Assembly: GCA_024279425.1 (NCBI GenBank)
Contig: JAJRRO010000116.1
Location: 124,001-188,000, forward strand
Direction of reading: 5' to 3'
Source: Bacteroidota bacterium
GTDB lineage: Bacteria; Bacteroidota; Bacteroidia; Flavobacteriales; Flavobacteriaceae
Length of the DNA stretch: 64,000 bases
The notes under the pieces are model-generated. The model saw nothing but the letters and a program-made list of their open reading frames with translations. It had not been told where the DNA came from and did no database searches. Made by a program: the position numbers and the translations under genes. How positions within the stretch are numbered: position 1 is the stretch's first letter; the number at the start of each line of letters is the position of its first letter. This document shows, one piece after another, positions 1-64,000 of the stretch.

Positions 1-2
1 GT

Positions 3-467
3 AAAACTGGTGGTGGAGTAATCTTACACATGATGAAACCAGAATGGATCAAAGCAGGAATTGCTACTGAAGGTACTATCATAGCTTCCGATGGAATGCC
101 CTATGCAAAATTGGCCCACCCCAGAACGGCAGGGACTTTCTCCAGGGTTTTAGGGAAATATGTAAGGGAGGAACAAGTCTTGAATTTGTCAGAAGCCATA
201 GCGAAGATGACTCTTTTGCCTGCAAAAAGACTGGAAGGGATTGCTCCTATGATGCGGTTTAAAGGAAGAATCCAAGTGGGGGCAGATGCAGACATTACCA
301 TATTCGACCCCCATAAAATAAAGGACAACGCTACCTTCGAAGAGGGATTAAAATTCTCCGAAGGCATCCAATTTGTCTTGGTCAATGGTAATTTTGTCAT
401 TAAGGACGGAAATATGCTTAAAAATACTTTTCCTGGACAACCTATATGGGGGAAATACAAAAAATAA
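3..467 (+). CDS. D-aminoacylase-type amidohydrolase, 3' end (partial)
   Basis: The reading frame is open from the first bases of the window, so this is the C-terminal part of a longer gene. The segment HPRTAGTFSRVLGKYVRE, followed by a KMT.LPA.R stretch and GADADITIFDP, is the characteristic tail of N-acyl-D-amino-acid deacylases of the amidohydrolase superfamily. In that family the His of HPR sits near the metal site, and the last residues return to the small beta-sandwich that starts the protein. Full members are about 500-570 residues, so roughly 70% lies upstream. The expected reaction is hydrolysis of an N-acylated D-amino acid or a related amide. Substrate cannot be told from this part. 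Confidence 0.8.
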   Translation, partial: KTGGGVILHMMKPEWIKAGIATEGTIIASDGMPYAKLAHPRTAGTFSRVLGKYVREEQVLNLSEAIAKMTLLPAKRLEGIAPMMRFKGRIQVGADADITIFDPHKIKDNATFEEGLKFSEGIQFVLVNGNFVIKDGNMLKNTFPGQPIWGKYKK

Positions 468-573
468 GAGATGGGCATCAAGGCCAGTAGGCCAAGTTAT
501 TTGGCAATGTCATAGGCTTCAGTTAACTTCCATGGACTAAAACAAGTGTCTGACTTCAACCAAAATTTTACTA

Positions 574-2241
574 ATGAGCCATAAATTTCATTCACTTACG
601 GGAAAATTTAAAATTTTGGGGTTGTTCACTTTCCTGTTCTTTGCCGTTGCCTTATTTTCATTAGTACAGGCCCAGAAAAACCAAGCCACGGGTACGGTCT
701 ATTTGGATGTCAATGCAAATGGCCTTTACGATGTTGGTGAACATGGGATTGCGAATGTAAAGGTCTCCAATGGCGTGGATGTGGTTAAAACCAATGCCCA
801 AGGCCAATATAAAATAGTGCTTCTGCCTGAAAGCATCTTGTTTATTTCCAAACCCGCAAACTATCGCGTTCCCCTAAATGAAGTACGGTTACCACAGTTT
901 TACTACCGCCATTACCCTACTGGCACACCCGATTTGGCGGCATGGAAATGGCCAGTAATTCAACCTACGGGGGCCTTACCAAAAACCATTGATTTTGCAC
1001 TTTTAGAAGGAGCCGTACCGGATACTTTTAAGGCTATGGGGTTTGCCGATCCACAAACCACCACAAACGAGGAGCTTGACATGATGCGCAAGGATATCAT
1101 TGATGCGCTTTTTGGCAATCCGTATGAGGCAAAATTTGGACTTGTGGCTGGAGATGTGGTAAACGACAACCTGGCCCTGTACGAGCGTCACAATAGATTG
1201 ATGTCCCAAATCGGCATTCCCATGTGGAATGTACCTGGCAATCATGACCTTAACCCTGAATCCCCGAACTATACCTACGCCACACAGACTTTCAAAAGTG
1301 TCTTTGGACCGGATTACTATTCCTTCGATTATGGGCAAGTACATTTCTTAGCCCTCAACAATGTAGGTTTTAAGGGCAAGGGCCAAGGCTATGAGGGCCA
1401 TATTGATGCCAACCAAATGCAATGGATCGCCAATGACCTAAAGGATGTTTCTTCGGACAAATTGATTATGATCATTACCCACATTCCTTTGCTTACCTAT
1501 GCCAATAATCGTACATTTCCCAAAGGGATCAACACTCAAAATTTTGATGAGTTGCTAAACGTCCTAAAGCGTTTTGAATATGTCTACGCCATTGCAGGCC
1601 ATGATACCAGCAACAGTTGGAAGGTAGAGATCAACCATACGCATGGCTGGCACGGACGTCCCTTCATTGCACATACCTTGGCTGAAACTCGTGGAGGTGG
1701 GTGGCATACGGGACCTAGGGACGACCGGGGTGTTCGACCGGCCACTATGCAAGACGGCAATCCCAATGGGTATTATATATTTTATTTTGATGGCAACACC
1801 GTAAAACCCCGATTCATTCGCGCAGGAGGTGACCCCAATGATCGTTTGCGAATTACATTGGACCCACAACTGATTCCTCCCAAAGGTCTAGATCAAGCGC
1901 ATGCGTTGGGACTTGATAGCGGCGTACAGGTAGACAACACCTTTGTAGTGGTTAACTTTTTTGATGGCGGGGAGCGTGATCAGGTTACGATTTCCCTTGA
2001 TGGTAAAACAGCTGTGCCCATGCAATATACCGAGCGCGCCGATCCATTTTATGTACAACAATATCAAAAGTACAAAGATACCGGCGATGCCTTCGCGTCT
2101 CCAGCAATCTCATCACACATTTGGCAATATCCCTTGTCCAAACTGAAACCTGGCATACATGCAGCGGTTGTAACGGCCATCGATGAATTTGGTTTTAAGG
2201 ATCAGGAAACCTTTACGTTTGAAATAGTAAAAGGGGAGTAA
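574..2241 (+). CDS. secreted calcineurin-like metallophosphatase with N- and C-terminal beta domains
   Basis: This 555-residue protein has a hydrophobic export segment (about residues 15-34), then an SdrD-B-like beta domain (TGTVYLDVNANGLYDVGE), a metallophosphoesterase core and a C-terminal beta domain. This is the MetallophosN / Metallophos / MetallophosC arrangement common in Bacteroidota. Metal-site motifs are GDVVND near residue 193, GNHD near 222, a conserved His in IITHIPLL near 302 and AGHD near 341. The usual GHxH ending is here GHDT, so the last ligand must come from nearby His residues. It probably hydrolyses phosphoesters outside the cytoplasm. The substrate is unknown. Confidence 0.82.
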   Translation: MSHKFHSLTGKFKILGLFTFLFFAVALFSLVQAQKNQATGTVYLDVNANGLYDVGEHGIANVKVSNGVDVVKTNAQGQYKIVLLPESILFISKPANYRVPLNEVRLPQFYYRHYPTGTPDLAAWKWPVIQPTGALPKTIDFALLEGAVPDTFKAMGFADPQTTTNEELDMMRKDIIDALFGNPYEAKFGLVAGDVVNDNLALYERHNRLMSQIGIPMWNVPGNHDLNPESPNYTYATQTFKSVFGPDYYSFDYGQVHFLALNNVGFKGKGQGYEGHIDANQMQWIANDLKDVSSDKLIMIITHIPLLTYANNRTFPKGINTQNFDELLNVLKRFEYVYAIAGHDTSNSWKVEINHTHGWHGRPFIAHTLAETRGGGWHTGPRDDRGVRPATMQDGNPNGYYIFYFDGNTVKPRFIRAGGDPNDRLRITLDPQLIPPKGLDQAHALGLDSGVQVDNTFVVVNFFDGGERDQVTISLDGKTAVPMQYTERADPFYVQQYQKYKDTGDAFASPAISSHIWQYPLSKLKPGIHAAVVTAIDEFGFKDQETFTFEIVKGE

Positions 2242-2489
2242 AACATCAATATACAGGCAGGTCAAAAACCAGGTAACCCATGCATAGGCTTCTAAATCAC
2301 AAAATACAAAATCGACATAAGCCCTTTTCGAGGTTGTCCAATTACCTGGAACGTAAGGGGCATTACAATTAGTCTTGAAATTTTTCAAACTACACCAGAA
2401 AGAGATACAAAATAGTGGGGTAACCTTTCCAATAAAAGAATTTCTTAATCCCAACTATCTCCAGTCAAGCATCAAGGAATTCTCTTGGA

Positions 2490-3008
2490 TTAAAATTCCT
2501 TGGTAAGGTCCGCTTCATTATACCATTCTGCGGAATGCGTAATTTTTCCGGCTTCATTGAAGAAGAGTACCGCGTACCACTTTAATCGAGCATCCGCACC
2601 GGATTCGGCAAAATTAGACTTCCAAAGTCCATACACGCGTACATCTCCATTGGGCTTTTGGTTATCATCCAAACCAGCAAAATACAGCGCATCGGTCAAT
2701 CTTTTATTGGTATAGCCCTTCATAAATCCGGACATGGCCTTTTCCCACTCGACCCTAGGCAGGGAGTCGCTGCCCACACTGGGCGGTGACCAGATAAAAT
2801 CATCGGAAATATAACTGTACATTTTTATGGAATCATTGGCACAAAAGGCGGCGAGGTAGGCCTTGGCCGTCTCCACATTTTTTTTGAATGTCTCCATGTT
2901 TTCATCTGTAACAGGAGCCTCAGCTTTAGCAACTTTAGTTTCAGTAACTTTTTCTTGACAGCTTCCAAGAACGAGAATTGCGGTGAACAGTACTAGTACT
3001 TTTCTCAT
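2490..3008 (-). CDS. lipoprotein with SnoaL/NTF2-like domain
   Basis: This 172-residue protein has a short signal peptide ending in the lipobox LGSC, so it should be lipid-anchored. After a polar linker, the rest has the feel of an NTF2/SnoaL-like fold: AKAYLAAFCANDSIKMYSYISDDF near the start and aromatic-rich strands (WKSNF, LKWYAVLFFNEAGKITHSAEWYN) at the end. Many Bacteroidota encode such nuclear-transport-factor-2-family lipoproteins with no known substrate. No catalytic residue can be assigned. It stands alone on the minus strand, about 220 bases downstream of the next lipoprotein gene. Confidence 0.72.
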   Translation of the reverse strand: MRKVLVLFTAILVLGSCQEKVTETKVAKAEAPVTDENMETFKKNVETAKAYLAAFCANDSIKMYSYISDDFIWSPPSVGSDSLPRVEWEKAMSGFMKGYTNKRLTDALYFAGLDDNQKPNGDVRVYGLWKSNFAESGADARLKWYAVLFFNEAGKITHSAEWYNEADLTKEF

Positions 3009-3228
3009 GACATCGGTTTTTAGTTAATAGATTACTGCATGTATTTCAATATAAAAGAACATGCCGATAGTACTATTTTTTTTAAAACATACAGTACGAA
3101 TAAGGATGAAGCGATTCCAATATTGTCCGAAAAGGTTGTTTTGCTTATCGAAAGAAATAACAAAGCCCTAAGCCCAAATGTATTAAGTACGGGCATTAAC
3201 ATGAAGAGGTAAAATAAAACAAATTGAT

Positions 3229-4314
3229 TCAATTCGAATCCAATTCCACGGAAGCCGATAGCCGACTACGCTGCAACTGCTCCTGTACAATCTTACTTTG
3301 GTCAATTCGGTTTTCAAGGGTTTTTAAATAGGCAAAAGCTCTTTTGTTGGGTATATGGGCATAGGCTTTTTCAGCCCAGTCCAAGGCCGATGTATACCGC
3401 CCTTGGGTCTCTTGGTAAAAAGCCATATTAAAACAGGCCTTTGCCTTTATGTTGTCATTTTCGTGTGTAGTTTCCATTTTCCACAGGTCGGCAGCGGCCT
3501 CTAAATGGCCTTCGATGGTCAATTTCTTGGCTTCTACCAGTTTATTGCTGCCTCGGACATAATAATCCCTCATCACTTCTTTTTCTTGCGGCAGAAGACG
3601 TCGTCCGTACAAACTTCCGGCCTGGGTGCTTTGTTCCGATACCGTTTCCCTTCGGTCTTCTATGTTCTCCAGGGCGTACAAGGGATTGCTTCCTTGCCCT
3701 GTCGCCGTAATCTGTTCATTGAACACGATTTCATCGATTACTTTTTGGTTATAGGGGTCATAAATACGCCAACCATTTTCAATCAGGGTTTCCAGTGTTA
3801 TTTCAAGACCACTTACCTTTACCATTTGTCGTAGCATGTTTTGCTCCTCCACCGCTTTCTTCTTCAATGAAACCTGTGTGTCGGTCTCATAATAGGCCAA
3901 GGAGAAGATGGCATCCACGCCATGGGTTTCACAGATGTCTCTAATAGCAGACCAAGCAATGGCATCTATAGTATCTCCTAAGCCTTTACTTTCATTAACC
4001 TCCGTCAGTATCAATTGAATGGTGTCAAACCGTTGATCCTTCTGTAATTCATTGAACAAACCAACAATGGCGGCCTCGATACCAACTTTTTCCAATTGTC
4101 GATTTTTAGCCGATAGGAGTTGTTCCATCCGGGTTTTATACGCGCTTTTTTCCGAAGCTGCATTTTCATTGATGATACCAATTTTGGTTATTGTGGTCGA
4201 TAGGCCCACCTTTGCCGGTTCCAGGGCACTTAAGGCATACTCCTTGGTGGCACTGCATCCTAGTACAAAAAAGGCAGTGCAGAAGTAAACAACAGTAAGG
4301 TAAAGATGCTTCAT
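3229..4314 (-). CDS. TPR-containing lipoprotein resembling DUF6340
   Basis: This 361-residue protein has a signal peptide with lipobox LGCS and so is probably an outer-membrane or periplasmic lipoprotein. The middle carries the pattern of the Bacteroidota DUF6340 family: a statement of related values (KIGIINENAAS), DAIFSLAYYETDTQVS, then WRIYDPYNQKVIDE. The C-terminal 100 residues look like tetratricopeptide helices (AADLWKMETTHENDNIKAKACFNMAFYQE split over two repeats). Its function is unknown; TPRs suggest a scaffold for other envelope proteins. The family name is from memory of the pattern and not from a search. Confidence 0.68.
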   Translation of the reverse strand: MKHLYLTVVYFCTAFFVLGCSATKEYALSALEPAKVGLSTTITKIGIINENAASEKSAYKTRMEQLLSAKNRQLEKVGIEAAIVGLFNELQKDQRFDTIQLILTEVNESKGLGDTIDAIAWSAIRDICETHGVDAIFSLAYYETDTQVSLKKKAVEEQNMLRQMVKVSGLEITLETLIENGWRIYDPYNQKVIDEIVFNEQITATGQGSNPLYALENIEDRRETVSEQSTQAGSLYGRRLLPQEKEVMRDYYVRGSNKLVEAKKLTIEGHLEAAADLWKMETTHENDNIKAKACFNMAFYQETQGRYTSALDWAEKAYAHIPNKRAFAYLKTLENRIDQSKIVQEQLQRSRLSASVELDSN

Positions 4315-4460
4315 TGTGATAAATTTTGTATAGAACGTTAAATAGGCACTTTATCGTATGTAATGGCCTTATTATTAAACGGCTGAGAGTTAATGTGGGG
4401 TGTCAATGATTGACTTGGATTGACATGCGCTTTACTATTCGTCATTTCGACCTGAAATCA

Positions 4461-4468
4461 TACCTTTG
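4461..4468 (+). promoter_or_regulatory. Bacteroidota -7 element upstream of mutS2
   Basis: TACCTTTG matches the Bacteroidota consensus TAnnTTTG and lies 20 bases before the mutS2 start codon, so transcription would start about 12 nt before the ATG. Confidence 0.5.
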
Positions 4469-4487
4469 CATTCGATTATAGGCAAAA

Positions 4488-6659
4488 ATGGACAAGATAC
4501 ATTTGAAAACACTGCAAGACCTTGAGTTTACAACAGTACTGGAACAACTTTCCGCACGTTGTAATACTGAATTGGGTAAGGAAAGGGCCTTGGAGATTGT
4601 TCCCCTTTCGAATAAAGAAGACATTCAAAGGGTTTTGGGGCAGACTTCGGAGTATATGTCCTCCTTGGTCAGTGACAATCGCATTCCCAATCATGGCTTT
4701 GACAGTATCAATGGGGATTTAAAACTATTGAAGATTGAAAACACTACCTTGGAGATTAGTGGTTTTCGAAGGATTGGCAACATCTGCAAGACTGTAGTTG
4801 AACATAAGAAGTTCTTTAAAAAGTTTAAGGAATACTTTCCATTATTGTTTGAGGCTACCGAAGAAATTCAAATAAATACTGAGATACCGGCACATATCGA
4901 CTCCGTCATTGACCGTTTTGGGGAAATAAAGGATAATGCGTCGGATAGGCTATTGAATATCCGTCAAGGTATCAATCAGGTCAAGGGTAAGATCAATCAA
5001 AGTTTTGCATCGGCTTTGAACACCTACAAAACATCTGATTATTTGGATGATATTCGAGAGTCAGTGGTTGAAAACCGTAGGGTTTTGGCCGTAAAGGCCA
5101 TGTATCGCAAAAAAGTGAAGGGCACGGTCATGGGGTCTTCCAAGACAGGAAGTATTGTCTATATAGAGCCGGAGGCAGCACTTAAATATAGTAGACAACT
5201 TAATAATTTGGAGTTTGATGAACGCGAAGAGGTGCAACGAATCCTCAACGAACTTACCAATCGCATCCGTCCCTTTGCACCTTACCTATCCGAGTATCAG
5301 GATTTTTTGGCGCATATGGATATTACGGCCGCCAAGGCAAAATATGGGTCTGAAATGAATGCAGTATTGCCGAACATCAACACGGATCGGAAAATGCATC
5401 TGAAAGATGCCTATCACCCACTGTTGTTTATGAGCAATATGCGGAAACGTGAAAAAACCTATCCGCAAACCATAGAATTGCATCCGGAGAACCGCATTAT
5501 CGTTATTTCAGGACCCAACGCTGGGGGTAAAAGTATTACCTTAAAGACCATTGGACTATTACAGGTCATGTTACAAAGTGGATTTCTGGTTCCTGTTCAT
5601 GAGCGCAGTACCATGTGTCTGTTCGACAAGATCTTGACTGATATTGGGGATAATCAATCCATTGAAAACCATTTGAGCACCTATAGCTATCGACTAAAGA
5701 ACATGAATAACTTTTTGCGCAAGTGCAATAAAAACACCTTGTTCCTGATCGACGAATTTGGTACGGGAAGTGACCCTGAACTGGGGGGGGGCCTGGCCGA
5801 GGCTTTTTTAGAAGTATTCTACGAACGCGGGGCTTATGGGGTTATTACTACACATTATGCCAACCTAAAGGCCCTGGCCAACGAATTGCCGCATACCACA
5901 AATGCAAACATGCTCTTCAATGCCAAGACCTTGGAACCTGTCTTTCAATTGGCGTTGGGACAAGCGGGCAGTTCGTTCACTTTTGAGGTAGCGCAGAAAA
6001 ACGGAATTCCATATAGTTTGATAAACAAGGCAAAGAAGAAGATAGAACGGGGCAAAGTTCGTTTCGACGCCACCATAGCCAAATTGCAAAAAGAACGCAG
6101 TAAAATGGCTGAAACAGGCTCTAAATTGCACGCAGAGGAGCTAAAAGCAAGAGAGGAAGCCCAGCGATTGGAAACATTGAATTCCAAAATAAAGTCGAAG
6201 TTAGAAAATTACCAGGAGTTGTACGATCATAATCAGCGTATGATCTATTTGGGGAATAAAGTAAATACAGCCGGAGAGCGTTATTTTCAAGACAAGAAGA
6301 AACGGGCTCTAGTTTCCGAATTACTGCGCATCGTAGAAACTGAGAACAGCAAACGCAAAAAGAAATCGGCGAAAGAAGTGAAGGCTGCCCGCGTGAAGAA
6401 GGCCCAAGTAACACAGGAAGTGGAAAAAGAAGTCAAGGTCATTCGTCACAAAAAGAAAGTCGAAAAGAAAAAAGCGGTAATCGGGGAAAAGAACAAACCA
6501 CGTCCGGTATTCAAAATAGGGGATCATGTCCGATTGATGGATGGTAAAGCCGTGGGGAGTATCGATACCCTTGAAAAAAACAAAGCGATTGTGAACTACG
6601 GTATGTTCACCACCAATGTGAGTGTAGATCAGTTAGAGTTGGTTGAGGCGAAAAAGTAG
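4488..6659 (+). CDS. mutS2: MutS2 family ATPase, form without an Smr domain
   Basis: This 723-residue protein has a MutS core and clamp region with coiled coil, Walker A GPNAGGKS near residue 342, Walker B LFLIDEFGTGSDPE near 418-431 and the TTHYANLK switch. These mark a MutS-family ABC ATPase of the MutS2 branch, with no N-terminal mismatch-binding domain. The C-terminus is a long Lys/Glu-rich coiled coil followed by a small KOW-like barrel (VRLMDGKAVGSIDTLEKNKA). There is no Smr nuclease domain, whereas the Bacillus protein (about 785 residues) ends with one. Family roles are recombination suppression or rescue of collided ribosomes. A run of nine G lies at 5783-5791, just after Walker B. 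Confidence 0.93.
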   Translation: MDKIHLKTLQDLEFTTVLEQLSARCNTELGKERALEIVPLSNKEDIQRVLGQTSEYMSSLVSDNRIPNHGFDSINGDLKLLKIENTTLEISGFRRIGNICKTVVEHKKFFKKFKEYFPLLFEATEEIQINTEIPAHIDSVIDRFGEIKDNASDRLLNIRQGINQVKGKINQSFASALNTYKTSDYLDDIRESVVENRRVLAVKAMYRKKVKGTVMGSSKTGSIVYIEPEAALKYSRQLNNLEFDEREEVQRILNELTNRIRPFAPYLSEYQDFLAHMDITAAKAKYGSEMNAVLPNINTDRKMHLKDAYHPLLFMSNMRKREKTYPQTIELHPENRIIVISGPNAGGKSITLKTIGLLQVMLQSGFLVPVHERSTMCLFDKILTDIGDNQSIENHLSTYSYRLKNMNNFLRKCNKNTLFLIDEFGTGSDPELGGGLAEAFLEVFYERGAYGVITTHYANLKALANELPHTTNANMLFNAKTLEPVFQLALGQAGSSFTFEVAQKNGIPYSLINKAKKKIERGKVRFDATIAKLQKERSKMAETGSKLHAEELKAREEAQRLETLNSKIKSKLENYQELYDHNQRMIYLGNKVNTAGERYFQDKKKRALVSELLRIVETENSKRKKKSAKEVKAARVKKAQVTQEVEKEVKVIRHKKKVEKKKAVIGEKNKPRPVFKIGDHVRLMDGKAVGSIDTLEKNKAIVNYGMFTTNVSVDQLELVEAKK

Positions 6660-7062
6660 GCAGTAGGCAGTAGGCAAAAGAAGCGATTTTAGCATTGAGG
6701 GTGAAACGACATTGGAGAAATTTCACTTTAACAGTGGACAGTGAACAGATAACTGTTGGTTGCCTTTAATTGATATTCGCATCTGAATGAATGACCCTGC
6801 TGGAAAGCGGGCTACAGTACAAATTAAGGAGCACTTTGCCATGTTCGTGGCGATGAACGCTAGAAACTGCCTAAAGAAAACACGTGGTCAGGTCGAACGG
6901 AGTTGAGATCTGGGAAATAGCTTGCTTTCTATTTACGTGTCCGTATTGAATTTGATTATCAGATGGTTAGAAAAAATCGTATATGATTTTTCAAAGATTT
7001 TGGTGCAAAATAGCAGCTGCTATCTAGTTGTTGAACCTAACTTAAAGATGCCAATTACCGTT
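6660..7062. other. gene-free stretch with degenerate intergenic repeats
   Basis: No open frame here looks like protein. It holds heptad-phased repeats (6661-6674 and 6732-6752) and a degraded copy of the common flavobacterial element around 6889-6925 (GGTCGAACGGAGTTGAGATC). It leads into the LuxR-type remnant that follows. Confidence 0.5.
6661..6752. repeat. CAGTNNN heptad repeats
   Basis: CAGTAGG occurs twice in tandem at 6661-6674, and CAGTGGA-CAGTGAA-CAGATAA follows at 6732-6752. The units keep a 7-base period with a fixed CAGT start. A related pair, CAGTGAT-CAGTTGG, is at 57333-57346. Confidence 0.55.
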
Positions 7063-7065
7063 TAA

Positions 7066-7257
7066 AACCTTTTCAATGCCTTTGACCAAAAACTGATGAC
7101 ACTTTATGCGGATATCTCGGAAAAGGAGATTAGATTGGCTACTTTCCTTTGCATGAACGTATCCACAAAAGAGATTGCAGCTACCCTTAATGTACTACCT
7201 GATAGTATTTTGAAATCGAAATACCGGTTAAAGAAGAAACTGGGACTGGACAAATAG
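7066..7257 (+). pseudogene. remnant of a LuxR-type HTH C-terminus
   Basis: An open frame without an upstream start reads FDQKLMTLYADISEKEIR, then LATFLCMNVSTKEIAATLNV, SILKSKYRLKKKLGLDK and a stop. That is the DNA-binding tail of the large Bacteroidota regulators that end in a LuxR-like HTH, typically LT..E..LC.L..L..STKEIA......V...R.RLRKKL. A stop codon (7063-7065) closes the frame upstream, and nothing resembling the sensor or propeller part remains. I read it as the last 60 or so codons of a deleted gene. Confidence 0.7.
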
Positions 7258-7312
7258 ACTGATTTAGGCAGTTCTTAAATGGTCTGTACTAGGGTTTAGA
7301 CACTTCTTGAGT

Positions 7313-7320
7313 TATATTTG
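7313..7320 (+). promoter_or_regulatory. -7 element overlapping the start region of the DCC gene
   Basis: TATATTTG is a perfect TAnnTTTG. The expected transcription start (about 5-7 bases downstream) falls at or next to the GTG at 7325, which suggests a leaderless mRNA and argues against the TTG at 7307 as the start codon. Confidence 0.45.
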
Positions 7321-7324
7321 TACT

Positions 7325-7732
7325 GTGGGAAATGACAAAAAAATAATCCTTTTTGATGGTGTTTGCAATCTTTGCAATAGTTCGATCCAATTTATTATTA
7401 AGCATGATAGCAAAGATTTATTTCGCTATACGCCTTTACAAAGCGAAACTGGAAAACGGTTGATTTCTGAACGAAAAATAGATACTTCCAAGATTGATTC
7501 TATAATCTTAATCGAGCCTGGAGTAGCCTATTATACAAAATCCAACGCTGCATTACGAATAGGGAGTAATTTAGAAGGGTATCACAATATCTCTGGTCTA
7601 TTGAATTTGATTCCCAGTAAGTTACGAAATATCGTATACGATTTCGTAGCCAAAAACAGGTATCGATGGTATGGTAAAAAGGAAGAATGTATGGTGCCGA
7701 CCCCAGAATTAAAAGCAAAATTCTTGGATTGA
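7325..7732 (+). CDS. DCC family thiol-disulfide oxidoreductase
   Basis: This protein of about 135 residues has the family signature DGVCNLC (the D-x-x-C-x-x-C that names the DUF393/DCC family) right at the N-terminus, followed by the usual RYTPLQSETGKRL and SNAALRI segments. The fold is thioredoxin-like and the two Cys are the likely redox pair. No ATG is available. GTG at 7325 is chosen because a -7 promoter element ends at 7320, and the alternative TTG at 7307 would lie inside that promoter. Partners are unknown. Confidence 0.85.
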   Translation: MGNDKKIILFDGVCNLCNSSIQFIIKHDSKDLFRYTPLQSETGKRLISERKIDTSKIDSIILIEPGVAYYTKSNAALRIGSNLEGYHNISGLLNLIPSKLRNIVYDFVAKNRYRWYGKKEECMVPTPELKAKFLD

Positions 7733-7754
7733 AAACAGATGCCAAGACCTCAAT

Positions 7755-7830
7755 TTGTCGTACAGTCATTTCGAAGAAGATACGACTGAGAAACCTCATA
7801 CTCTAAAGAACCATTTCGAATGAAATTCCT
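7755..7830. repeat. degenerate flavobacterial intergenic element (CATTTCGAA...GAGAAA type)
   Basis: The stretch contains CAGTCATTTCGAAGAAG, ACTGAGAAACCTCAT and CATTTCGAATGAAATTCC. Together they resemble the short CATTTCGAACG...GTGAGAAATCT elements scattered between genes in this family. It is imperfect and probably inert. Confidence 0.4.
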
Positions 7831-7947
7831 CATTTATATTCGTAATGCTTCCGAATTCTCATTAAGCTGGGAACGCCTTTACATAACTAATTGACAACAC
7901 CCATTCCCTCACTCGACTCCCCTATTCCCGCAATACTGATTTTATAC

Positions 7948-7989
7948 ATTGGTTTTTAGAAAGAGCTTTACGCAACTTTAAAAACCAAT
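7948..7989 (+). promoter_or_regulatory. 11-bp perfect inverted repeat ending at the start codon of the MuiA-like gene
   Basis: ATTGGTTTTTA (7948-7958) is exactly complementary to TAAAAACCAAT (7979-7989), with 20 bases between. The right arm ends on the base before the ATG at 7990, so it covers the ribosome-binding region. It could be an operator or an RNA hairpin that hides the start. Confidence 0.55.
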
Positions 7990-10038
7990 ATGATGAAAAA
8001 ACTTCTATTTATTCTGTTACTCATTCCACTGTTTATTCATGGCAATGACAAAAAGATTCCAACCGCCATCAAAGAGGTTACCGTTTATTTAAGTGGGGCG
8101 CAAATTATGAGAACGGCCAATTTACATTTGAAAGCAGGTACCACGGAGTGTACATTTACCGGTTTATCCCACAAAATTGATGAAAGTAGTATTCAGCTTT
8201 CAGGTTTACAATTGGTTTCCCTGCTGTCCGTGACCTACAATATTGATTATTTATCCGCAAAAGAAAGTAATCCTGAAATTACTTCTTTGGAAGTGCAAAT
8301 TGAGCAGGTAGATTTAAAAATATCACTTCTCAAGAATAACATCGCAAGTCTGGAAGAGGAACAAAAAATATTCAACACCAACAGATTGATCAGCGGTGAG
8401 AATCAAGAGCTAAATTTGGAGAAAATAAAACAGATAAGCATCTATTATCGTGTACGGACAACAGCAATCAAAAACGAAATATTTTCTACAATGCTCCAAA
8501 TTGCCGAGTTATCCATTGAAAAGACATCCTTGACAAACCAATTAACGGCGATGGGCAAAGCTCCTAAGAAAGAACAAGGAGAAATCCGAGTGAAATTCGA
8601 TGCCCCTATTGCAACTACATTAAATCTTGAGATAACCTATGCTGTCCAAGACGCAGGATGGATTCCCAACTATGACATTAAATCAGAAAAACTGAACGAC
8701 CCCTTAAAATTAACGTATAAGGCCCATGTTTACCAAAAGACTGGGGTCGATTGGGACCAGGTTAAAATAAACCTTTCCTCCGGTAGTCCCAATCTCAATG
8801 TTTCAAAGCCTGTTCTTGCTGCCAAATATCTTGATTTTGGTCGTAGCTATAGTAACCGTTATGATGGCAATGCAACAAGTAGACAAAAATACTTTCATAA
8901 TCCTACCGTAAAAAGAGTTGTTGGTCTTGTAACGGATGAAACTGGTGAACCCTTACCGGGGGTCAATATTGTAATTAAGGGGACTTCCCAAGGCACCACC
9001 ACCGATTTTGATGGTAACTATGCCGTGGATATCCGAGACGGACAAAATCTTGTTTACTCTTATATTGGGCTAAAGTCAAAGCAAATCCCCGTATACTCGT
9101 CCTTAATGAACATACGCATGGAAACGGATGCGGCAGCCTTGGAAGAAGTTGTAGTTTTAGGTTATGCAACCACTCTCCAAGGAAGAGCTGCTGGGGTTTC
9201 CATACGCGGTGTCTCGAGCAATAACTCATATTCACGTCCCCAACAGCCAAAACTGCCGCTATACGTTATCGATGGAGTCCCTGTTGATGGTTTTATAGAG
9301 GGTGACCTCGATGAAAGCGAGATTCAATCCATAGAAGTCCTTACTAGGAAAAACGCCCAAGTCCTTTATGGTTCACGTGCTAACAATGGTGTTGTGATTA
9401 TTACTACCAAAAAAAGTGATTTGAAGGAGGGAATTACCAATACGAGGTTTGAGATTAAAAAAACCTATTCTATAACCTCCAATAGGGATATTACTGCCAT
9501 TGAGCTCAATACTTTTCAACTGGATGCAAAATATGAGCATTTTGCAGCGCCCATTGTCAACGAGAACGTATTTATGACAACCACATTCACCGATTGGGAA
9601 CAATATAACCTATTGCCAGGTGAAGCCAATATCTATTTTGAAGGTACTTTTGCTGGAAAAACAACCTTAGACCCATATACAGCGCAAAAGGAAATGACCC
9701 TTTCCTTAGGGATTGACCCAAATATTACCGTGACCCGTAAGCAGATCAAGAATTTTAAGAGCAAATCCTTTACGGGAAGTAATAGAATCCTTGACCGGAC
9801 GTATGAATTGGTCGTTAAGAACAATAAAGCGACCCCCATACATTTAAAGCTCATGGATAGAGTTCCCTTATCCCAAAACAAGGAAATAAAGGTGGTTGAC
9901 ATTGAAACCCCTAACGCAGTCCATGATACCAAAAAAGGGCTGTTGACTTGGAAAATGCAATTGGACCCCAAGGAAAGTAAAACGGAAATCTTCTCATTCC
10001 AAGTGAAATATCCTAAATACAGGACGATCTCACTCTAG
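7990..10038 (+). CDS. MuiA-like DUF4140/DUF4139 protein with inserted CarboxypepD-reg and SusC-type plug domains
   Basis: This 682-residue protein has a signal peptide, then DUF4140 (VTVYLSGAQIMRTANLHL; residues about 25-125), a coiled coil (about 90-180) and the first part of DUF4139 (ITYAVQDAGWIPNYDIKSE). At about 309-375 a CarboxypepD-regulatory-like domain (GLVTDETGEPLPGVNIVIKG) interrupts it. At about 385-477 a TonB plug follows, with VVVLGY, LYVIDGVPVDG, LYGSRANNGVVIITTK. DUF4139 then resumes to the end. The plug is that of SusC porins but no barrel follows. The family is named for mucoidy inhibition in Xanthomonas; its biochemical role is unknown. An inverted repeat abuts the start codon. 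Confidence 0.85.
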   Translation: MMKKLLFILLLIPLFIHGNDKKIPTAIKEVTVYLSGAQIMRTANLHLKAGTTECTFTGLSHKIDESSIQLSGLQLVSLLSVTYNIDYLSAKESNPEITSLEVQIEQVDLKISLLKNNIASLEEEQKIFNTNRLISGENQELNLEKIKQISIYYRVRTTAIKNEIFSTMLQIAELSIEKTSLTNQLTAMGKAPKKEQGEIRVKFDAPIATTLNLEITYAVQDAGWIPNYDIKSEKLNDPLKLTYKAHVYQKTGVDWDQVKINLSSGSPNLNVSKPVLAAKYLDFGRSYSNRYDGNATSRQKYFHNPTVKRVVGLVTDETGEPLPGVNIVIKGTSQGTTTDFDGNYAVDIRDGQNLVYSYIGLKSKQIPVYSSLMNIRMETDAAALEEVVVLGYATTLQGRAAGVSIRGVSSNNSYSRPQQPKLPLYVIDGVPVDGFIEGDLDESEIQSIEVLTRKNAQVLYGSRANNGVVIITTKKSDLKEGITNTRFEIKKTYSITSNRDITAIELNTFQLDAKYEHFAAPIVNENVFMTTTFTDWEQYNLLPGEANIYFEGTFAGKTTLDPYTAQKEMTLSLGIDPNITVTRKQIKNFKSKSFTGSNRILDRTYELVVKNNKATPIHLKLMDRVPLSQNKEIKVVDIETPNAVHDTKKGLLTWKMQLDPKESKTEIFSFQVKYPKYRTISL

Positions 10039-10091
10039 CCTAGCCTAAGTAGAAACATTGTTTTTATGCTCATTGATTGCCCATAATCCAC

Positions 10092-10099
10092 TAAATTTG
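10092..10099 (+). promoter_or_regulatory. -7 element upstream of the mechanosensitive channel gene
   Basis: TAAATTTG fits TAnnTTTG and lies 57 bases before the ATG at 10157, leaving a leader of about 50 nt. Confidence 0.4.
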
Positions 10100-10156
10100 T
10101 ACCCTCTAATCTAGGGTTCATTTATCAGCAATAAATGGACCTTATAATTTGTGCAA

Positions 10157-11410
10157 ATGGAAAGAATATCACATTGGATCTATAATTTTTTGATTGATAA
10201 GGGGTTTTCAGAACAATGGGGGGCATACATTAATATGCTTGTCCTGTCTATAGCGGTTCTACTGGTTCTTTGGTTGCTTGACTTTGTACTTCGTAAAATC
10301 ATAATAGGTGTTTTTATTCGGTTGTCCAAATCTTCCAAGACCCATTTTGATGATTTATTGGTAAAGAACAAAGCACCAAGGAATATTGCCCATATTATAC
10401 CCTTGGTACTTGCTTATAAGGCCATTCCCGGTATATTTCAGGATTTCCCCAATGCAGAAGATGTTATTATCAAAGGCATTGAGGTTTGCGGGATTGTCCT
10501 TTTTCTTTGGATTATCAAAAGCTTCCTACATACCATTAAAGACTTTTTTAAAACACTGCCCAGCCTTAAAGATAAACCTATTGATAGCTATATCCAGGTG
10601 TTCATGATCTTCTCATGGGCTATTGGCTTGTTTTATGCATTTTCAATTATTACGGAAATCGAATTGTTGATTTTCTTGGGAGCCTTGGGAACCGCATCTG
10701 CCGTGATTATTCTTGTATTTAAGGATACCATAATGGGATTTGTTGCCAGTATCCAGGTGTCTATCAACGATATGGTACGTATAGGGGATTGGATTACTTT
10801 TGAGAAATATGGTGCCGATGGCGATGTTATCGAAATAAATCTGGCTACAGTAAAAGTCCAGAATTTCGATAAGACCATAACCACCATACCAACGTATGCC
10901 CTTATTTCCGATTCTTTTAGAAACTGGCGTGGAATGGTAGATTCAGAGGGGAGGCGTATTAAACGTGCCTTGATTCTAAAACAGGAAAGTATTCGGTTTT
11001 TGACCCTCGAAGACTTAAAGGAACTTCAGAAAATTGAATTGATCAGTGATTACTTGCAAAAAAGAGCGTCTGATATCAATGCGTTCAACAACGAAAATAA
11101 TATTGATAAGTCTCTTCTATTGAATGGTAGAAATTTGACCAATATAGGAGTGTTCAGAAAGTATATCGATGCCTATTTAAACCAACATTCGGGGGTTAAC
11201 AAGGATATGATGATCATGGTGCGGCAGTTAGCACCAACAACCCAAGGTCTCCCAATCGAGATATATGCCTTTAGCAGCGACAAACGTTGGGAAAACTACG
11301 AGTATATTATGGCCGATATCTTCGACCACCTCCTAGCAGCCATTCCCTATTTTAAACTAGAAGGTTTTGAGCTCCCCAGTAGTAGCAATTTCATGTATAA
11401 GGACGTCTGA
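10157..11410 (+). CDS. mscM: YbdG/MscM-type mechanosensitive ion channel
   Basis: This 417-residue protein has several N-terminal membrane segments, a pore-lining helix near residues 173-200 (LGALGTASAVIILVFKD) and an MscS beta domain (GDWITFEKYGADGDVIEI). The long C-terminal part closely follows E. coli YbdG (415 residues): KVQNFDKTITTIPTYAL, SDSFRNWRGM, GRRIKR, RFLTLEDL, MTNIG-like LTNIGVFRKY and MVRQLAP..QGLPIEIYAF. It should sit in the inner membrane and open on hypo-osmotic shock. ATG 10157 is preferred over GTG 10151, two codons upstream. It is a single gene, with no operon partner. Confidence 0.9.
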   Translation: MERISHWIYNFLIDKGFSEQWGAYINMLVLSIAVLLVLWLLDFVLRKIIIGVFIRLSKSSKTHFDDLLVKNKAPRNIAHIIPLVLAYKAIPGIFQDFPNAEDVIIKGIEVCGIVLFLWIIKSFLHTIKDFFKTLPSLKDKPIDSYIQVFMIFSWAIGLFYAFSIITEIELLIFLGALGTASAVIILVFKDTIMGFVASIQVSINDMVRIGDWITFEKYGADGDVIEINLATVKVQNFDKTITTIPTYALISDSFRNWRGMVDSEGRRIKRALILKQESIRFLTLEDLKELQKIELISDYLQKRASDINAFNNENNIDKSLLLNGRNLTNIGVFRKYIDAYLNQHSGVNKDMMIMVRQLAPTTQGLPIEIYAFSSDKRWENYEYIMADIFDHLLAAIPYFKLEGFELPSSSNFMYKDV

Positions 11411-11455
11411 CCCCGCAATAAGCAACCTATTTAAACATTGTCCATCTATAATAAT

Positions 11456-11896
11456 ATGGAGTACAATACAAAGAATGGTATGCAAAAAAATCTGATGTTT
11501 ATCTTTTTAAGCGTATTGCTTGTTACGGCTAGCTGCAGTGATACTGATGATGATATTAAAGATTCGATTGATGGGGAATGGCATGTGGTGAATATTAGTG
11601 GTGGATTTGCAGGAATCAATGATGATTATGCCCATGGAGCCATCATTTGGAATTTTGATTCCCAAACCTCCAAACTTACCGTTACCAATAATAATACGGC
11701 GAATACCATTTATGATGGGCTTGATTCAGGGGAATACTCCTACTCCATCCTAACGAAAAACAAAATTCTTTACTTGGTCATCAATGGCCAAGAATTTGGC
11801 GGAATAACCCTTTCCCAAAATGAACTAACGTTTAATCAAAACGAATTATCTACCGGTAGCGGCGCAGATGGTTTTGTGGTTTTGTTGGAGAAATAA
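11456..11896 (+). CDS. small lipocalin-like lipoprotein
   Basis: This gene encodes a short lipoprotein: a hydrophobic segment followed by the lipobox TASC, then an Asp-rich linker and a domain beginning IDGEWHVVNISGGFAG, as in the lipocalin-like lipoproteins of Bacteroidota (G-x-W near the start of the first strand). Two start codons are possible. ATG 11456 leaves eight extra polar residues, while ATG 11480 gives a tighter signal peptide. The ligand is unknown. It lies 45 bases after the channel gene and could be co-transcribed with it. Confidence 0.7.
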   Translation: MEYNTKNGMQKNLMFIFLSVLLVTASCSDTDDDIKDSIDGEWHVVNISGGFAGINDDYAHGAIIWNFDSQTSKLTVTNNNTANTIYDGLDSGEYSYSILTKNKILYLVINGQEFGGITLSQNELTFNQNELSTGSGADGFVVLLEK

Positions 11897-11952
11897 GTGG
11901 GTTTTAAAACTTGACTCAGTTAGTGTTTGCAGTATTTCTAAATTTTATCGAA

Positions 11953-11996
11953 ATGTCAGTTCGAGTGTCTTGAACTTGTTCAGGATGTATCGAGAA
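11953..11996. repeat. flavobacterial intergenic palindrome-like element
   Basis: TGTCAGTTCGAGTGTC, TTGAACTTGTTCAGGATG and TATCGAGAACA make up an imperfect hairpin element. From memory, it recurs between genes in this bacterial family (GTTCGAG...TCGAGAAC arms). Confidence 0.45.
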
Positions 11997-12004
11997 CATT
12001 ATCT

Positions 12005-12160
12005 CTATTGGAATTTCTTTTTTGAAAGATTAGGCAATTTCTCATAATCACCTTCAATGGGTGTTACTTTTTTAGCCTTGGACCATTTTTTAATTCTTTT
12101 TTCAGTTTCAATTGCAAGATTCACTTCAATTGGATCTTCCGCCAAATAGTTCTTATAGAT
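12005..12160 (-). pseudogene. C-terminal remnant of a GIY-YIG nuclease-family gene
   Basis: The minus strand reads, between two stops, KNYLAEDPIEVNLAIETEKR followed by IKKWSKAKKVTPIEGDYEKL and PNLSKKKFQ. The pattern AI..EK.IKKWSRAKK.ALI.GD...L..LSKK is the tail of small GIY-YIG (UvrC-N-like) proteins. The GIY-YIG catalytic half is absent, as are a start codon and about 50 residues. It lies just downstream of the symporter gene on the same strand. The identification rests on pattern memory. Confidence 0.5.
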
Positions 12161-12168
12161 TTATAATG

Positions 12169-13494
12169 TCACCTTACTTCGTCCAAATGATCATCCCAAT
12201 TTCTAATATGGGGCTTACCTAATTTACCTACCGATTTGGCTACAACCATTGAAACAGTCGCATCGCCGGTTATATTAACTACGGTCCTAAGCATGTCCAA
12301 TGGTCTATCAACCGCAAAGATCAAGGCGAGGCCGATGGCCAATTTATCCGCTGGAAATCCAACTGCTTCAAGAACAATGACCAACATCACCATTCCAGCA
12401 CCAGGAACCGCAGCTGTACCAATGGAAGCCAATAAGGCCGTTAAAACAATGGTGAGCTGATCACCCAATGACAAATCAAAGCCTAAGGCTTGAGAAATAA
12501 AAACGGCGGCCACACCTTGATAAAGGCTAGTGCCATCCATATTTATTGTTGCCCCAACAGGTAACACAAAACTGGACACCTCCTTATCAACACCAATATG
12601 CTCCTCCACCCTTTCCATAGTAACCGGAAGCGTGGCGGCACTAGAACTTGTAGAAAATGCCAACAATTGGGCTGGACTAATTTCCTTTAAGAACCAGAAC
12701 GGGTTCTTTTTTGTAAAAATGGAAACCAGGATGCAATAGAAAACGATCATCAGGAAAAGCCCAAGAACAACAACACCAGCATATTTTAGCAAGGCCAATA
12801 GTAAGTCCGGGTCGCCTGATGAGACCACTACGTTGGCCAATAAGGCAAATACAGCATAAGGGGCACTAAGCATTATCAAATCAACCATCTTCAACACCAC
12901 ATCATTTAAAGAGTCAAAAATTTTCTTCAGGGGTTTCGCCTTTTCTTCCCCAATCAACAGCATGGAAATTCCCATAAAAATGGTAAAGAAAATAACCTGT
13001 AGCATGAGCTGGTTATTGCTAAGGGCGGCAAAAGCATTATCGGGTATCATATCTTCCAAAAACTTAAGCGGACCACCACTCTTTTGGCGAGATGCCTCCT
13101 CCATTTTAGACGTAACGCCACTATCGTTAACATATGTAGACGTGAGTTTGTCAATAGTTTCCTCGGAGATTCCGTCACCCGGCTGCATGAGGTTTACCAG
13201 TACAAGACCGAGAACAATGGCCACCGTTGTGGTTCCAATATAAATTCCAATAGTACGCAGTCCAATATTTCTGAATTTTGAAATATCCTTTAAATCTGAT
13301 ATTCCTTTTATTAAAGAGGCTAGTATGAGTGGTATCGCAATAAGTTTAAGTAGCTTAATAAAAATAGTTCCTAGAGGACTTATCCAGTCCGTCACAAATT
13401 CCTTACCCCAATCGGCATATGTCATGCCAAAGCCGAAAAGTAGCCCCAGTACCATGCCAATAAGAATTTGCCAATGCAATTCCAACTTTTTCAT
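12169..13494 (-). CDS. dicarboxylate/amino acid:cation symporter (DAACS family)
   Basis: This 441-residue membrane protein has the signatures of the GltP/DctA family: SSSAATLPVTM in the first re-entrant hairpin region, NMDGTSLYQGVAAVFISQ, GAAVPGAGM-like GTAAVPGAGMVML in the second hairpin, and VDRPLDMLRTVVNITGD near the C-terminus. These supply the Na+ and substrate sites (the NMDG and final N/D region). It should import C4-dicarboxylates or acidic amino acids with Na+ or H+. The exact substrate is not decided by these motifs. It is monocistronic, 60 bases downstream of aroC on the same strand. Confidence 0.92.
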   Translation of the reverse strand: MKKLELHWQILIGMVLGLLFGFGMTYADWGKEFVTDWISPLGTIFIKLLKLIAIPLILASLIKGISDLKDISKFRNIGLRTIGIYIGTTTVAIVLGLVLVNLMQPGDGISEETIDKLTSTYVNDSGVTSKMEEASRQKSGGPLKFLEDMIPDNAFAALSNNQLMLQVIFFTIFMGISMLLIGEEKAKPLKKIFDSLNDVVLKMVDLIMLSAPYAVFALLANVVVSSGDPDLLLALLKYAGVVVLGLFLMIVFYCILVSIFTKKNPFWFLKEISPAQLLAFSTSSSAATLPVTMERVEEHIGVDKEVSSFVLPVGATINMDGTSLYQGVAAVFISQALGFDLSLGDQLTIVLTALLASIGTAAVPGAGMVMLVIVLEAVGFPADKLAIGLALIFAVDRPLDMLRTVVNITGDATVSMVVAKSVGKLGKPHIRNWDDHLDEVR

Positions 13495-13554
13495 AAAACT
13501 TAGTTTGATTATTGGAGTAATATACCACTTTGTCCCGAAAGGTCGAAAAGTGGA

Positions 13555-14619
13555 TTACGATTTTATGGTGTGATTGAATAATGTATAGTCCGCCAATACC
13601 AATGCGGCCATGGCCTCAACAATAGGAACGGCTCTTGGAACTACACAAGGATCATGACGACCCTTGCCCTTGGTTGTCACTTTCTTGCCTTCCTTATCTA
13701 TGGTTTCATAAGGTTGAATGACCGTGGCTACGGGCTTAAAGGCGACATTGAAGTAAATATCCATACCATTGCTTATTCCCCCTTGAATACCTCCGCTGTA
13801 GTTGGTCTTTGTACTCCCATCTGGGTTATATTGGTCATTGTGCTCACTTCCTTTCATGGCTATACCATCAAAACCACTACCATATTCAAAGCCTTTTACC
13901 GCATTGATTGAAAGCATGGCCTTGCCCAATTCGGCATGCAATTTATCAAAAACGGGTTCTCCGAGACCTATGGGAACATTTTGAATCACACACGTGATAA
14001 TCCCGCCGATAGTATCTCCTTCTTTGCGAACCTCCTTTATGTATTCTTCCATTTTTGAAGCCATAACAGGATCGGGACAACGCACAGGATTTGATTCGGT
14101 CAATGATAAATCCAATGTGCTATAATCCTTTTCAAGCTTTAGACTTCCCACCTGCGAAACAAATGCGTTTATCTTTAAACCGGATAAGAACTGTTTGGCA
14201 ATGGCTCCAGCTACCACCCTACTTGCTGTTTCCCTGGCCGAACTGCGTCCACCACCTCGGTAATCCCTAAAACCATATTTCTGATCGTATACGTAATCGG
14301 CATGCGAAGGCCTATAGGAATCCTTAATATGGGAGTAATCCCCAGATTTCTGATTGGTGTTATGAATGGCGAAACCTATGGGTGTCCCGGTGGTTTTACC
14401 TTCAAAAATACCTGAGTAAAATTCTACGGTGTCAGGTTCTTTTCGTTGGGTTACTATAGCGGATTGCCCGGGTTTTCGGCGATCCAATTCATTTTGAATG
14501 GCTTTTAGGTCAATTTCCAATCCTGGAGGACATCCGTCCAAAACACCACCTATGGCAATTCCGTGCGATTCTCCAAAAGTAGTCAGTTTAAAAAGGTTTC
14601 CGAAAGTGTTTCCTGCCAT
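13555..14619 (-). CDS. aroC: chorismate synthase
   Basis: This 354-residue protein has every diagnostic motif: GESHG near the start, [33 protein letters not shown] and [16 protein letters not shown]-type ending. It makes chorismate from 5-enolpyruvylshikimate-3-phosphate with reduced FMN, the last step of the shikimate pathway, in the cytoplasm. Length is normal for the short form. A TAnnTTTG promoter lies upstream at 14645-14652 on the same strand. Confidence 0.97.
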
Positions 14620-14644
14620 TCTATTGCGGTTATATTTTACCCGT

Positions 14645-14652
14645 CAAAGGTA
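14645..14652 (-). promoter_or_regulatory. -7 element of aroC
   Basis: On the minus strand this reads TACCTTTG, a match to TAnnTTTG, 25 bases before the aroC ATG. Confidence 0.5.
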
Positions 14653-14676
14653 AATGTTAATTCATAGATACAAAAA

Positions 14677-17589
14677 TCAATCAATCAAAGCATTTTTAAG
14701 AATGGAAATCGGATGTTGTGCCTTTTTCCCCGTACCATCAAAAATTTGATGCCTGCAGCTTGTACCATTGGCTGCAATAATCACATTTTCATCGGTTTTA
14801 CGCACTGCGGGAAACAATTTCAGCTCTCCTATTTGCATGCTCACATCATAATGTTCTTTTTCATATCCAAAAGAACCGGCCATACCACAACAGCCTGAAT
14901 TAATGATGGAAACTGAATAGTTAGATGGCAAATTAAGAATATCAAAAGTCACCTTTTGGTTTGAAAGTGATTTCTGATGACAATGATTGTGAATTTTAAT
15001 AGTCTTGGCTTCCTTGGTAAAACGATTGGACTTGACAGCTCCCCGTTCAATTTCACCGGCCAGGAATTCCTCAATTAAAAAAGAATTGTCAGCGATATGA
15101 TCTGCAGCCTCAATATCGTCGGTTAATCGCCTGTATTCGTCCCTAAAGGTGAGTATGGCAGAGGGTTCCAAGCCAAGAATAGGAATGTTTTTTTTGGCGT
15201 AGCCCTTTAGGCACTCAATATTCATTTCTGCCAGCTTTTGAGCCTGCTTTAAAAAGCCTTTTGAGATATAGGTACGGCCGCTTTCACCATGATATAATTG
15301 AACATCATACCCTAGTGCTACAAGAAGTTCGATGGCATCCTTCCCTAAATGAATATCCATATAATTAGTGAATTCGTCGATATATAGAATCACTTTTTTA
15401 GAAAGTTCAACATCTTGATTATAAGCTGTTTTAAGGTGTTTATCGAAATTAAAATCATAAACATTGGGTATGGTTCTCTGATGGGCTACACCTATCACCT
15501 TCTTTAGCATTCCGCCTAAGATCTTAGAATTATAGATAGCATTGGTCAAGATTGGAACCTTACTTCCCAGCCTGTTCAGTTTGGTGTTATAAGCAAACAA
15601 TTTACTTCGTAGCGAATACCCATTATTTTCTTGAAACTGATACAAAAACTCTGCCTTCAGAGCAGCTACATCTACATTGCTGGGACATTCGCTGGCACAT
15701 GCCTTGCAACTAAGACAAAGGTCGAACACTTCCTTTAGTTCTTTTTGATTGAACTTGTTGCCTTGTTCTCCGGTTGTCAAAAACTCTCTAAGGGCATTGG
15801 CCCTACCACGGGTGGTATCTTTTTCATTTTTGGTGACATGATAACTAGGGCACATACCTCCCGTCATATGATGTGTTTTACGGCAGTCTCCACTACCGTT
15901 GCATTTCTCGGCTGCCTTTAGAATGCCTTCATTATCCGAAAAGTCCATTAAAGTGGCTATTTCTGGTTCTTCCCGATCTACTTCGTAACGCAGGGATTTA
16001 TCCATGGGAAAAGCATTTACGATTTTGCCCGGATTAAATATGCTTAATGGATCAAAATAGGTTTTAATTCGTCGTAACAACTCATAATTACTGTCTCCGA
16101 TCATCAAGGGAATAAACTCGGCACGCACAATTCCGTCGCCATGCTCCCCACTAAAAGAACCTTTGTATTTTTTTGTTAGTTTGGCAACATCTGTGGTTAT
16201 GTCTCTGAACAGACCTACATCCTTCGATTTTTTCAGGTTTAGTATAGGTCGCAAATGAAGCTCCCCTGCACCTGCATGGGCATAATACACTGCTTCCTGC
16301 TCATAACCTTTCATTATGGTGGTGAATTCACCAATGAAATTCTTTAGGTCCTCTAAGGCTACAGCAGTATCTTCAATACATGCAACCGCCTTCATATCGC
16401 CTACAATATTCCCTAACAATCCTAATCCGGCTTTGCGGAGTTCAATAGCTTTATTGATATCCTGACCATACAGTACTGGATTTGCATAGCTGAGTCCTAA
16501 AGTATTAATGGTTTTCAGGAGTTCCTCTAACTGCTCGTCCAGGCCAGACTGTGTATCCGATTTTATCTCAAGCATTAAAAGTGCTGCTGGATCACCTTCC
16601 ACAAAAAAGCGGTTCTGTAGTTGGTTTTTATTGTTTTTGGTACAATCAAGAATCACTTTATCCATCATTTCGCACAAATGCAGACCATGGGACATAACGG
16701 GGGCTACATCACTTAGACAATCCTCGAGAGTTTTATAATGTGTGACCACCATAGCCGCATGTCTTGGTGGAATATCGTCTAGCTGTAAGGTGATTTCAGT
16801 GGTAAAGGCGAGGGTACCCTCGCTCCCACTTAAAAGTTTACAAAGATTAAAGTCATCGTGGTTAGAACTAAAAACATTGCTTTTTAAGAGTTCGTCCACG
16901 GCATAACCCGTATTTCTTCTATGAATTTCAGGCTTAGGAAACTCACGGTTAATTTCTTCACTTATTTGACTGTTAGATAATTCATTATATATCTTTTTAT
17001 AAACCAACCCTTCAAGGGAGTCCAATTTGATTTTTTGTTGAAATTCCTCTTTTGAAATCGATTTAAACACCACTTCGGAACCGTCGGAAAGCACTGTTCT
17101 CATAGATATTACCTTATCTCTGGTCACACCATATTGGATGGAAGTGGTTCCCGATGAGTTATTACCTACCATCCCTCCTATCATGCATCTATTGGACGTA
17201 GAAGTATTTGGGCCAAAGAACAATCCGTAGGGTTCTAAAAACTGATTTAACTCATCCCGGATAACCCCAGGTTGAACAACGACCTGTTTATTTTTTTTGT
17301 CAAGTCTTACTATTTGCGTGAAGTGCTTTGAAACATCCACAACTATACCTTCCCCAACACATTGACCGGCCAAAGAGGTACCGGCCGTTCTAGGTATTAC
17401 ACCTATTTTGTGCTCCGTTGCGAAAGAAATCAGCAGTTGGATGTCACTGACAGTCTTCGGAAACGCTACTGCAACGGGGATTTTACGGTATACCGAGGCG
17501 TCTGTGGCATATAAGGCCGTGCTTAAGTTATCCACAAGGATTTCACCTTCTAATTTTGCGCCTAAATCTTTTAGATTATTTTTAATCAA
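14677..17589 (-). CDS. YdiJ-type FAD and Fe-S dehydrogenase (D-2-hydroxyacid type)
   Basis: This 970-residue fusion starts with an FAD-binding PCMH domain (PRTAGTSLAGQCVG, GPNTSTSNRCMIGGMVGNN within about 30-250), then FAD-oxidase C. An Fe-S segment follows (CNGSGDCRKTHHMTGGMCP and CLSCKACASECPSNVDV near 600-680), and then a CCG domain ending HNHCHQKSLSNQ and SGCCGMAGSFGYE. This is the architecture of E. coli YdiJ (1018 residues), reported as a D-2-hydroxyglutarate dehydrogenase. It oxidises a D-2-hydroxyacid and passes electrons through Fe-S clusters. No ATG is near the N-terminus; TTG is the only likely start. It lies 58 bases upstream of aroC. Confidence 0.88.
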   Translation of the reverse strand: MIKNNLKDLGAKLEGEILVDNLSTALYATDASVYRKIPVAVAFPKTVSDIQLLISFATEHKIGVIPRTAGTSLAGQCVGEGIVVDVSKHFTQIVRLDKKNKQVVVQPGVIRDELNQFLEPYGLFFGPNTSTSNRCMIGGMVGNNSSGTTSIQYGVTRDKVISMRTVLSDGSEVVFKSISKEEFQQKIKLDSLEGLVYKKIYNELSNSQISEEINREFPKPEIHRRNTGYAVDELLKSNVFSSNHDDFNLCKLLSGSEGTLAFTTEITLQLDDIPPRHAAMVVTHYKTLEDCLSDVAPVMSHGLHLCEMMDKVILDCTKNNKNQLQNRFFVEGDPAALLMLEIKSDTQSGLDEQLEELLKTINTLGLSYANPVLYGQDINKAIELRKAGLGLLGNIVGDMKAVACIEDTAVALEDLKNFIGEFTTIMKGYEQEAVYYAHAGAGELHLRPILNLKKSKDVGLFRDITTDVAKLTKKYKGSFSGEHGDGIVRAEFIPLMIGDSNYELLRRIKTYFDPLSIFNPGKIVNAFPMDKSLRYEVDREEPEIATLMDFSDNEGILKAAEKCNGSGDCRKTHHMTGGMCPSYHVTKNEKDTTRGRANALREFLTTGEQGNKFNQKELKEVFDLCLSCKACASECPSNVDVAALKAEFLYQFQENNGYSLRSKLFAYNTKLNRLGSKVPILTNAIYNSKILGGMLKKVIGVAHQRTIPNVYDFNFDKHLKTAYNQDVELSKKVILYIDEFTNYMDIHLGKDAIELLVALGYDVQLYHGESGRTYISKGFLKQAQKLAEMNIECLKGYAKKNIPILGLEPSAILTFRDEYRRLTDDIEAADHIADNSFLIEEFLAGEIERGAVKSNRFTKEAKTIKIHNHCHQKSLSNQKVTFDILNLPSNYSVSIINSGCCGMAGSFGYEKEHYDVSMQIGELKLFPAVRKTDENVIIAANGTSCRHQIFDGTGKKAQHPISILKNALID

Positions 17590-17677
17590 CCTGATACAAT
17601 TTTTGCCGCTAATTTAAGTTTTTATTGTTTGAGCCCAGTTAAGATTGATTAATTTTAAACCATTAAATTATAATCCT

Positions 17678-18178
17678 ATGAAAATTTTAAAAACACTTAT
17701 GCTATTAGCGTGCCTAACATGCGTATCCACAGCTTTTTCCCAAGAAATCTCTGAGCATGCCATAGGTCTGCGATTGGGTGATAGCGATGGTTTTGGTGGT
17801 GAAATCTCCTATCAAAAGTCGATTTCAAGATACAATCGTTTTGAAATTGACCTTGGATGGAGAGACCACCGTTACTTTAACGCTTTTAAATTATCAGGTG
17901 TCTACCAATGGGTGCATCAATTGGATGGTGATTTCAATTGGTACTATGGTGCTGGTGGAGGATTGGGGAATGTAGATTTTAACACCGGAATAGGTGATTT
18001 TGATGCCAACGACGGCTTATTCATTTTTGCTGCGGGTAATATTGGCATTGAATATAATTTTGATATTCCATTATTACTTTCATTGGATTTTAGGCCTGAA
18101 CTTGGCCTAGTTGGCTATGACGGTTTTTCAGATAATTTTGATTTTGATATTGCACTGGGAATTCGATATCAATTTTAA
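17678..18178 (+). CDS. small outer-membrane beta-barrel protein
   Basis: This 166-residue protein has a clear signal peptide ending STAFSQ. The rest alternates hydrophobic and polar residues in strands ending in aromatic residues (FEIDLGWRDH, LSLDFRPELGLVGYDGF) and finishes IALGIRYQF. The terminal Phe and strand pattern are typical of an eight-stranded OmpW/OmpX-like barrel. Start ATG 17678 gives the proper signal peptide. The function is unknown. A strong terminator follows. Confidence 0.75.
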   Translation: MKILKTLMLLACLTCVSTAFSQEISEHAIGLRLGDSDGFGGEISYQKSISRYNRFEIDLGWRDHRYFNAFKLSGVYQWVHQLDGDFNWYYGAGGGLGNVDFNTGIGDFDANDGLFIFAAGNIGIEYNFDIPLLLSLDFRPELGLVGYDGFSDNFDFDIALGIRYQF

Positions 18179-18201
18179 ACACATATTATTTCTTAAGAAA
18201 G

Positions 18202-18235
18202 AAAAGCCCTTTTCATACAAATGTTAAGGGCTTTT
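18202..18235 (+). terminator. rho-independent terminator
   Basis: Stem AAAAGCCCTT (18202-18211) pairs with AAGGGCTTTT (18226-18235), followed by a T-rich tail, 24 bases after the stop of the barrel gene. Confidence 0.8.
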
Positions 18236-18255
18236 TATTTATGGGTATATATAAC

Positions 18256-18263
18256 TACATTTG
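18256..18263 (+). promoter_or_regulatory. -7 element of the TlpA-like gene
   Basis: TACATTTG fits TAnnTTTG and lies 21 bases before ATG 18284. Confidence 0.5.
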
Positions 18264-18283
18264 CGCATCTAAAGAAAACGATA

Positions 18284-19414
18284 ATGAAAAACACTCTTTT
18301 ATTTCTGCTTGCTTCCATAGTTTTAATTTCCTGTAACTCAACTCCTGAAAGTTATACCCTTACCGGTACGCTGACAGGTGAGATAGCTGATGGGACCAAC
18401 GTCTATCTTAGAAAGATTGGCGAAAACGGACAAGCCATCGACGTCGACACGGCCATGGTCGAAACGGGTAAATTTGTATTTACCGGAAATTCCAATGCGC
18501 CAGAAATGCATTTTGTTTTTGTAGATGAACTAATGGGCTATACTCGTCTGATTATTGAAAATGGTGAAATTGAAATGTTGGCTCAAAAAGATAGTCTGGG
18601 TTTTGCGACGATAGAAGGAACTGAGCAGAATGATTTTTTTAATGATTATCGGGAAAAGTCCCAAGCTGCACAGGAAAGAGCATCTAACATCCAAAATGAT
18701 ATGCAAAATGCAGGAGCCAGTAGAGACACTGTTTTGGCCAATGCATTGCGAGAAGAGTTTGATGAATTAGTGGAGGAGTACCAGGGTTTTGAAAAGGATT
18801 ACATTAAAAAACATCCAAATGCCTTGATTTCGGTCATATTGATAGATAGAGCATTGGTGACCAGAGTATCTTCTATAGAAGAAGTTCAGGAGCTGTATAA
18901 TGGTCTATCCCCTGAAATCAAGGAGACTAGAACAGGTGAAAAAATAATGAAAGCTCTTGAAGCGCAGAAAGAAAGGGAAGAAAAAGCGAAAAACACGGAA
19001 GTGGGTGCTAAGGCCCCTAATTTTTCAGGCCCTTCTCCTTCTGGAGACACTGTTGCTTTGAATGATATTTTGGGTAAAGCCACTTTAATAGATTTTTGGG
19101 CAGCTTGGTGCAGACCATGTCGTGCAGAGAATCCTAATATTGTTAGTGTTTATGAGAAATATCATGATAAGGGATTGAATATTATTGGAGTTTCATTAGA
19201 TAAAACAGCAGACGCTTGGAAAAAAGCCATTGCGGATGATGATTTAACTTGGAACCATATATCGAATATTGCATATTTTAATGATGCCATTGCCAAGCTA
19301 TACAATGTCAATGCTATCCCGGCAGCCTTTTTATTGGATGAGAATGGCGTAATAGTCGCGAAAAACTTGAGGGGTCCTGCTTTAGAAGCTAAAGTGGCTG
19401 AATTGCTCAACTAA
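18284..19414 (+). CDS. TlpA-like thioredoxin lipoprotein with DUF4369 domain
   Basis: This 376-residue protein has a signal peptide with lipobox LISC, then a beta-rich DUF4369 domain (YTLTGTLTGEIADGTNVYL; about 22-115). A helical linker follows, and then an AhpC/TSA-thioredoxin domain with the redox site WCRPC near residue 275 and a cis-Pro region AIPAAFLLDENG. It probably reduces disulfides or peroxides on the periplasmic side. Such proteins are numerous in Bacteroidota and their partners are mostly unknown. The start is set by the signal peptide and the promoter at 18256-18263. Confidence 0.88.
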   Translation: MKNTLLFLLASIVLISCNSTPESYTLTGTLTGEIADGTNVYLRKIGENGQAIDVDTAMVETGKFVFTGNSNAPEMHFVFVDELMGYTRLIIENGEIEMLAQKDSLGFATIEGTEQNDFFNDYREKSQAAQERASNIQNDMQNAGASRDTVLANALREEFDELVEEYQGFEKDYIKKHPNALISVILIDRALVTRVSSIEEVQELYNGLSPEIKETRTGEKIMKALEAQKEREEKAKNTEVGAKAPNFSGPSPSGDTVALNDILGKATLIDFWAAWCRPCRAENPNIVSVYEKYHDKGLNIIGVSLDKTADAWKKAIADDDLTWNHISNIAYFNDAIAKLYNVNAIPAAFLLDENGVIVAKNLRGPALEAKVAELLN

Positions 19415-19434
19415 TACATATTCTTATTCAAAAG

Positions 19435-19466
19435 AAAAACCCGAAACTTTAAAGTTTCGGGTTTTT
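19435..19466. terminator. bidirectional terminator between convergent genes
   Basis: AAAAACCCGAAACTTT (19435-19450) is followed at once by its exact complement AAAGTTTCGGGTTTTT. This makes a perfect 32-bp palindrome with A and T tracts on both sides, which serves both flanking genes. Confidence 0.85.
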
Positions 19467-19483
19467 TATCTATAAAAGCACTA

Positions 19484-21127
19484 TTAGAACTTGTCATTGA
19501 CATCTTCAAAATTTCCAAGCACCTCAACAGTACCTGATTTTTTGACCTTTCCAAAAATAGTTGCATTTGAATCGTTTCCGATAAATTCTATTGTCGACCC
19601 ATCATTCAAGATCAAATCGCCATAAATAGTAAGGTTGCCTTCCACCCTGAAGGTGGCATTCTTGTCAACAGTAATGTTTTTTCGCTTATTGTTTCTTCCT
19701 ATTACCAAGGTACCGTTCATTTCAAACAAACCATTGCTTTCAATTTTGCTATTGTTTTGAACGGTCCAAGAACCACAAAGCAATAGGGAACCCTTAACAG
19801 TAAATTTATTAAATCGCTTTGAACCACTATATTCTTTAGCCTCACCTTGGTTAACGGTCAAATTGGAACTCCCCTTATACACAGGTAAACTTGCACAACG
19901 GTTTGCCAAGCTTTCATCAGGTCGGTTTAATTTTACCACCTGTAGCCCTTTTTTGCCTGAGGCCGCGAAAATATAATCACCTTTAGATTCCACAAAGTTT
20001 ATTGAGCCGTCCAATTCTATGATTCCAACTAAATTGGTACCAGAGCCTTTATCTTCTGCTAAGCACAACCCAGCACCTCCATTGGCCATTAGAATAACCT
20101 CTTCGTTAATAGCAACTGCATTAGTTTCCCTTCCTTCCGTATTAGAACCTGTTGGATCCACAAGAATTGGAATGTATTCAACTAAAGCACCACTAATGGC
20201 ATTGTACAATCCGGCACCTTTAGATCCTTCTGACACTATGATTTTGTCGTTACTAAAATCCAAAGTCCTTTTGGTTGCCAGGCCAAAATCCGTGGAAATA
20301 CCTATTTCTTTTAAAATATTTAGATTGTTGTCCAAGATGCTGACACCTTTGCTTGCATCAAGAATGGCAAATTGACCATTATTATAGGAGACTGAGCGTA
20401 AATCTAGAAAAAAAGCTTCGTTGATTATTGTTAAATCCCTCTTGTCGTACACAGTGATTGAACCATCACCCCCACTTGAAACTATTACAGTCGTTGATGT
20501 TACTTCTACATCTGTACTATTAAAACCTTGTTGAAATCCATAAGTGATACCTGCGCCGATATTCATTCTCCCTCCCGAAGCCGGTATTTTCGCCACAAAT
20601 GAATTTGACGTAGCTGTTACTGATTTCTCCGAATCAACACCGCCGACAGCATAAACATATCCATCATTATATTCAATAGAGTTTATATCTGCATTGGTAT
20701 AATATAATCGTGATGTAACCTTTGGCCTAATAGGATTACTTACATTAATTATGTCAATACCCCCGGCATAAACGTCCCCTGCGGTATTATAGGAAACATA
20801 GGCATAATTGCCGTCAACATGAACATGGGTCGCTGTGAGATTTGTTGCACCACTATATGAAGGTGGATTTATTTGTGCCACAAGGGTTAGCGGGTAATCC
20901 CCTGCAAGATCAGCTTTTGCACTGTGGGAAAATTTACCTGAAATACTGGCTTCTTCAGTAATTTCTAGTACTCCCGAGTAATCATCAACAACACTGTTTT
21001 CTAAAATCAGTTGGTTATCCTCCAATTGGAGGTCATCTTTAGGATCACTGAAAATGGTAGTTTCATCGGCACAGGAGCTCACGAACAAGGCTACTGACCA
21101 AAGTAGTAGATTTATTTTTCTCATCAT
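19484..21127 (-). CDS. LVIVD-repeat lipoprotein (beta-propeller-like)
   Basis: This 547-residue protein has a signal peptide with lipobox SSCA. The body has repeated units with the LVIVD flavour (AYVSYNTAGDVYAGGIDIINV, split as VHVDGNYAYVSYN and GGIDIINVSNP; SIEYNDGYVYAVGG; SYNNGQFAILDASKGVSIL), which form bladed propellers. The last 120 residues form a beta-helix-like run (SLLLCGSWTVQNNSKIESNG, FRVEGNLTIYGDLILNDGS). It is probably surface-exposed and binding rather than catalytic. No enzymatic residues are visible. It converges with the TlpA-like gene across a shared terminator. Confidence 0.75.
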   Translation of the reverse strand: MMRKINLLLWSVALFVSSCADETTIFSDPKDDLQLEDNQLILENSVVDDYSGVLEITEEASISGKFSHSAKADLAGDYPLTLVAQINPPSYSGATNLTATHVHVDGNYAYVSYNTAGDVYAGGIDIINVSNPIRPKVTSRLYYTNADINSIEYNDGYVYAVGGVDSEKSVTATSNSFVAKIPASGGRMNIGAGITYGFQQGFNSTDVEVTSTTVIVSSGGDGSITVYDKRDLTIINEAFFLDLRSVSYNNGQFAILDASKGVSILDNNLNILKEIGISTDFGLATKRTLDFSNDKIIVSEGSKGAGLYNAISGALVEYIPILVDPTGSNTEGRETNAVAINEEVILMANGGAGLCLAEDKGSGTNLVGIIELDGSINFVESKGDYIFAASGKKGLQVVKLNRPDESLANRCASLPVYKGSSNLTVNQGEAKEYSGSKRFNKFTVKGSLLLCGSWTVQNNSKIESNGLFEMNGTLVIGRNNKRKNITVDKNATFRVEGNLTIYGDLILNDGSTIEFIGNDSNATIFGKVKKSGTVEVLGNFEDVNDKF

Positions 21128-21273
21128 TAGGTTAGGTTATTCAAATGTATTTTGGTTTTAACCTAACGTGAAAATCAAGGAATGCGTATGTTCTTATGAT
21201 TATTTTTATGTTGATAACGCAGTAAGAAGAGGGAACCACAAGGTTTTGGGATAATTCTCAAACACAAATACGG

Positions 21274-21924
21274 CTATATTTTGCCCAATTTCTCCATCAC
21301 AAAAAGAATCAAAATTGGAATGGCCAGAAGAATCACCATTAGAGTATCAGTGGCCAATAGATCTGGTTTCAAAAGTATTGTGGTCACATAACCCCCAATA
21401 GCACCTCCGAAGTGGGCCGTATGCCCAATATTTCCCAGTCTGTTTTTCATTCCGTAAATGGAATACAAAAGATACCCAATCCCAAGTACATATGCTGGTA
21501 GAGGTATTGGAATGAACATTAGGGCCAATCGCATGTCGGGGTAAAGAAGAATTGCAGCGTATAATATCCCAGTAACGGCTCCACTGGCCCCCACGGCACT
21601 ATAATAAGGTTCATGTTTATGAAAAAACATTGCAAGCAAACTCCCAGCAACTAGACTGATAAAATAAATTCCGACAAATTTAACCGGACCAAACCAACCA
21701 ATGACCACATCGGCAAAAAAGAACAAGGTAACCATGTTCATTAATAGGTGGGCGATATCTACATGCAAAAAACCTGAGGTCACCATTCTGTCCTTTTGAC
21801 CGGATTGTATGGCACCAATTCCGAATTTATAACGTTCAAAAAATGACGTGTCATTAAATCCTTTAAAAGAAACCAAAACATTTACTGCCATAATAGCAAT
21901 AGTGGCAATATGAAGATCATACAT
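21274..21924 (-). CDS. rhomboid family intramembrane serine protease
   Basis: This 216-residue protein has six or so membrane helices. The catalytic Ser is in GASGAVTG (near residue 113) and the catalytic His in GHTAHFGGAIGGY (near 170). HVDIAHLLMNMVTLFFF carries the HxxxN oxyanion residues in the right place. It cleaves transmembrane or near-membrane substrates in the inner membrane; targets are unknown. Length is that of the minimal bacterial form. It is divergent from the acyltransferase gene, with a 16-bp palindrome between them. Confidence 0.92.
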   Translation of the reverse strand: MYDLHIATIAIMAVNVLVSFKGFNDTSFFERYKFGIGAIQSGQKDRMVTSGFLHVDIAHLLMNMVTLFFFADVVIGWFGPVKFVGIYFISLVAGSLLAMFFHKHEPYYSAVGASGAVTGILYAAILLYPDMRLALMFIPIPLPAYVLGIGYLLYSIYGMKNRLGNIGHTAHFGGAIGGYVTTILLKPDLLATDTLMVILLAIPILILFVMEKLGKI

Positions 21925-21947
21925 TTTTGAAGCGTTATTTATCGGGC

Positions 21948-21964
21948 CAAATATAGCTATATTT
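21948..21964. promoter_or_regulatory. palindrome and -7 element between rhomboid and acyltransferase genes
   Basis: 21948-21955 read on the minus strand is TATATTTG, a perfect TAnnTTTG for the rhomboid gene. It is embedded in the exact 16-bp palindrome AAATATAGCTATATTT (21949-21964), whose other half gives TATATTTA for the plus-strand gene. Confidence 0.5.
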
Positions 21965-21983
21965 ACGCTTTACATAGAAACGC

Positions 21984-22871
21984 ATGCAATTACTTGTTTT
22001 TATTATCGTCTATCCCCTTTTATGGATGATTTCAATTTTACCACATCGCCTCTTTTATGCCTTTTCGGATTTTGTGTGTTTCTTTGTGTATAGACTTATT
22101 GGATATCGTAAAAAGGTTGTAAGGGGTAACCTGGAACTTGTATTCCCCAATAAACCACAACTGGAAATCAATCGCATTGAAAAAGAGTTCTATACGCATA
22201 TGTGTGACATGTTTTTGGAGATGATTAAGTCAATTAGCATTTCAAAAGATGCGGTACGAAGAAAGTATCTTGTTGCGAATATTGATGTGCTCCGAGACAT
22301 TGAAAAAGAAAAAAGCATCTTGATCGTTTGCTCACATTATGCCAATTGGGAATGGAATGTTAGTATGAATAACTACGTTCAGTCAAAAGGCTATGCGGTG
22401 TATCAAAAAATAAGTAACTCGTATTTTGATGATCTTGTCAAAAAAATACGGGCCAAATGGAATACGGTGTTGATTACACAACAAGAAACTGTCAAAACCG
22501 TTATCCGTAACCATCAGAATAATACTAGGGCCATATACGGTATGGTTAGTGATCAATCCCCCCAAGCACATCGCGCGCAATATTGGAAAGAATTTATGGG
22601 TGTTAAGGTCCCTGTCTTTAATGGTGCAGAAACTTTAGCAAGAAAATTGGATATTGCCGTTGTTTTTCTGAAAGTATCCAAAATTAAACGCGGACATTAT
22701 ATGGCGAAATTCATTCCCATAACCCGAAACGGGAAAAGTACCGAAAAGAATGAAATTACCAATCGGTTTCTTGAACTGACCGAGCAGCAGATCAATGAAC
22801 AGCCAGAACATTATCTCTGGACCCACCGGCGTTGGAAACATCGGGACAAGGTGCCTGTGGAGCTATCTTAG
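21984..22871 (+). CDS. LpxL/HtrB-like lipid A acyltransferase
   Basis: This 295-residue protein has an N-terminal membrane anchor, the family's catalytic HxxxxE-type motif in CSHYANWEWN (near residue 117-122), and downstream signature segments YGMVSDQSPQ and PVFNGAETLARKLDIAVVFL. It ends with EQINEQPEHYLWTHRRWKH, which is standard for LpxL-type acyltransferases. It should add a secondary acyl chain to lipid A at the inner membrane. In Bacteroidota some homologues act on other lipids, such as ornithine/glycine lipids, so substrate assignment is open. Confidence 0.88.
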   Translation: MQLLVFIIVYPLLWMISILPHRLFYAFSDFVCFFVYRLIGYRKKVVRGNLELVFPNKPQLEINRIEKEFYTHMCDMFLEMIKSISISKDAVRRKYLVANIDVLRDIEKEKSILIVCSHYANWEWNVSMNNYVQSKGYAVYQKISNSYFDDLVKKIRAKWNTVLITQQETVKTVIRNHQNNTRAIYGMVSDQSPQAHRAQYWKEFMGVKVPVFNGAETLARKLDIAVVFLKVSKIKRGHYMAKFIPITRNGKSTEKNEITNRFLELTEQQINEQPEHYLWTHRRWKHRDKVPVELS

Positions 22872-22978
22872 TTGTTTTTTATATGCATTGGTTGGTGCTA
22901 AGCCGTTATTGGACGATTTTTTTGTTCCCCTTCAATGGGAATGGCTTAATATCCATTATTTAACTTTAAATTTTAAAA

Positions 22979-23974
22979 ATGGAAATACTTGACACTTTAT
23001 ACAATGAGATTGTTGGATTTTTAGGAATCTCAGAAGCTTGGGAAATCCTAACATCAGGAGATTACAGTACTTTTAAAACCTATGATGGCATTGTAGCCCT
23101 GATATCCCCGATTATCCCTTTCTTATTGTTGATGGAATTAGCCTTGGGGTTGATTTATAAAAAACCTCATGCGAAAGTCTATAAGGTAAATTTTCTCATT
23201 TATATATTCAATCGCTTTGTTGGGAGGTTTATTTCCATTGCAATGACTGCAATGATCATTGGTCTGCTTCAACAATATGCCCCGTTTCAGGCGAATATTA
23301 CCTGGTATTGGCTGATTTATGGCTATATCGTTTGGGAATTTGGACATTATATCTACCATTTTTTAGGTCATAAGGTGCGGCTTTTTTGGTGTTTACATTC
23401 CACACACCATGCGCCTGAAAATATGAACCTATCAGTATCACACGCACATTTTTTCTTGGAAGGGCCCTATGCACAGGCAATTAGGGTCACTATTTGTATA
23501 CTCTTGGGACTACAACCCGACCTATTGTTTCTCATTATGTTCATTGATGGTACTTATGGGGCTTTTATTCATGTTGGAGAAAACCTGATGAAAAATGCAA
23601 AACTCGGATTTTTACATGATATCATCCTTACCCCTTCACATCATCGGGTACACCATGCTAGGAATCCGCTATATATCGATACCAATTATTGTAACCTTTT
23701 GAATATTTGGGATAAAGTATTCAAAACCTATCAGCCGGAGCAGGATGATATTAAAATTGAATATGGTATTACCCGAGAAATGGATTCGGGGAACTTCTTT
23801 GATGTTTATTTTGGTGAAATCGTTGTTTTGGCCAAAGATGTGTACATGGCTCCCGGATTAAAAAGCAAGTTACTGTATTTGGTAATGCCACCGGGATGGA
23901 ACCATACGGGAGATCATAAAACAGCCAAAATGGTGCGCAATGAATTTATACGCGAAATCAACGCTAAGGGGTAA
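22979..23974 (+). CDS. sterol desaturase / fatty acid hydroxylase family membrane protein
   Basis: This 331-residue polytopic protein has the three histidine clusters of the diiron membrane hydroxylases: HYIYHFLGHK, HSTHHAPE and HHRVHHARN. These ligands bind two irons and use O2 to hydroxylate or desaturate a lipid chain. It follows the LpxL-like gene on the same strand by about 107 bases, which hints at envelope-lipid modification, but that link is inference. The 3' end overlaps the convergent nuclease gene by 11 bases. Confidence 0.87.
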   Translation: MEILDTLYNEIVGFLGISEAWEILTSGDYSTFKTYDGIVALISPIIPFLLLMELALGLIYKKPHAKVYKVNFLIYIFNRFVGRFISIAMTAMIIGLLQQYAPFQANITWYWLIYGYIVWEFGHYIYHFLGHKVRLFWCLHSTHHAPENMNLSVSHAHFFLEGPYAQAIRVTICILLGLQPDLLFLIMFIDGTYGAFIHVGENLMKNAKLGFLHDIILTPSHHRVHHARNPLYIDTNYCNLLNIWDKVFKTYQPEQDDIKIEYGITREMDSGNFFDVYFGEIVVLAKDVYMAPGLKSKLLYLVMPPGWNHTGDHKTAKMVRNEFIREINAKG

Positions 23975-24761
23975 ATACCAAAGTGGCTATTACAATACAG
24001 TGGTCACTGGCGTAATTCTCACATAAAATGGTATAGTCAATCACTTTCCACTGGGCTCGATTATTGAACAGAATATGGTCTAAACAAGCTCTGGGACTGT
24101 CTGCCGGCCAGGTATTTTGTTTTGCTTCCTGAATACTGGGTTTACTGAAATTTTTGGATAATATCTTGAGTGTTTCACTATCTGGACCATCATTGAGGTC
24201 ACCAACCAACAAAGTGGGATATTTGGTTAGTTCCAAGGCCTTATTAATGGCCTTTGCCTGCATTAGCCGATCCGTGTTGTTTTTTAAATGATCCAAATGA
24301 GTGCCTACAAATTGAATGATATTTCCCTTTTTTGTTCTCACTCTGGTCAAAAGTGCAGCCCTTGGTTCAGAGGTTGGCAAATGGGGTAAGGGTATATTCT
24401 CTGAGGCGATAAAACTATAGGATGACAAAACAGCTTCACCATACTCACCACCATCATAGAACATGGCACGGGCGAAAAGCGATGCCATTTTGGTACGTAT
24501 TCCCAATTCAGTGGGTAAATCGTATTTCTTGGCCCTATTGGTCTTGAAATCAACCTCTTGCAAAGCGACAAGATGGGGCTTGTATTTGTTGATTACGCCG
24601 GCAATGGTATCTAAATTAAAATCATTCTTAGTGGTAGCCCCATGCAGAATATTGAAGCTCATGACCTTTAATGTATCGGTTTGAGAATAAGATTTAAAGA
24701 AAAGGCCTAATGTAATAAGTATGAATAATAGAAACTTCAATTGATTCTTGGAAGAACTCAT
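23964..24761 (-). CDS. endonuclease/exonuclease/phosphatase family protein (secreted)
   Basis: This 265-residue protein has a signal-like hydrophobic N-terminus. The EEP motifs are in order: MSFNILHG, ALQEVDF with the metal-binding Glu, GTHLDHL, GDLNDGPDS and the terminal SDHC with catalytic Asp-His. It cleaves phosphodiester bonds of nucleic acids or lipids; a secreted form suggests extracellular DNA or phospholipid head groups. It overlaps the glmM stop by four bases (ATGA), so the two are translated together. Confidence 0.87.
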   Translation of the reverse strand: MSSSKNQLKFLLFILITLGLFFKSYSQTDTLKVMSFNILHGATTKNDFNLDTIAGVINKYKPHLVALQEVDFKTNRAKKYDLPTELGIRTKMASLFARAMFYDGGEYGEAVLSSYSFIASENIPLPHLPTSEPRAALLTRVRTKKGNIIQFVGTHLDHLKNNTDRLMQAKAINKALELTKYPTLLVGDLNDGPDSETLKILSKNFSKPSIQEAKQNTWPADSPRACLDHILFNNRAQWKVIDYTILCENYASDHCIVIATLVFTP

Positions 24762-26146
24762 AAGTTGGCAATTTTCTGGATTTCACCAATAATCCGATCA
24801 GCCAAACCATCAGCTTCAATCTGGCTTTTGGCTTCGGTATAGATCCGGATAATCGGTTCGGTATTGGACTTTCTCAAATGCACCCAATTTTCAGCAAAGT
24901 CAATCTTAACCCCATCAATGGTTGAAATCTCTTCGTTTTGGTATTTCCCTGCCATCGATTTCAAGATAGCATCCACATCCAATTCCGGGGTCAATTGAAT
25001 TTTCTTTTTGCTCATGAAATAGCTGGGATAACTATCTCGTAATTCTTTAACAGTTCCTCCCTTTTCTGCCATAAGCATAAGAAACAAAGCGGTACCTACC
25101 AGAGAATCTCTTCCATAATGACTTTCAGGGTAGATGATTCCCCCGTTTCCTTCTCCACCGATAATGGCATTGTTTGCCTTCATTTTAGTTACTACGTTTA
25201 CTTCTCCCACAGCAGCTGCCTCATAGGAACCACCATGCTTTTGGGTTATGTCCCTTAAGGCGCGTGAGGATGACAGATTTGAAACCGTATTTCCTTTGGT
25301 TTTTCCCAAAACATAATCTGCACAGGCCACCAAGGTATACTCTTCCCCGAACATTTCCCCATCATTGCTTATGAATGCCAGACGATCAACATCAGGGTCT
25401 ACAACAATACCAAAATCAGCCTTTTCCTTGACCACGAGTTCACAAATATCCCCCAAATGTTCTTTTAATGGCTCTGGGTTATGGGGAAAATGTCCAGTTG
25501 GATCACAATATAGTTTTATGACTTCAACGCCTAAGGTTTCCAAGAGTTTGGGAATGGCAATTCCGCCAGTGGAATTCACCCCATCAACAACGACCTTGAA
25601 TTTAGCTTTACGAATTACATCTGCCTCAACCAAAGAAAGGTTCAGAACTTCATCGATATGTATATCAATGTAAGCATCATTTTTTGTGATACATCCCAAG
25701 TCGTCTACCTGGGAGAAGTTGAAATCTTCATTTTCTGCAATATCTAAAATCTTTGCACCCTGGGCCGCATCAAGAAACTCCCCTTTTTCGTTCAAAAGCT
25801 TTAAGGCATTCCATTGTTTAGGATTATGACTGGCCGTAAGGATTATTCCTCCATCGGCACTTTCCAACGGTACGGCAATCTCAACGGTCGGTGTCGTTGA
25901 TAAATCCAAATCGATAATGTCTATCCCAAGTCCCACCAAAGTGGACACTACAAGGCTCTGGATCATTTCACCCGACAAGCGGGCATCACGACCAATTACA
26001 ACTTTAAGGTTATCTTTTTTCGAATAATTCTTTAACCAAATACCATAGGCAGCCGCAAATTTAACCGCATCGATCGGTGTTAGATTATTTCCTGGTTGTC
26101 CTCCGATGGTGCCTCGTATTCCTGAAATTGATTTGATAAGGGTCAT
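24758..26146 (-). CDS. glmM: phosphoglucosamine mutase
   Basis: This 462-residue alpha-D-phosphohexomutase has the phosphoserine loop TASHNP near residue 100, the metal-binding DPDVDRLAF loop, the sugar-binding GEGNGGI and the C-terminal phosphate site RKSNTEPIIRIY. In Flavobacteriia this form is annotated GlmM, which converts glucosamine-6-phosphate to glucosamine-1-phosphate for peptidoglycan and LPS. Phosphomannomutase is the main alternative. It is the first gene of a two-gene operon with the nuclease and has a -7 element at 26167-26174. Confidence 0.85.
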   Translation of the reverse strand: MTLIKSISGIRGTIGGQPGNNLTPIDAVKFAAAYGIWLKNYSKKDNLKVVIGRDARLSGEMIQSLVVSTLVGLGIDIIDLDLSTTPTVEIAVPLESADGGIILTASHNPKQWNALKLLNEKGEFLDAAQGAKILDIAENEDFNFSQVDDLGCITKNDAYIDIHIDEVLNLSLVEADVIRKAKFKVVVDGVNSTGGIAIPKLLETLGVEVIKLYCDPTGHFPHNPEPLKEHLGDICELVVKEKADFGIVVDPDVDRLAFISNDGEMFGEEYTLVACADYVLGKTKGNTVSNLSSSRALRDITQKHGGSYEAAAVGEVNVVTKMKANNAIIGGEGNGGIIYPESHYGRDSLVGTALFLMLMAEKGGTVKELRDSYPSYFMSKKKIQLTPELDVDAILKSMAGKYQNEEISTIDGVKIDFAENWVHLRKSNTEPIIRIYTEAKSQIEADGLADRIIGEIQKIANL

Positions 26147-26166
26147 AATTGCTATAAAAGTTTTTG

Positions 26167-26174
26167 CAAATATA
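26167..26174 (-). promoter_or_regulatory. -7 element of glmM
   Basis: The minus strand reads TATATTTG, a match to TAnnTTTG, 20 bases before the ATG. Confidence 0.5.
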
Positions 26175-26240
26175 CAGGTCTATGGATAATCCTAAGTTCC
26201 AAATTGGTAAATTCGACCTTATGAAGTATTTTACAGTCCA

Positions 26241-26825
26241 ATGAATTTCTTGGCACATATCTACCTATCATTCGATGATGATCAAATAACTATCGGTAAT
26301 TTTATTGCCGACAGTATTCGAGGGAACAAAATTGATCATTTACCCCCAAGGGTTCAAAAAGGAATTTTATTGCACAGGGAAATAGATACCTATACCGATT
26401 CGCACCGTATCCCCAAAATAAGCAGTAAACGTTTGCACAAGAACTATAGCCACTACAGTCGGGTGATTGTCGATATTTTTTATGACCATTTTTTGGCCAA
26501 AAACTGGAGTCTATATTCCGATACTCCTTTGGATGTTTTTGTAGAGAATTTTTACGATTTATTAGAGGACAACTATACCATCTTGCCTAATGGTGTCAAA
26601 CGCATGATGCCTTACATGATTGCTGACAACTGGATTTACAACTACTCCAAAATGGAGGGGATTGGGAGGGTTTTGAATGGCATGAACCGAAGAACAAAGA
26701 ATAAATCGAAAATGAATTTTGCCATATTGGACCTAGAGGAGCATTATTCAGAGTTTGAAAAAGAATTCACTTCTTTTTTTGAGGAATTGATTACCTTTTC
26801 CAAACAAAAATACATTTCACTATAA
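26241..26825 (+). CDS. acyl carrier protein phosphodiesterase
   Basis: This 194-residue protein begins MNFLAHIYLSF...IGNFIADSIRG, continues LHREIDTYTDSHRI and has the later YYDHFLA-like FYDHFLAKNW, all hallmarks of AcpH (DUF479) in the HD-like fold. It would remove the 4-phosphopantetheine arm from holo-ACP. Length matches the family at about 193. ATG 26241 fits the family's first residue exactly. Confidence 0.92.
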   Translation: MNFLAHIYLSFDDDQITIGNFIADSIRGNKIDHLPPRVQKGILLHREIDTYTDSHRIPKISSKRLHKNYSHYSRVIVDIFYDHFLAKNWSLYSDTPLDVFVENFYDLLEDNYTILPNGVKRMMPYMIADNWIYNYSKMEGIGRVLNGMNRRTKNKSKMNFAILDLEEHYSEFEKEFTSFFEELITFSKQKYISL

Positions 26826-26849
26826 ACACCATCAACCAACCTGTCAAGA

Positions 26850-27383
26850 ATGTTAAGATTCATTAAGACCTTACCATATTTGTTCTTCCTAATTTTACTT
26901 GTACAATGTAAAAAGCAGCCAGCCAAGCCCACAGGATTGGTCGTTGAAAAAGCCATGGTCGTCTCGGCACGCCAAGAAGCTTCAAAAGTTGGGCTTCAAA
27001 TTCTTAAAAAAGGAGGAAATGCCTTTGACGCCATGGTGGGTACCGAATTGGCATTGGCCGTGGCATATCCTTTTGCCGGTAACCTTGGCGGTGGGGGTTT
27101 TATGGTATATCGCAGAAACAAAGGGGACATAGGTGCCCTAGATTATCGGGAAAAAGCACCACTATCTGCCCATAAAGACATGTATTTGGATTCACTGGGT
27201 AATGTAATCCCCGGTAAAAGTACAATGGGTGCAACGGCAGTTGGCGTACCCGGTACTATAGCTGGAATTTTTGAAGTGCATGAAAAATTCGGAAGCCTAA
27301 CTATGGCCGATATTATGGCCCCGGTTATTGCATTGGCGGAAAATGGGATAATTGTGACCAAAAAACAAATAGTTCTGCGGTGA
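26850..27383 (+). pseudogene. gamma-glutamyltransferase, 5' fragment
   Basis: The first 170 or so codons are normal. There is a lipoprotein signal (lipobox LVQC), ARQEASKVGLQILKKGGNAF, AVAYPFAGNLGGGGFMVYR, LDYREKAP and GVPGTIAGIF. Those are the N-terminal half of the GGT large subunit. Homology stops after ENGIIVTKKQ, and a stop follows five codons later. Full enzymes are about 560 residues and contain the autocleavage Thr in the missing half, so this product cannot mature or catalyse. The break coincides with the start of an unrelated segment. Confidence 0.85.
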
Positions 27384-27583
27384 ATTAAATAACGAAGGGG
27401 TAACAATAGCTATAATGATTGTTGCCAATCCCCTACTCTATCCTGTATTAAGAAAAATCAACCGCTACTACTTCTGTGACTCTATCGAACGTGGTGGTCT
27501 CTAAAAACATAGTTTACCAGCTAGAAAATAGCCTATCCAATAATTCAGTATCTTGGTAAGGTAACCACCAACCACTGCTTCAA
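27384..27583. repeat. noncoding block A upstream of the DUF6090 gene
   Basis: This block contains a segment around 27426-27485 that resembles one at 28343-28400 (block B): CTACTCTATCC / TATTCTCTCCC, AAGAAAAATCAAC / AAGAAAAACCAAC, then CTACTACT in both. It also holds nested inverted repeats, GGTGGT (27494-27499) with ACCACC (27564-27569), and inside them TTACCA with TGGTAA. Confidence 0.45.
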
Positions 27584-28303
27584 ATGATTAACATCTTTAG
27601 AAAGACCCGTAAAAAACTAGCTGATGACAACAAGCCTTTAAAATACATGAGGTATGCCATTGGAGAGATTGTCCTTGTGGTTATTGGGATTCTGATTGCT
27701 TTGCAGATTAATAATTTGAATGAGTGGAGGAAGGATAGAATGATAGAAAAAAGTATTTTGCTTGAGTTCGAGGACAATTTAGAAAGAAACATTGCTCTTA
27801 TTGATATTGCTGCCGCTGAGATAAATGAGATAAACAAGAGCACTAAGATTATGATAGATATTATTGAGGAAAGAAAGTCGTACCCAGATACATTAATTCA
27901 TCATTTTGACCTATTCATGAGGTCAGGTTCATACTTATTAAAAATAAATACAAATGGGTATGAGTCTCTTAAAAATATTGGTTTTGAAATTCTTTCTTCA
28001 AAAGTCCTTAAAAAAGAAATCTTATCTCTATTCGAAATAAGTTATCCGAGCTATGTCCAAGAGACAGAAGTAGTTAATGCCATTTGGGGGAGCAATCCCA
28101 TGTGGTGGCAAGATTATTTTTACATTCGACCCTCAGAACCAGGCTTGATACCTTTGGATTATAGTTCTCTAATAGAAGATAAAAAGTTTATGACAATTGT
28201 CCGAGATATAGACTTTGGAAGACATAGAGTTCTTGACCAAATGATATTGTGCAAGGCAGAAACCCAAAGAGTCCTCCAACTTATAAAGGATGAGTTAAAT
28301 TAA
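27584..28303 (+). CDS. DUF6090 family membrane protein
   Basis: This 239-residue protein starts MINIFRKTRKKLADDNKP, KYMRYAIGEIVLVVIGILIA and LQINNLNEWRKDR, the conserved opening of the DUF6090 family, which is found almost only in Bacteroidota and often in multiple copies per genome. One membrane helix (about 27-45) is followed by a helical, probably periplasmic domain. The function is unknown. Here it sits alone between two truncated housekeeping genes, inside what looks like an inserted or replaced segment. Confidence 0.85.
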   Translation: MINIFRKTRKKLADDNKPLKYMRYAIGEIVLVVIGILIALQINNLNEWRKDRMIEKSILLEFEDNLERNIALIDIAAAEINEINKSTKIMIDIIEERKSYPDTLIHHFDLFMRSGSYLLKINTNGYESLKNIGFEILSSKVLKKEILSLFEISYPSYVQETEVVNAIWGSNPMWWQDYFYIRPSEPGLIPLDYSSLIEDKKFMTIVRDIDFGRHRVLDQMILCKAETQRVLQLIKDELN

Positions 28304-28584
28304 AAACGAACCACCAACAAAACCTATGACGTCCATAGCTGCCAGTCTCCTATTCTCTCCCTTTACCAAGAAAAACCAACTACTACTAGAACTGTAGTTG
28401 TAACTAATATGATAAAGCTAATCTTTCCTAGTTCAACATCATTAAAACATCTATAACTCTACAAAATGTGGGGGTCTTGTTTTTAAGTGGATTGTACTTA
28501 CTATCTTAGTTTACATAAGTGGGATATCATCAATAACTATATCCCGTTGTTGTCCCTCATTAGTACTAGAATCTGTACAATGTT
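28304..28584. repeat. noncoding block B between DUF6090 and HNH genes
   Basis: Its first 100 bases resemble block A (see 27384-27583). It also holds a 7-bp inverted repeat CAACTAC / GTAGTTG (28377-28383, 28394-28400) and GGGATAT / ATATCCC near 28521-28545. The last 150 bases are AT-rich with no coding signal. Confidence 0.45.
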
Positions 28585-29079
28585 ATGAATACACGCATTT
28601 GGTGTTGTAAATCTCAACCAAACGTTTCATTTAAGAATGACGCCCATACAATTCCAAAATCCTTAGGAGGTAAAAATTTATGTGAATCCGTTTGTGACAC
28701 TTGTAATTCGTATTTCGGTAACATGCATGATAAATTACCTGCAATTGAAACCGTCATAAAGGAAACCTTTAATATAAGTAGGTTAATATTACTAGATTCT
28801 TCAAATGATATTGGCAAGAATAAATCTCTAGCAAGATTTAAGTCCGTTTTTTTCAATGTGGATATGCAGAAAAGAAAAGTTCGCATAAAACCAAAATTTA
28901 GTCTACGTAAAAATTTTCAGGTTGACTTGGGTCGCTTATTAAGACGAGGAATATTCAAAATCTATCTTGAAGAAAGAGAAAGACAAATTGGAGACGCCCT
29001 AGATGATAAATTTAATTTTATAAGGGAGTTCAGCAGATACAATCTCGGTAATTATCCTGTTTTGTATTTTAATGTATAG
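28585..29079 (+). CDS. HNH endonuclease-like protein, possibly truncated
   Basis: This 164-residue protein opens with SFKNDAHTIPKSLGGKNLCE and SVCDTCNSYFG, the HNH-5-type core in which AHTIP carries the catalytic His and CDTC one half of the zinc site. The other half normally is a CxxC near the N-terminus, but here only WCC is present, so zinc binding is doubtful. Relatives are usually longer (about 250-300 residues). The gene lies 20 bases from the broken end of an SDR gene. It may be a defective cassette or a divergent small nuclease. Confidence 0.6.
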   Translation: MNTRIWCCKSQPNVSFKNDAHTIPKSLGGKNLCESVCDTCNSYFGNMHDKLPAIETVIKETFNISRLILLDSSNDIGKNKSLARFKSVFFNVDMQKRKVRIKPKFSLRKNFQVDLGRLLRRGIFKIYLEERERQIGDALDDKFNFIREFSRYNLGNYPVLYFNV

Positions 29080-29099
29080 TGTCATCAAAAAGTGAACTT

Positions 29100-29249
29100 T
29101 TAAAGGGTTAAATCTTGAATAAATTCTTCCGAAATATAACAAACAAATACTGAACATCCTTGCTCCAAGAATAATCTGGCAATGGTTCTACCAATTCCCG
29201 AGGCTCCAGCAGTAATGACCACATTCAATTTTTTATTGATAACAATCAT
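29100..29249 (-). pseudogene. short-chain dehydrogenase, 5' fragment of 49 codons
   Basis: On the minus strand an ATG at 29249 opens MIVINKKLNVVITAGASGIG, then RTIARLFLEQGCSVFVCYIS and EEFIQDLTL, followed by a stop. This is the first beta-alpha-beta unit of a Rossmann SDR with the NAD(P) motif TAGASGIG. Everything after the second strand is missing, including the YxxxK catalytic site. It lies 100 bases downstream of the DUF1080 gene on the same strand, so it was probably the last gene of that operon before the neighbouring segment replaced its 3' end. Confidence 0.8.
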
Positions 29250-29349
29250 AAAAATCCAATATGATTTTTTGAACAGGGAAACCTATAACAAAAATGTTAG
29301 AATTAAGGGCAACGCGGATTCGGTTGAATTTCTTTAGAAATGTTGAGGC

Positions 29350-30099
29350 CTAATGTATTGTTTCTGCCGTTTGTTCCTTTGAGGTAACCCCTGTAGGCAA
29401 TTCTATGAGTTTGAAATTTCTGAAATGAATTTCAGCGCCTTCAGATTCTAAACAGAGATACCCTTTTTTAATGGTTGAATTACGAATACCGTTGACAAAC
29501 TTTCCGTTCACTGACAATTTGATGGTACCATCCACACAAATTACTTTGTAGCTATTCCATTTACCTTTGCCAACGGTCCTATTTTCTATAGACTTACTTC
29601 GCGTACCACGAGGGTTGTCCGGAACCAATACCACTCCACCAACTCCAAAAAGTTCTCCATGCACGTAAGCTATGGGAGGTTTTACTCCATCTCGGATATG
29701 TTGGTTTACCCAATCCAATTCAAGCATTTGGACTTCAACACCACCAGGCAGACGGGATTTTTCATCGGGTTTGGCATCACTCCATACAAACACTCCTGAA
29801 TTACCACCAGCCTCCATATGGCGCCATTCGACCATGAGGATAAAGTTTTCATATTGCTTTTCGGAGCGCATGACCCCGATAGGTGTCCCTTTGCAAATAA
29901 GCAAATCGTTTTCTGTGCGCCAAGTATCCGGATCCGTGTTAACATTATACCAATTGATTCCTTTTTCTTTATTTCCTTCTTCTGAGGTCAATTGGTCAAG
30001 AGTGATTTCCGTTCCAAATGTTATTGGCTTGTCCTGACCCTTGATATCGATTGGGTTTGTAATAAAAAACACTAGGGCTAAGCCCATAAAAAACTTCAT
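29350..30099 (-). CDS. DUF1080 domain protein (3-keto-disaccharide hydrolase type)
   Basis: This 249-residue protein has a signal peptide and a concanavalin-like beta domain. Its marks are the family's [23 protein letters not shown] (split [18 protein letters not shown]), [23 protein letters not shown] and [17 protein letters not shown]...[12 protein letters not shown]1080 proteins act on 3-keto-glycosides or bind glycans outside the cytoplasm. It lies 17 bases downstream of a Gfo/Idh/MocA oxidoreductase, a pairing seen in keto-sugar pathways, so oxidation at C3 followed by glycosidic cleavage is plausible. Confidence 0.85.
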
Positions 30100-30116
30100 A
30101 ATCTAAGGTTTAGTAG

Positions 30117-31433
30117 TTATACGAACTTTGTTTTACCAGGTATGGCGATTGGCGGCATTTTCCAATCATAATCCCAATCATAATCTTCATTTTTCGGACC
30201 TAATGTTTCTGTAGAATTAATAGCTTGATCCCAAGAAATGGTCTGTCCTGTATAAGCTGCCATACGCGCCCAAATACCTAGCATAGAACTATTGGCCATA
30301 TACTCACCATCATTGATAGGTTTACCACTTCGGATGGCTGCAAAAAGTTCATCGTGCTCTGTCTGGTACATGTTGTTTCGTTCTCCTTCGAATTTCCAAC
30401 TTTTATTAGCACTATTAATTTCATATTGTCTTCCTACATTAATAACGGCACTTCCGTCGGTACCAAAAATATCAACACTATTTCTACGAGAAGTGTCGGA
30501 TTGCTGCCTAGTAAAATGATATCCTTTGGCGCCGTTCGCATAATCAAATTCAACTGCAAAATGATCATAAATATTGCCATAACGTTCATGGGTACGAGCT
30601 TGTCTACCGCCTGTTGCAACTACACTTATTGGCATTACATCGCCCATGGCCCAGGACATTAAATCCAAACTATGAACGGACATTTCAACTAGAAAATCCC
30701 CTGAAAGCCAATTATAGTAATACCAATTTCGCATCTGGTAAGTCATTTGCGACCAATCGGGCTGTCGCTCCTTGTACCAAAGTTCACCACCCATACGAAA
30801 AGTAGTTATCGTTTTGATATCTCCTATGTCTCCATTTAAAACCCTACCAAAAGTTGCTCTTTTTGCATTATCATATCTAAAACAAAAACCGGAAACCAGT
30901 GATAATCTTTTTTCTTTGGCCATTTTTGCTGCAGCCAATACCTTACGCACCCCAGGTGCATCCACAGCTACCGGTTTTTCGCAAAAAGCATGTTTACCAG
31001 CATTGATCGCCGCCGTTAAGTGATCTGGTCTAAATCCAGGAGGAGTTGTTAGCAGTACCACATCAACATCAGAGTCAATTACTTTTTGATAGGCATCAAA
31101 ACCGATGAACTTATGGGATTTATCAACCTTGATTTGTTCGCCCCCAACTTTTAGAAGTTCGGTGTAAGAACCTTCGAGGCGGTCTTCAAAAATGTCACCC
31201 ATAGCCGATAAAACAACATTAGGGTCGGCCTGCATCGCCTGGGCTGCTGCACCAGTACCACGCCCCCCACACCCAACAAGTCCGACTTTTAAGATAGAAT
31301 CCGAAGAATTGAATGGTGTCCCGAACATTTCTGATGGATAGATTAAAGAACTCCCGACGGCGGCCATTCCTGATTTTTTTATAAATGATCGGCGACTAGA
31401 ATCTGATGGGTTTTGTTTAATGTGCTTAATCAT
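30117..31433 (-). CDS. Gfo/Idh/MocA family oxidoreductase with Tat signal
   Basis: This 438-residue protein has a twin-arginine leader SRRSFIKKSGMAAVG, followed by the NAD(P) Rossmann motif VGLVGCGGRGTGAA and the catalytic-lysine segment HAFCEKPVAVDAPG. The C-terminal domain contains EMSVHSLDLMSWAMGD. Folding with cofactor in the cytoplasm before Tat export is expected. The substrate is probably a sugar or glycoside. It is the first gene of an operon with DUF1080 and the SDR remnant. Confidence 0.9.
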   Translation of the reverse strand: MIKHIKQNPSDSSRRSFIKKSGMAAVGSSLIYPSEMFGTPFNSSDSILKVGLVGCGGRGTGAAAQAMQADPNVVLSAMGDIFEDRLEGSYTELLKVGGEQIKVDKSHKFIGFDAYQKVIDSDVDVVLLTTPPGFRPDHLTAAINAGKHAFCEKPVAVDAPGVRKVLAAAKMAKEKRLSLVSGFCFRYDNAKRATFGRVLNGDIGDIKTITTFRMGGELWYKERQPDWSQMTYQMRNWYYYNWLSGDFLVEMSVHSLDLMSWAMGDVMPISVVATGGRQARTHERYGNIYDHFAVEFDYANGAKGYHFTRQQSDTSRRNSVDIFGTDGSAVINVGRQYEINSANKSWKFEGERNNMYQTEHDELFAAIRSGKPINDGEYMANSSMLGIWARMAAYTGQTISWDQAINSTETLGPKNEDYDWDYDWKMPPIAIPGKTKFV

Positions 31434-31612
31434 AATATAGTTTTAGATTATTTGTAGATACTTCGTCTAAATATACTGATTATTGGTGAATGTAATGGGG
31501 TCATAAAAACTAAATCACATAAATTTTGTATATGGTTATTTATACCATAAAAAGTTTAGCTATATTACTTACTTTTTCTAAGAAATTCTTTAAGAATAAC
31601 CAACCATAGCCA

Positions 31613-33835
31613 ATGGCAGAAAAAAAGAAGTTTGGAACCTTTGCGGGCGTGTTTACACCTTCTATCCTAACCATTTTAGGCGTAATCATGTATATGCGTC
31701 TGGGTTGGGTAGTAGGTAATGCCGGTCTTATAGGTGCCATTGGCATTATCATCATTGCTCATGTTATAGCTGTTTCCACAGGTTTAAGTGTATCCTCAGT
31801 CGCTACCGATAAAAAAATTGGGGCCGGAGGTATTTATTATGTCTTGTCACGGAGCATGGGGATTCCTATTGGTGGGTCCATCGGGATTGCATTATATGTT
31901 GGGACGGCTTTTTCAATAGCCTTGTATTTAATTGGCTTCTCAGAGAGTTTTAATTCGTATTTCGGTTTGGGCATGCTGGTCAACGACTTTCGGTTGACAG
32001 GTACGATCGCCCTTGTGGCTTTGACTGCCTTGGCCCTAATCAGTACTTCTGTTGCCTTAAAAGCACAATTCTTTATACTTGCAGCCATTATAGTTTCTTT
32101 GATTTCCATCTTTTTTGGCACTACGGAATTCGCGCCGCAGTCTGTGTCCCTATTTTCGACAATTGATGCTGTTCCTCTCGAAGTGGTTTTTGCTGTATTC
32201 TTTCCTGCAGTTACCGGTTTTACGGCGGGTATTGCCATGAGTGGCGATTTAAAAGACCCGAAGCAATCCATTCCCATTGGGACTTTGGCAGCAATTGGCG
32301 TAGGACTTGTGGTTTACATTCTATTAGCTGTTTTTATGGCATATGCTATAAATTCTGACCTTCTCAAGACGGATTATAATATTCTTATGAAGATGGCCTT
32401 GTTTGCTCCAGCTGTGGTTGCAGGTATTTGGGGAGCTACCTTGTCATCAGCTTTGGGAGGGATTCTTGGCGGGCCAAGAATCCTACAAGCCATGTCAATA
32501 GACAAAGTAACCCCTAAGATATGTGGAAAGGGAAAAGGAGCGAACGACGAGCCGGTTAATGCCTTGTTTATGGTATTTATCATAGCAGAGGCTGGTATTC
32601 TAATCGGGGAATTGGATGTTATTGCCCGTGTGGTGTCTATGTTTTATTTGACCGCTTATGGTTTTATCAATATCTCCTACTTTTTGGAAAGTTGGGCGAA
32701 TCCCGATTTTCAACCTAGTTTCAAAATAAAGCGTTGGATTGGTTTATTAGGTTTTATTGCCTGTTTTGTGGTAATGTTCAAGTTAGACATGATAGCAATG
32801 TTGGCCGCGATGGGAATCATCAGTGCCCTATATTTGGGACTACAACGCAAGGAGGTGCAACTACAATCCAACGATGTTTGGCGCAGTGTCTGGGAGAATG
32901 TGGTGAACAAAGGTTTGAAGAAGATAGATGATAAGGATAATGAAAACACCAATTGGAATCCTAATATTATTCTTTTCAGCGGCAAAAGTGATCACCAATC
33001 CTATTTACTTGAATTAGGGAAAACCGTTTCTGGTAGAACAGGTATGGTCACCAATTTTAAACTTATTCTGGACAAACACAATGATATACCACTTCGAAAA
33101 ACCGAGCAAACTGTAAGGGACCAGAATTTTAAGGAACTGGGGATTTTTGCACGGCAAATAAAGGTGGACAACATCTATACGGGAATAACGAACATTGCAT
33201 CGACTTTTGGGTTTTCAGGAGTTGAACCCAATACCATTATGATGGGATGGCCCAAAGGTCTAGAAAACTCCATTAAATATGCAAAAATGACCGAAACCCT
33301 CCTGCATTTGGATTATAATCTTTTGTATCTGGATTTTGACAGGAAAGCGAAGTTCGGTGATTACCAGACCGTAGATCTTTGGTGGCGTGAAACCGATAGC
33401 AAGAATGCCGAGATGATGTTGAATATTGCCCGATTCATTATTGCGTCACCCAAGTGGAACAATACCAATATCAGAGTGCTTTTCGTAAATAACAACAACG
33501 TGGATATTGATTTAATACAGCGTAAAATAGCTAAGTTAGTGGAAGATTTGCGGGTCAATGTTCAAATCAAAATCATTAACAACGCCGTTGAGCAAAAGCC
33601 CTTTTATGATATTATTGCAGAAGAATCTGCTACTACCGATTTGACCCTGGTAGGCATACCCAATTACAAAATTGAAAAACAGGCAGAATTTGTGCTAAAG
33701 ACAAACCATTTGTTTGAAACCATTGGTTCTACCCTATTGGTCAAGGCCGCGAACAACTTTAATGAGCTCGATTTGGACCTCCTAGAGAATGATAAATCCA
33801 TTATATCTCAGTCAAGCCATACTCATTCAAAATAA
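31613..33835 (+). CDS. SLC12-type cation-chloride cotransporter / APC permease
   Basis: This 740-residue protein begins KFGTFAGVFTPSILTILGVI and MYMRLGWVVGNAG, the first membrane helix of SLC12 (NKCC/KCC) transporters, followed by a 12-helix APC core (to about residue 420) with GFTAGIAMSGDLKDPKQSIP. The C-terminal 270 residues are a soluble SLC12-like domain (LLELGKTVSGRTGMV, GLENSIKYAKMTETLLHLD). It probably moves K+ or Na+ with Cl- or an amino acid across the inner membrane. Its last 35 bases overlap the convergent K+-channel gene. Confidence 0.87.
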   Translation: MAEKKKFGTFAGVFTPSILTILGVIMYMRLGWVVGNAGLIGAIGIIIIAHVIAVSTGLSVSSVATDKKIGAGGIYYVLSRSMGIPIGGSIGIALYVGTAFSIALYLIGFSESFNSYFGLGMLVNDFRLTGTIALVALTALALISTSVALKAQFFILAAIIVSLISIFFGTTEFAPQSVSLFSTIDAVPLEVVFAVFFPAVTGFTAGIAMSGDLKDPKQSIPIGTLAAIGVGLVVYILLAVFMAYAINSDLLKTDYNILMKMALFAPAVVAGIWGATLSSALGGILGGPRILQAMSIDKVTPKICGKGKGANDEPVNALFMVFIIAEAGILIGELDVIARVVSMFYLTAYGFINISYFLESWANPDFQPSFKIKRWIGLLGFIACFVVMFKLDMIAMLAAMGIISALYLGLQRKEVQLQSNDVWRSVWENVVNKGLKKIDDKDNENTNWNPNIILFSGKSDHQSYLLELGKTVSGRTGMVTNFKLILDKHNDIPLRKTEQTVRDQNFKELGIFARQIKVDNIYTGITNIASTFGFSGVEPNTIMMGWPKGLENSIKYAKMTETLLHLDYNLLYLDFDRKAKFGDYQTVDLWWRETDSKNAEMMLNIARFIIASPKWNNTNIRVLFVNNNNVDIDLIQRKIAKLVEDLRVNVQIKIINNAVEQKPFYDIIAEESATTDLTLVGIPNYKIEKQAEFVLKTNHLFETIGSTLLVKAANNFNELDLDLLENDKSIISQSSHTHSK

Positions 33836-34874
33836 TCTCCCATTCCTTGCTTTCAATAACCTCCAGTATTTTTTGGGATAGGGCCTGTTCCAATTCAATA
33901 TTTCCCTTAGCCAGTCCGAAAGCATAAAATTGCACATTGAACTTTACCGGTAGAATAGTAAGTTTCTGAAGCGTCGAATCTTGTCGAATTCGGTATTTGA
34001 GGATAGGCTCGTCGTAAATAAATGCTTGAAGTTCATTGTTCCCTAAATCTTTCAAGCCAGGAACGACACCATCATACAAACGAATATCCTTAAAAAAATG
34101 GTTCCTCAGAAATTCGTTACTTCCTGAATTACCAATAGATCCAACGGTATGTTCTTTAAATTCATTAAAACTATCCGGATTACTATTCAATTGGTCTATA
34201 GTTAAGCTCGAGGCTATACTGGCTGTCAATCCACTAATAAACAACAGTCCTACAAACATCAATAACAAAGCCACTGCCCTACCCATTTTGCTTTGAGGTG
34301 CTTTATCTCCATAACCGACTGTAGTGAGGGTAACCGCTGACCACCAAAGACCGTCCCAAATGCCTCTTGGGGAAGACCTAAACTGTTTCTCATTGGATTT
34401 TCGCTCAAAAAACCACACCATTGAACCAAACAACAATATAATGAACAACAATACCAATAAACCTTTTAAAAAGTTAATACTAAAGAACCCCTTTACAAAG
34501 CTTATGAATTTTTGAATCGAAGAAATCTCGGCAACAGCAATCGTTGAATTGGAAGCATAAAAAGAATTTGTGAATTCCATCTTTTTGCTTCGTTCACTGG
34601 TAATGGTCAACGGATTAATACTCACGTCAATGGAACCCTCTTCCAAAGCTTTGAGCATTTCGTTAAAATCCATTGGAAGAAGTTCATATTCAAATTTAAG
34701 GTCCTTGGCAACCCTTTCCCATAACCAAACATTAATACCTTCAAGAGATTCCCCATTTTCCACAATAAAAGGAGGAGCTGCAGTGTAACCCACCCTAAGC
34801 GTATCAGTTTGGAACTGCCCGAATATGGTGAAAGATGACAACACAGAAAGAAAGAAAAGCGCTATTTTGTTCAT
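33801..34874 (-). CDS. GluR0-like ligand-gated potassium channel
   Basis: This 357-residue protein has a signal peptide, then the first lobe of a periplasmic amino-acid-binding domain (LRVGYTAAPPFIVENG; TITSERSKKMEFTNSFY with the carboxylate-binding Arg). Membrane helix M1 lies at about 133-154, and a pore loop WDGLWWSAVTLTTVGYGDKA has the K+ filter TVGYGD at about 185-190. M2 is at about 197-217, and the second lobe (TVGSIGNSGSNEFL, FIYDEPILKYRI) runs to the end. This S1-M1-P-M2-S2 order without M4 is that of cyanobacterial GluR0. The ligand should be an amino acid. Confidence 0.88.
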   Translation of the reverse strand: MNKIALFFLSVLSSFTIFGQFQTDTLRVGYTAAPPFIVENGESLEGINVWLWERVAKDLKFEYELLPMDFNEMLKALEEGSIDVSINPLTITSERSKKMEFTNSFYASNSTIAVAEISSIQKFISFVKGFFSINFLKGLLVLLFIILLFGSMVWFFERKSNEKQFRSSPRGIWDGLWWSAVTLTTVGYGDKAPQSKMGRAVALLLMFVGLLFISGLTASIASSLTIDQLNSNPDSFNEFKEHTVGSIGNSGSNEFLRNHFFKDIRLYDGVVPGLKDLGNNELQAFIYDEPILKYRIRQDSTLQKLTILPVKFNVQFYAFGLAKGNIELEQALSQKILEVIESKEWEIILNEYGLTEI

Positions 34875-34879
34875 GTTTT

Positions 34880-34887
34880 CAAAAATA
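34880..34887 (-). promoter_or_regulatory. -7 element next to the channel start codon
   Basis: The minus strand reads TATTTTTG, fitting TAnnTTTG, and ends only five bases before the ATG at 34874. Transcription would begin at or within a base or two of the ATG, which implies a leaderless message. Confidence 0.45.
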
Positions 34888-35046
34888 CATATATAATAAC
34901 GTTGTTTAATAGCCAGTTATTTTGGTGTTTCCTTTACCCCATAACCAAACACTAATCGGAGGGACAGGAATTGTATTCGAAAACCAAAAAAGCATTTATT
35001 CCAGGTAAAAATCAATACTTTTATATTCTATAAATCACCCTAGCAA

Positions 35047-35472
35047 ATGACCATTAAGCTCCTTCAAGAATCGGACATCAATGAGGCCTTGAGCCAACAA
35101 ATCCATGACCTCTTTAAGCAATTGAATGCTGAAATCGGGCAATTGGATATTAAAAATGTGCTGCTACAAGGAAACGATTTCATCTGTGCCTGTTGTTGGG
35201 AGGATAAGCAATTGATCGGGATGGCATCTTTAGCTACCTACAAGGTAATCTCCGGATATAAGGGAATGGTTGAGGATGTGGTGGTATCTGCAGCGTGTCG
35301 CGGTAAGGGTATTGGAAAAAAACTCATGCAAAGCCTTATAGATGAAGGCGAAAAGAGACAATTAAAAGAAATCATATTGTTTAGTAACCATCACAGAAAA
35401 CCAGCCATTCAATTGTATAAAAGTTTGGGTTTTAATCTAAAAGAAAGTGGAATGTATACCCTTAAATTATAA
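35047..35472 (+). CDS. GNAT family N-acetyltransferase
   Basis: This 141-residue protein has the acetyl-CoA pyrophosphate loop RGKGIGKKLMQ in motif A, preceded by VEDVVVSAAC, and the C-terminal motif B segment AIQLYKSLGFNLKESGMYTLKL. It is the single-domain GNAT fold in full. The acceptor substrate cannot be told. The overall pattern is closest to small GNA1-like enzymes. It ends one base before the convergent repressor gene's stop. Confidence 0.9.
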   Translation: MTIKLLQESDINEALSQQIHDLFKQLNAEIGQLDIKNVLLQGNDFICACCWEDKQLIGMASLATYKVISGYKGMVEDVVVSAACRGKGIGKKLMQSLIDEGEKRQLKEIILFSNHHRKPAIQLYKSLGFNLKESGMYTLKL

Positions 35473-35473
35473 A

Positions 35474-36235
35474 TTATCCTTTGTTTTGGTTGAACTGGCT
35501 TTTTAATTCTTCCATAGATTCCTGTAATTGTCTTAGCAATCCTTTTTCTGTTGTGGCATCGACTCCAAAGGTGATCTTACTATTAACCTGCCAAATTTCC
35601 TGTATTTGATGGGAATCAATTTCATATGGCGGGTAGGTCTCATTTAGGGATATCAATGTAATGGTATTGGAGCTCGGCGTTTTGTCAATCTTTTTAACCA
35701 AAACCGCATCTTGCAACACTACGACATACATTTTATTGGGGCTTACATGTGCAATGTCTTCAATAGCTTTGGCGAGCACCCATTCCCCTGGTTTTAAATT
35801 TGGGAGCATACTATCCCCTTCGATTTGGAAGCCTCGATATGAGGCATTTCTAAACTCAGGTAATGGTATGTCAAAAGCCGGAAGTTGTTTGTACCAACTG
35901 GTATCCTGTATGTTCTGGGGGTATCCGGCAGCGGCCTTGGCGTTGACCAGTACCATATTTTCATTGTCGGACGAATCAACCGTGACCACCTTAGGAATGA
36001 CACTGGTATTGGAAGTTTCTAAATACCGCTGCGTGCTCTCTCCAAATAACCAAAGTGGATTTATCTTAAATTGCCTTAAAAGTTCTGCAACAACTTTCCC
36101 AGATAATTTGGTACGTCCTCTTTCTATATCCGCTGTTGTATTTGAAATACCCAAAATTTTGGCAAATTCGGCTTGGGTATGGCCAAGCTCCCGACGAACA
36201 TCGATAAAACGCTTTAATGTAATCTCATTTTCCAT
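35474..36235 (-). CDS. XRE-S24 (LexA/CI-like) transcriptional repressor
   Basis: This 253-residue protein has an N-terminal HTH (RRELGHTQAEFAKILGISNT, TADIERGRTKLSG) and a C-terminal S24 peptidase-like domain with the Ser in IEGDSMLPNLKPGEWVLA and the Lys in KMYVVVLQDAVLVKKID. This is the CI/LexA pattern in which DNA damage can trigger self-cleavage; an Ala/Gly cleavage site is possible at KAAAGYP. The frame extends upstream, but ATG 36235 matches the HTH family start. It is divergent from a small ORF and a TIGR03915 gene, with palindromes between, so it probably represses both directions. Confidence 0.87.
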   Translation of the reverse strand: MENEITLKRFIDVRRELGHTQAEFAKILGISNTTADIERGRTKLSGKVVAELLRQFKINPLWLFGESTQRYLETSNTSVIPKVVTVDSSDNENMVLVNAKAAAGYPQNIQDTSWYKQLPAFDIPLPEFRNASYRGFQIEGDSMLPNLKPGEWVLAKAIEDIAHVSPNKMYVVVLQDAVLVKKIDKTPSSNTITLISLNETYPPYEIDSHQIQEIWQVNSKITFGVDATTEKGLLRQLQESMEELKSQFNQNKG

Positions 36236-36236
36236 A

Positions 36237-36299
36237 TCCAAATATACAAAATTTGGAATATATCCAAATAATATTGTGGAATATTTCCATATATTTGGA
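36237..36299. promoter_or_regulatory. cluster of operator-like palindromes in the divergent promoter
   Basis: TCCAAAT...ATTTGGA occurs as a 21-bp inverted repeat at 36237-36257. The same two half-sites recur at 36263-36269 and 36293-36299, and between them lies the exact palindrome TGGAATATTTCCA (36277-36289). The first site touches the repressor start codon. Binding by the XRE-S24 protein is the simplest reading. Confidence 0.6.
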
Positions 36300-36316
36300 G
36301 TATATACAATTTTAAG

Positions 36317-36502
36317 ATGTTGAAAAGCAAAATCCAGGACAAGCTTAATTTTTTTGCACATGCAGGAACACAGAATGTTTTTGGCATTAAAAGGAAGGTT
36401 AGCGCTAAAAGGGCAAGAAAACAAAACCCTATTATAGCACATAGAACAAGGACCTGCAATGGATCCGTGGTTGATAATAATATTCAATTAAGTTTATTCT
36501 AA
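36317..36502 (+). CDS. 61-residue basic protein ending in a sliding-clamp motif, or remnant of a radical-SAM repair gene
   Basis: The product is short and basic and ends NNIQLSLF. QLSLF is the canonical beta-clamp-binding pentapeptide found at the C-terminus of many bacterial repair proteins. The first 20 residues (MLKSKIQDKLNFFAHAGTQN) resemble the N-terminus of the radical-SAM partner of TIGR03915 (KLNILADA.KYDV). In related genomes that partner normally occupies this position and can itself end in QLSLF. So it may be an internally deleted remnant or a surviving mini-protein. The next gene begins four bases after its stop, so they share a transcript from the repressor-controlled promoter. 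Confidence 0.5.
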   Translation: MLKSKIQDKLNFFAHAGTQNVFGIKRKVSAKRARKQNPIIAHRTRTCNGSVVDNNIQLSLF

Positions 36503-36506
36503 TAGT

Positions 36507-37166
36507 ATGAATGATTCAAAGGTTTTAGTTTATGACGGAAGTTTCAATGGATTTCTTACAGCGATTTTTGTGGGTATCAATGAGAAAATTGAAATTGTAG
36601 GATTTCAAAAGACATCCTCTCCACAAAAGGGGTTATTTACAGAAACCAAAATAATCAATACGCATATTTCGAAAGCTAAAAAGGTCTGGAACAGCATTGA
36701 AAAGAAAAACGGCACCATATTAAAAAATGTCTACTTTGCCTTCTTGAGTGAAGCTGAGGGTATAGAATTCATGTTGTACAAATACATTCAAAAGCTCTAC
36801 GCATTATTGGAACCAATTGAATTGGAACAATTGGCCGCCATAGAACTTAAGATTGTACAATTGGCAAAAAATGTGGGCAAGGAGAAACAACTTACAGAGG
36901 TTTCAGTTGATTTTAATGTAACCAATGATAACGTTTATGTTGCGGAAATTGAACCTGCTTTTAATGTGCTTCCTCTGGTTTCAAGGCATTTTCGTTTGCG
37001 TTATCCTAAACAACAATGGATTGTTTTTGACCGTAAACGCAATTATGGGATGTACTACAATCTGGTATCTGTCGAAATAATCGATTTAGAGACCAAAACC
37101 TGGTATTTGAATTCCAATACCTTAAATCATGCTTTTTCTCAAACTGACTACAGGCTAGCTATATAA
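36507..37166 (+). CDS. TIGR03915-family putative DNA repair protein, C-terminally short
   Basis: This 219-residue protein opens [16 protein letters not shown], the signature start of the TIGR03915 / DUF4130 family, and continues to [20 protein letters not shown] and [12 protein letters not shown]. The family normally continues about 35-40 residues further to a conserved ending with HIQHVPKRYWKYL. Here it stops after [11 protein letters not shown]. The family is linked by neighbourhood to a radical-SAM protein and is thought to act in DNA modification or repair. Loss of the tail, and of an intact radical-SAM gene, suggests it may no longer work. Confidence 0.75.
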
Positions 37167-37707
37167 TTGGATTACTTGGATTTTTCTCCTATGAACATGG
37201 TCACTTTTAGTATTGAACAACACATTAAAAGTCGTAAGACTTCGATATATTCTGGTAATGTACTGCTGCAAATCCACTTTTTCCAGATCATCAAGGTTTT
37301 TTTTTACTGGCATTGATTTTTTGTTTCATGACGCGAATCCTATCACGTACCCTAGCTATTTTATAAAAAAAAGTGTCAATGGGTATCTCTTTATTCAAAA
37401 AATTTGGGTCATTGGGTTGTTGTAGCACAAGGCTTCCGCCTTTCCATTTACCGGCAATGGCCGCAACCTTACCGGTATCACTGCATCTTTTTAGTATTGA
37501 GATGAGCGATAGTTCAATATCTGAATAACTAACCGAATCAACTTCGTCTTTAACAGCTTCTATGATTTCAAATACATCATCTAAATCAATGGTCTCTAAC
37601 CCTTTATCTATAAACGTTACCCAATACTGTTACGAAGTCATATTGGTAACCATACCTTTGCCGAATTCAAGATGTTCTAATCTTGACCCTATACCCAATA
37701 ATTGCAT
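37155..37707 (-). pseudogene. broken conserved flavobacterial gene of about 184 codons
   Basis: On the minus strand an ATG at 37707 opens MQLLGIGSRLEHLEFGKGMV, typical of a KOW/SH3-like start. Then an in-frame TAA (complement of 37630-37632) falls in TNMTS-stop-QYWVTFIDKG. The frame continues clearly protein-like: LETIDLDDVFEIIEAVKDEV, KVAAIAGKWKGGSLVLQQ and KEIPIDTFFYKIARVRDRIR. It then shifts at a run of nine A (37297-37305) and resumes with [20 protein letters not shown] and [15 protein letters not shown]. One nonsense and one frameshift lesion make it a pseudogene, unless both are sequencing errors. The function is unknown. Confidence 0.8.
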
Positions 37708-37795
37708 ATTCAAATGTTTAAATTTTGTATGAAAAAAAATTTGACTGGATGAAAAATCAAAACTTAGGCCGCTTCATTATTAGTGCTCAAAACCG

Positions 37796-37803
37796 TAACT
37801 TTG
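37796..37803 (+). promoter_or_regulatory. -7 element of uvrA
   Basis: TAACTTTG fits TAnnTTTG and lies 18 bases before the ATG at 37822, which supports that start over the upstream GTG at 37783. Confidence 0.5.
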
Positions 37804-37821
37804 CAACTTTGCTTTTTAAAA

Positions 37822-40695
37822 ATGATCAACTACGAGGAAAATATAGAGGTAAAAGGTGCTAGAGTCCATAACCTCAAGAATATTGATGTTACTATTCCCA
37901 GGGAAAAGTTGGTAGTCATCACTGGATTATCCGGTAGTGGAAAATCGTCGCTCGCTTTTGACACTATTTATGCTGAAGGACAGAGAAGGTATATCGAGAC
38001 ATTTTCTGCTTATGCCCGCCAATTTTTAGGCGGATTGGAACGTCCTGACGTTGATAAAATTGATGGTCTCTCTCCTGTAATAGCCATTGAACAAAAGACC
38101 ACTTCAAAATCCCCAAGGTCAACTGTAGGTACTATTACTGAAATTTATGATTTTTTACGCTTGTTATTTGCGCGAGCTGGGGATGCATATAGTTACAATA
38201 CCGGCGAGAAAATGGTCAGCTATAGCGACGAGCAGATAAAAGACCTTATAAAAACCGATTATAGGGATAAGAAAATAAATATTCTATCGCCTGTTATAAA
38301 ATCCAGAAAAGGGCATTATCGCGAGCTGTTCGAGCAAATAGCAAAGCAAGGCTTTGTTAAGGTTCGGGTAGATGGTGAGATCAAGGATATTGTAAAGGGG
38401 ATGAAAGTTGACCGTTACAAGACCCATGATATTGAGATTGTCATCGATCGTTTGAAAATCACCAATAGTGATGATCTGGACAAACGCATGGCCGAAAGTA
38501 TTAACACTGCCATGTACAGTGGAGAAAATGTTTTGATGGTACTGGAAGAAGGAACATCTGAACCAAGATATTTTAGTAGGGACTTAATGTGTCGTTCGAC
38601 AGGTATTTCATATCCCACTCCCGAACCCAATACCTTTTCATTCAACTCTCCCAAAGGTATGTGTAAAGGCTGCAATGGTTTGGGGCATGTATATGAAGTT
38701 AATGAAAGAAAGATATTCCCCAATAAAAAGCTATCCATTAAAGCAGGAGGCATAGCCCCTTTGGGTGAATACAAAAAATCTTGGGCTTTTAAACAAATAG
38801 AGACCATTGCCCAACGCTACGAATTTGAGCTTTCAGATCCAATAAACAAAATTCCAATACAGGCCATTGAAGTACTTTTAAAGGGTGGGCAGGAAAGTTT
38901 TGAGATAGAATCGAAAACCCTTGGTGTTAAGCGTAACTATAAAATAGATTACGAAGGCATATCAAACTTCATCAAAAATCAGTTCGAAGAAGCCGATTCA
39001 ACATCCATAAAAAGATGGGCTAAGGAGTATATGGACAAAATCGTCTGCCCTGCTTGTCAAGGTTCACGACTTCGACGAGAATCCTTGAATTTTAAGATTG
39101 ATGAAAAGAACATTGCCGAGCTATCAAATATGGATATCGCAGAGGTTTCCGAATTCTTTGACGGACTGGGACAGAAACTTGATGGGAACCAACTGAAAAT
39201 TGCCGAGGAGATTATAAAGGAGATCAGGACCCGTATCCGATTTTTGCTTGATGTTGGATTGGATTATCTTTCATTGAACCGCAGCTCCAAATCTCTTTCG
39301 GGTGGTGAAGCGCAACGAATCCGTCTAGCAACACAGATAGGCACCCAATTGGTAGGTGTACTCTATATCTTGGATGAACCTAGTATAGGCCTTCATCAGA
39401 GAGATAATAATCGTTTGATCAGTTCACTCGAGGCACTTCGGGATATTGGCAATTCGATAATCGTTGTTGAACATGATCGCGATATGATCGAGCGCGCCGA
39501 TCATGTAATTGATATGGGTCCTAAAGCCGGCCATCACGGTGGGGAGATTATTTCTGAGGGAACACCAGATGAATTAAAAGCACATCATACGTTGACTGCT
39601 GATTATATTAATGGTACAAAGAAAATAGCTGTACCCAAAGAGCGAAGAAAAGGGAATGGTAAGAAAATAACGTTATCAGGTTGTACAGGGAACAATTTAA
39701 AAAATGTGACCGTAGATATTCCCTTGGGACAAATGATCGGAGTTACCGGAGTATCTGGCAGCGGAAAGTCCACTTTGATCAATGAGACCCTCTACCCTAT
39801 TATGAATGCCCATTACTTCAATGGTGTTCGCAAACCAATGCCCTATAAATCAATTAGGGGACTCGAACATCTAGATAAGGTAATAGACATTAATCAATCT
39901 CCAATAGGAAGAACCCCGCGTTCAAATCCTGCTACTTACACTGGTGTTTTCAGTGAGATTCGTTCGCTTTTCACTAAAACCCCAGAAGCTGCCATTAGAG
40001 GTTACAAACCTGGTCGTTTTAGTTTTAATGTCAAAGGTGGACGGTGCGAAACTTGCCAAGGAGGGGGTCTTCGAATCATAGAAATGAATTTCTTGCCCGA
40101 TGTTTATGTAGAATGTGAGACCTGTAATGGCAAACGTTTTAATCGTGAGACACTGGAAATAAGATATAAAGGGAAATCGATTTCAGATATATTGGAAATG
40201 ACGATTAACGATGCGGTCTCCTTTTTTGAGTTGATACCCAAAATTCACCGCAAACTAAAGACCATACAAGACGTTGGATTGGGTTATATTTCATTAGGGC
40301 AGCAATCGACCACTTTATCGGGTGGCGAGGCGCAGCGCATAAAACTGGCAACTGAACTTTCCAAACGTGATACTGGCAATACTTTCTATATTTTGGATGA
40401 ACCCACAACCGGACTTCATTTTGAAGACATACGTGTCTTGATGGAAGTTTTGAATAAATTGGTGGACAAAGGAAATACTATATTGGTCATTGAACATAAT
40501 TTAGATGTAATAAAAATGGTAGATTACATCATTGATATTGGTTACGAAGGTGGTAGAGGCGGTGGTATGATTGTTGCAAAAGGCACTCCAGAACAGATGT
40601 GTAAGGATCAAAAGAGCTACACCGCCAAATTTTTGAGAAAAGAATTGGGTTTGACTCCAGAAAAACTTGAAATGGTGGTCCGTGAAAATCCATAA
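37822..40695 (+). CDS. uvrA: excinuclease ABC subunit A
   Basis: This 957-residue protein has two ABC halves: Walker [14 protein letters not shown] near residue 33 and [13 protein letters not shown] near 645, each followed by [11 protein letters not shown] signatures and ILDEPS/ILDEPT Walker B motifs. Zinc sites are [10 protein letters not shown] region, CPACQGSRL and the C-terminal CETCQGGG...CETCNG. It is the damage-recognition ATPase of nucleotide excision repair, working with UvrB. A frame extension gives 13 more residues, but ATG 37822 matches UvrA proteins ([19 protein letters not shown]). Confidence 0.97.
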
Positions 40696-40748
40696 AATTA
40701 TACTAACTCGGGTTTCATCGAGTTTATGTAGAGTAATACCTTTTTAAT

Positions 40749-41435
40749 ATGGGAAAAGAACGGCATCATAAAGGATGGAACGAAATCAAGACCAACGACT
40801 CTTGGGCTCTCTTCAAAATAATGGGCGAATTTGTCAATGGGTTTGAAAGAATGAGCGCTATTGGGCCCTGTGTGTCTATTTTTGGATCTGCACGAACCAA
40901 AGAGCATATGGAATACTACGAACTTGCCGTTAGTGTTTCAAAAAGTATTTCTGAAGCTGGTTATGGTATTATCACGGGAGGTGGCCCGGGAATCATGGAA
41001 GCTGGTAATAAAGGGGCTCATCTGGCAGGCGGAACTTCGGTTGGTCTGAATATTGACCTGCCTTTTGAACAACATGACAATCCCTACATTGATAGTGACA
41101 AAAGTCTTGATTTTGATTATTTCTTTGTTCGTAAAGTAATGTTTGTAAAATACTCGCAAGGATTTGTAGTAATGCCCGGAGGGTTTGGGACGTTGGATGA
41201 ACTTTTTGAAGCGATAACCCTTATACAGACCAATAAGATTGAAAAATTCCCAATAATTTTGGTAGGGTCGAAATTTTGGAGTGGTTTAATTGACTGGATA
41301 AAAACAACGATGCTTAATGAAGGTACCGTAAGTCCAGGAGATTTGGATTTGATTAAAATTGCGGACACCGATGTTGAGGTCGTAGAAATATTGGATTCTT
41401 TTTATAATAACCGTTCGTTGAGCCCAAATTTTTAA
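40749..41435 (+). CDS. LOG family (TIGR00730) Rossmann-fold protein
   Basis: This 228-residue protein has the family motifs GGGPGIMEAGNKGA and VMPGGFGTLDELFEA. The second contains the PGGxGTxxE active site that hydrolyses nucleoside 5'-monophosphates to free base and ribose-5-phosphate. Plant and some bacterial members release active cytokinins; in Bacteroidota the physiological substrate is not known. It follows uvrA by 53 bases on the same strand. It ends 9 bases before the next gene's TTG start, so the two are probably translated together. Confidence 0.9.
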   Translation: MGKERHHKGWNEIKTNDSWALFKIMGEFVNGFERMSAIGPCVSIFGSARTKEHMEYYELAVSVSKSISEAGYGIITGGGPGIMEAGNKGAHLAGGTSVGLNIDLPFEQHDNPYIDSDKSLDFDYFFVRKVMFVKYSQGFVVMPGGFGTLDELFEAITLIQTNKIEKFPIILVGSKFWSGLIDWIKTTMLNEGTVSPGDLDLIKIADTDVEVVEILDSFYNNRSLSPNF

Positions 41436-41444
41436 TTCTGTTAT

Positions 41445-44282
41445 TTGAAACAAAGCACACATTTCCGTTTATATTTCATACTTCTTCTGTTTATAGGAGT
41501 TGAACATTCCTATGCCCAGCATAAAAATACGCTGACCGTTTCACTCAATGGCGAAACAAAAGAGCTGAACATTCAACAGGAGTTTATTTATAAGAATACC
41601 TCAAAATACCCCTTGGAAGTTCTTTATTTTAATGATTGGGCGCATGCCTATTCGAATAAGAACACCGGGCTCGCGAAACGCTTTGCGGAAGAATTCAAAA
41701 AAAGCCTTCATTTGGCAAAGGAGCATGAGCGGGGACATACCAATATCATTAGTGCTGTAGATGATGAATACAGGGGACTCCAATGGCAAAGAACAATTGA
41801 GAAGGATATTATAAAGATAGATTTGAACAAATCCCTTCTGCCTGGGGAAACGGCTCAACTCTTTATTACCTATACGATAAAATTGCCTCCCAATAAGTAC
41901 ACTGCATATGGCTACAACAATAAGAACGAATATTACTTAAAGGACTGGTATCTGACACCTGCCGTTTTTGATGGTAAATGGCACTTGTATTCCAATAAGA
42001 ACCTTGAAGATCTTTATACCAATGTGACCAGGACGACAGTCAATTTTATGTATCCAGAAAATTTGCATTTGACCACAAATTATAGAAATTTGGGAAACTC
42101 TATATTCCCAGGAAGACGACTGGCCCAACTGGAAGCCATTCAACAAAAGAATTGTGAGATACTATTAAGCCCCCTAAAGAAATTCACAACGCATGTAACT
42201 CCTTATATGACCTTGGTCACGGATATTGAAGCATCTAATTATGATGCGATAGCTCAAGGAATTTCAATCAATAAGATTACAAAATTCATTTATGAAAACT
42301 TAGGGGAATATCCTCATTCCCAGCTATTGGTCAGTGAAAAAGACTATGATAAGAACCCGCTTTACGGCATAAATCAACTACCTTCATTTATAAGGCCTTA
42401 TGAAGAACAATTTCAGTTCGAAATGAAATTTCTTAAAACGGCCTTGAATAAACTCTTGGAGGAAACCCTCTATCTTGATCCCAGAAAAGAACAATGGCTT
42501 ACAGATGCCATTGCAAACTATTTGATGATCGCCTATGTAGATATGAACTATCCCGAACAAAAGCTTTTAGGGAAGTTATCCAGGATATGGGGTATTAAAG
42601 GTTTTAATTTAGCAAAAATGGATTTCAATGAACAGTATCCATTTTTATATATGTTTACCGCTAGGAGAAACTTGGATCAGGCTTTAATAACACCAAATGA
42701 TTCCTTGATCTGGTTCAACCAAAAAATCGCTAATAAGTATAAGGCTGGTATGGGTCTCTCATATCTGGCCGGCTACATTGGCAAAGACAACATAGATAAA
42801 AGCATAAAAACTTTTTACAAGCACTATTCCCTTAATTTCGTCAAAGTCATTGATTTTGAATCGATTCTGAAAAGATCTACTGATATTGATATTGATTGGT
42901 TTTTCAATGACTATCTGTCGACTGCCCGAAAGATAGATTTTAAGATAAAGAAAATTGAGAAAACCGATGATTCCCTAAGAGTGACAATCAAAAATAAGGA
43001 AGGTACCAATGTTCCAATCTCCATGTTCGGCATTAAAAAAGATTCAATAGTCTCAAAATATTGGTTTTCGAACATTTCAACTGAAAAGACTTTTACCATT
43101 CCTAGAGGAACAGAGGATAAAATGGTCTTGAATTATGACCATAAGATTCCCGAATTCAACCAGCGCGACAATTGGAAATCACTAAAGGGCTTTCTTTCTA
43201 GTAACAAAAAATTCCAGTTCCGTTTTTTTAAAGACGTGGAAAATCCATATTACAACCAAATCTTCTATGTTCCTATCTTGAATTTTAACATTTACGATGG
43301 CTGGTCCCCAGGCATGCGCATATATAATAAGACTTTTTTGGAAAAGCCATTTATATATGACTTTGCTCCCTCATACGCCCTTAGGGAAAAGGCCCTTGTG
43401 GGTTATGGTAAATTGAACTATCGAAAATATCTAAGCAAAAGTGGGCTGTATGTGGCCAATTATGGTCTTAGGGGGTCCTCTTTTCATTATCAACGAAATT
43501 CACGGTATTCAACTGTCACACCCTCCCTTAGTTTTGGGTGGCGTCCCGATAATTTACGTTCCAATCGACGTGATTTTGTAAGTATGCGATATATCAATGT
43601 TTTTAGGGACAAGGACAATAATTTGGAAAATGTGGAAACAAATCCGGACTACAGCGTTTTAAACGCGAGGTTTACCCACATTAACAATGGAATTATTGAT
43701 TACTTCTCATGGTTCGCAGATGCCCAATATAGTGGTGATTTTAGTAAGCTTACTTTTGAAATGGAATACAGAAAGCTTTTTGAAAACAACAGACAATTCA
43801 ATATCAGGTTCTTTGCCGGTAAATTTTTGAGCAATACCATAGACCCCAATGAGAGCTTTTTTGATTTTGCCTTGGACAGACCCAATGATTATTTGTTCGA
43901 TTATAATTATTTGGGGCGATCCGAGGAAACCGGAATATATAGCCAACAAATCATTATCGCCGAAGGTGGCTTTAAATCAAAACTTGAAAATCCTTTCTCG
44001 AACAATTGGATGGCGACTGTTAACACAAGCCTTAATGTTTGGAGATGGATAGAATTCTATGGTGATTTCGGTTTTATGAAAAGGAAGAAAGAAAAGGAAC
44101 GATTTGTCTATGATTCAGGTATTCGCCTTAATTTGGTCACGGATTATTTCGAATTGTATTTTCCATTGTATTCTAATAATGGTTGGGAGGTTTCACATCT
44201 CAATTATGAAGAAAAAATCAGGTTCATAGTTACTTTAAGCCCTAGGACCCTTACTGGGCTTTTTACAAGAAAATGGTTTTGA
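41445..44282 (+). CDS. M1-peptidase-like protein without HExxH, with C-terminal beta-barrel
   Basis: This 945-residue protein has a signal peptide (to about 24). Its N-terminal half follows the M1/gluzincin plan: a beta domain (LPPNKYTAYGYNN, YYLKDWYLTPAVFDGKWHLY), then a helical catalytic-like domain with WLTDAIANYLMIAY (near 350), which stands where active enzymes have W..EG.A.Y. Where HExxH should be, the sequence is LNKLLEETLYLD, so zinc binding is lost. From about 580 to the end, alternating aromatic strands (YALREKALVGYGKLNYRKYL, LNLVTDYFELYFPLY) suggest an outer-membrane barrel. Start is TTG; no ATG precedes the signal peptide. Confidence 0.75.
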   Translation: MKQSTHFRLYFILLLFIGVEHSYAQHKNTLTVSLNGETKELNIQQEFIYKNTSKYPLEVLYFNDWAHAYSNKNTGLAKRFAEEFKKSLHLAKEHERGHTNIISAVDDEYRGLQWQRTIEKDIIKIDLNKSLLPGETAQLFITYTIKLPPNKYTAYGYNNKNEYYLKDWYLTPAVFDGKWHLYSNKNLEDLYTNVTRTTVNFMYPENLHLTTNYRNLGNSIFPGRRLAQLEAIQQKNCEILLSPLKKFTTHVTPYMTLVTDIEASNYDAIAQGISINKITKFIYENLGEYPHSQLLVSEKDYDKNPLYGINQLPSFIRPYEEQFQFEMKFLKTALNKLLEETLYLDPRKEQWLTDAIANYLMIAYVDMNYPEQKLLGKLSRIWGIKGFNLAKMDFNEQYPFLYMFTARRNLDQALITPNDSLIWFNQKIANKYKAGMGLSYLAGYIGKDNIDKSIKTFYKHYSLNFVKVIDFESILKRSTDIDIDWFFNDYLSTARKIDFKIKKIEKTDDSLRVTIKNKEGTNVPISMFGIKKDSIVSKYWFSNISTEKTFTIPRGTEDKMVLNYDHKIPEFNQRDNWKSLKGFLSSNKKFQFRFFKDVENPYYNQIFYVPILNFNIYDGWSPGMRIYNKTFLEKPFIYDFAPSYALREKALVGYGKLNYRKYLSKSGLYVANYGLRGSSFHYQRNSRYSTVTPSLSFGWRPDNLRSNRRDFVSMRYINVFRDKDNNLENVETNPDYSVLNARFTHINNGIIDYFSWFADAQYSGDFSKLTFEMEYRKLFENNRQFNIRFFAGKFLSNTIDPNESFFDFALDRPNDYLFDYNYLGRSEETGIYSQQIIIAEGGFKSKLENPFSNNWMATVNTSLNVWRWIEFYGDFGFMKRKKEKERFVYDSGIRLNLVTDYFELYFPLYSNNGWEVSHLNYEEKIRFIVTLSPRTLTGLFTRKWF

Positions 44283-44416
44283 CTTGTTGATATATTCTCA
44301 TTTAAATGTCTCCTTTCTTCTATTTTCATAGATAATACGTGTTCAATTAACAAATTATTTAACGATAATTGAATATTTTAACCAATTTATAGGTTGCAAA
44401 AACCCTTACTGTTTGG

Positions 44417-44424
44417 TATTTTTG
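44417..44424 (+). promoter_or_regulatory. -7 element of the E1 dehydrogenase gene
   Basis: TATTTTTG fits TAnnTTTG, with a TTG about 19 bases upstream (44394-44396). It lies 21 bases before ATG 44446. Confidence 0.5.
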
Positions 44425-44445
44425 TAAAAAGCCAAAGTACCCTAT

Positions 44446-46857
44446 ATGGATATATCCCCAAAAACAAGTAGCGACATTTCTTTTGACGATTTTAAAACGC
44501 AAATCCTAGATGATTATAAAACAGCGGTTTTAAGTAGGGTTTGTAGTCTTTTGGGACGAAAGGAAGTGTTGACGGGCAGGGCCAAGTTCGGTATTTTTGG
44601 CGATGGAAAAGAACTTCCGCAGCTGGCTATGGCTAGATCTTTTAGGAATGGCGATTTTAGAAGTGGTTATTATAGAGATCAAACATTTATGATGGCCAGT
44701 GGTCTTTTAAGTCCGAAGGAGTTCTTCCATGGCCTTTACGCTACAACAGATATAAAAAAGGAACCTATGAGCGCCGGTAGGCAAATGGGCGGGCATTTTA
44801 TTACCTATAGTCTTAATGAAGATGGTTCTTGGAAAGATTTAACACAACAAAAGAACAGTAGCGCTGACATCTCTTGCACAGCAGGGCAAATGCCCCGACT
44901 TTTAGGATTGGCACAGGCCTCAAAAGTCTATCGTAGTTTACCCAGTATCAATGCTTCCAAGTTTTCGAACAAAGGCAACGAAGTGTCTTGGGGAACCATT
45001 GGCAATGCCAGTACAAGTGAGGGGATGTTTCTTGAGACGATAAATGCTGGCGGTGTACTTCAGGTTCCGATGGTCATTAGTATTTGGGATGATGAGTATG
45101 GTATATCCGTTCCGGCCAAACATCATACTACCACAGAGGACATATCTAAAATGCTAAGTGGTTTTCAAAGGAACGAAGAACATGGCGGGTATGAAATATT
45201 GAAAGTCAAAGGTTGGGACTATACGGCGCTTATACATGTCTACGAAAACGCTTCTGATATTGCCAGAGAACAGCATGTACCAGTAATTATACATGTTACT
45301 GAACTGACCCAGCCCCAAGGGCATTCCTCGTCAGGATCACATGAACGCTACAAGGACCAAGAGCGTTTGCAATGGGAAAAGGAAAATGATTGCAACAAGC
45401 GGTTCAAGGAATGGATATTGGATTTAGGTATTTCAACGGAAAATGAACTAAATGAGATTGAAAAGGATATTCGTCAAACGGTAAGAATCGCCAAAAAGGA
45501 AGCCTGGTCAGAATTTTTATCCTTGCATAAGCCCATGAAAAAGGCCTTGGTGGGCCTTTTGGAAAATGTTGCGGCAAAAAGTGCGAACAAAAAGTTTATC
45601 GCCAAACTAAAAAATGACCTTATAGCGATCGAAGAACCAGTCAAAAAAGATCTGGCCGTGGTTTCGCGTAAGGTGCTACGCTATCTTTTAAGCGAAAAGT
45701 CAAAGGAAAAAGACGCCCTGCTTGATTGGGTAAATCGTTTTTTAGAGCGGATGCAACCTAAGTTCAGTACACATCTTTACAATGAAGGTGCCAATAAAGT
45801 CATCAACATTTCTGAAATAAAACCTTCGTATGACCATGAGTCCGAAGATGTTGACGGCAGAGTGATTTTAAGGGATAATTTCGAAAGGATTTTTGACAAA
45901 TACCCAGAAGCCTTGGTTTTTGGTGAAGATAGCGGGACAATTGGTGATGTTAATCAAGGCTTAGAGGGGCTTCAAAAAAAGTTTGGAGAAATTCGAATCG
46001 CTGATACGGGTATTCGTGAAACAACCATAATCGGGCAAGGAATAGGAATGGCGCTTCGAGGGCTAAGGCCTATTGCAGAAATCCAGTACTTGGATTACAT
46101 CTTTTATGCCATGGCTACACTGACCGATGATTTGGCCACTATGCGCTATAGGAGTTTTGGAAAACAAAAGGCCCCATTGATTGTCAGAACACGGGGGCAC
46201 CGTCTAGAAGGTATTTGGCATTCAGGTTCCCAAATGGGAGGGCTGATCAATTTGTTGCGCGGCATGTATATTCTGACTCCAAGAAATATGACCCAAGCTG
46301 CGGGGTTTTATAATACACTGATGAAAGGTGATGAACCGGCCCTCATCATTGAAAGCCTAAACGGATATCGTCTTAAAGAAAAAAAGCCGAATAATCTTGG
46401 AGAATTCTGTACTCCGGTCGGAGTTGTAGAGACTTTAAAACAAGGCGATGATATCACCTTACTTTCATATGGGTCTACTCTGAGGATAGTGCTTAGGGTT
46501 GCCAAGGAATTGGCAGAGGTAGGTATCGATGCTGAGGTTATAGATGCACAAACCTTATTACCTTTCGATATTGAACATGAAACTTTAAAAAGTATTCAAA
46601 AAACCAACAGGTTATTGGTCATTGATGAAGATGTGCCCGGTGGATGTTCGGCCTATCTAATTCATGAAATAGTAGAGAATCAAGGGGGTTATGAATATTT
46701 GGACAGCGCTCCCCAAACACTTACCGCAAAGGCTCACAGGCCAGCTTATGGCACTGACGGAGATTACTTTTCAAAACCTAATGCCGAGGATATTTTCGAA
46801 AAAGTCTACGCTATAATGCATGAGGCAAATCCGTCGGATTACCCGAAACTGAGATAG
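44446..46857 (+). CDS. fused alpha/beta E1 component of a 2-oxoacid dehydrogenase (branched-chain type)
   Basis: This 803-residue protein has an alpha half (to about 380) with YYRDQTFMMASG, RQMGGHF, the thiamine-diphosphate site GNASTSEGMF...NAGGVLQVP and WDDEYGISVP. Its beta half (from about 460) has VFGEDSGTIGDV, GIRETTIIGQGIGMALRG and LLSYGSTLRIVL. Alpha and beta are separate chains in most bacteria; the fused form is common in Bacteroidota. It decarboxylates a 2-oxoacid, probably from valine, leucine or isoleucine, and hands the acyl group to an E2. E2 and E3 are not in this window. Confidence 0.9.
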   Translation: MDISPKTSSDISFDDFKTQILDDYKTAVLSRVCSLLGRKEVLTGRAKFGIFGDGKELPQLAMARSFRNGDFRSGYYRDQTFMMASGLLSPKEFFHGLYATTDIKKEPMSAGRQMGGHFITYSLNEDGSWKDLTQQKNSSADISCTAGQMPRLLGLAQASKVYRSLPSINASKFSNKGNEVSWGTIGNASTSEGMFLETINAGGVLQVPMVISIWDDEYGISVPAKHHTTTEDISKMLSGFQRNEEHGGYEILKVKGWDYTALIHVYENASDIAREQHVPVIIHVTELTQPQGHSSSGSHERYKDQERLQWEKENDCNKRFKEWILDLGISTENELNEIEKDIRQTVRIAKKEAWSEFLSLHKPMKKALVGLLENVAAKSANKKFIAKLKNDLIAIEEPVKKDLAVVSRKVLRYLLSEKSKEKDALLDWVNRFLERMQPKFSTHLYNEGANKVINISEIKPSYDHESEDVDGRVILRDNFERIFDKYPEALVFGEDSGTIGDVNQGLEGLQKKFGEIRIADTGIRETTIIGQGIGMALRGLRPIAEIQYLDYIFYAMATLTDDLATMRYRSFGKQKAPLIVRTRGHRLEGIWHSGSQMGGLINLLRGMYILTPRNMTQAAGFYNTLMKGDEPALIIESLNGYRLKEKKPNNLGEFCTPVGVVETLKQGDDITLLSYGSTLRIVLRVAKELAEVGIDAEVIDAQTLLPFDIEHETLKSIQKTNRLLVIDEDVPGGCSAYLIHEIVENQGGYEYLDSAPQTLTAKAHRPAYGTDGDYFSKPNAEDIFEKVYAIMHEANPSDYPKLR

Positions 46858-46910
46858 TATAAAATTGGTATTTCGAATATAAAAAATGCTGACAGGTGGT
46901 TTTTTCTTTC

Positions 46911-47422
46911 CTAGTTTTTGATTTCTGGTTTAGGTGTTATGATGCTGGGTACAATAGGATTCCCATTGGCGTCGATTTCAATGATATTATCAAAGCCCTG
47001 TTCACCTAGCTTCTCGGCTATTCTGGCCCTTTCCCCAACCATAAACCAATTTACGGCATTTTGATCTTCAACTTTCCTACTTACCTTTTGAATATAATCA
47101 ATAGACAAATTACGAACATTTTGGCCGTATTGTTGATAATAGCGGCCATTAAAATTCTCGCTTCCATTGAACATTAAACGTTCAAATAGATGGGCAAACC
47201 TACTCTAACTCAATTTTTCATTCTTTTGAACTCATATGATACCATACATTTACTTCGGCGATTGGCGCTTTATTCTCTTCATGCACCAAAAGAGGCAGTC
47301 CGTTGCAATAAAAATCGCTCAAACGGGATATCTATTTTATAAGCGGTGAATTCAAAATCTTGGGAATAAAAACTTTAAAAGAACAAGAGCGAGCAAACAA
47401 GTACTAATACGTTTTTTTTCAT
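46911..47422 (-). pseudogene. M16 (insulinase-like) metallopeptidase, internally deleted and frameshifted
   Basis: On the minus strand an ATG at 47422 begins MKKNVLVLVCSLLFF, then a stop. A second frame reads GLPLLVHEENKAPIAEVNVW and YHMSSKE, then a stop. A third reads FAHLFERLMFNGSENFNGRY, the HxxEH catalytic region with its last His changed to Arg. That third frame runs straight into VRNLSIDYIQKVSRKVEDQN, WFMVGERARIAEKLGEQGFD and NIIEIDANGNP, the very C-terminus of M16 peptidases. The central 350-600 codons are gone. The last 87 codons form an open frame from ATG 47174, which might be annotated as a small hypothetical protein. Confidence 0.8.
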
Positions 47423-47557
47423 GACTGATGATTTATGGTGTTATACTTTGATTGAGCTAGTAAATATGACATGTACTGAAAGCTAAATCAACTTTTACCA
47501 TCAATTTCGGTGTATTAAATAATTAGTATTTTTATATGCTTTCAAATTTAACCTCGT

Positions 47558-47935
47558 ATGAAAAATAACCTACAATCCAATGTTGGACTAGCTTTGTTGC
47601 GAATCGTCCCTTCTGCCATGTTATTGAGCCATGGTATCCCAAAATTTCAAAAATTACTCAGCGGGAATCTTGAATTTGCGGATTCTTTGGGCATAGGTGC
47701 TGCACCTTCACTGTTTCTTATGGTGATTGGCGAGTTTGTTTGCCCCATTCTCATGATAATTGGGTTTAATACTAGATGGGCCGCCATATATTCGGCCATC
47801 ACTATGTCGGTAATAGGTTTTGTACATCATGCTTCGGATCCCTTTAAGGTCAAAGAAAAAGCATTGATGTTCTTGGTGTTTTTCGTCGTAATCATTTTAT
47901 TGGGGCCTGGAAAATACAGTTTGGATAAGAAATAA
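47558..47935 (+). CDS. DoxX family membrane protein
   Basis: This 125-residue protein has four membrane helices and the DoxX opening GLALLRIVPSAMLLSHGIPK, followed by EFVCPILMIIGFNTRWAAI and the final helix FFVVIILLGPGKYSLDK. DoxX-like proteins are linked to quinone or thiol redox in membranes; no specific activity is known for this group. It ends one base before the stop of the convergent holA gene. Confidence 0.9.
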   Translation: MKNNLQSNVGLALLRIVPSAMLLSHGIPKFQKLLSGNLEFADSLGIGAAPSLFLMVIGEFVCPILMIIGFNTRWAAIYSAITMSVIGFVHHASDPFKVKEKALMFLVFFVVIILLGPGKYSLDKK

Positions 47936-48937
47936 TCAAAATATCTTTACCAATAACTCCTTTAAAAGATCGGTCTGAGAAGTATTGGCCGCACCAACCC
48001 CCTTGCCCTTTAAGTCCATTTCACGTAAATGGGAAACTATAGCACTTACTTTTCGCATTGGGTAATTTTTTGCAGCTGTTTGGTACTCTCCGACAAAATA
48101 CGGGTTTATTCTTAAAGCGCTGGCAACGGTTTTGGGAGAATGATCATTAAGCCCGTGGTACTGCAAAAGTTGCGAGAAAAAATTATGCAACAGAGTTATG
48201 GTCAGAACAAAAGGATTGTCTCTGGGGTTTTGCGCAAAGTAATTTATAATCCTTGTAGCCTTTAAAATGTTCTTTTCGCCTATGGCCTTCTTTAGTTCAA
48301 AATTATTGTAGTCTTTGCTAATGCCGATATGTGTCTCGATATCAGATGGTGTAATTTGGGTCTCTTGGGACAATACCAAAGTGAGCTTATCCAACTCATT
48401 ACTGATCCTACTCAAATCGGTTCCTAAAAATTCGACGAGCAATATGGCTGCTTTATGGGAAATGCTATACCCTTTGCCTTTTAATATCTTTCTAATCCAT
48501 TCTGATACCTGGTTCTCATAAAGCTTATTGCTTTCGAACAAAACACCATGTTTACCGACGGTTTTATACAATTTTTTTCGTTTGTCGAGCTTCTTGTATT
48601 TGTAGCAGATAACCAAAACAGTACTTGGCTGAGGATTCTCAACATAATCGGTAAGCTGCTCAATGGTGCGTGATAATTCTTGTGCCTCCTTCACTATCAC
48701 AACCTGTCGCTCGGCCATCATAGGATAGCGTTTTGCATTGCTGACAATATCTTCGATGCTGACTTCCTTACCGTAAAGCACCATTTGGTTAAAACCTTTT
48801 TCTTCTTCCGACAACACATTCTTTTCAATAAACTGCGAGATTTTATCAATGTAATAGGTTTCCTCACCAAAAAGAAAATATACAGGTTTTATGTTTCCAT
48901 TTCGTATATCGGCAACAAGTTGTTTTACTTCATCCAT
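47936..48937 (-). CDS. holA: DNA polymerase III subunit delta
   Basis: This 333-residue protein has the HolA plan: YFLFGEETYYIDKI near the start (the degenerate nucleotide-binding fold), ERQVVIVKEAQEL, and VLVICYKYKKLDKRKKLYK. The C-terminal helical collar includes the KLTLVLSQETQITPSDIETH region and SKDYNNFELKKAIGEKN. It opens the sliding clamp as part of the clamp loader. It is divergent from the HsdR-N gene, with 26 bases between start codons, so their promoters must overlap. Confidence 0.93.
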   Translation of the reverse strand: MDEVKQLVADIRNGNIKPVYFLFGEETYYIDKISQFIEKNVLSEEEKGFNQMVLYGKEVSIEDIVSNAKRYPMMAERQVVIVKEAQELSRTIEQLTDYVENPQPSTVLVICYKYKKLDKRKKLYKTVGKHGVLFESNKLYENQVSEWIRKILKGKGYSISHKAAILLVEFLGTDLSRISNELDKLTLVLSQETQITPSDIETHIGISKDYNNFELKKAIGEKNILKATRIINYFAQNPRDNPFVLTITLLHNFFSQLLQYHGLNDHSPKTVASALRINPYFVGEYQTAAKNYPMRKVSAIVSHLREMDLKGKGVGAANTSQTDLLKELLVKIF

Positions 48938-48963
48938 CCAAAAAAAATCATCAAATTTGCCAT

Positions 48964-49410
48964 ATGCAACCGTTAAACTTTCCGACCTATGACTTTCGTT
49001 TCAAAAATAGCGAAAATAAAATCCATATTTTTGATGCAATCCGTAAAAAGTTCGTGGTGCTACAACCCGAAGAATGGGTGAGGCAGCATACGGTGCAATT
49101 TCTTATCAAGGAAAAAAACTATCCCAAAAGTCTAATCAATGTCGAGAAACAGTTGACTATTAATTCATTGAAAAAGAGGTATGATATTGTGGTCTTCGAT
49201 CAAAAGGGCAATATTTCTATTTTGGTTGAATGCAAGGCACCAAAAATAACGATTACCCAACAAACCTTTGATCAGATAGCCAGCTACAACATGCAACTAA
49301 AGGCCGATTTTTTGATGGTAACCAACGGGCTGCAACATTTCTATTGCAAAATGGATTATACCCAAGAAAAATATCGATTTTTAGAGTATATTCCTGATTT
49401 TAGCCGTTAA
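48964..49410 (+). CDS. stand-alone HsdR N-terminal-like nuclease domain
   Basis: This 148-residue protein consists of just the type I restriction HsdR-N fold: a PD-(D/E)xK core with the acidic residue in RYDIVVFDQKG and the ExK in ILVECKAPKITI, then QTFDQIASYNMQLKADFLMVTNG. Small single-domain members like this are common in Flavobacteriia next to holA and need not belong to a restriction system; no hsdM or hsdS is nearby. A role in DNA repair or plain nuclease activity is possible. Confidence 0.88.
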   Translation: MQPLNFPTYDFRFKNSENKIHIFDAIRKKFVVLQPEEWVRQHTVQFLIKEKNYPKSLINVEKQLTINSLKKRYDIVVFDQKGNISILVECKAPKITITQQTFDQIASYNMQLKADFLMVTNGLQHFYCKMDYTQEKYRFLEYIPDFSR

Positions 49411-49422
49411 TTTGCAACCGTT

Positions 49423-50424
49423 TTGAGGATAGCCGTTGTCATACTCAATTGGAATGGAGAGGTGCTTTTGGAAAGATACCTGCCTTCTGTTGTACACTAT
49501 TCCAAGGGGGCGGATATATATGTTGCTGACAATGCCTCGACTGATGGGTCGGTAGCTTTTATCGATGCGAATTTTCCATCAATCAAAATCTTACAAAACA
49601 AGGAGAACGGGGGCTTTGCCAAAGGGTATAATGATGCACTCCGATCCATTGAAGCTGATATTTTTTGTCTTTTGAATTCTGATGTTGAGGTTACCGAGAA
49701 TTGGTTGGAGCCTATTAAAGAAGCATTCAGAGACCTACCTGAAGTCGCTATCATACAACCTAAAATATTGGATTTACTACGCAGACACTATTTTGAATAT
49801 GCAGGTGCAGCAGGAGGGTTTATCGATCAATTGGGCTACCCTTTTTGCCGAGGAAGGATTTTTCAAGAATTGGAAGAGGACAAAGGGCAATATAATGACA
49901 GTAGGGAGATTTTCTGGGCAACCGGGGCATGCATGTTCATTAAAAGTAAGGTTTACAGAAAGCTTGGCGGTTTTGACGAGGATTATTTTGCCCATCAAGA
50001 AGAGGTAGACCTATGCTGGCGGGCTCAAAACCAAGGATATAAGGTTTATTATATTGGGACTTCTGAAGTGTTTCATTTGGGTGGTTCTACCTTAAGTAAC
50101 ATGAACCCAAAAAAAACTTACTTGAATTTTAGGAATTCGCTCTTTTCTATAACAAAAAATCTACCCAGACGAAAAGCATTTGTTATCATCTTTTTGAGGT
50201 TGGTTCTTGATGGAGTTGCTGCCATCCGCTTTATTTCTCAAAACAAGTTCAAGCATTGCCTTGCCATTTTAAAGGCGCATTTAAGCTTTTACTCCAAATT
50301 TGTTAAAATGTATAAAAAGCGTGAAAAGGTCAGCTTTATAAGGAATTATTATGTTACAAAATCAATAGTATGGTCACATTTTGTGCATCATATAAAAAAA
50401 TTTAACATTTTAATAAAAGATTAA
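49423..50424 (+). CDS. glycosyltransferase family 2
   Basis: This 333-residue protein has the GT-A pattern in full: AVVILNWNGEVLL, VADNASTDGS, GFAKGYNDAL, CLLNSDVEV (the metal-binding position), WATGACMFIKSKV and GGFDEDYFAHQEEVDLCWRAQ. The last 60 residues are hydrophobic/basic and may touch the membrane. It probably adds a sugar to a surface polysaccharide or lipid carrier. Start codon TTG 49423 is the only option after the upstream stop. It is 12 bases after the HsdR-N gene. Confidence 0.92.
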   Translation: MRIAVVILNWNGEVLLERYLPSVVHYSKGADIYVADNASTDGSVAFIDANFPSIKILQNKENGGFAKGYNDALRSIEADIFCLLNSDVEVTENWLEPIKEAFRDLPEVAIIQPKILDLLRRHYFEYAGAAGGFIDQLGYPFCRGRIFQELEEDKGQYNDSREIFWATGACMFIKSKVYRKLGGFDEDYFAHQEEVDLCWRAQNQGYKVYYIGTSEVFHLGGSTLSNMNPKKTYLNFRNSLFSITKNLPRRKAFVIIFLRLVLDGVAAIRFISQNKFKHCLAILKAHLSFYSKFVKMYKKREKVSFIRNYYVTKSIVWSHFVHHIKKFNILIKD

Positions 50425-50456
50425 CTAATTTTGCCGAATCTAAGGGATTGTAATTA

Positions 50457-50464
50457 TATATTTG
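50457..50464 (+). promoter_or_regulatory. -7 element of the OmpA lipoprotein gene
   Basis: TATATTTG fits TAnnTTTG. It is 58 bases before ATG 50523 and supports that start over upstream in-frame codons. Confidence 0.5.
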
Positions 50465-50522
50465 TGAACTCGAATTGGATTCTTTAGTAGAGTATAAATT
50501 AATACACGTTATATATATCATT

Positions 50523-51377
50523 ATGAAGAAAATTATTTTAGGTTGTTTAGGAGTAACATTATTATTATCATCATGTGTTTCATCAAAGAAGTTTTCAGAT
50601 TTGGAAGCAAAACAGAATGAAACTCAGGATTTGTTGAATTCAGCTACGGTAAAGCTGAACACTTGTATTGAGGAAAAAGCCACTGCTGATGCAAGGGTAC
50701 AATCCCTGGAAGATCAGGCCAAATTTCTTAAGGACAATAATCAGGTCTTGATTGATAATATGGGGAATTTGACAGACTTGAGTGCTAAGGGAGCTGCAAA
50801 TTTGGAAAAATCGTTGGAAAGTCTTCAAGAAAAAGATTTGACAATCCGAAAGTTGAGCGCTGCGATTACTCGTAGAGATTCTGTTAACCTTTCTTTGGTA
50901 CAGAGTTTAAAAGGAGTTCTAGGCGATTTGGATGACGAGGATATTCAGATCAGTGTCGAAAAAGGTGTTGTATTCGTTTCTATATCTGATAAATTATTGT
51001 TCCGCAGCGGAAGTTACAATATTACAAGACGTGCTAAAGAGGTCTTAGGAAAAGTTGCCCAAGTGGTTAACAACAAACCTGATTTTGAATTTATGGTAGA
51101 AGGTCATACCGATGATGTTCCTTATGGTCCAAAAGATGTTTTATTGGATAACTGGGATTTGAGTGTTAAACGAGCAACTGCGGTAGTTCGAGTATTACAA
51201 AATGATTATGGTGTTGATCCAAAGCGTATGACTGCAGCAGGTAGATCTCAGTATGTGCCAGTATCACAAACCGAAAAATCAAAGAACAGAAGAACAAGAA
51301 TTGTTGTTCTTCCAAAAATCGATCAGTTTTATAGTATGATAGAAGAGGGCATGAAAGATCCTGCTATCAATAACTAA
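50523..51377 (+). CDS. OmpA family lipoprotein
   Basis: This 284-residue lipoprotein has the signal MKKIILGCLGVTLLLSSC, a long coiled coil (about 30-130), then an OmpA C-terminal domain with LLFRSGSYNITRRAKEVLGK, FMVEGHTDDVPYG, LSVKRATAVVRVLQN and MTAAGRSQYVPV. The Asp of GHTDD and the Arg of VKRA are the residues that bind diaminopimelate, so it should clamp the outer membrane to peptidoglycan. A strong terminator follows. A diverged relative is at 59206-59982. Confidence 0.9.
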   Translation: MKKIILGCLGVTLLLSSCVSSKKFSDLEAKQNETQDLLNSATVKLNTCIEEKATADARVQSLEDQAKFLKDNNQVLIDNMGNLTDLSAKGAANLEKSLESLQEKDLTIRKLSAAITRRDSVNLSLVQSLKGVLGDLDDEDIQISVEKGVVFVSISDKLLFRSGSYNITRRAKEVLGKVAQVVNNKPDFEFMVEGHTDDVPYGPKDVLLDNWDLSVKRATAVVRVLQNDYGVDPKRMTAAGRSQYVPVSQTEKSKNRRTRIVVLPKIDQFYSMIEEGMKDPAINN

Positions 51378-51392
51378 GAAAAATAAGTATTC

Positions 51393-51430
51393 AAAAAAAC
51401 CGCGTCTTAATTTAAGATGCGGTTTTTTTT
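51393..51430 (+). terminator. rho-independent terminator
   Basis: AAAAAAACCGCGTCTTAA pairs with TTAAGATGCGGTTTTTTT with one G-T pair, and a T run follows. It lies 16 bases after the OmpA stop and also faces the convergent gene's end. Confidence 0.85.
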
Positions 51431-51449
51431 GCTTTTAATGAAAATGGTA

Positions 51450-52070
51450 TTAAAAAATATCCAGGCTCCCCTTACCTTCTCGAATGACCTCAAATTCGCC
51501 ATCGGATAAATCTATTACCGTTGAGGCTACATTATCTCCATATCCCCCATCAATGACAACATCAACAAGGTTCTCCCATTTTTCAAGAATCAACTCAGGA
51601 TCTGTAGTATACTCGAGCATTTCATCCTCATCATAAATTGATGTTGAAACAATAGGGTTTCCCAATTCCCTTACCAAGGTTTGCGCAATGGAATTATCGG
51701 GCACTCTGATACCTACCGTCTTTTTCTTTTTAAAGGCCTTGGGCAGATTATTATTGCCGGGAAGAATAAAGGTATAGGGGCCTGGCAAGGCGCGTTTAAG
51801 TATTTTAAAGGTAGAAGTATTTATTTGCCTAACATAGTCCGAAAGATTACTTAAATCTGCACAAATAAAGGACCAATTGGCCTTTTCGGGTTTAATTCCC
51901 TTAATACGCGCAATTTTTTCCAATGCCCGGCTATTGGTTATATCACATCCAAGTCCGTATACGGTATCTGTGGGGTAAATAATCAGTCCGCCCTTACGAA
52001 GTACCTGTACTACTCTAGCAATTTCCTTAGGATTAGGATTTTCAGCATATATCTTTATAAATTCGGCCAT
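51450..52070 (-). CDS. Sua5/YciO/YrdC family protein (threonylcarbamoyl-AMP synthase type)
   Basis: This 206-residue protein starts MAEFIKIYAENPNPKEIARV (an in-frame ATG five codons upstream at 52085 is less likely). It has GGLIIYPTDTVYGLGCDI with the Lys/Thr-Asp-Thr nucleotide loop, KPEKANWSFICADLSNLSDY, LPGPYTFIL and VGIRVPDN. The YciO branch lacks some residues needed for threonylcarbamoyl-adenylate synthesis. The KPEK-ANWSF segment, in place of the usual KR...PL, favours YciO-like over TsaC. Family membership is secure. Participation in tRNA t6A synthesis is less so. Confidence 0.87.
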   Translation of the reverse strand: MAEFIKIYAENPNPKEIARVVQVLRKGGLIIYPTDTVYGLGCDITNSRALEKIARIKGIKPEKANWSFICADLSNLSDYVRQINTSTFKILKRALPGPYTFILPGNNNLPKAFKKKKTVGIRVPDNSIAQTLVRELGNPIVSTSIYDEDEMLEYTTDPELILEKWENLVDVVIDGGYGDNVASTVIDLSDGEFEVIREGKGSLDIF

Positions 52071-52105
52071 TACTTTGATACACATATAATTTATAGCAGT
52101 CGTTC

Positions 52106-52984
52106 TTATTTCGCTTTATAGACCCGAACATAATCCACTTCCATAACGGCAGGGAAAATACTGTCATTAACGCCCTCAAGGCCACCCCAATTACCGCCAA
52201 CGGCAATATTCATTAGAAAATAGAAAGGTTTTGAGAAAGGCCAATTTTCAAAATTTGAAATCGAAGGCCTTCTAAAATTCAGCTTTATGTCCTCACTATT
52301 ATCAATATAGAATTTTAAATATTTATCGGTCCACAAGAAACCATACGTATGAAATTCCTCTTCAATGGTCTCAAGTGGTAAGGGGCCAGAAGTCACTTGG
52401 GTCCCATCTACATGGTTATTGGCAGCACTATGAATAGAAAAATGGGTTTCATTGGGGCTATAACTCACATACTCCATTATATCAATTTCACCGCAGGCGG
52501 GCCAGCCAACTGTTTGAATATCATAGCCCAACATCCATAAAGCCGGCCATATGCCATTGCCTTTATGTTCAGGGATTTTAGCCCGTATTTCTATTTTTCC
52601 GTACTTAATGGAGTTTTTACTGTTCAGTCTGGCGGATGTATAATTACTGCTTCCTGACGGCTCTTTCTTTGCAATTATCTTAAGAGTCCCGTTACTAACT
52701 TCAACATTTGCGTTTTCCACATAATTTTGAAGTTCATTATTGCCCCAGCCATGGGAGCCTGTTTCAAAGCCCCAGTTTTCTTCTGATAAGCTGTCCCCAT
52801 CAAATTCATCGCTCCATACCAGTTCAGTTTCATCCCAATAGTCTGGTGCATCCACATCAGCCAGTTCCTGAACTTCGCTATCATCAATCTCTATTTGTTT
52901 TGCTCCTATTTCTGTGGTTTTACCACAGGCCATAACCAGCAATAGGGTTATTGAAACTGAAAGCTTTAAAAGGTTTATTGTCAT
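52106..52984 (-). CDS. glycoside hydrolase family 16 lipoprotein
   Basis: This 292-residue protein has a signal peptide with lipobox VMAC, then a GH16 jelly roll with ELVWSDEFDGDSLSEENW, RLNSKNSIKYGKIEIRAKIP and WPALWMLG. The catalytic EIDIMEY near residues 165-170 provides the nucleophile and acid/base Glu residues. The form without the extra beta-bulge residue and the WPACGEIDIMEY context fit laminarinase-like beta-1,3-glucanases. It should sit on the cell surface and cut algal or bacterial beta-glucan. No SusCD pair is next to it. Confidence 0.92.
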   Translation of the reverse strand: MTINLLKLSVSITLLLVMACGKTTEIGAKQIEIDDSEVQELADVDAPDYWDETELVWSDEFDGDSLSEENWGFETGSHGWGNNELQNYVENANVEVSNGTLKIIAKKEPSGSSNYTSARLNSKNSIKYGKIEIRAKIPEHKGNGIWPALWMLGYDIQTVGWPACGEIDIMEYVSYSPNETHFSIHSAANNHVDGTQVTSGPLPLETIEEEFHTYGFLWTDKYLKFYIDNSEDIKLNFRRPSISNFENWPFSKPFYFLMNIAVGGNWGGLEGVNDSIFPAVMEVDYVRVYKAK

Positions 52985-53013
52985 GGCTATTTTATTTTAT
53001 TGATTCTATATGG

Positions 53014-55344
53014 TTAGGACGAAAGTATTTCCAATTTCGCAAAGCGAAGCAACAGTTTTTTAATATCACCCTTATCGAACTTAATCTCCGCCTTTTTATC
53101 ATTACCAACACCCTCGATCTTAACTACTACTCCTCTACCAAACCGTGTATGGTTTACCAAAGTGCCTTCAGTTAGGTCAAGGTCAATTATGGTGTTGTTC
53201 CCAATGGGTTTAGACAATTCTGGTTTTAGCTTTCTTAATTTTCTCAATTGCGTTTCATTGGGTCGACCTACGACGGGTGGGTTACCATTTTTGGGCTTGA
53301 CCTGCCTTAGTTTGCTTTTGTCAACATCCCCAAAAATATCACTGTCGATCAATGGCTTGTATCTATAGGTATTGGTGACAGGGGTAAGATTTTCAATATA
53401 TTTTTCATCAATTTCCTCCAAAAACCGGCTGGGTTCGGCATCAATCAGTTTTCCCCAACGGTATCTATTTTGGGTATAGGTCAAATAGGCCTGGCTCTCG
53501 GCCCTAGTCAAAGCCACATAGAATAAACGACGTTCTTCCTCCAATTCACTGCGCGTATTCATGCTCATCGCAGATGGAAAGAGATCTTCCTCCATGCCAA
53601 CTATATACACGTACGGAAATTCCAATCCTTTTGCCAAATGTATGGTCATCAATGCCACACGGTCGTCGTCGCCCGTGTCCTTATCCAGATCTGTTGCTAG
53701 GGCCACATCCTCAAGAAACTCTCCAATATCACCAGTGGCATCGGCCAATTCTTTCTGACCCTCGACAAAATCTTTGATACCATTTAGGAGCTCTTCAATA
53801 TTCTCCATTCGGGCAATCCCTTCTGGGGTTCCATCCTTTTTAAATTCCAACAGTACTCCTGTTTTCCTGGCTACATGTTCTGCGAGGGTAAAGGCATCAG
53901 AACCTTCATTCATAATCTGAAAGCTCTTGATCATGGTCACAAAATCATCGAGCTTTCGCTTGGTGCCGGTATTGATCTTTAAATCTATACGGTCAAGATT
54001 CCCCATGACCTCAAAAATCGAACGCCCGTAATGATTCGCGGCCACTACCAGTTTATCAATGGTTGTCTGCCCTATTCCACGTGTGGGGAAATTGATGATG
54101 CGTTTTAAAGCTTCCTCATCCTTAGGATTAACGACCAGCCTCAAGTATGACAATACATCCTTGATCTCCTTCCTTTGGTAAAAGGAAAGTCCGCCATAAA
54201 TGCGATACGGGATATCCCTCTTACGCAATGCATCTTCAATAGCCCTGGATTGGGAATTGGTTCGATACAAAATCGCAAAATGTCCATTTGGAAGCTGGCT
54301 TTGCATTTTGTTCTCAAATATAGAGCTGGCAACGAACCTCCCTTCCTCTGCATCAGTAACGCTTCTATGTACTTTTATGGTAGCACCTTCATCATTGGCG
54401 GTCCAGACTACCTTTTCAAGTTGATTTTTGTTTTTTGCAATTATTGAGTTGGCAGCATTGACGATATTCTTGGTAGAACGATAGTTTTGTTCCAGTCTAT
54501 ACATGCCCACATTGTCATAATCCTTTTGAAAATTAAGGATATTGCTAATGTTTGCCCCTCTAAAGGAATAGATGCTTTGCGCATCATCACCCACAACACA
54601 GATATTCTGGTATCTGTCTGAAAGTGCTTTTACAATAAGATACTGGGAATGGTTGGTATCTTGGTACTCATCTACCAATATATATCTAAACCTATCTTGG
54701 TATTTCATCAAGACTTCTGGAAAACGCGTCAATAGTTCGTTGGTCCGGAGTAAAAGGTCATCAAAGTCCATCGCACCTGCCTTAAAACAGCGATCTACAT
54801 AGTGCTGATAGATTTCACCTGTTCTTGGGCGTTTGGCCATAGCATCGGCCTCTATCAAATCAGGGTCTTGCATATATGCTTTAACGGTAATCAGACTATT
54901 TTTATACGAAGAAATCCGGTTTTGAATCTGCTTGTATTTATAAATGTCCTTATCAAGCCCCATCTCCTTGATAATTGATGCTATTAATCGTTGCGAATCT
55001 TGAGTGTCATAAATGGTAAAATTGCTTGGGTATCCCAATTTATCTCCGTCAAAACGCAATAATTTGGCAAAAACTGAATGGAAGGTACCCATCCATAAGT
55101 TCTTGGCTTCCGAACTTCCGACGATATCGGCAATTCGCTTCTTCATTTCCCGGGCCGCCTTATTCGTAAAGGTCAATGCCAAAATGTTGAATGAATCAAT
55201 GCCTTGCGCCATAAGATGCGCAATACGATATGTCAAAACCCTTGTCTTTCCAGATCCCGCACCGGCAATGACCATTAAGGGCCCATCCTTGTGGAGTACT
55301 GGGGCCCTTTGGGCATCATTCAATTCATCTATAAAGCTTTTCAA
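53014..55344 (-). CDS. UvrD/PcrA-type ATP-dependent DNA helicase
   Basis: This 776-residue superfamily 1A helicase has NDAQRAPV (Q motif), Walker A AGAGSGKTR near 28-36, ALTFTNKAAREMKKR, DEYQDTNHSQ (motif II), GDDAQSIYSFRGA (III), LEQNYRS (IV), TIHLAKGLEFPYVYIVGMEE (V) and VALTRAES (VI). The C-terminal 60 residues form the small barrel that contacts RNA polymerase in PcrA (GTLVNHTRFGRGVVVKIEG). It takes part in nucleotide-excision and mismatch repair. Length is normal. Confidence 0.95.
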   Translation of the reverse strand: MKSFIDELNDAQRAPVLHKDGPLMVIAGAGSGKTRVLTYRIAHLMAQGIDSFNILALTFTNKAAREMKKRIADIVGSSEAKNLWMGTFHSVFAKLLRFDGDKLGYPSNFTIYDTQDSQRLIASIIKEMGLDKDIYKYKQIQNRISSYKNSLITVKAYMQDPDLIEADAMAKRPRTGEIYQHYVDRCFKAGAMDFDDLLLRTNELLTRFPEVLMKYQDRFRYILVDEYQDTNHSQYLIVKALSDRYQNICVVGDDAQSIYSFRGANISNILNFQKDYDNVGMYRLEQNYRSTKNIVNAANSIIAKNKNQLEKVVWTANDEGATIKVHRSVTDAEEGRFVASSIFENKMQSQLPNGHFAILYRTNSQSRAIEDALRKRDIPYRIYGGLSFYQRKEIKDVLSYLRLVVNPKDEEALKRIINFPTRGIGQTTIDKLVVAANHYGRSIFEVMGNLDRIDLKINTGTKRKLDDFVTMIKSFQIMNEGSDAFTLAEHVARKTGVLLEFKKDGTPEGIARMENIEELLNGIKDFVEGQKELADATGDIGEFLEDVALATDLDKDTGDDDRVALMTIHLAKGLEFPYVYIVGMEEDLFPSAMSMNTRSELEEERRLFYVALTRAESQAYLTYTQNRYRWGKLIDAEPSRFLEEIDEKYIENLTPVTNTYRYKPLIDSDIFGDVDKSKLRQVKPKNGNPPVVGRPNETQLRKLRKLKPELSKPIGNNTIIDLDLTEGTLVNHTRFGRGVVVKIEGVGNDKKAEIKFDKGDIKKLLLRFAKLEILSS

Positions 55345-55475
55345 TTCGCTAAAAATTTAGAATCGTGAATTTAGCCATTATTCAGCGCATCCTAAAATCA
55401 TCCCCCAATAATTATGAACATTGCAAATTGAATATTCCAGGTATTTGAATATATTTAAACATTCAAAGAAAAAGC

Positions 55476-56018
55476 ATGCCTAAACTTAATAAATCCCTCT
55501 TCATTTTAAGCTTGGTTCTCAGTATATCGATTACTGCACAGACCCAAAAATCTGGGCCGATCATTTCTGAATATGGAAACGTCTTCGAGGTCAAAAATCC
55601 TGACTTCAAGGTAGATACTACCAAAGAATACAAAGTGGTATTTGAGATTATGAACTCTCCTGGAGAGCATCATAAAATCAATCCTTCCATTGAAACCGCT
55701 GCACGTTTTCTCAACATGCATGCACAAAGTGGGGTTCCGGCGACCCAATTAAAATTTGCACTGGTCATTCATGGCAATGCCTCAAAAGACATAATTTCAA
55801 ATGAGGCTTATCAAAAACTATACGGCACCGATAACCCCAACCATGGTTTGATTGCAGCCTTATTGAATGCTGGTGGTAAAATCGTATTCTGTGGGCAATC
55901 GTTCGTGGCGATGGGGATTCCAAAAAATGACCTCATAGGCGGAGTACAATTATCACTTTCGGCCATGACCGCTTTGATCGATCTTCAGGATAAGAAATAT
56001 AGACTCATTAAATTTTAA
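55476..56018 (+). CDS. secreted DsrE family protein
   Basis: This 180-residue protein has a signal peptide (ITAQTQ) and a DsrE/DsrF-like fold: YKVVFEIMNSPGEHHKINPS, LKFALVIHGNAS and LNAGGKIVFCGQSFVAMGIP. The single Cys in IVFCGQS is where sulphur-relay members carry their active thiol, but export makes a sulphur-relay role uncertain. It is followed after 11 bases by an M20 hydrolase gene on the same strand, probably in one transcript. Confidence 0.85.
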   Translation: MPKLNKSLFILSLVLSISITAQTQKSGPIISEYGNVFEVKNPDFKVDTTKEYKVVFEIMNSPGEHHKINPSIETAARFLNMHAQSGVPATQLKFALVIHGNASKDIISNEAYQKLYGTDNPNHGLIAALLNAGGKIVFCGQSFVAMGIPKNDLIGGVQLSLSAMTALIDLQDKKYRLIKF

Positions 56019-56029
56019 ATCAACCACTT

Positions 56030-57310
56030 ATGAACAAATGTATTTGTATCGGGACACTTCTTTTAGGAAGTTTTGCAATGGCACAGACTGCTATTTCCAG
56101 TAAGGATTATAATACGATTGAAAGTAAAGTTATTGAATGGCGACGGGAAATCCATCAAAACCCGGAACTGTCCAATCAGGAGTTTAAAACAGCTGAAAAG
56201 ATTGCCAAACATTTGAATGCTTTGGGAATTGAAGTGCAGACCGGGGTTGCTCACACTGGTGTTGTTGGAATCCTGAAAGGAAAACGCGAGGGGAAAGTTG
56301 TGGCCTTAAGGGCCGATATTGATGCCTTACCGGTTACAGAACGTAATGACCTGCCTTTTAAATCAAAGGTTACCTCAGAATTCTTAGGAGAAAAAGTTGG
56401 AGTTATGCATGCTTGCGGACATGACACACACATAGCAATTCTGATGGGCGTTGCAGAAATACTTTCCAAGAACAGGGATAAGATAAAGGGAACAATAAAG
56501 TTTGTGTTTCAGCCCGCCGAAGAGGGGCCGCCGCCGGGAGAGGAAGGTGGTGCTTTATTAATGGTAAAGGAAGGCGTGTTGAAAAACCCCGATGTCGATG
56601 CCATTTTCGGGCTACATATCAATTCCCAAACTCCCGTGGGTGTAATTCGGTATAAATCGGGAGGTACCATGGCAGCTTCGCAAAGCTTTACTATAAACGT
56701 AAAAGGAAAGCAAAGTCACGGTTCCCAACCCTGGTCTGGTATTGATCCCATTTTGATCAGTGCTAAAATTATCGATGGGTTACAGACCATCATCAGTAGG
56801 GAGGTTAATTTAACCAATGAGGCTGCGGTTATTACTGTTGGCAAGATCAAGAGTGGTGTTCGGTTTAACATAATTCCTGAAAGCGCCGAAATGGTCGGTA
56901 CTATACGCACTTTGGACTATGCTATGAAAGACCATATCAACAAAAGGATGGAAGAAATGGTTTCGACGATTGCCCAAGCCTATGGTGGGGAAGCAACCCT
57001 CAAAATCAGGGATATGACCGACATTACTTATAACGACCCTGCGTTGGTTAGGCAAATGTTACCCGTCATGAAGCGTGTTGCTGGTGAAGTCAATATTCAA
57101 ACACAAAAAGCTATTACGGGAGCCGAGGATTTTTCCTATTTTCAAAAGGAAGTACCAGGATTTTTCTTCTTCTTGGGGGGGATGACCCCTGGAAATACGG
57201 AATCCTTTCCACACCACACCCCTGATTTTCTTATTGATGATAGCGGACTGCTTTTGGGCGTAAAAACATTGACGGAAATGAGTTTGGATTATTTGAATAG
57301 TAGACGGTAG
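56030..57310 (+). CDS. secreted M20 family amidohydrolase
   Basis: This 426-residue protein has a signal peptide, then the M20D pattern: WRREIHQNPELSNQEFKTAE, ALRADIDALPV, HACGHDTHIAIL with metal ligands, VFQPAEEGPPPGEEGGA, GLHINSQTPVG and the final FFFLGGMTPG. Members hydrolyse N-acyl amino acids or related amides with two metals. Export suggests scavenging from outside. A relative of the D-aminoacylase class also sits at the window's left end, but there is no link between them. Confidence 0.92.
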   Translation: MNKCICIGTLLLGSFAMAQTAISSKDYNTIESKVIEWRREIHQNPELSNQEFKTAEKIAKHLNALGIEVQTGVAHTGVVGILKGKREGKVVALRADIDALPVTERNDLPFKSKVTSEFLGEKVGVMHACGHDTHIAILMGVAEILSKNRDKIKGTIKFVFQPAEEGPPPGEEGGALLMVKEGVLKNPDVDAIFGLHINSQTPVGVIRYKSGGTMAASQSFTINVKGKQSHGSQPWSGIDPILISAKIIDGLQTIISREVNLTNEAAVITVGKIKSGVRFNIIPESAEMVGTIRTLDYAMKDHINKRMEEMVSTIAQAYGGEATLKIRDMTDITYNDPALVRQMLPVMKRVAGEVNIQTQKAITGAEDFSYFQKEVPGFFFFLGGMTPGNTESFPHHTPDFLIDDSGLLLGVKTLTEMSLDYLNSRR

Positions 57311-57531
57311 TCAGTTAGCTGAAATCAGAGAACAGTGATCAGTTGGTTTTCAGTTCTAAGCTTTAATAAAATTCATGAGTGTCCAGTTAAATACTAAAGA
57401 CCGCTTCGCTGCAAGATATAAGACAAAATACTTGTCTGTAACTAATTGAAAATCATTATGTATTAAATATAAATCTTAGATTCGGACCATTGAATGCCAG
57501 TTATAAAAAAAAGTCGGATTTCCTATTATAA

Positions 57532-57545
57532 TAGGGCTTGTGGCA
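57532..57545. promoter_or_regulatory. 14-bp perfect palindrome upstream of the glutamate-synthase-like gene
   Basis: CCTATTATAATAGG lies 36 bases before the ATG at 57582 and could be an operator. The rest of the 270-base gap holds heptad CAGTNNN repeats and nothing coding. Confidence 0.35.
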
Positions 57546-57581
57546 ACTCAATGATTTTTTACCGGACAACAATGAATAAAA

Positions 57582-59156
57582 ATGAATAATCTTCTACATA
57601 TTTTTACGAATATACCTTGGTGGGCATGGCTTATACTCATCTTTTTGATAGTTGCCATTCGGGATATTTTTTTCCAGCGGGCGCATACCATTTCCCATAA
57701 TTTTCCCATTGTTGGACATTTGCGGTATTGGCTAGAGAGCGTTGGTCCTGAAATGCGGCAGTACTTCGTTGCCAATAATAGGGAAGAACTTCCCTTCAAT
57801 CGTATTGAACGAAGCTGGATTTATGCTTCGGCCAAAAAGGAGGACAATTATGAAGGGTTTGGGACCGATCGCGATATCTATGCCCACCAGCACATCTTTG
57901 TGAAAAATCAGATGATGGCTTATAAAGTTAATGAAGGTCATCCTAATAAAAAAGATAAGACCTTTTTACCTTGTGCAAAGATAATCGGCGCATATAATCA
58001 GCGTAAAAAACCATATCGGCCTGCATCTGCCATCAATGTTTCTGCGATGAGCTTTGGGTCGCTATCCGCTACTGCGGTGGAGGCGCTTAACTTTGGCGTT
58101 GGAAAAGCGGGAGCGTATCACAATACAGGCGAAGGTGGCCTATCGCCTTACCATCAGAAAGGCGGTGATGTTATCTTCCATTTCGGAACAGGTTATTTCG
58201 GTGTGCGGAGTAAGGATGGGAATTTTTCTATAGATAAATTGAAAGTTCTTGTTGATGAAAATCCATGTATCAAAGCTATTGAAATAAAATTGTCCCAAGG
58301 GGCAAAACCAGGAAAAGGAGGAATCTTACCTGGTACTAAAATCACCCTCGAAATTGCAAAAATCAGAGGGGTTGAAGTGGGTAAGGATGTCCTCTCCCCT
58401 GCCACGCACATGGCATTCAACAGTATTCCGGAACTATTGCAGCTGATCGAGGACATTGCTGAACAGACTGGGTTACCGGTCGGGATCAAAGGGGCTATAG
58501 GTAAATTAGATCAGTGGGAAGAATTAGCGGATCTTATGGTCCAAACCGGAAAAGGTCCAGATTTCATTACTGTAGATGGCGGTGAAGGGGGTAGCGGTGC
58601 TGCACCCCCCAGTTTTGCGGACCATGTTTCTTTGCCTTGGGTCTATGGATTTACTAGTTTGTACAAACTGTTTTTGGCCAAAAAGCTAACGGATAGAATT
58701 GTATTTATTGGAAGTGGAAAATTAGGCTTCCCTGCAAAAGGGGCAATGGCCTTCGCCATGGGCGTTGACTGCATTAATGTGGCCCGTGAAGCCATGATGA
58801 GCATTGGTTGTATTCAGGCACAGGTGTGCCATACGAACCGTTGTCCCTCGGGAGTCGCCACCCAAAGTAAATGGTTGCAGGCCGGAATCAACATACCCTT
58901 AAAATCTGACAGATTGGCCCAGTATTTTAAAACTTTTAGAAAAGAGCTGTTGGAAATTACCCATGCCGCGGGTTATGAGCACCCCTCTCAATTTACCATG
59001 AACGATATTCAGGTCAATGTTGATGATGACTATCTAAGTAGTGATTTGGAGGCCACTTACGGTTATAAGAAATCTAAAGTTGCCTTTAAAAGTATGCAAG
59101 AGTTCTATGATTGTGTGTACTTGGGCGGAAAGAATTTTCAAGAGACCGCCAAATGA
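57582..59156 (+). CDS. FMN-binding glutamate synthase family membrane protein
   Basis: This 524-residue protein has an N-terminal membrane helix (about 10-28) and then the FMN barrel of GltB: INVSAMSFGSLSATAVEALN, GGEGGSGAAPPSFADHVS and VGIKGAIGKLDQWEELADL. The Fe-S-type Cys cluster is GCIQAQVCHTNRCPSGVATQ. The amidotransferase domain of real glutamate synthase is absent. Such short, membrane-tethered forms are widespread and their substrate is unknown; a redox role with FMN and a 3Fe-4S cluster is expected. Confidence 0.9.
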   Translation: MNNLLHIFTNIPWWAWLILIFLIVAIRDIFFQRAHTISHNFPIVGHLRYWLESVGPEMRQYFVANNREELPFNRIERSWIYASAKKEDNYEGFGTDRDIYAHQHIFVKNQMMAYKVNEGHPNKKDKTFLPCAKIIGAYNQRKKPYRPASAINVSAMSFGSLSATAVEALNFGVGKAGAYHNTGEGGLSPYHQKGGDVIFHFGTGYFGVRSKDGNFSIDKLKVLVDENPCIKAIEIKLSQGAKPGKGGILPGTKITLEIAKIRGVEVGKDVLSPATHMAFNSIPELLQLIEDIAEQTGLPVGIKGAIGKLDQWEELADLMVQTGKGPDFITVDGGEGGSGAAPPSFADHVSLPWVYGFTSLYKLFLAKKLTDRIVFIGSGKLGFPAKGAMAFAMGVDCINVAREAMMSIGCIQAQVCHTNRCPSGVATQSKWLQAGINIPLKSDRLAQYFKTFRKELLEITHAAGYEHPSQFTMNDIQVNVDDDYLSSDLEATYGYKKSKVAFKSMQEFYDCVYLGGKNFQETAK

Positions 59157-59158
59157 TT

Positions 59159-59166
59159 TACTTTTG
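59159..59166 (+). promoter_or_regulatory. -7 element upstream of the degenerate OmpA-like gene
   Basis: TACTTTTG fits TAnnTTTG, begins two bases after the preceding stop and lies 40 bases before ATG 59206. Confidence 0.4.
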
Positions 59167-59205
59167 CCGCTGGATTTAGATTATAATTTAAAACAACATA
59201 GACGC

Positions 59206-59982
59206 ATGAAGCGATTTTTACTTGCCCTTTGTATTGTTCTTACCGCTACTTCTTTTTTGCACGCACAAAGAAAAAGCGATTTGATTGCCGAAATCGAAGC
59301 CCTAAAAACTGAGCTCGATTCCACAAAAATGGTAGCCGTGGTTGCCCAAAAGAACGAAAAGATTGGTTTGACCCGGGCAGAATCCTTTGAAAAACAGGTA
59401 ACAGAGCTGCAAGATGCCAATTCCACCCTTTTACGAAACTTGAACAATTTTGCTAAAGTCACTAATACCAATTCAGCAAATCTAAATAGGGTGTTGGTCA
59501 AGCTAGAAGAAAAAGAAAATCAATTAAGGGCCATTAATGATGCATTCACTTCCAATGATTCCACGGCAGTTGTGGTCCTTACCAATGTCAAACGATCCTT
59601 GGGAGAAAATTCCAGAGTAGGCGTGTCGGAAGGTGTTGTACTTGTTTCGTCAAGTTTGGAATCCCTTTTTGGAACTACCACAAGTATTATAGTAACCGAA
59701 AGTGGACAGGCTTGGTTGGAGAAAATAGCCCATATTCTTAAGGCCAATCCTAAAGTGGCCCTGACCATTGAAGGTTTGAGTATGACTGGGGAAATAGAGT
59801 TGGCAGCAGATCAGGCTACGGTCATAGGGGAGATGCTTCAAAACCAATTCGAGATTGACCCCAATAGAATTGATTTCTTAGGTAAGGATGGTAATTTTAA
59901 AGAGGGCATCAATTTGAAAATACACCCTAATTACACCCAGTTTTATACCTTGGTCAAGGAAAATATGAAGGCTACGAATTAA
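59206..59982 (+). CDS. secreted coiled-coil protein with degenerate OmpA-like domain
   Basis: This 258-residue protein has a signal peptide ending FLHAQ, a coiled coil (about 22-110), and a C-terminal domain that follows OmpA in outline (SSLESLFGTTTSIIVTESGQ, ALTIEGLSMTGEIELAADQA, VIGEMLQNQFEIDPNRIDFL). It has lost GHTDD (here GLSMT) and the Arg of the LS..RA motif (here LAADQA). Peptidoglycan binding is therefore unlikely. The tail HPNYTQFYTLVKENMKATN resembles that of the intact OmpA lipoprotein (KIDQFYSMIEEGMKD). A second copy of this tail is at 61739-61831. Confidence 0.75.
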   Translation: MKRFLLALCIVLTATSFLHAQRKSDLIAEIEALKTELDSTKMVAVVAQKNEKIGLTRAESFEKQVTELQDANSTLLRNLNNFAKVTNTNSANLNRVLVKLEEKENQLRAINDAFTSNDSTAVVVLTNVKRSLGENSRVGVSEGVVLVSSSLESLFGTTTSIIVTESGQAWLEKIAHILKANPKVALTIEGLSMTGEIELAADQATVIGEMLQNQFEIDPNRIDFLGKDGNFKEGINLKIHPNYTQFYTLVKENMKATN

Positions 59983-59998
59983 GGTGCTAGTCGTAGCT

Positions 59999-60235
59999 TT
60001 AGAATTGAACTTGCTCTGCGAAGTTTGCAACTTCGTAGTCATTATCAATACCCGGACTTATTAGCCTGCTTTCAGGTTCATTTTTAATGGATTCCAATAT
60101 TTGCTTAACCGTATATTTTTTGAAATCTCGAACCAAGCCCGATAAATCTTCATTTGTACTTTGCAGTATGGCAGCATGTGATTGCTCATTATCACATAAT
60201 AACCGTAAACGACCATTCCTTTTTCTTCTTGGCAA
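59999..60235 (-). pseudogene. RAYT (REP-associated tyrosine transposase) fragment
   Basis: The minus strand holds QSTNEDLSGLVRDFKKYTVK and QILESIKNEPESR, the middle of a Y1/HUH transposase of the RAYT group. In another frame just upstream it reads GMVVYGYYVIMSNHMLPY, the remains of the catalytic MSNHxH motif, so there is a frameshift or small deletion between them. The downstream part of the catalytic domain is missing. The 3' end runs through a REP-like palindrome (60019-60035), which is the natural partner of such transposases. Confidence 0.7.
60011..60054. repeat. REP-like palindromic element, copy 1
   Basis: It contains CGAAGTT-TGC-AACTTCG (60019-60035), a perfect 7-bp stem with a 3-base loop, followed by GTCATTATCAATACCC. 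Copy 2 is at 61307-61350. Confidence 0.65.
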
Positions 60236-60607
60236 TACCTAAAATTATCCAGTACAATAGAATACCCCTATACCGTTTTCGTGTAAATACATCTACCCAA
60301 TCCACAACTGTGAAAGTTAAAAAATGGAGTTTTGATTGATCAGGTGTTTTATATCCTTCGTTGTTGGACATAGTCTATAGTAAGTTAAAAAAGCAAGGTA
60401 GAACATAAACCACTGGGCGAAGTCCCTACCAAAGGTAGACAAGTAAAACTTCGCTCTTTACGCTTTATTTATTGTGCTACGAAGTCACAGACTTCGCAGA
60501 GTGGGGCTACAAAAAATGTGACCTGAAAACCGTAGAAGTAGTGGCAAGTGGAACAAAAACAGAGGGTTTTGAGGAACGATAAAACTGGATTTTATTTTGC
60601 GGGGATT
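60236..60607. other. gene-free stretch with further CGAAGTC-type palindromes
   Basis: No gene is visible. It holds CGAAGTC-ACA-GACTTCG (60483-60499) and nearby GCGAAGTCC / ACTTCGC arms (60418-60453), which look like relatives of the flanking REP elements. A short open run near 60512-60580 (CDLKTVEVVASGTKTEGFEE) ends in a stop and is not recognised. Confidence 0.4.
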
Positions 60608-60868
60608 TTACCTCCCATAATGATAACGACAAGCAGCTATCAATACTTCTTCATTTTCGTATTTATAAACTAATCGATGTTCTGATGTTATCCGTCTTGA
60701 CCAATAACCTTGCAAATCTCCCTTTAAAGCTTCGGGTTTTCCTATGCCTTCAAAAGGTGTTCGCATACAACTTTTAATGAGTTCGTTAATTCGCTTTACT
60801 GTTTTCTTATCGACTTTTTGCCAATACAAATAATCTTCCCAAGAGGTTTTAGACCAAGTTAATTTCAT
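60608..60868 (-). CDS. yoeB: YoeB family toxin (ribosome-dependent mRNA endonuclease)
   Basis: This 86-residue protein has the size and pattern of Txe/YoeB: WSKTSWEDYLYWQKVDKKTV, GKPEALKGDLQGYWSRRITS, EHRLVYKY and the terminal ACRYHYGR. The three catalytic residues known from the E. coli enzyme are all in place: Glu46, Arg65 and His83. It cuts mRNA in the ribosomal A site when free of its antitoxin. The gene starts directly after the antitoxin stop codon. Confidence 0.93.
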   Translation of the reverse strand: MKLTWSKTSWEDYLYWQKVDKKTVKRINELIKSCMRTPFEGIGKPEALKGDLQGYWSRRITSEHRLVYKYENEEVLIAACRYHYGR

Positions 60869-61117
60869 CTATTCGATTAAATCTTTTTGAACACCTTTAC
60901 CTACTTCAAGTTCTTTGATAGAGTTTAGTAAAACATCTCTATTTTTCCCTGTTAGCAGATATGTTGTTTCCTTTAATGAGTTGTACTCGTCCAATGATAT
61001 TAAAACGAGGTCTTTACCGTTTTTACGCTTGATAATGATATCGCTTACATCATTGACTACTTTATCGAACCAATGCTTTAAATTTGAACGAAAGTCTGTA
61101 TAATTTACTGTTTCCAT
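60869..61117 (-). CDS. yefM: YefM/Phd family antitoxin
   Basis: This 82-residue protein starts METVNYTDFRSNLKHWFDKV with the Phd/YefM DNA-binding fold, continues IIIKRKNGKDLVLISLDEYN and SLKETTYLL, and ends in a flexible tail that would wrap the toxin. It neutralises YoeB and represses its own operon. The promoter and a matching operator lie just upstream (61122-61156). Confidence 0.93.
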   Translation of the reverse strand: METVNYTDFRSNLKHWFDKVVNDVSDIIIKRKNGKDLVLISLDEYNSLKETTYLLTGKNRDVLLNSIKELEVGKGVQKDLIE

Positions 61118-61121
61118 AGTG

Positions 61122-61156
61122 CAAAGGTAACTAAAAGTACTTTATTAAGTACTTTT
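61122..61156 (-). promoter_or_regulatory. toxin-antitoxin promoter and operator
   Basis: 61122-61129 read on the minus strand is TACCTTTG (TAnnTTTG), five bases from the yefM ATG, so the message is nearly leaderless. Upstream lies the perfect inverted repeat AAAAGTACTT-TATT-AAGTACTTTT (61133-61156). It holds two AGTACT cores whose centres are 12 bp apart, which is the spacing described for the TGTACA cores of the E. coli yefM operator. Confidence 0.7.
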
Positions 61157-61166
61157 TATTTAATAT

Positions 61167-61292
61167 TTAACTTATCGGTTGGAAGTTGTTTACTATTTCA
61201 TGAAAGTTTTCTAAATCATCTTGCACATACTTTTTTGTTGAACTTATATAACGATGTCCCGCTAAATATTGAACTCGTCGCAAGTTATGCCT
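61167..61292 (-). pseudogene. tyrosine recombinase C-terminal fragment
   Basis: The minus strand reads HNLRRVQYLAGHRYISSTKK followed by YVQDDLENFHEIVNNFQPIS and a stop. This is the end of a Bacteroidota phage-type integrase: LAGHRYISST..Y holds the conserved His/Arg and the catalytic Tyr. About 40 residues remain. The frame is open further upstream but no longer looks like a recombinase, and it runs into the REP-like copy 2. Confidence 0.75.
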
Positions 61293-61306
61293 TGATAACC
61301 AGATCT

Positions 61307-61350
61307 TGCTCTTCGAAGTTTGCAACTTTGCAGTCATTATCAATACCCTG
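61307..61350. repeat. REP-like palindromic element, copy 2
   Basis: TTGCTCTTCGAAGTTTGCAA then CTTTGCAGTCATTATCAATA matches copy 1 (60011-60054) with about five differences. The stem CGAAGTT/AACTTTG has one mismatch. Confidence 0.6.
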
Positions 61351-61397
61351 CCTTTCTGTTTCTCACTCGGCACATACCAGTCACAAACTGGCACTAG

Positions 61398-61655
61398 CGG
61401 GGTTTTGAACGTGATGGAGTAAAACCGTCTATTGAGACTGCATTTAAAATTGCTAAAGCTCTCGAAGTATCTTTAGGTTATTTGACTGGCTTATCTGATT
61501 TGGAACTTGATAAAAGTATTGTAGATGTTGTTACGAGTTTACAAAAGCTGAATAATGAAGATTGGTTCAACAGAAGAAGAATACACTCCACTTTGGGGTA
61601 TAAAACCATAGAAGAATTTGAAACGGAAATGTATAATCAAAAAATAGCTGCATGA
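61398..61655 (+). pseudogene. XRE-HTH fragment fused to an IS3-type transposase tail
   Basis: One frame with no start codon reads FERDGVKPSIETAFKIAKAL, EVSLGYLTGLSDLELDKS and VVTSLQKLNNED, the second half of an XRE regulator. It then passes without interruption into WFNRRRIHSTLGYKTIEEFE and TEMYNQKIAA, the last 30 residues of an IS3-family OrfB. Both parts are incomplete, so this records an insertion and later deletion. The joint is near 61562. Confidence 0.72.
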
Positions 61656-61738
61656 CTCTTAACTAATTGTCCACTTTTTTGTTGCAAGTCCATAAATATG
61701 AAGTACATTCAATCGACTAAATGATGGATGATTGGCGA

Positions 61739-61831
61739 GGTAATTTTAAAGAGGGGATTAACCTGAAAATACACACTAATTACACCAAGTTTTACACCAT
61801 GGTCAAGGAAGATATGAAGGCTACCGAATAA
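61739..61831 (+). pseudogene. duplicated 3' end of the degenerate OmpA-like gene
   Basis: It reads GNFKEGINLKIHTNYTKFYT then MVKEDMKATE and a stop. It matches the last 31 codons of the gene at 59206-59982 with only a few changes at DNA and protein level. An ATG at 61721 could open a 36-codon frame, but nothing else of the gene is present. Confidence 0.8.
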
Positions 61832-61915
61832 AATCATGGGTTCTTAAAAGTCAAAATACTTTTTCAAAAATTCCTGCGTTACTATAGGCATAAACCAACA
61901 AAAAAGACCAAGAGC

Positions 61916-62434
61916 ATGAGTGGGGAGCAGATTTTTCAATTATTTGCCTATTTATTACCTGCAGTAGTTACTGGAGCAGTAGCCTTTTACTTCTTTAGAT
62001 TACATACCAATAATGAAGAAGGTAGAAGGCGTTATCTTCTGCATAAGGATTACCAACAAAATACACTTCCCATTCGATTACAAGCCTATGAAAGAATGGC
62101 CTTGTTGTTAGAGCGTATTTCGATACCAAGTTTGGTGGTTCGTGTTGCCCCAAAATCGACAAATAAGAATGAGTATGAAAACTTGTTGATCAAAACCATC
62201 GAAAAAGAGTTTGAACATAACCTGTCGCAACAGATTTATTTATCCGACGATTGCTGGAATATTATTAAAGCGGCTAAAAGTGCAACCGTTCGAATGATTC
62301 GTAAAGCCGCTATGAGTGAAACGGATTCGGCGGACAAACTCCGCGAAGATATTTTGAACCAAACTATGGATAGACAGTCGCCATCTGCAACTGCTCTATC
62401 GTTTGTGAAAAAAGAAATTGGGGGGCTTTGGTAG
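61916..62434 (+). CDS. membrane-anchored hypothetical protein
   Basis: This 172-residue protein has one membrane helix (about 8-28, LFAYLLPAVVTGAVAFYFF) followed by a basic, helical cytoplasmic part: YQQNTLPIRLQAYERMALLL, SQQIYLSDDCWNIIKAAKSA and ALSFVKKEIGGLW at the end. The arrangement looks like a conserved Flavobacteriia protein with a short N-terminal anchor, but I do not recognise a function. It lies just outside the mobile-element remnants and seems to be part of the original chromosome. Confidence 0.7.
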   Translation: MSGEQIFQLFAYLLPAVVTGAVAFYFFRLHTNNEEGRRRYLLHKDYQQNTLPIRLQAYERMALLLERISIPSLVVRVAPKSTNKNEYENLLIKTIEKEFEHNLSQQIYLSDDCWNIIKAAKSATVRMIRKAAMSETDSADKLREDILNQTMDRQSPSATALSFVKKEIGGLW

Positions 62435-62532
62435 TTAACCTTAGTCTTTGATAAACTACTGCTGCATTAGCTTTTGTATTGTACGTAGCCCTACTGTACT
62501 AAAACCGGCCTAGTTGAGCTATTTTCGCTGAC

Positions 62533-62580
62533 CTTTCGACTGCCTACCCATCCGAAAGGCAGGCGCTCAAGGAGACAAAA
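62533..62580. repeat. composite intergenic repeat with a nested hairpin
   Basis: CTTTCGACTG (62533-62542) and CGCTCAAGG (62564-62572) are the two halves of a common Bacteroidota element (CTTTCGACTGCGCTCAAGG). They are split here by a 21-base segment carrying CTGCCT / AGGCAG arms, itself a known type of hairpin repeat. Confidence 0.5.
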
Positions 62581-62637
62581 ACTATTGTTTTCACTCCTTT
62601 CAAATATAATTTGGACATAATTGAAACAATGTCAATA

Positions 62638-63549
62638 TTAGTCCTGGGTTATTTCCAATTGTGAAGTTTCGGTATTCTTATACTTTGCAAAGTTAAATCC
62701 ACTTTCCCACCAAGCCGTCATTTTCTCCTTATTGAAAATCAATGAATTTGTGGTCAATACTACCGGGGTGTAGTAAAAATTGATTATGGCATCATTATGC
62801 TTGGCCACATATTTTCCTATCCTGATATTCTGATGTTCGATCCTATCCAACATAAATGCAAACATGGAGGTCATTAGGGCAAACGCATTCTTTGAAGGCA
62901 TCCGATTAAATAGTGTGGTTTCGGTCTGTAAAATAACAGCATCAATTTCAGTAGCCCCCCTTTTTATGGCTTCCTCAATGGGCACCATATTTCCAAGTCC
63001 GCCATCGGCATATTCACAACCATCCTTTCGCACCAAGCTCATGAACGGAGTATAGTTACATGAAATCCATATCCATTCACAGAATTCCTCATAGGTACAA
63101 TCATTTATGCTTTTGTATTCCACCTGATTCAGTGAAAGATTGGAGACCGTGACCACGATTTCCTTAGATCCTTTTTTAAGGGTTTCAAACTCTTCAACCG
63201 ACAAGGTGTTCTTTATTAATTGTAGAAGATTATGGCTTTCCCCAAACGTCTTACTCCCTCTATAAAAATTCTTAAGCACGTTCCAGTGGTCAATCGCAAT
63301 ATTCTCAACACCATACTTTTTTTGAATGATAAAAGGGCAGTTACTGAAAATACTTTCTTGGTTCACGGAAGTAAAGATCTCTTTGATTTTTTCGATTTTT
63401 TGTAGGGCCAAATGAGAAATGAGTAAACTTCCAGTAGATGTTCCCAAAAATAAATCGTATTTGTAGTTGAGCTCTTGCATTAGGTATTGTGCAACACCAC
63501 CAGCAAATGCTCCTTTACTACCACCACCCGATATGACCATTGCTCTCAT
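62638..63549 (-). CDS. patatin-like phospholipase
   Basis: This 303-residue protein has the oxyanion loop SGGGSKGAFAGG (residues 7-18), the nucleophile elbow GTSTG with Ser38, and the catalytic Asp in YADGGLGNMVPIEEA. It is a cytoplasmic-type patatin without a signal peptide. It hydrolyses acyl esters of lipids; the role may be membrane turnover. Its ATG overlaps the stop of the preceding aminopeptidase gene by one base (TAATG), so the two are translationally coupled. Confidence 0.92.
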   Translation of the reverse strand: MRAMVISGGGSKGAFAGGVAQYLMQELNYKYDLFLGTSTGSLLISHLALQKIEKIKEIFTSVNQESIFSNCPFIIQKKYGVENIAIDHWNVLKNFYRGSKTFGESHNLLQLIKNTLSVEEFETLKKGSKEIVVTVSNLSLNQVEYKSINDCTYEEFCEWIWISCNYTPFMSLVRKDGCEYADGGLGNMVPIEEAIKRGATEIDAVILQTETTLFNRMPSKNAFALMTSMFAFMLDRIEHQNIRIGKYVAKHNDAIINFYYTPVVLTTNSLIFNKEKMTAWWESGFNFAKYKNTETSQLEITQD

Positions 63550-64000
63550 TACTCTTGTAATTTACTGTTTATATAACGAAGCTCTTCCCCTTTTAGTCCT
63601 TTCGAAAGGGCCATCACCCGTTTTTTTTGTTTGTCGTCTTTCAGAAGTTCATCCAACAAAGTTCTTGCAAATTTGCGAAATTGCCATGAATGGTGAACGC
63701 TTGCCTGCAACAAATCCAAAATATTTTTATCTGAAAGTTTAAAGACCTCCCCTATTAATCCAAAGGCACCTTGACGAATCTCCATCGCATGTTCCGGTGA
63801 CGTATAATCGAACAACTCTGAAATATAGTCTTCACGTAATTCATCAGTGCCATATTCCTTGGTCAACACAGCGAACAACAACCAGAGTAAGCGTACATTT
63901 TTATTGGGCAGGCCACATATACCCCTTGTCCGCTCCAAATAGATTGCCCTTTCCTGGGGAAAGGAAATCCAAAGCCGATACAGCGCACTTTCGATGGTCA
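63549..64000 (-). CDS. M1 family aminopeptidase, 3' end (partial)
   Basis: The minus-strand frame is open to the window edge and reads IESALYRLWISFPQERAIYL, GICGLPNKNVRLLWLLFAVL, TKEYGTDELREDYISELFDY and YINSKLQE at the stop. This is the helical C-terminal domain of the large Bacteroidota M1 aminopeptidases. The catalytic HExxH part lies outside the window. It is followed at once by the patatin gene. Confidence 0.75.
   Translation of the reverse strand, partial: TIESALYRLWISFPQERAIYLERTRGICGLPNKNVRLLWLLFAVLTKEYGTDELREDYISELFDYTSPEHAMEIRQGAFGLIGEVFKLSDKNILDLLQASVHHSWQFRKFARTLLDELLKDDKQKKRVMALSKGLKGEELRYINSKLQE

Follow-up and report, generated by a model that had tools for sequence, protein, structure and literature searches.

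The 64,000-nucleotide stretch of a Flavobacteriaceae genome analysed here (the window) carries an open reading frame that raises the question of whether a marine flavobacterium possesses an amino-acid-gated K+ channel of the GluR0 type and, if so, whether this channel works together with the SLC12-type transporter encoded next to it. The reading frame lies at 33801-34874, precisely where it had been called, and encodes an intact chain of 357 amino-acid residues on the minus strand; the plus-strand frame across the same interval is riddled with stop codons. We assign the encoded protein, with a probability of roughly 0.88 judged from its sequence, to the GluR0-type or "Group 1" prokaryotic ionotropic glutamate receptors, for which an amino-acid-gated K+ channel mechanism is proposed below.

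Pfam matches, alignment, and hydropathy place two ligand-binding lobes, S1 and S2, on either side of two transmembrane segments and a pore loop within this one chain. The SBP_bac_3 match is interrupted by the pore (residues 26-353, E 2.3e-22), and Ion_trans_2 (residues 143-224, E 5.3e-17), Lig_chan (residues 141-243, E 1.1e-11), and Lig_chan-Glu_bd (residues 26-113, E 6.3e-8) match the parts in between or at the N-terminal side. The 13 NCBIfam families found at E<=0.01, all under their curated cut-offs, are mainly amino-acid-binding proteins, with GlnH as the best, and K+ channels. Residues 1-20 (34815-34874, on the minus strand like all other parts of the gene) resemble a signal peptide by eye and correspond to a helix at residues 2-21 in a low-confidence predicted model. 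The S1 lobe, delimited by domain match and alignment to residues ~24-117 (34524-34805), holds R95 of the TSERSKK motif. The M1 helix at residues ~133-157 (34404-34478) was placed from the first of the two hydrophobic segments in the hydropathy profile (126-159) and from the low-confidence model. Pfam, alignment, and a match to KcsA define the pore helix and the K+ selectivity filter at residues ~170-190 (34305-34367), of which the filter TVGYGD occupies residues 185-190, as the original prediction had it. The M2 helix at residues ~196-226 (34197-34289), assigned from the second hydrophobic segment (195-226), conservation, and the Lig_chan match, ends in GLTASIASSLT, which we take to resemble the SYTANLAAFLT gate motif of animal ionotropic glutamate receptors (iGluRs). 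The S2 lobe, aligned to GluR0 over residues ~238-357 (33804-34163), holds D288 of the YDEP motif. The S1-M1-P-M2-S2 order originally proposed is thus supported by the split SBP_bac_3 match, the two hydrophobic segments, and the alignment to the GluR0 ligand domain. A solute-binding protein of an ABC transporter was ruled out because the pore module interrupts SBP_bac_3. Eukaryotic-type iGluRs have a third transmembrane helix, M4, after S2; unlike them, the window receptor has only two hydrophobic segments at the threshold used, together with the TVGYGD filter.

When the single protein was searched against the PDB with phmmer, glutamine-type binding proteins led (6h30 best, E 3.9e-21), followed by plant, NMDA, and AMPA receptors, and no GluR0 domain stood among the best 60 of 509 matches. 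A family profile built from nine rows also had the glutamine-type binding-protein tandem 6h30 as its best match (E 4.5e-40). The same profile aligned both lobes with 2pyy (E 1.1e-34), the top-ranking solved ligand domain of a bacterial glutamate receptor among those listed, and with the Synechocystis GluR0 structures 1iit and 1ii5 (E ~2.6e-33). The entry 2pyy, entitled "Ionotropic glutamate receptor bacterial homologue" in the PDB, is presumably the NpGluR0 ligand domain and, unlike the window receptor, covers only this 228-residue domain. The profile matched AMPA receptors contiguously over profile positions ~31-344, including both lobes and the pore (E ~1e-27). Residues 122-300 of the receptor alone had KcsA as the best match (E 1.2e-11), in which the pore helix and filter read LWWSAVTLTTVGYGD in the receptor and LWWSVETATTVGYGD in KcsA. 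An AlphaFold model computed from a six-row alignment was poor (mean pLDDT 57.5, pTM 0.34), and its quality does not permit any claim about a clamshell, although the order of helices and strands in it fits S1-M1-P-M2-S2. Among the best 50 rows of a Foldseek search with this model, AMPA-receptor chains ranked first (E 1.3e-14, query TM-scores of 0.35-0.42), a ranking that could lend the predicted fold weak support.

The two residues expected to hold the ligand are conserved. The comparison used 99 aligned rows (98 distinct, two viral), which were mostly gathered with a profile of the receptor family, so that conservation among them is biased upward. R95 is kept in 99/99 rows and D288 in 95/99, both in all 26 rows of the window receptor's own clade, and the GluR0 residues aligned with them are the equivalent Arg and Asp; the presence of this pair, as originally pointed out for TSERSKK and YDEP, was read from the alignment. 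GYGD is kept in 98 of the 99 rows, and at the end of M2, T217, A218, and A221 are kept in 83, 98, and 81 rows, respectively. Other positions in the pocket, for example Y30 and residues 249-253, differ among clades. An attempt to name the ligand from the pocket columns was given up: among the contacts that could be placed, only those to the α-amino and α-carboxylate groups are well conserved, and the position of D10, which we take to be a side-chain contact in GlnBP, is occupied by Y30 in the window receptor. The mean net charge is +1.47 in the M1-P linker (positive in 68/99 rows; +3 in the window receptor), +0.75 before M1 (positive in 58/99; +2 in the window receptor), and -1.72 after M2 (positive in 5/99). 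As a positive charge is found ahead of M1 as well, the charge pattern is ambiguous with respect to topology. The gene is under purifying selection, with dN 0.030 versus dS 0.243 to the 94% identical orthologue by NG86 and 0.032 and 0.197 by YN00, dS having been obtained for this orthologue only, whereas three more distant ones gave no dS. Chance resemblance was ruled out by the Pfam E-values, the purifying selection, and the well-supported 26-row clade.

These features can be set against the known receptors. According to Ger et al. (PMC2950845), the S1 Arg and the S2 Asp are invariant throughout Groups 1 and 2, and in a prokaryotic receptor they bind the carboxylate and the amino group of the glutamate ligand; a K+ filter distinguishes Group 1 (12 of 22 channels). 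The window receptor shares with the Group 1 proteins described there the two lobes around two transmembrane helices, the K+-type pore loop, and the conserved Arg/Asp pair. The window gene itself falls into a clade of Flavobacteriaceae; Ger et al. list their channels in Table 2 by accession, without species, and flavobacterial ones may be among them. Judged by these sequence features, the window protein is an ordinary further member of a known family. A comparable known system is GluR0 of Synechocystis sp. PCC 6803 (slr1257), which has, as described in PMC2950845 and PMC13099474, the same S1-M1-P-M2-S2 order, K+ filter, carboxylate-binding Arg, and amino-group-binding Asp. In contrast to these likenesses, and to the alignment of both lobes with its structures, its sequence is distant and was found via the profile, and the host of the window receptor is a flavobacterium. 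According to PMC13099474, Synechocystis GluR0 enables the K+-uptake-deficient E. coli strain LB2003 to grow, requires its lobes, slows shrinkage during one phase of a KCl upshock, and has a topology opposite to that of KcsA by PhoA fusion, with some fusions not significant. KcsA resembles the window receptor in the pore helix and filter but lacks ligand lobes and has the membrane orientation opposite to that of GluR0 (PMC13099474). Our literature searches found nothing joining GluR0, glutamate receptor, and Bacteroidetes, no flavobacterial receptor among the best-ranked papers as judged by title or the start of the abstract, and no experiment on the window receptor's clade.

Because of the homology, the mechanism of Synechocystis GluR0 can be carried over to the window receptor, for which we infer secretion, topology, clamshell, tetramer, ligand class, gating, K+ selectivity, and physiological role. 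The signal peptide would direct S1 into the periplasm, and M1, M2, and between them a re-entrant P-loop that dips in from the cytoplasmic side would make up a quarter of a K+ pore resembling that of KcsA but placed upside down relative to it. S2 would be back in the periplasm and close a clamshell with S1, and four chains would assemble. Binding of an α-amino acid, with its carboxylate held by R95 and its amino group by D288, would close the clamshell, and this closure would pull the M2 bundle open at GLTASIASSLT, so that K+ could flow down its gradient. The likely role would be to readjust the membrane potential or the cell volume quickly upon a change in external amino acid or K+. Amino-acid-gated K+ flux can soundly be expected for the window receptor on the grounds of homology. 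Alternatively, the ligand might not be an amino acid, or the channel might be constitutively open and serve only to buffer ion stress. The variation of the pocket between clades at positions other than R95 and D288 would fit such a channel, as would the rescue of K+-deficient E. coli by Synechocystis GluR0 in a growth medium whose ingredients as given in PMC13099474 include no glutamate. We regard this alternative as unlikely, given that the window clade has kept both residues without exception and that, according to PMC2950845, their equivalents in the prokaryotic receptor touch glutamate at its carboxylate and its amino group.

How widespread such receptors are bears on the claim that they are rare in bacteria. 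In the window's own genome we found one full copy and three weaker matches, none of which extends over more than 110 query residues. Among 12 genomes of the same genus, own included, six have a match at E<=1e-30, and four of these (own, G002, G008, and G011) have receptor orthologues with 70-100% identity. A profile search at E<=1e-40, in which at most five candidates were scored per genome and the own genome was counted, found receptors in 61/397 Flavobacteriaceae genomes (43/237 genera) and in 31/395 genomes (19/170 genera) of a phylum-wide sample. The claimed rarity therefore does not hold within Flavobacteriaceae, where such channels, built like the neurotransmitter receptors of animals, are common enough for genetic study. 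Matches occurred in 9 of 72,556 plasmid records, with 24-30% identity, and in none of 50,697 phage records. The closest named record found is a metagenome-assembled genome titled Maribacter sp. (94%), and two relatives were found in a scan of genome contigs. In a tree of the 99 rows, taken without full-length cyanobacterial GluR0, the window gene falls into the Flavobacteriaceae clade of 26 rows (25 distinct; support 100/99), which is nested in a group of 33 rows (support 100/99). The sister group of 29 rows (support 99/93) consists of other Flavobacteriaceae channels, and G011 carries one receptor from each of the two groups. The window gene adds to a known receptor family in a populous lineage of bacteria and offers a compact, intact test protein of 357 residues.

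The genes around the receptor could suggest two functional couplings, both of which we consider together with the loci that speak on them. We fetched 97 receptor loci, among them two copies each of the locus of G002 and of one locus from G095; the flanks vary, and contig ends cut some of them short. In the window, the receptor gene converges with that of the SLC12-type cation-chloride cotransporter homologue (31613-33835, plus strand, assigned by its ORF and domain match), with an overlap of 35 bp, and diverges from that of the GNAT acetyltransferase on its other side (35047-35472, plus strand, likewise assigned). The original prediction tentatively tied the receptor to the transporter, and one might suppose a single unit for K+ and volume regulation: the genes overlap, they are neighbours or near neighbours also in three further genomes of the same genus (G002, G008, and G011), and GluR0 has been tied to cell volume in Synechocystis (PMC13099474). 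However, convergent genes have no common promoter, and SLC12 lies near the receptor in only four of the 97 loci, all from the same genus and from three genomes (G002 twice), with flanks that vary and are in some cases cut by contig ends. SLC12 and the receptor of G008 are separated by three ORFs, which are 225, 282, and 596 aa long. An SLC12 orthologue (86-100% identity, one partial by contig) is present in 10/12 genomes of the genus compared with 4/12 for the receptor orthologue. G010 has GNAT ~150 bp behind SLC12, measured between the match ends, without a receptor; this receptor-free sister locus provides a natural control. Likewise, G004, G006, and G007 have SLC12 and GNAT without a receptor match in between (E<=1e-5). 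The presence of SLC12 and GNAT without the receptor in these four genomes points to a fixed slot in which the receptor gene is optional and of which the GNAT gene marks an edge. We therefore dropped the coupling as unsupported; a common unit is highly improbable, and the SLC12 gene is probably a neighbour outside the receptor system.

Hardly more probable is a coupling to γ-glutamyltranspeptidase (GGT), by which the receptor would sense glutamate freed by an enzyme encoded nearby. A GGT-type gene, in one case identified by Pfam, does occur at most four genes away from the receptor in 15/97 loci, of which 14 belong to the window clade. Adjacency is nevertheless possible without a receptor, as in 3 of 30 GGT loci (L267, L271, and L275 from G005, G022, and G029) GGT adjoins GNAT without a receptor match, and for this reason we judged the coupling unlikely. 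In addition, the GGT of the window is a remnant of 177 aa (26850-27383), although another GGT, 45% identical, is located elsewhere in the genome. A gene for an S24-type regulator and a DUF4130 gene each accompany the receptor in 20/97 loci, all of the window clade and in the same block, with one genome counted twice.

A different arrangement was observed in the sister group. In a 20-row clade within it, a protein of 951-981 aa is encoded directly upstream of the receptor on the same strand in all 20 loci, with a gap of -118 to +7 nt when ORFs are called from the first start codon. Fourteen of these 20 upstream proteins were scanned; all 14 contain Reg_prop propeller repeats and 12 have a GAF-like match (E<=0.01), and a single transmembrane segment and a coiled coil were read by eye. 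Outside this clade, L121 has a propeller relative of 1080 aa convergent to the receptor. With one sensor as the query, 395 Flavobacteriaceae genomes yielded 18 places in 15 genomes at E<=1e-80, the query's own included, in a search that scored at most two candidates per genome and favoured close homologues by its threshold, so that distant or third copies could be missed. All 18 places are directly upstream of a receptor on the same strand, the receptor itself being split in G337. The same search gave no match in the window's genome. The sister clade might tentatively be regarded as an obligate unit of channel and propeller/single-transmembrane/cytosolic GAF-like sensor, that is, an iGluR-type K+ channel with an auxiliary subunit, and the window gene as the stand-alone form showing the channel without the sensor, although we consider this somewhat doubtful; on this view, the GluR0-type channels of Flavobacteriaceae would comprise more than a single stand-alone type. 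Should the partner turn out to gate or tune the channel, bacteria would allow tests of how auxiliary subunits arose in the iGluR superfamily, and it is this partner gene of the sister clade that holds the most interest. Among the best-ranked results of our literature search on this pairing, no paper mentioned a propeller.

GluR0-like reading frames also occur on virus contigs, and no viral glutamate receptor channel was found among the best-ranked papers of a corresponding literature search. One such frame (L169) is cut by the contig end; the contigs of L169 and L170, possibly fragments, gave no terminase match. The locus L168 encodes a 337-aa GluR0-like ORF with TTVGYGD on a 264-kb IMG/VR contig that has a terminase match (E 1.3e-27), and L170, on a 40-kb contig, carries a related ORF with 43% identity to that of L168.

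A gene of about 960 aa encoding a propeller sensor-like protein lies immediately upstream of the GluR0-type channel gene, on the same strand, at all 20 loci of the clade in the sister group of the window gene's group (L077, L080, L082, L084, L086, L087, L088, L090, L093, L096, L098, L101, L110, L112, L114, L115, L116, L133, L134 and L135). When we searched 395 genomes for the propeller gene (E ≤ 1e-80, with at most two candidates scored per genome), each of the 18 matches, the query included, was directly upstream of a channel gene on the same strand. We consider the propeller gene and the sister-clade channel a candidate two-gene channel unit. A propeller relative of 1080 aa was also observed at L121:620-3862, convergent with a receptor gene that does not belong to the operon-bearing clade.

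Among the 99 rows of the channel alignment, only L152:1742-2962 lacks the GYGD filter, and its branch in the corresponding tree is very long. The receptor matches in three genomes, G234, G248 and G337 (contig C193), are in two pieces, and that in G248 contains internal stops, which suggests that some lineages have broken copies. In the window, 26850-27383 is a gamma-glutamyltranspeptidase remnant: sister genomes carry an intact homologue of 561 aa, and this 177-aa ORF matches no more than residues 15-170 of it.

GluR0-like channels were also found on two IMG/VR virus contigs (L168:3992-5005 and L170:3827-5041), the former of 264 kb and with a terminase match. By eye, the ORF upstream of the L168 channel (L168:3205-3951) resembles L170:80-892, which is likewise upstream of its channel but separated from it by several ORFs.
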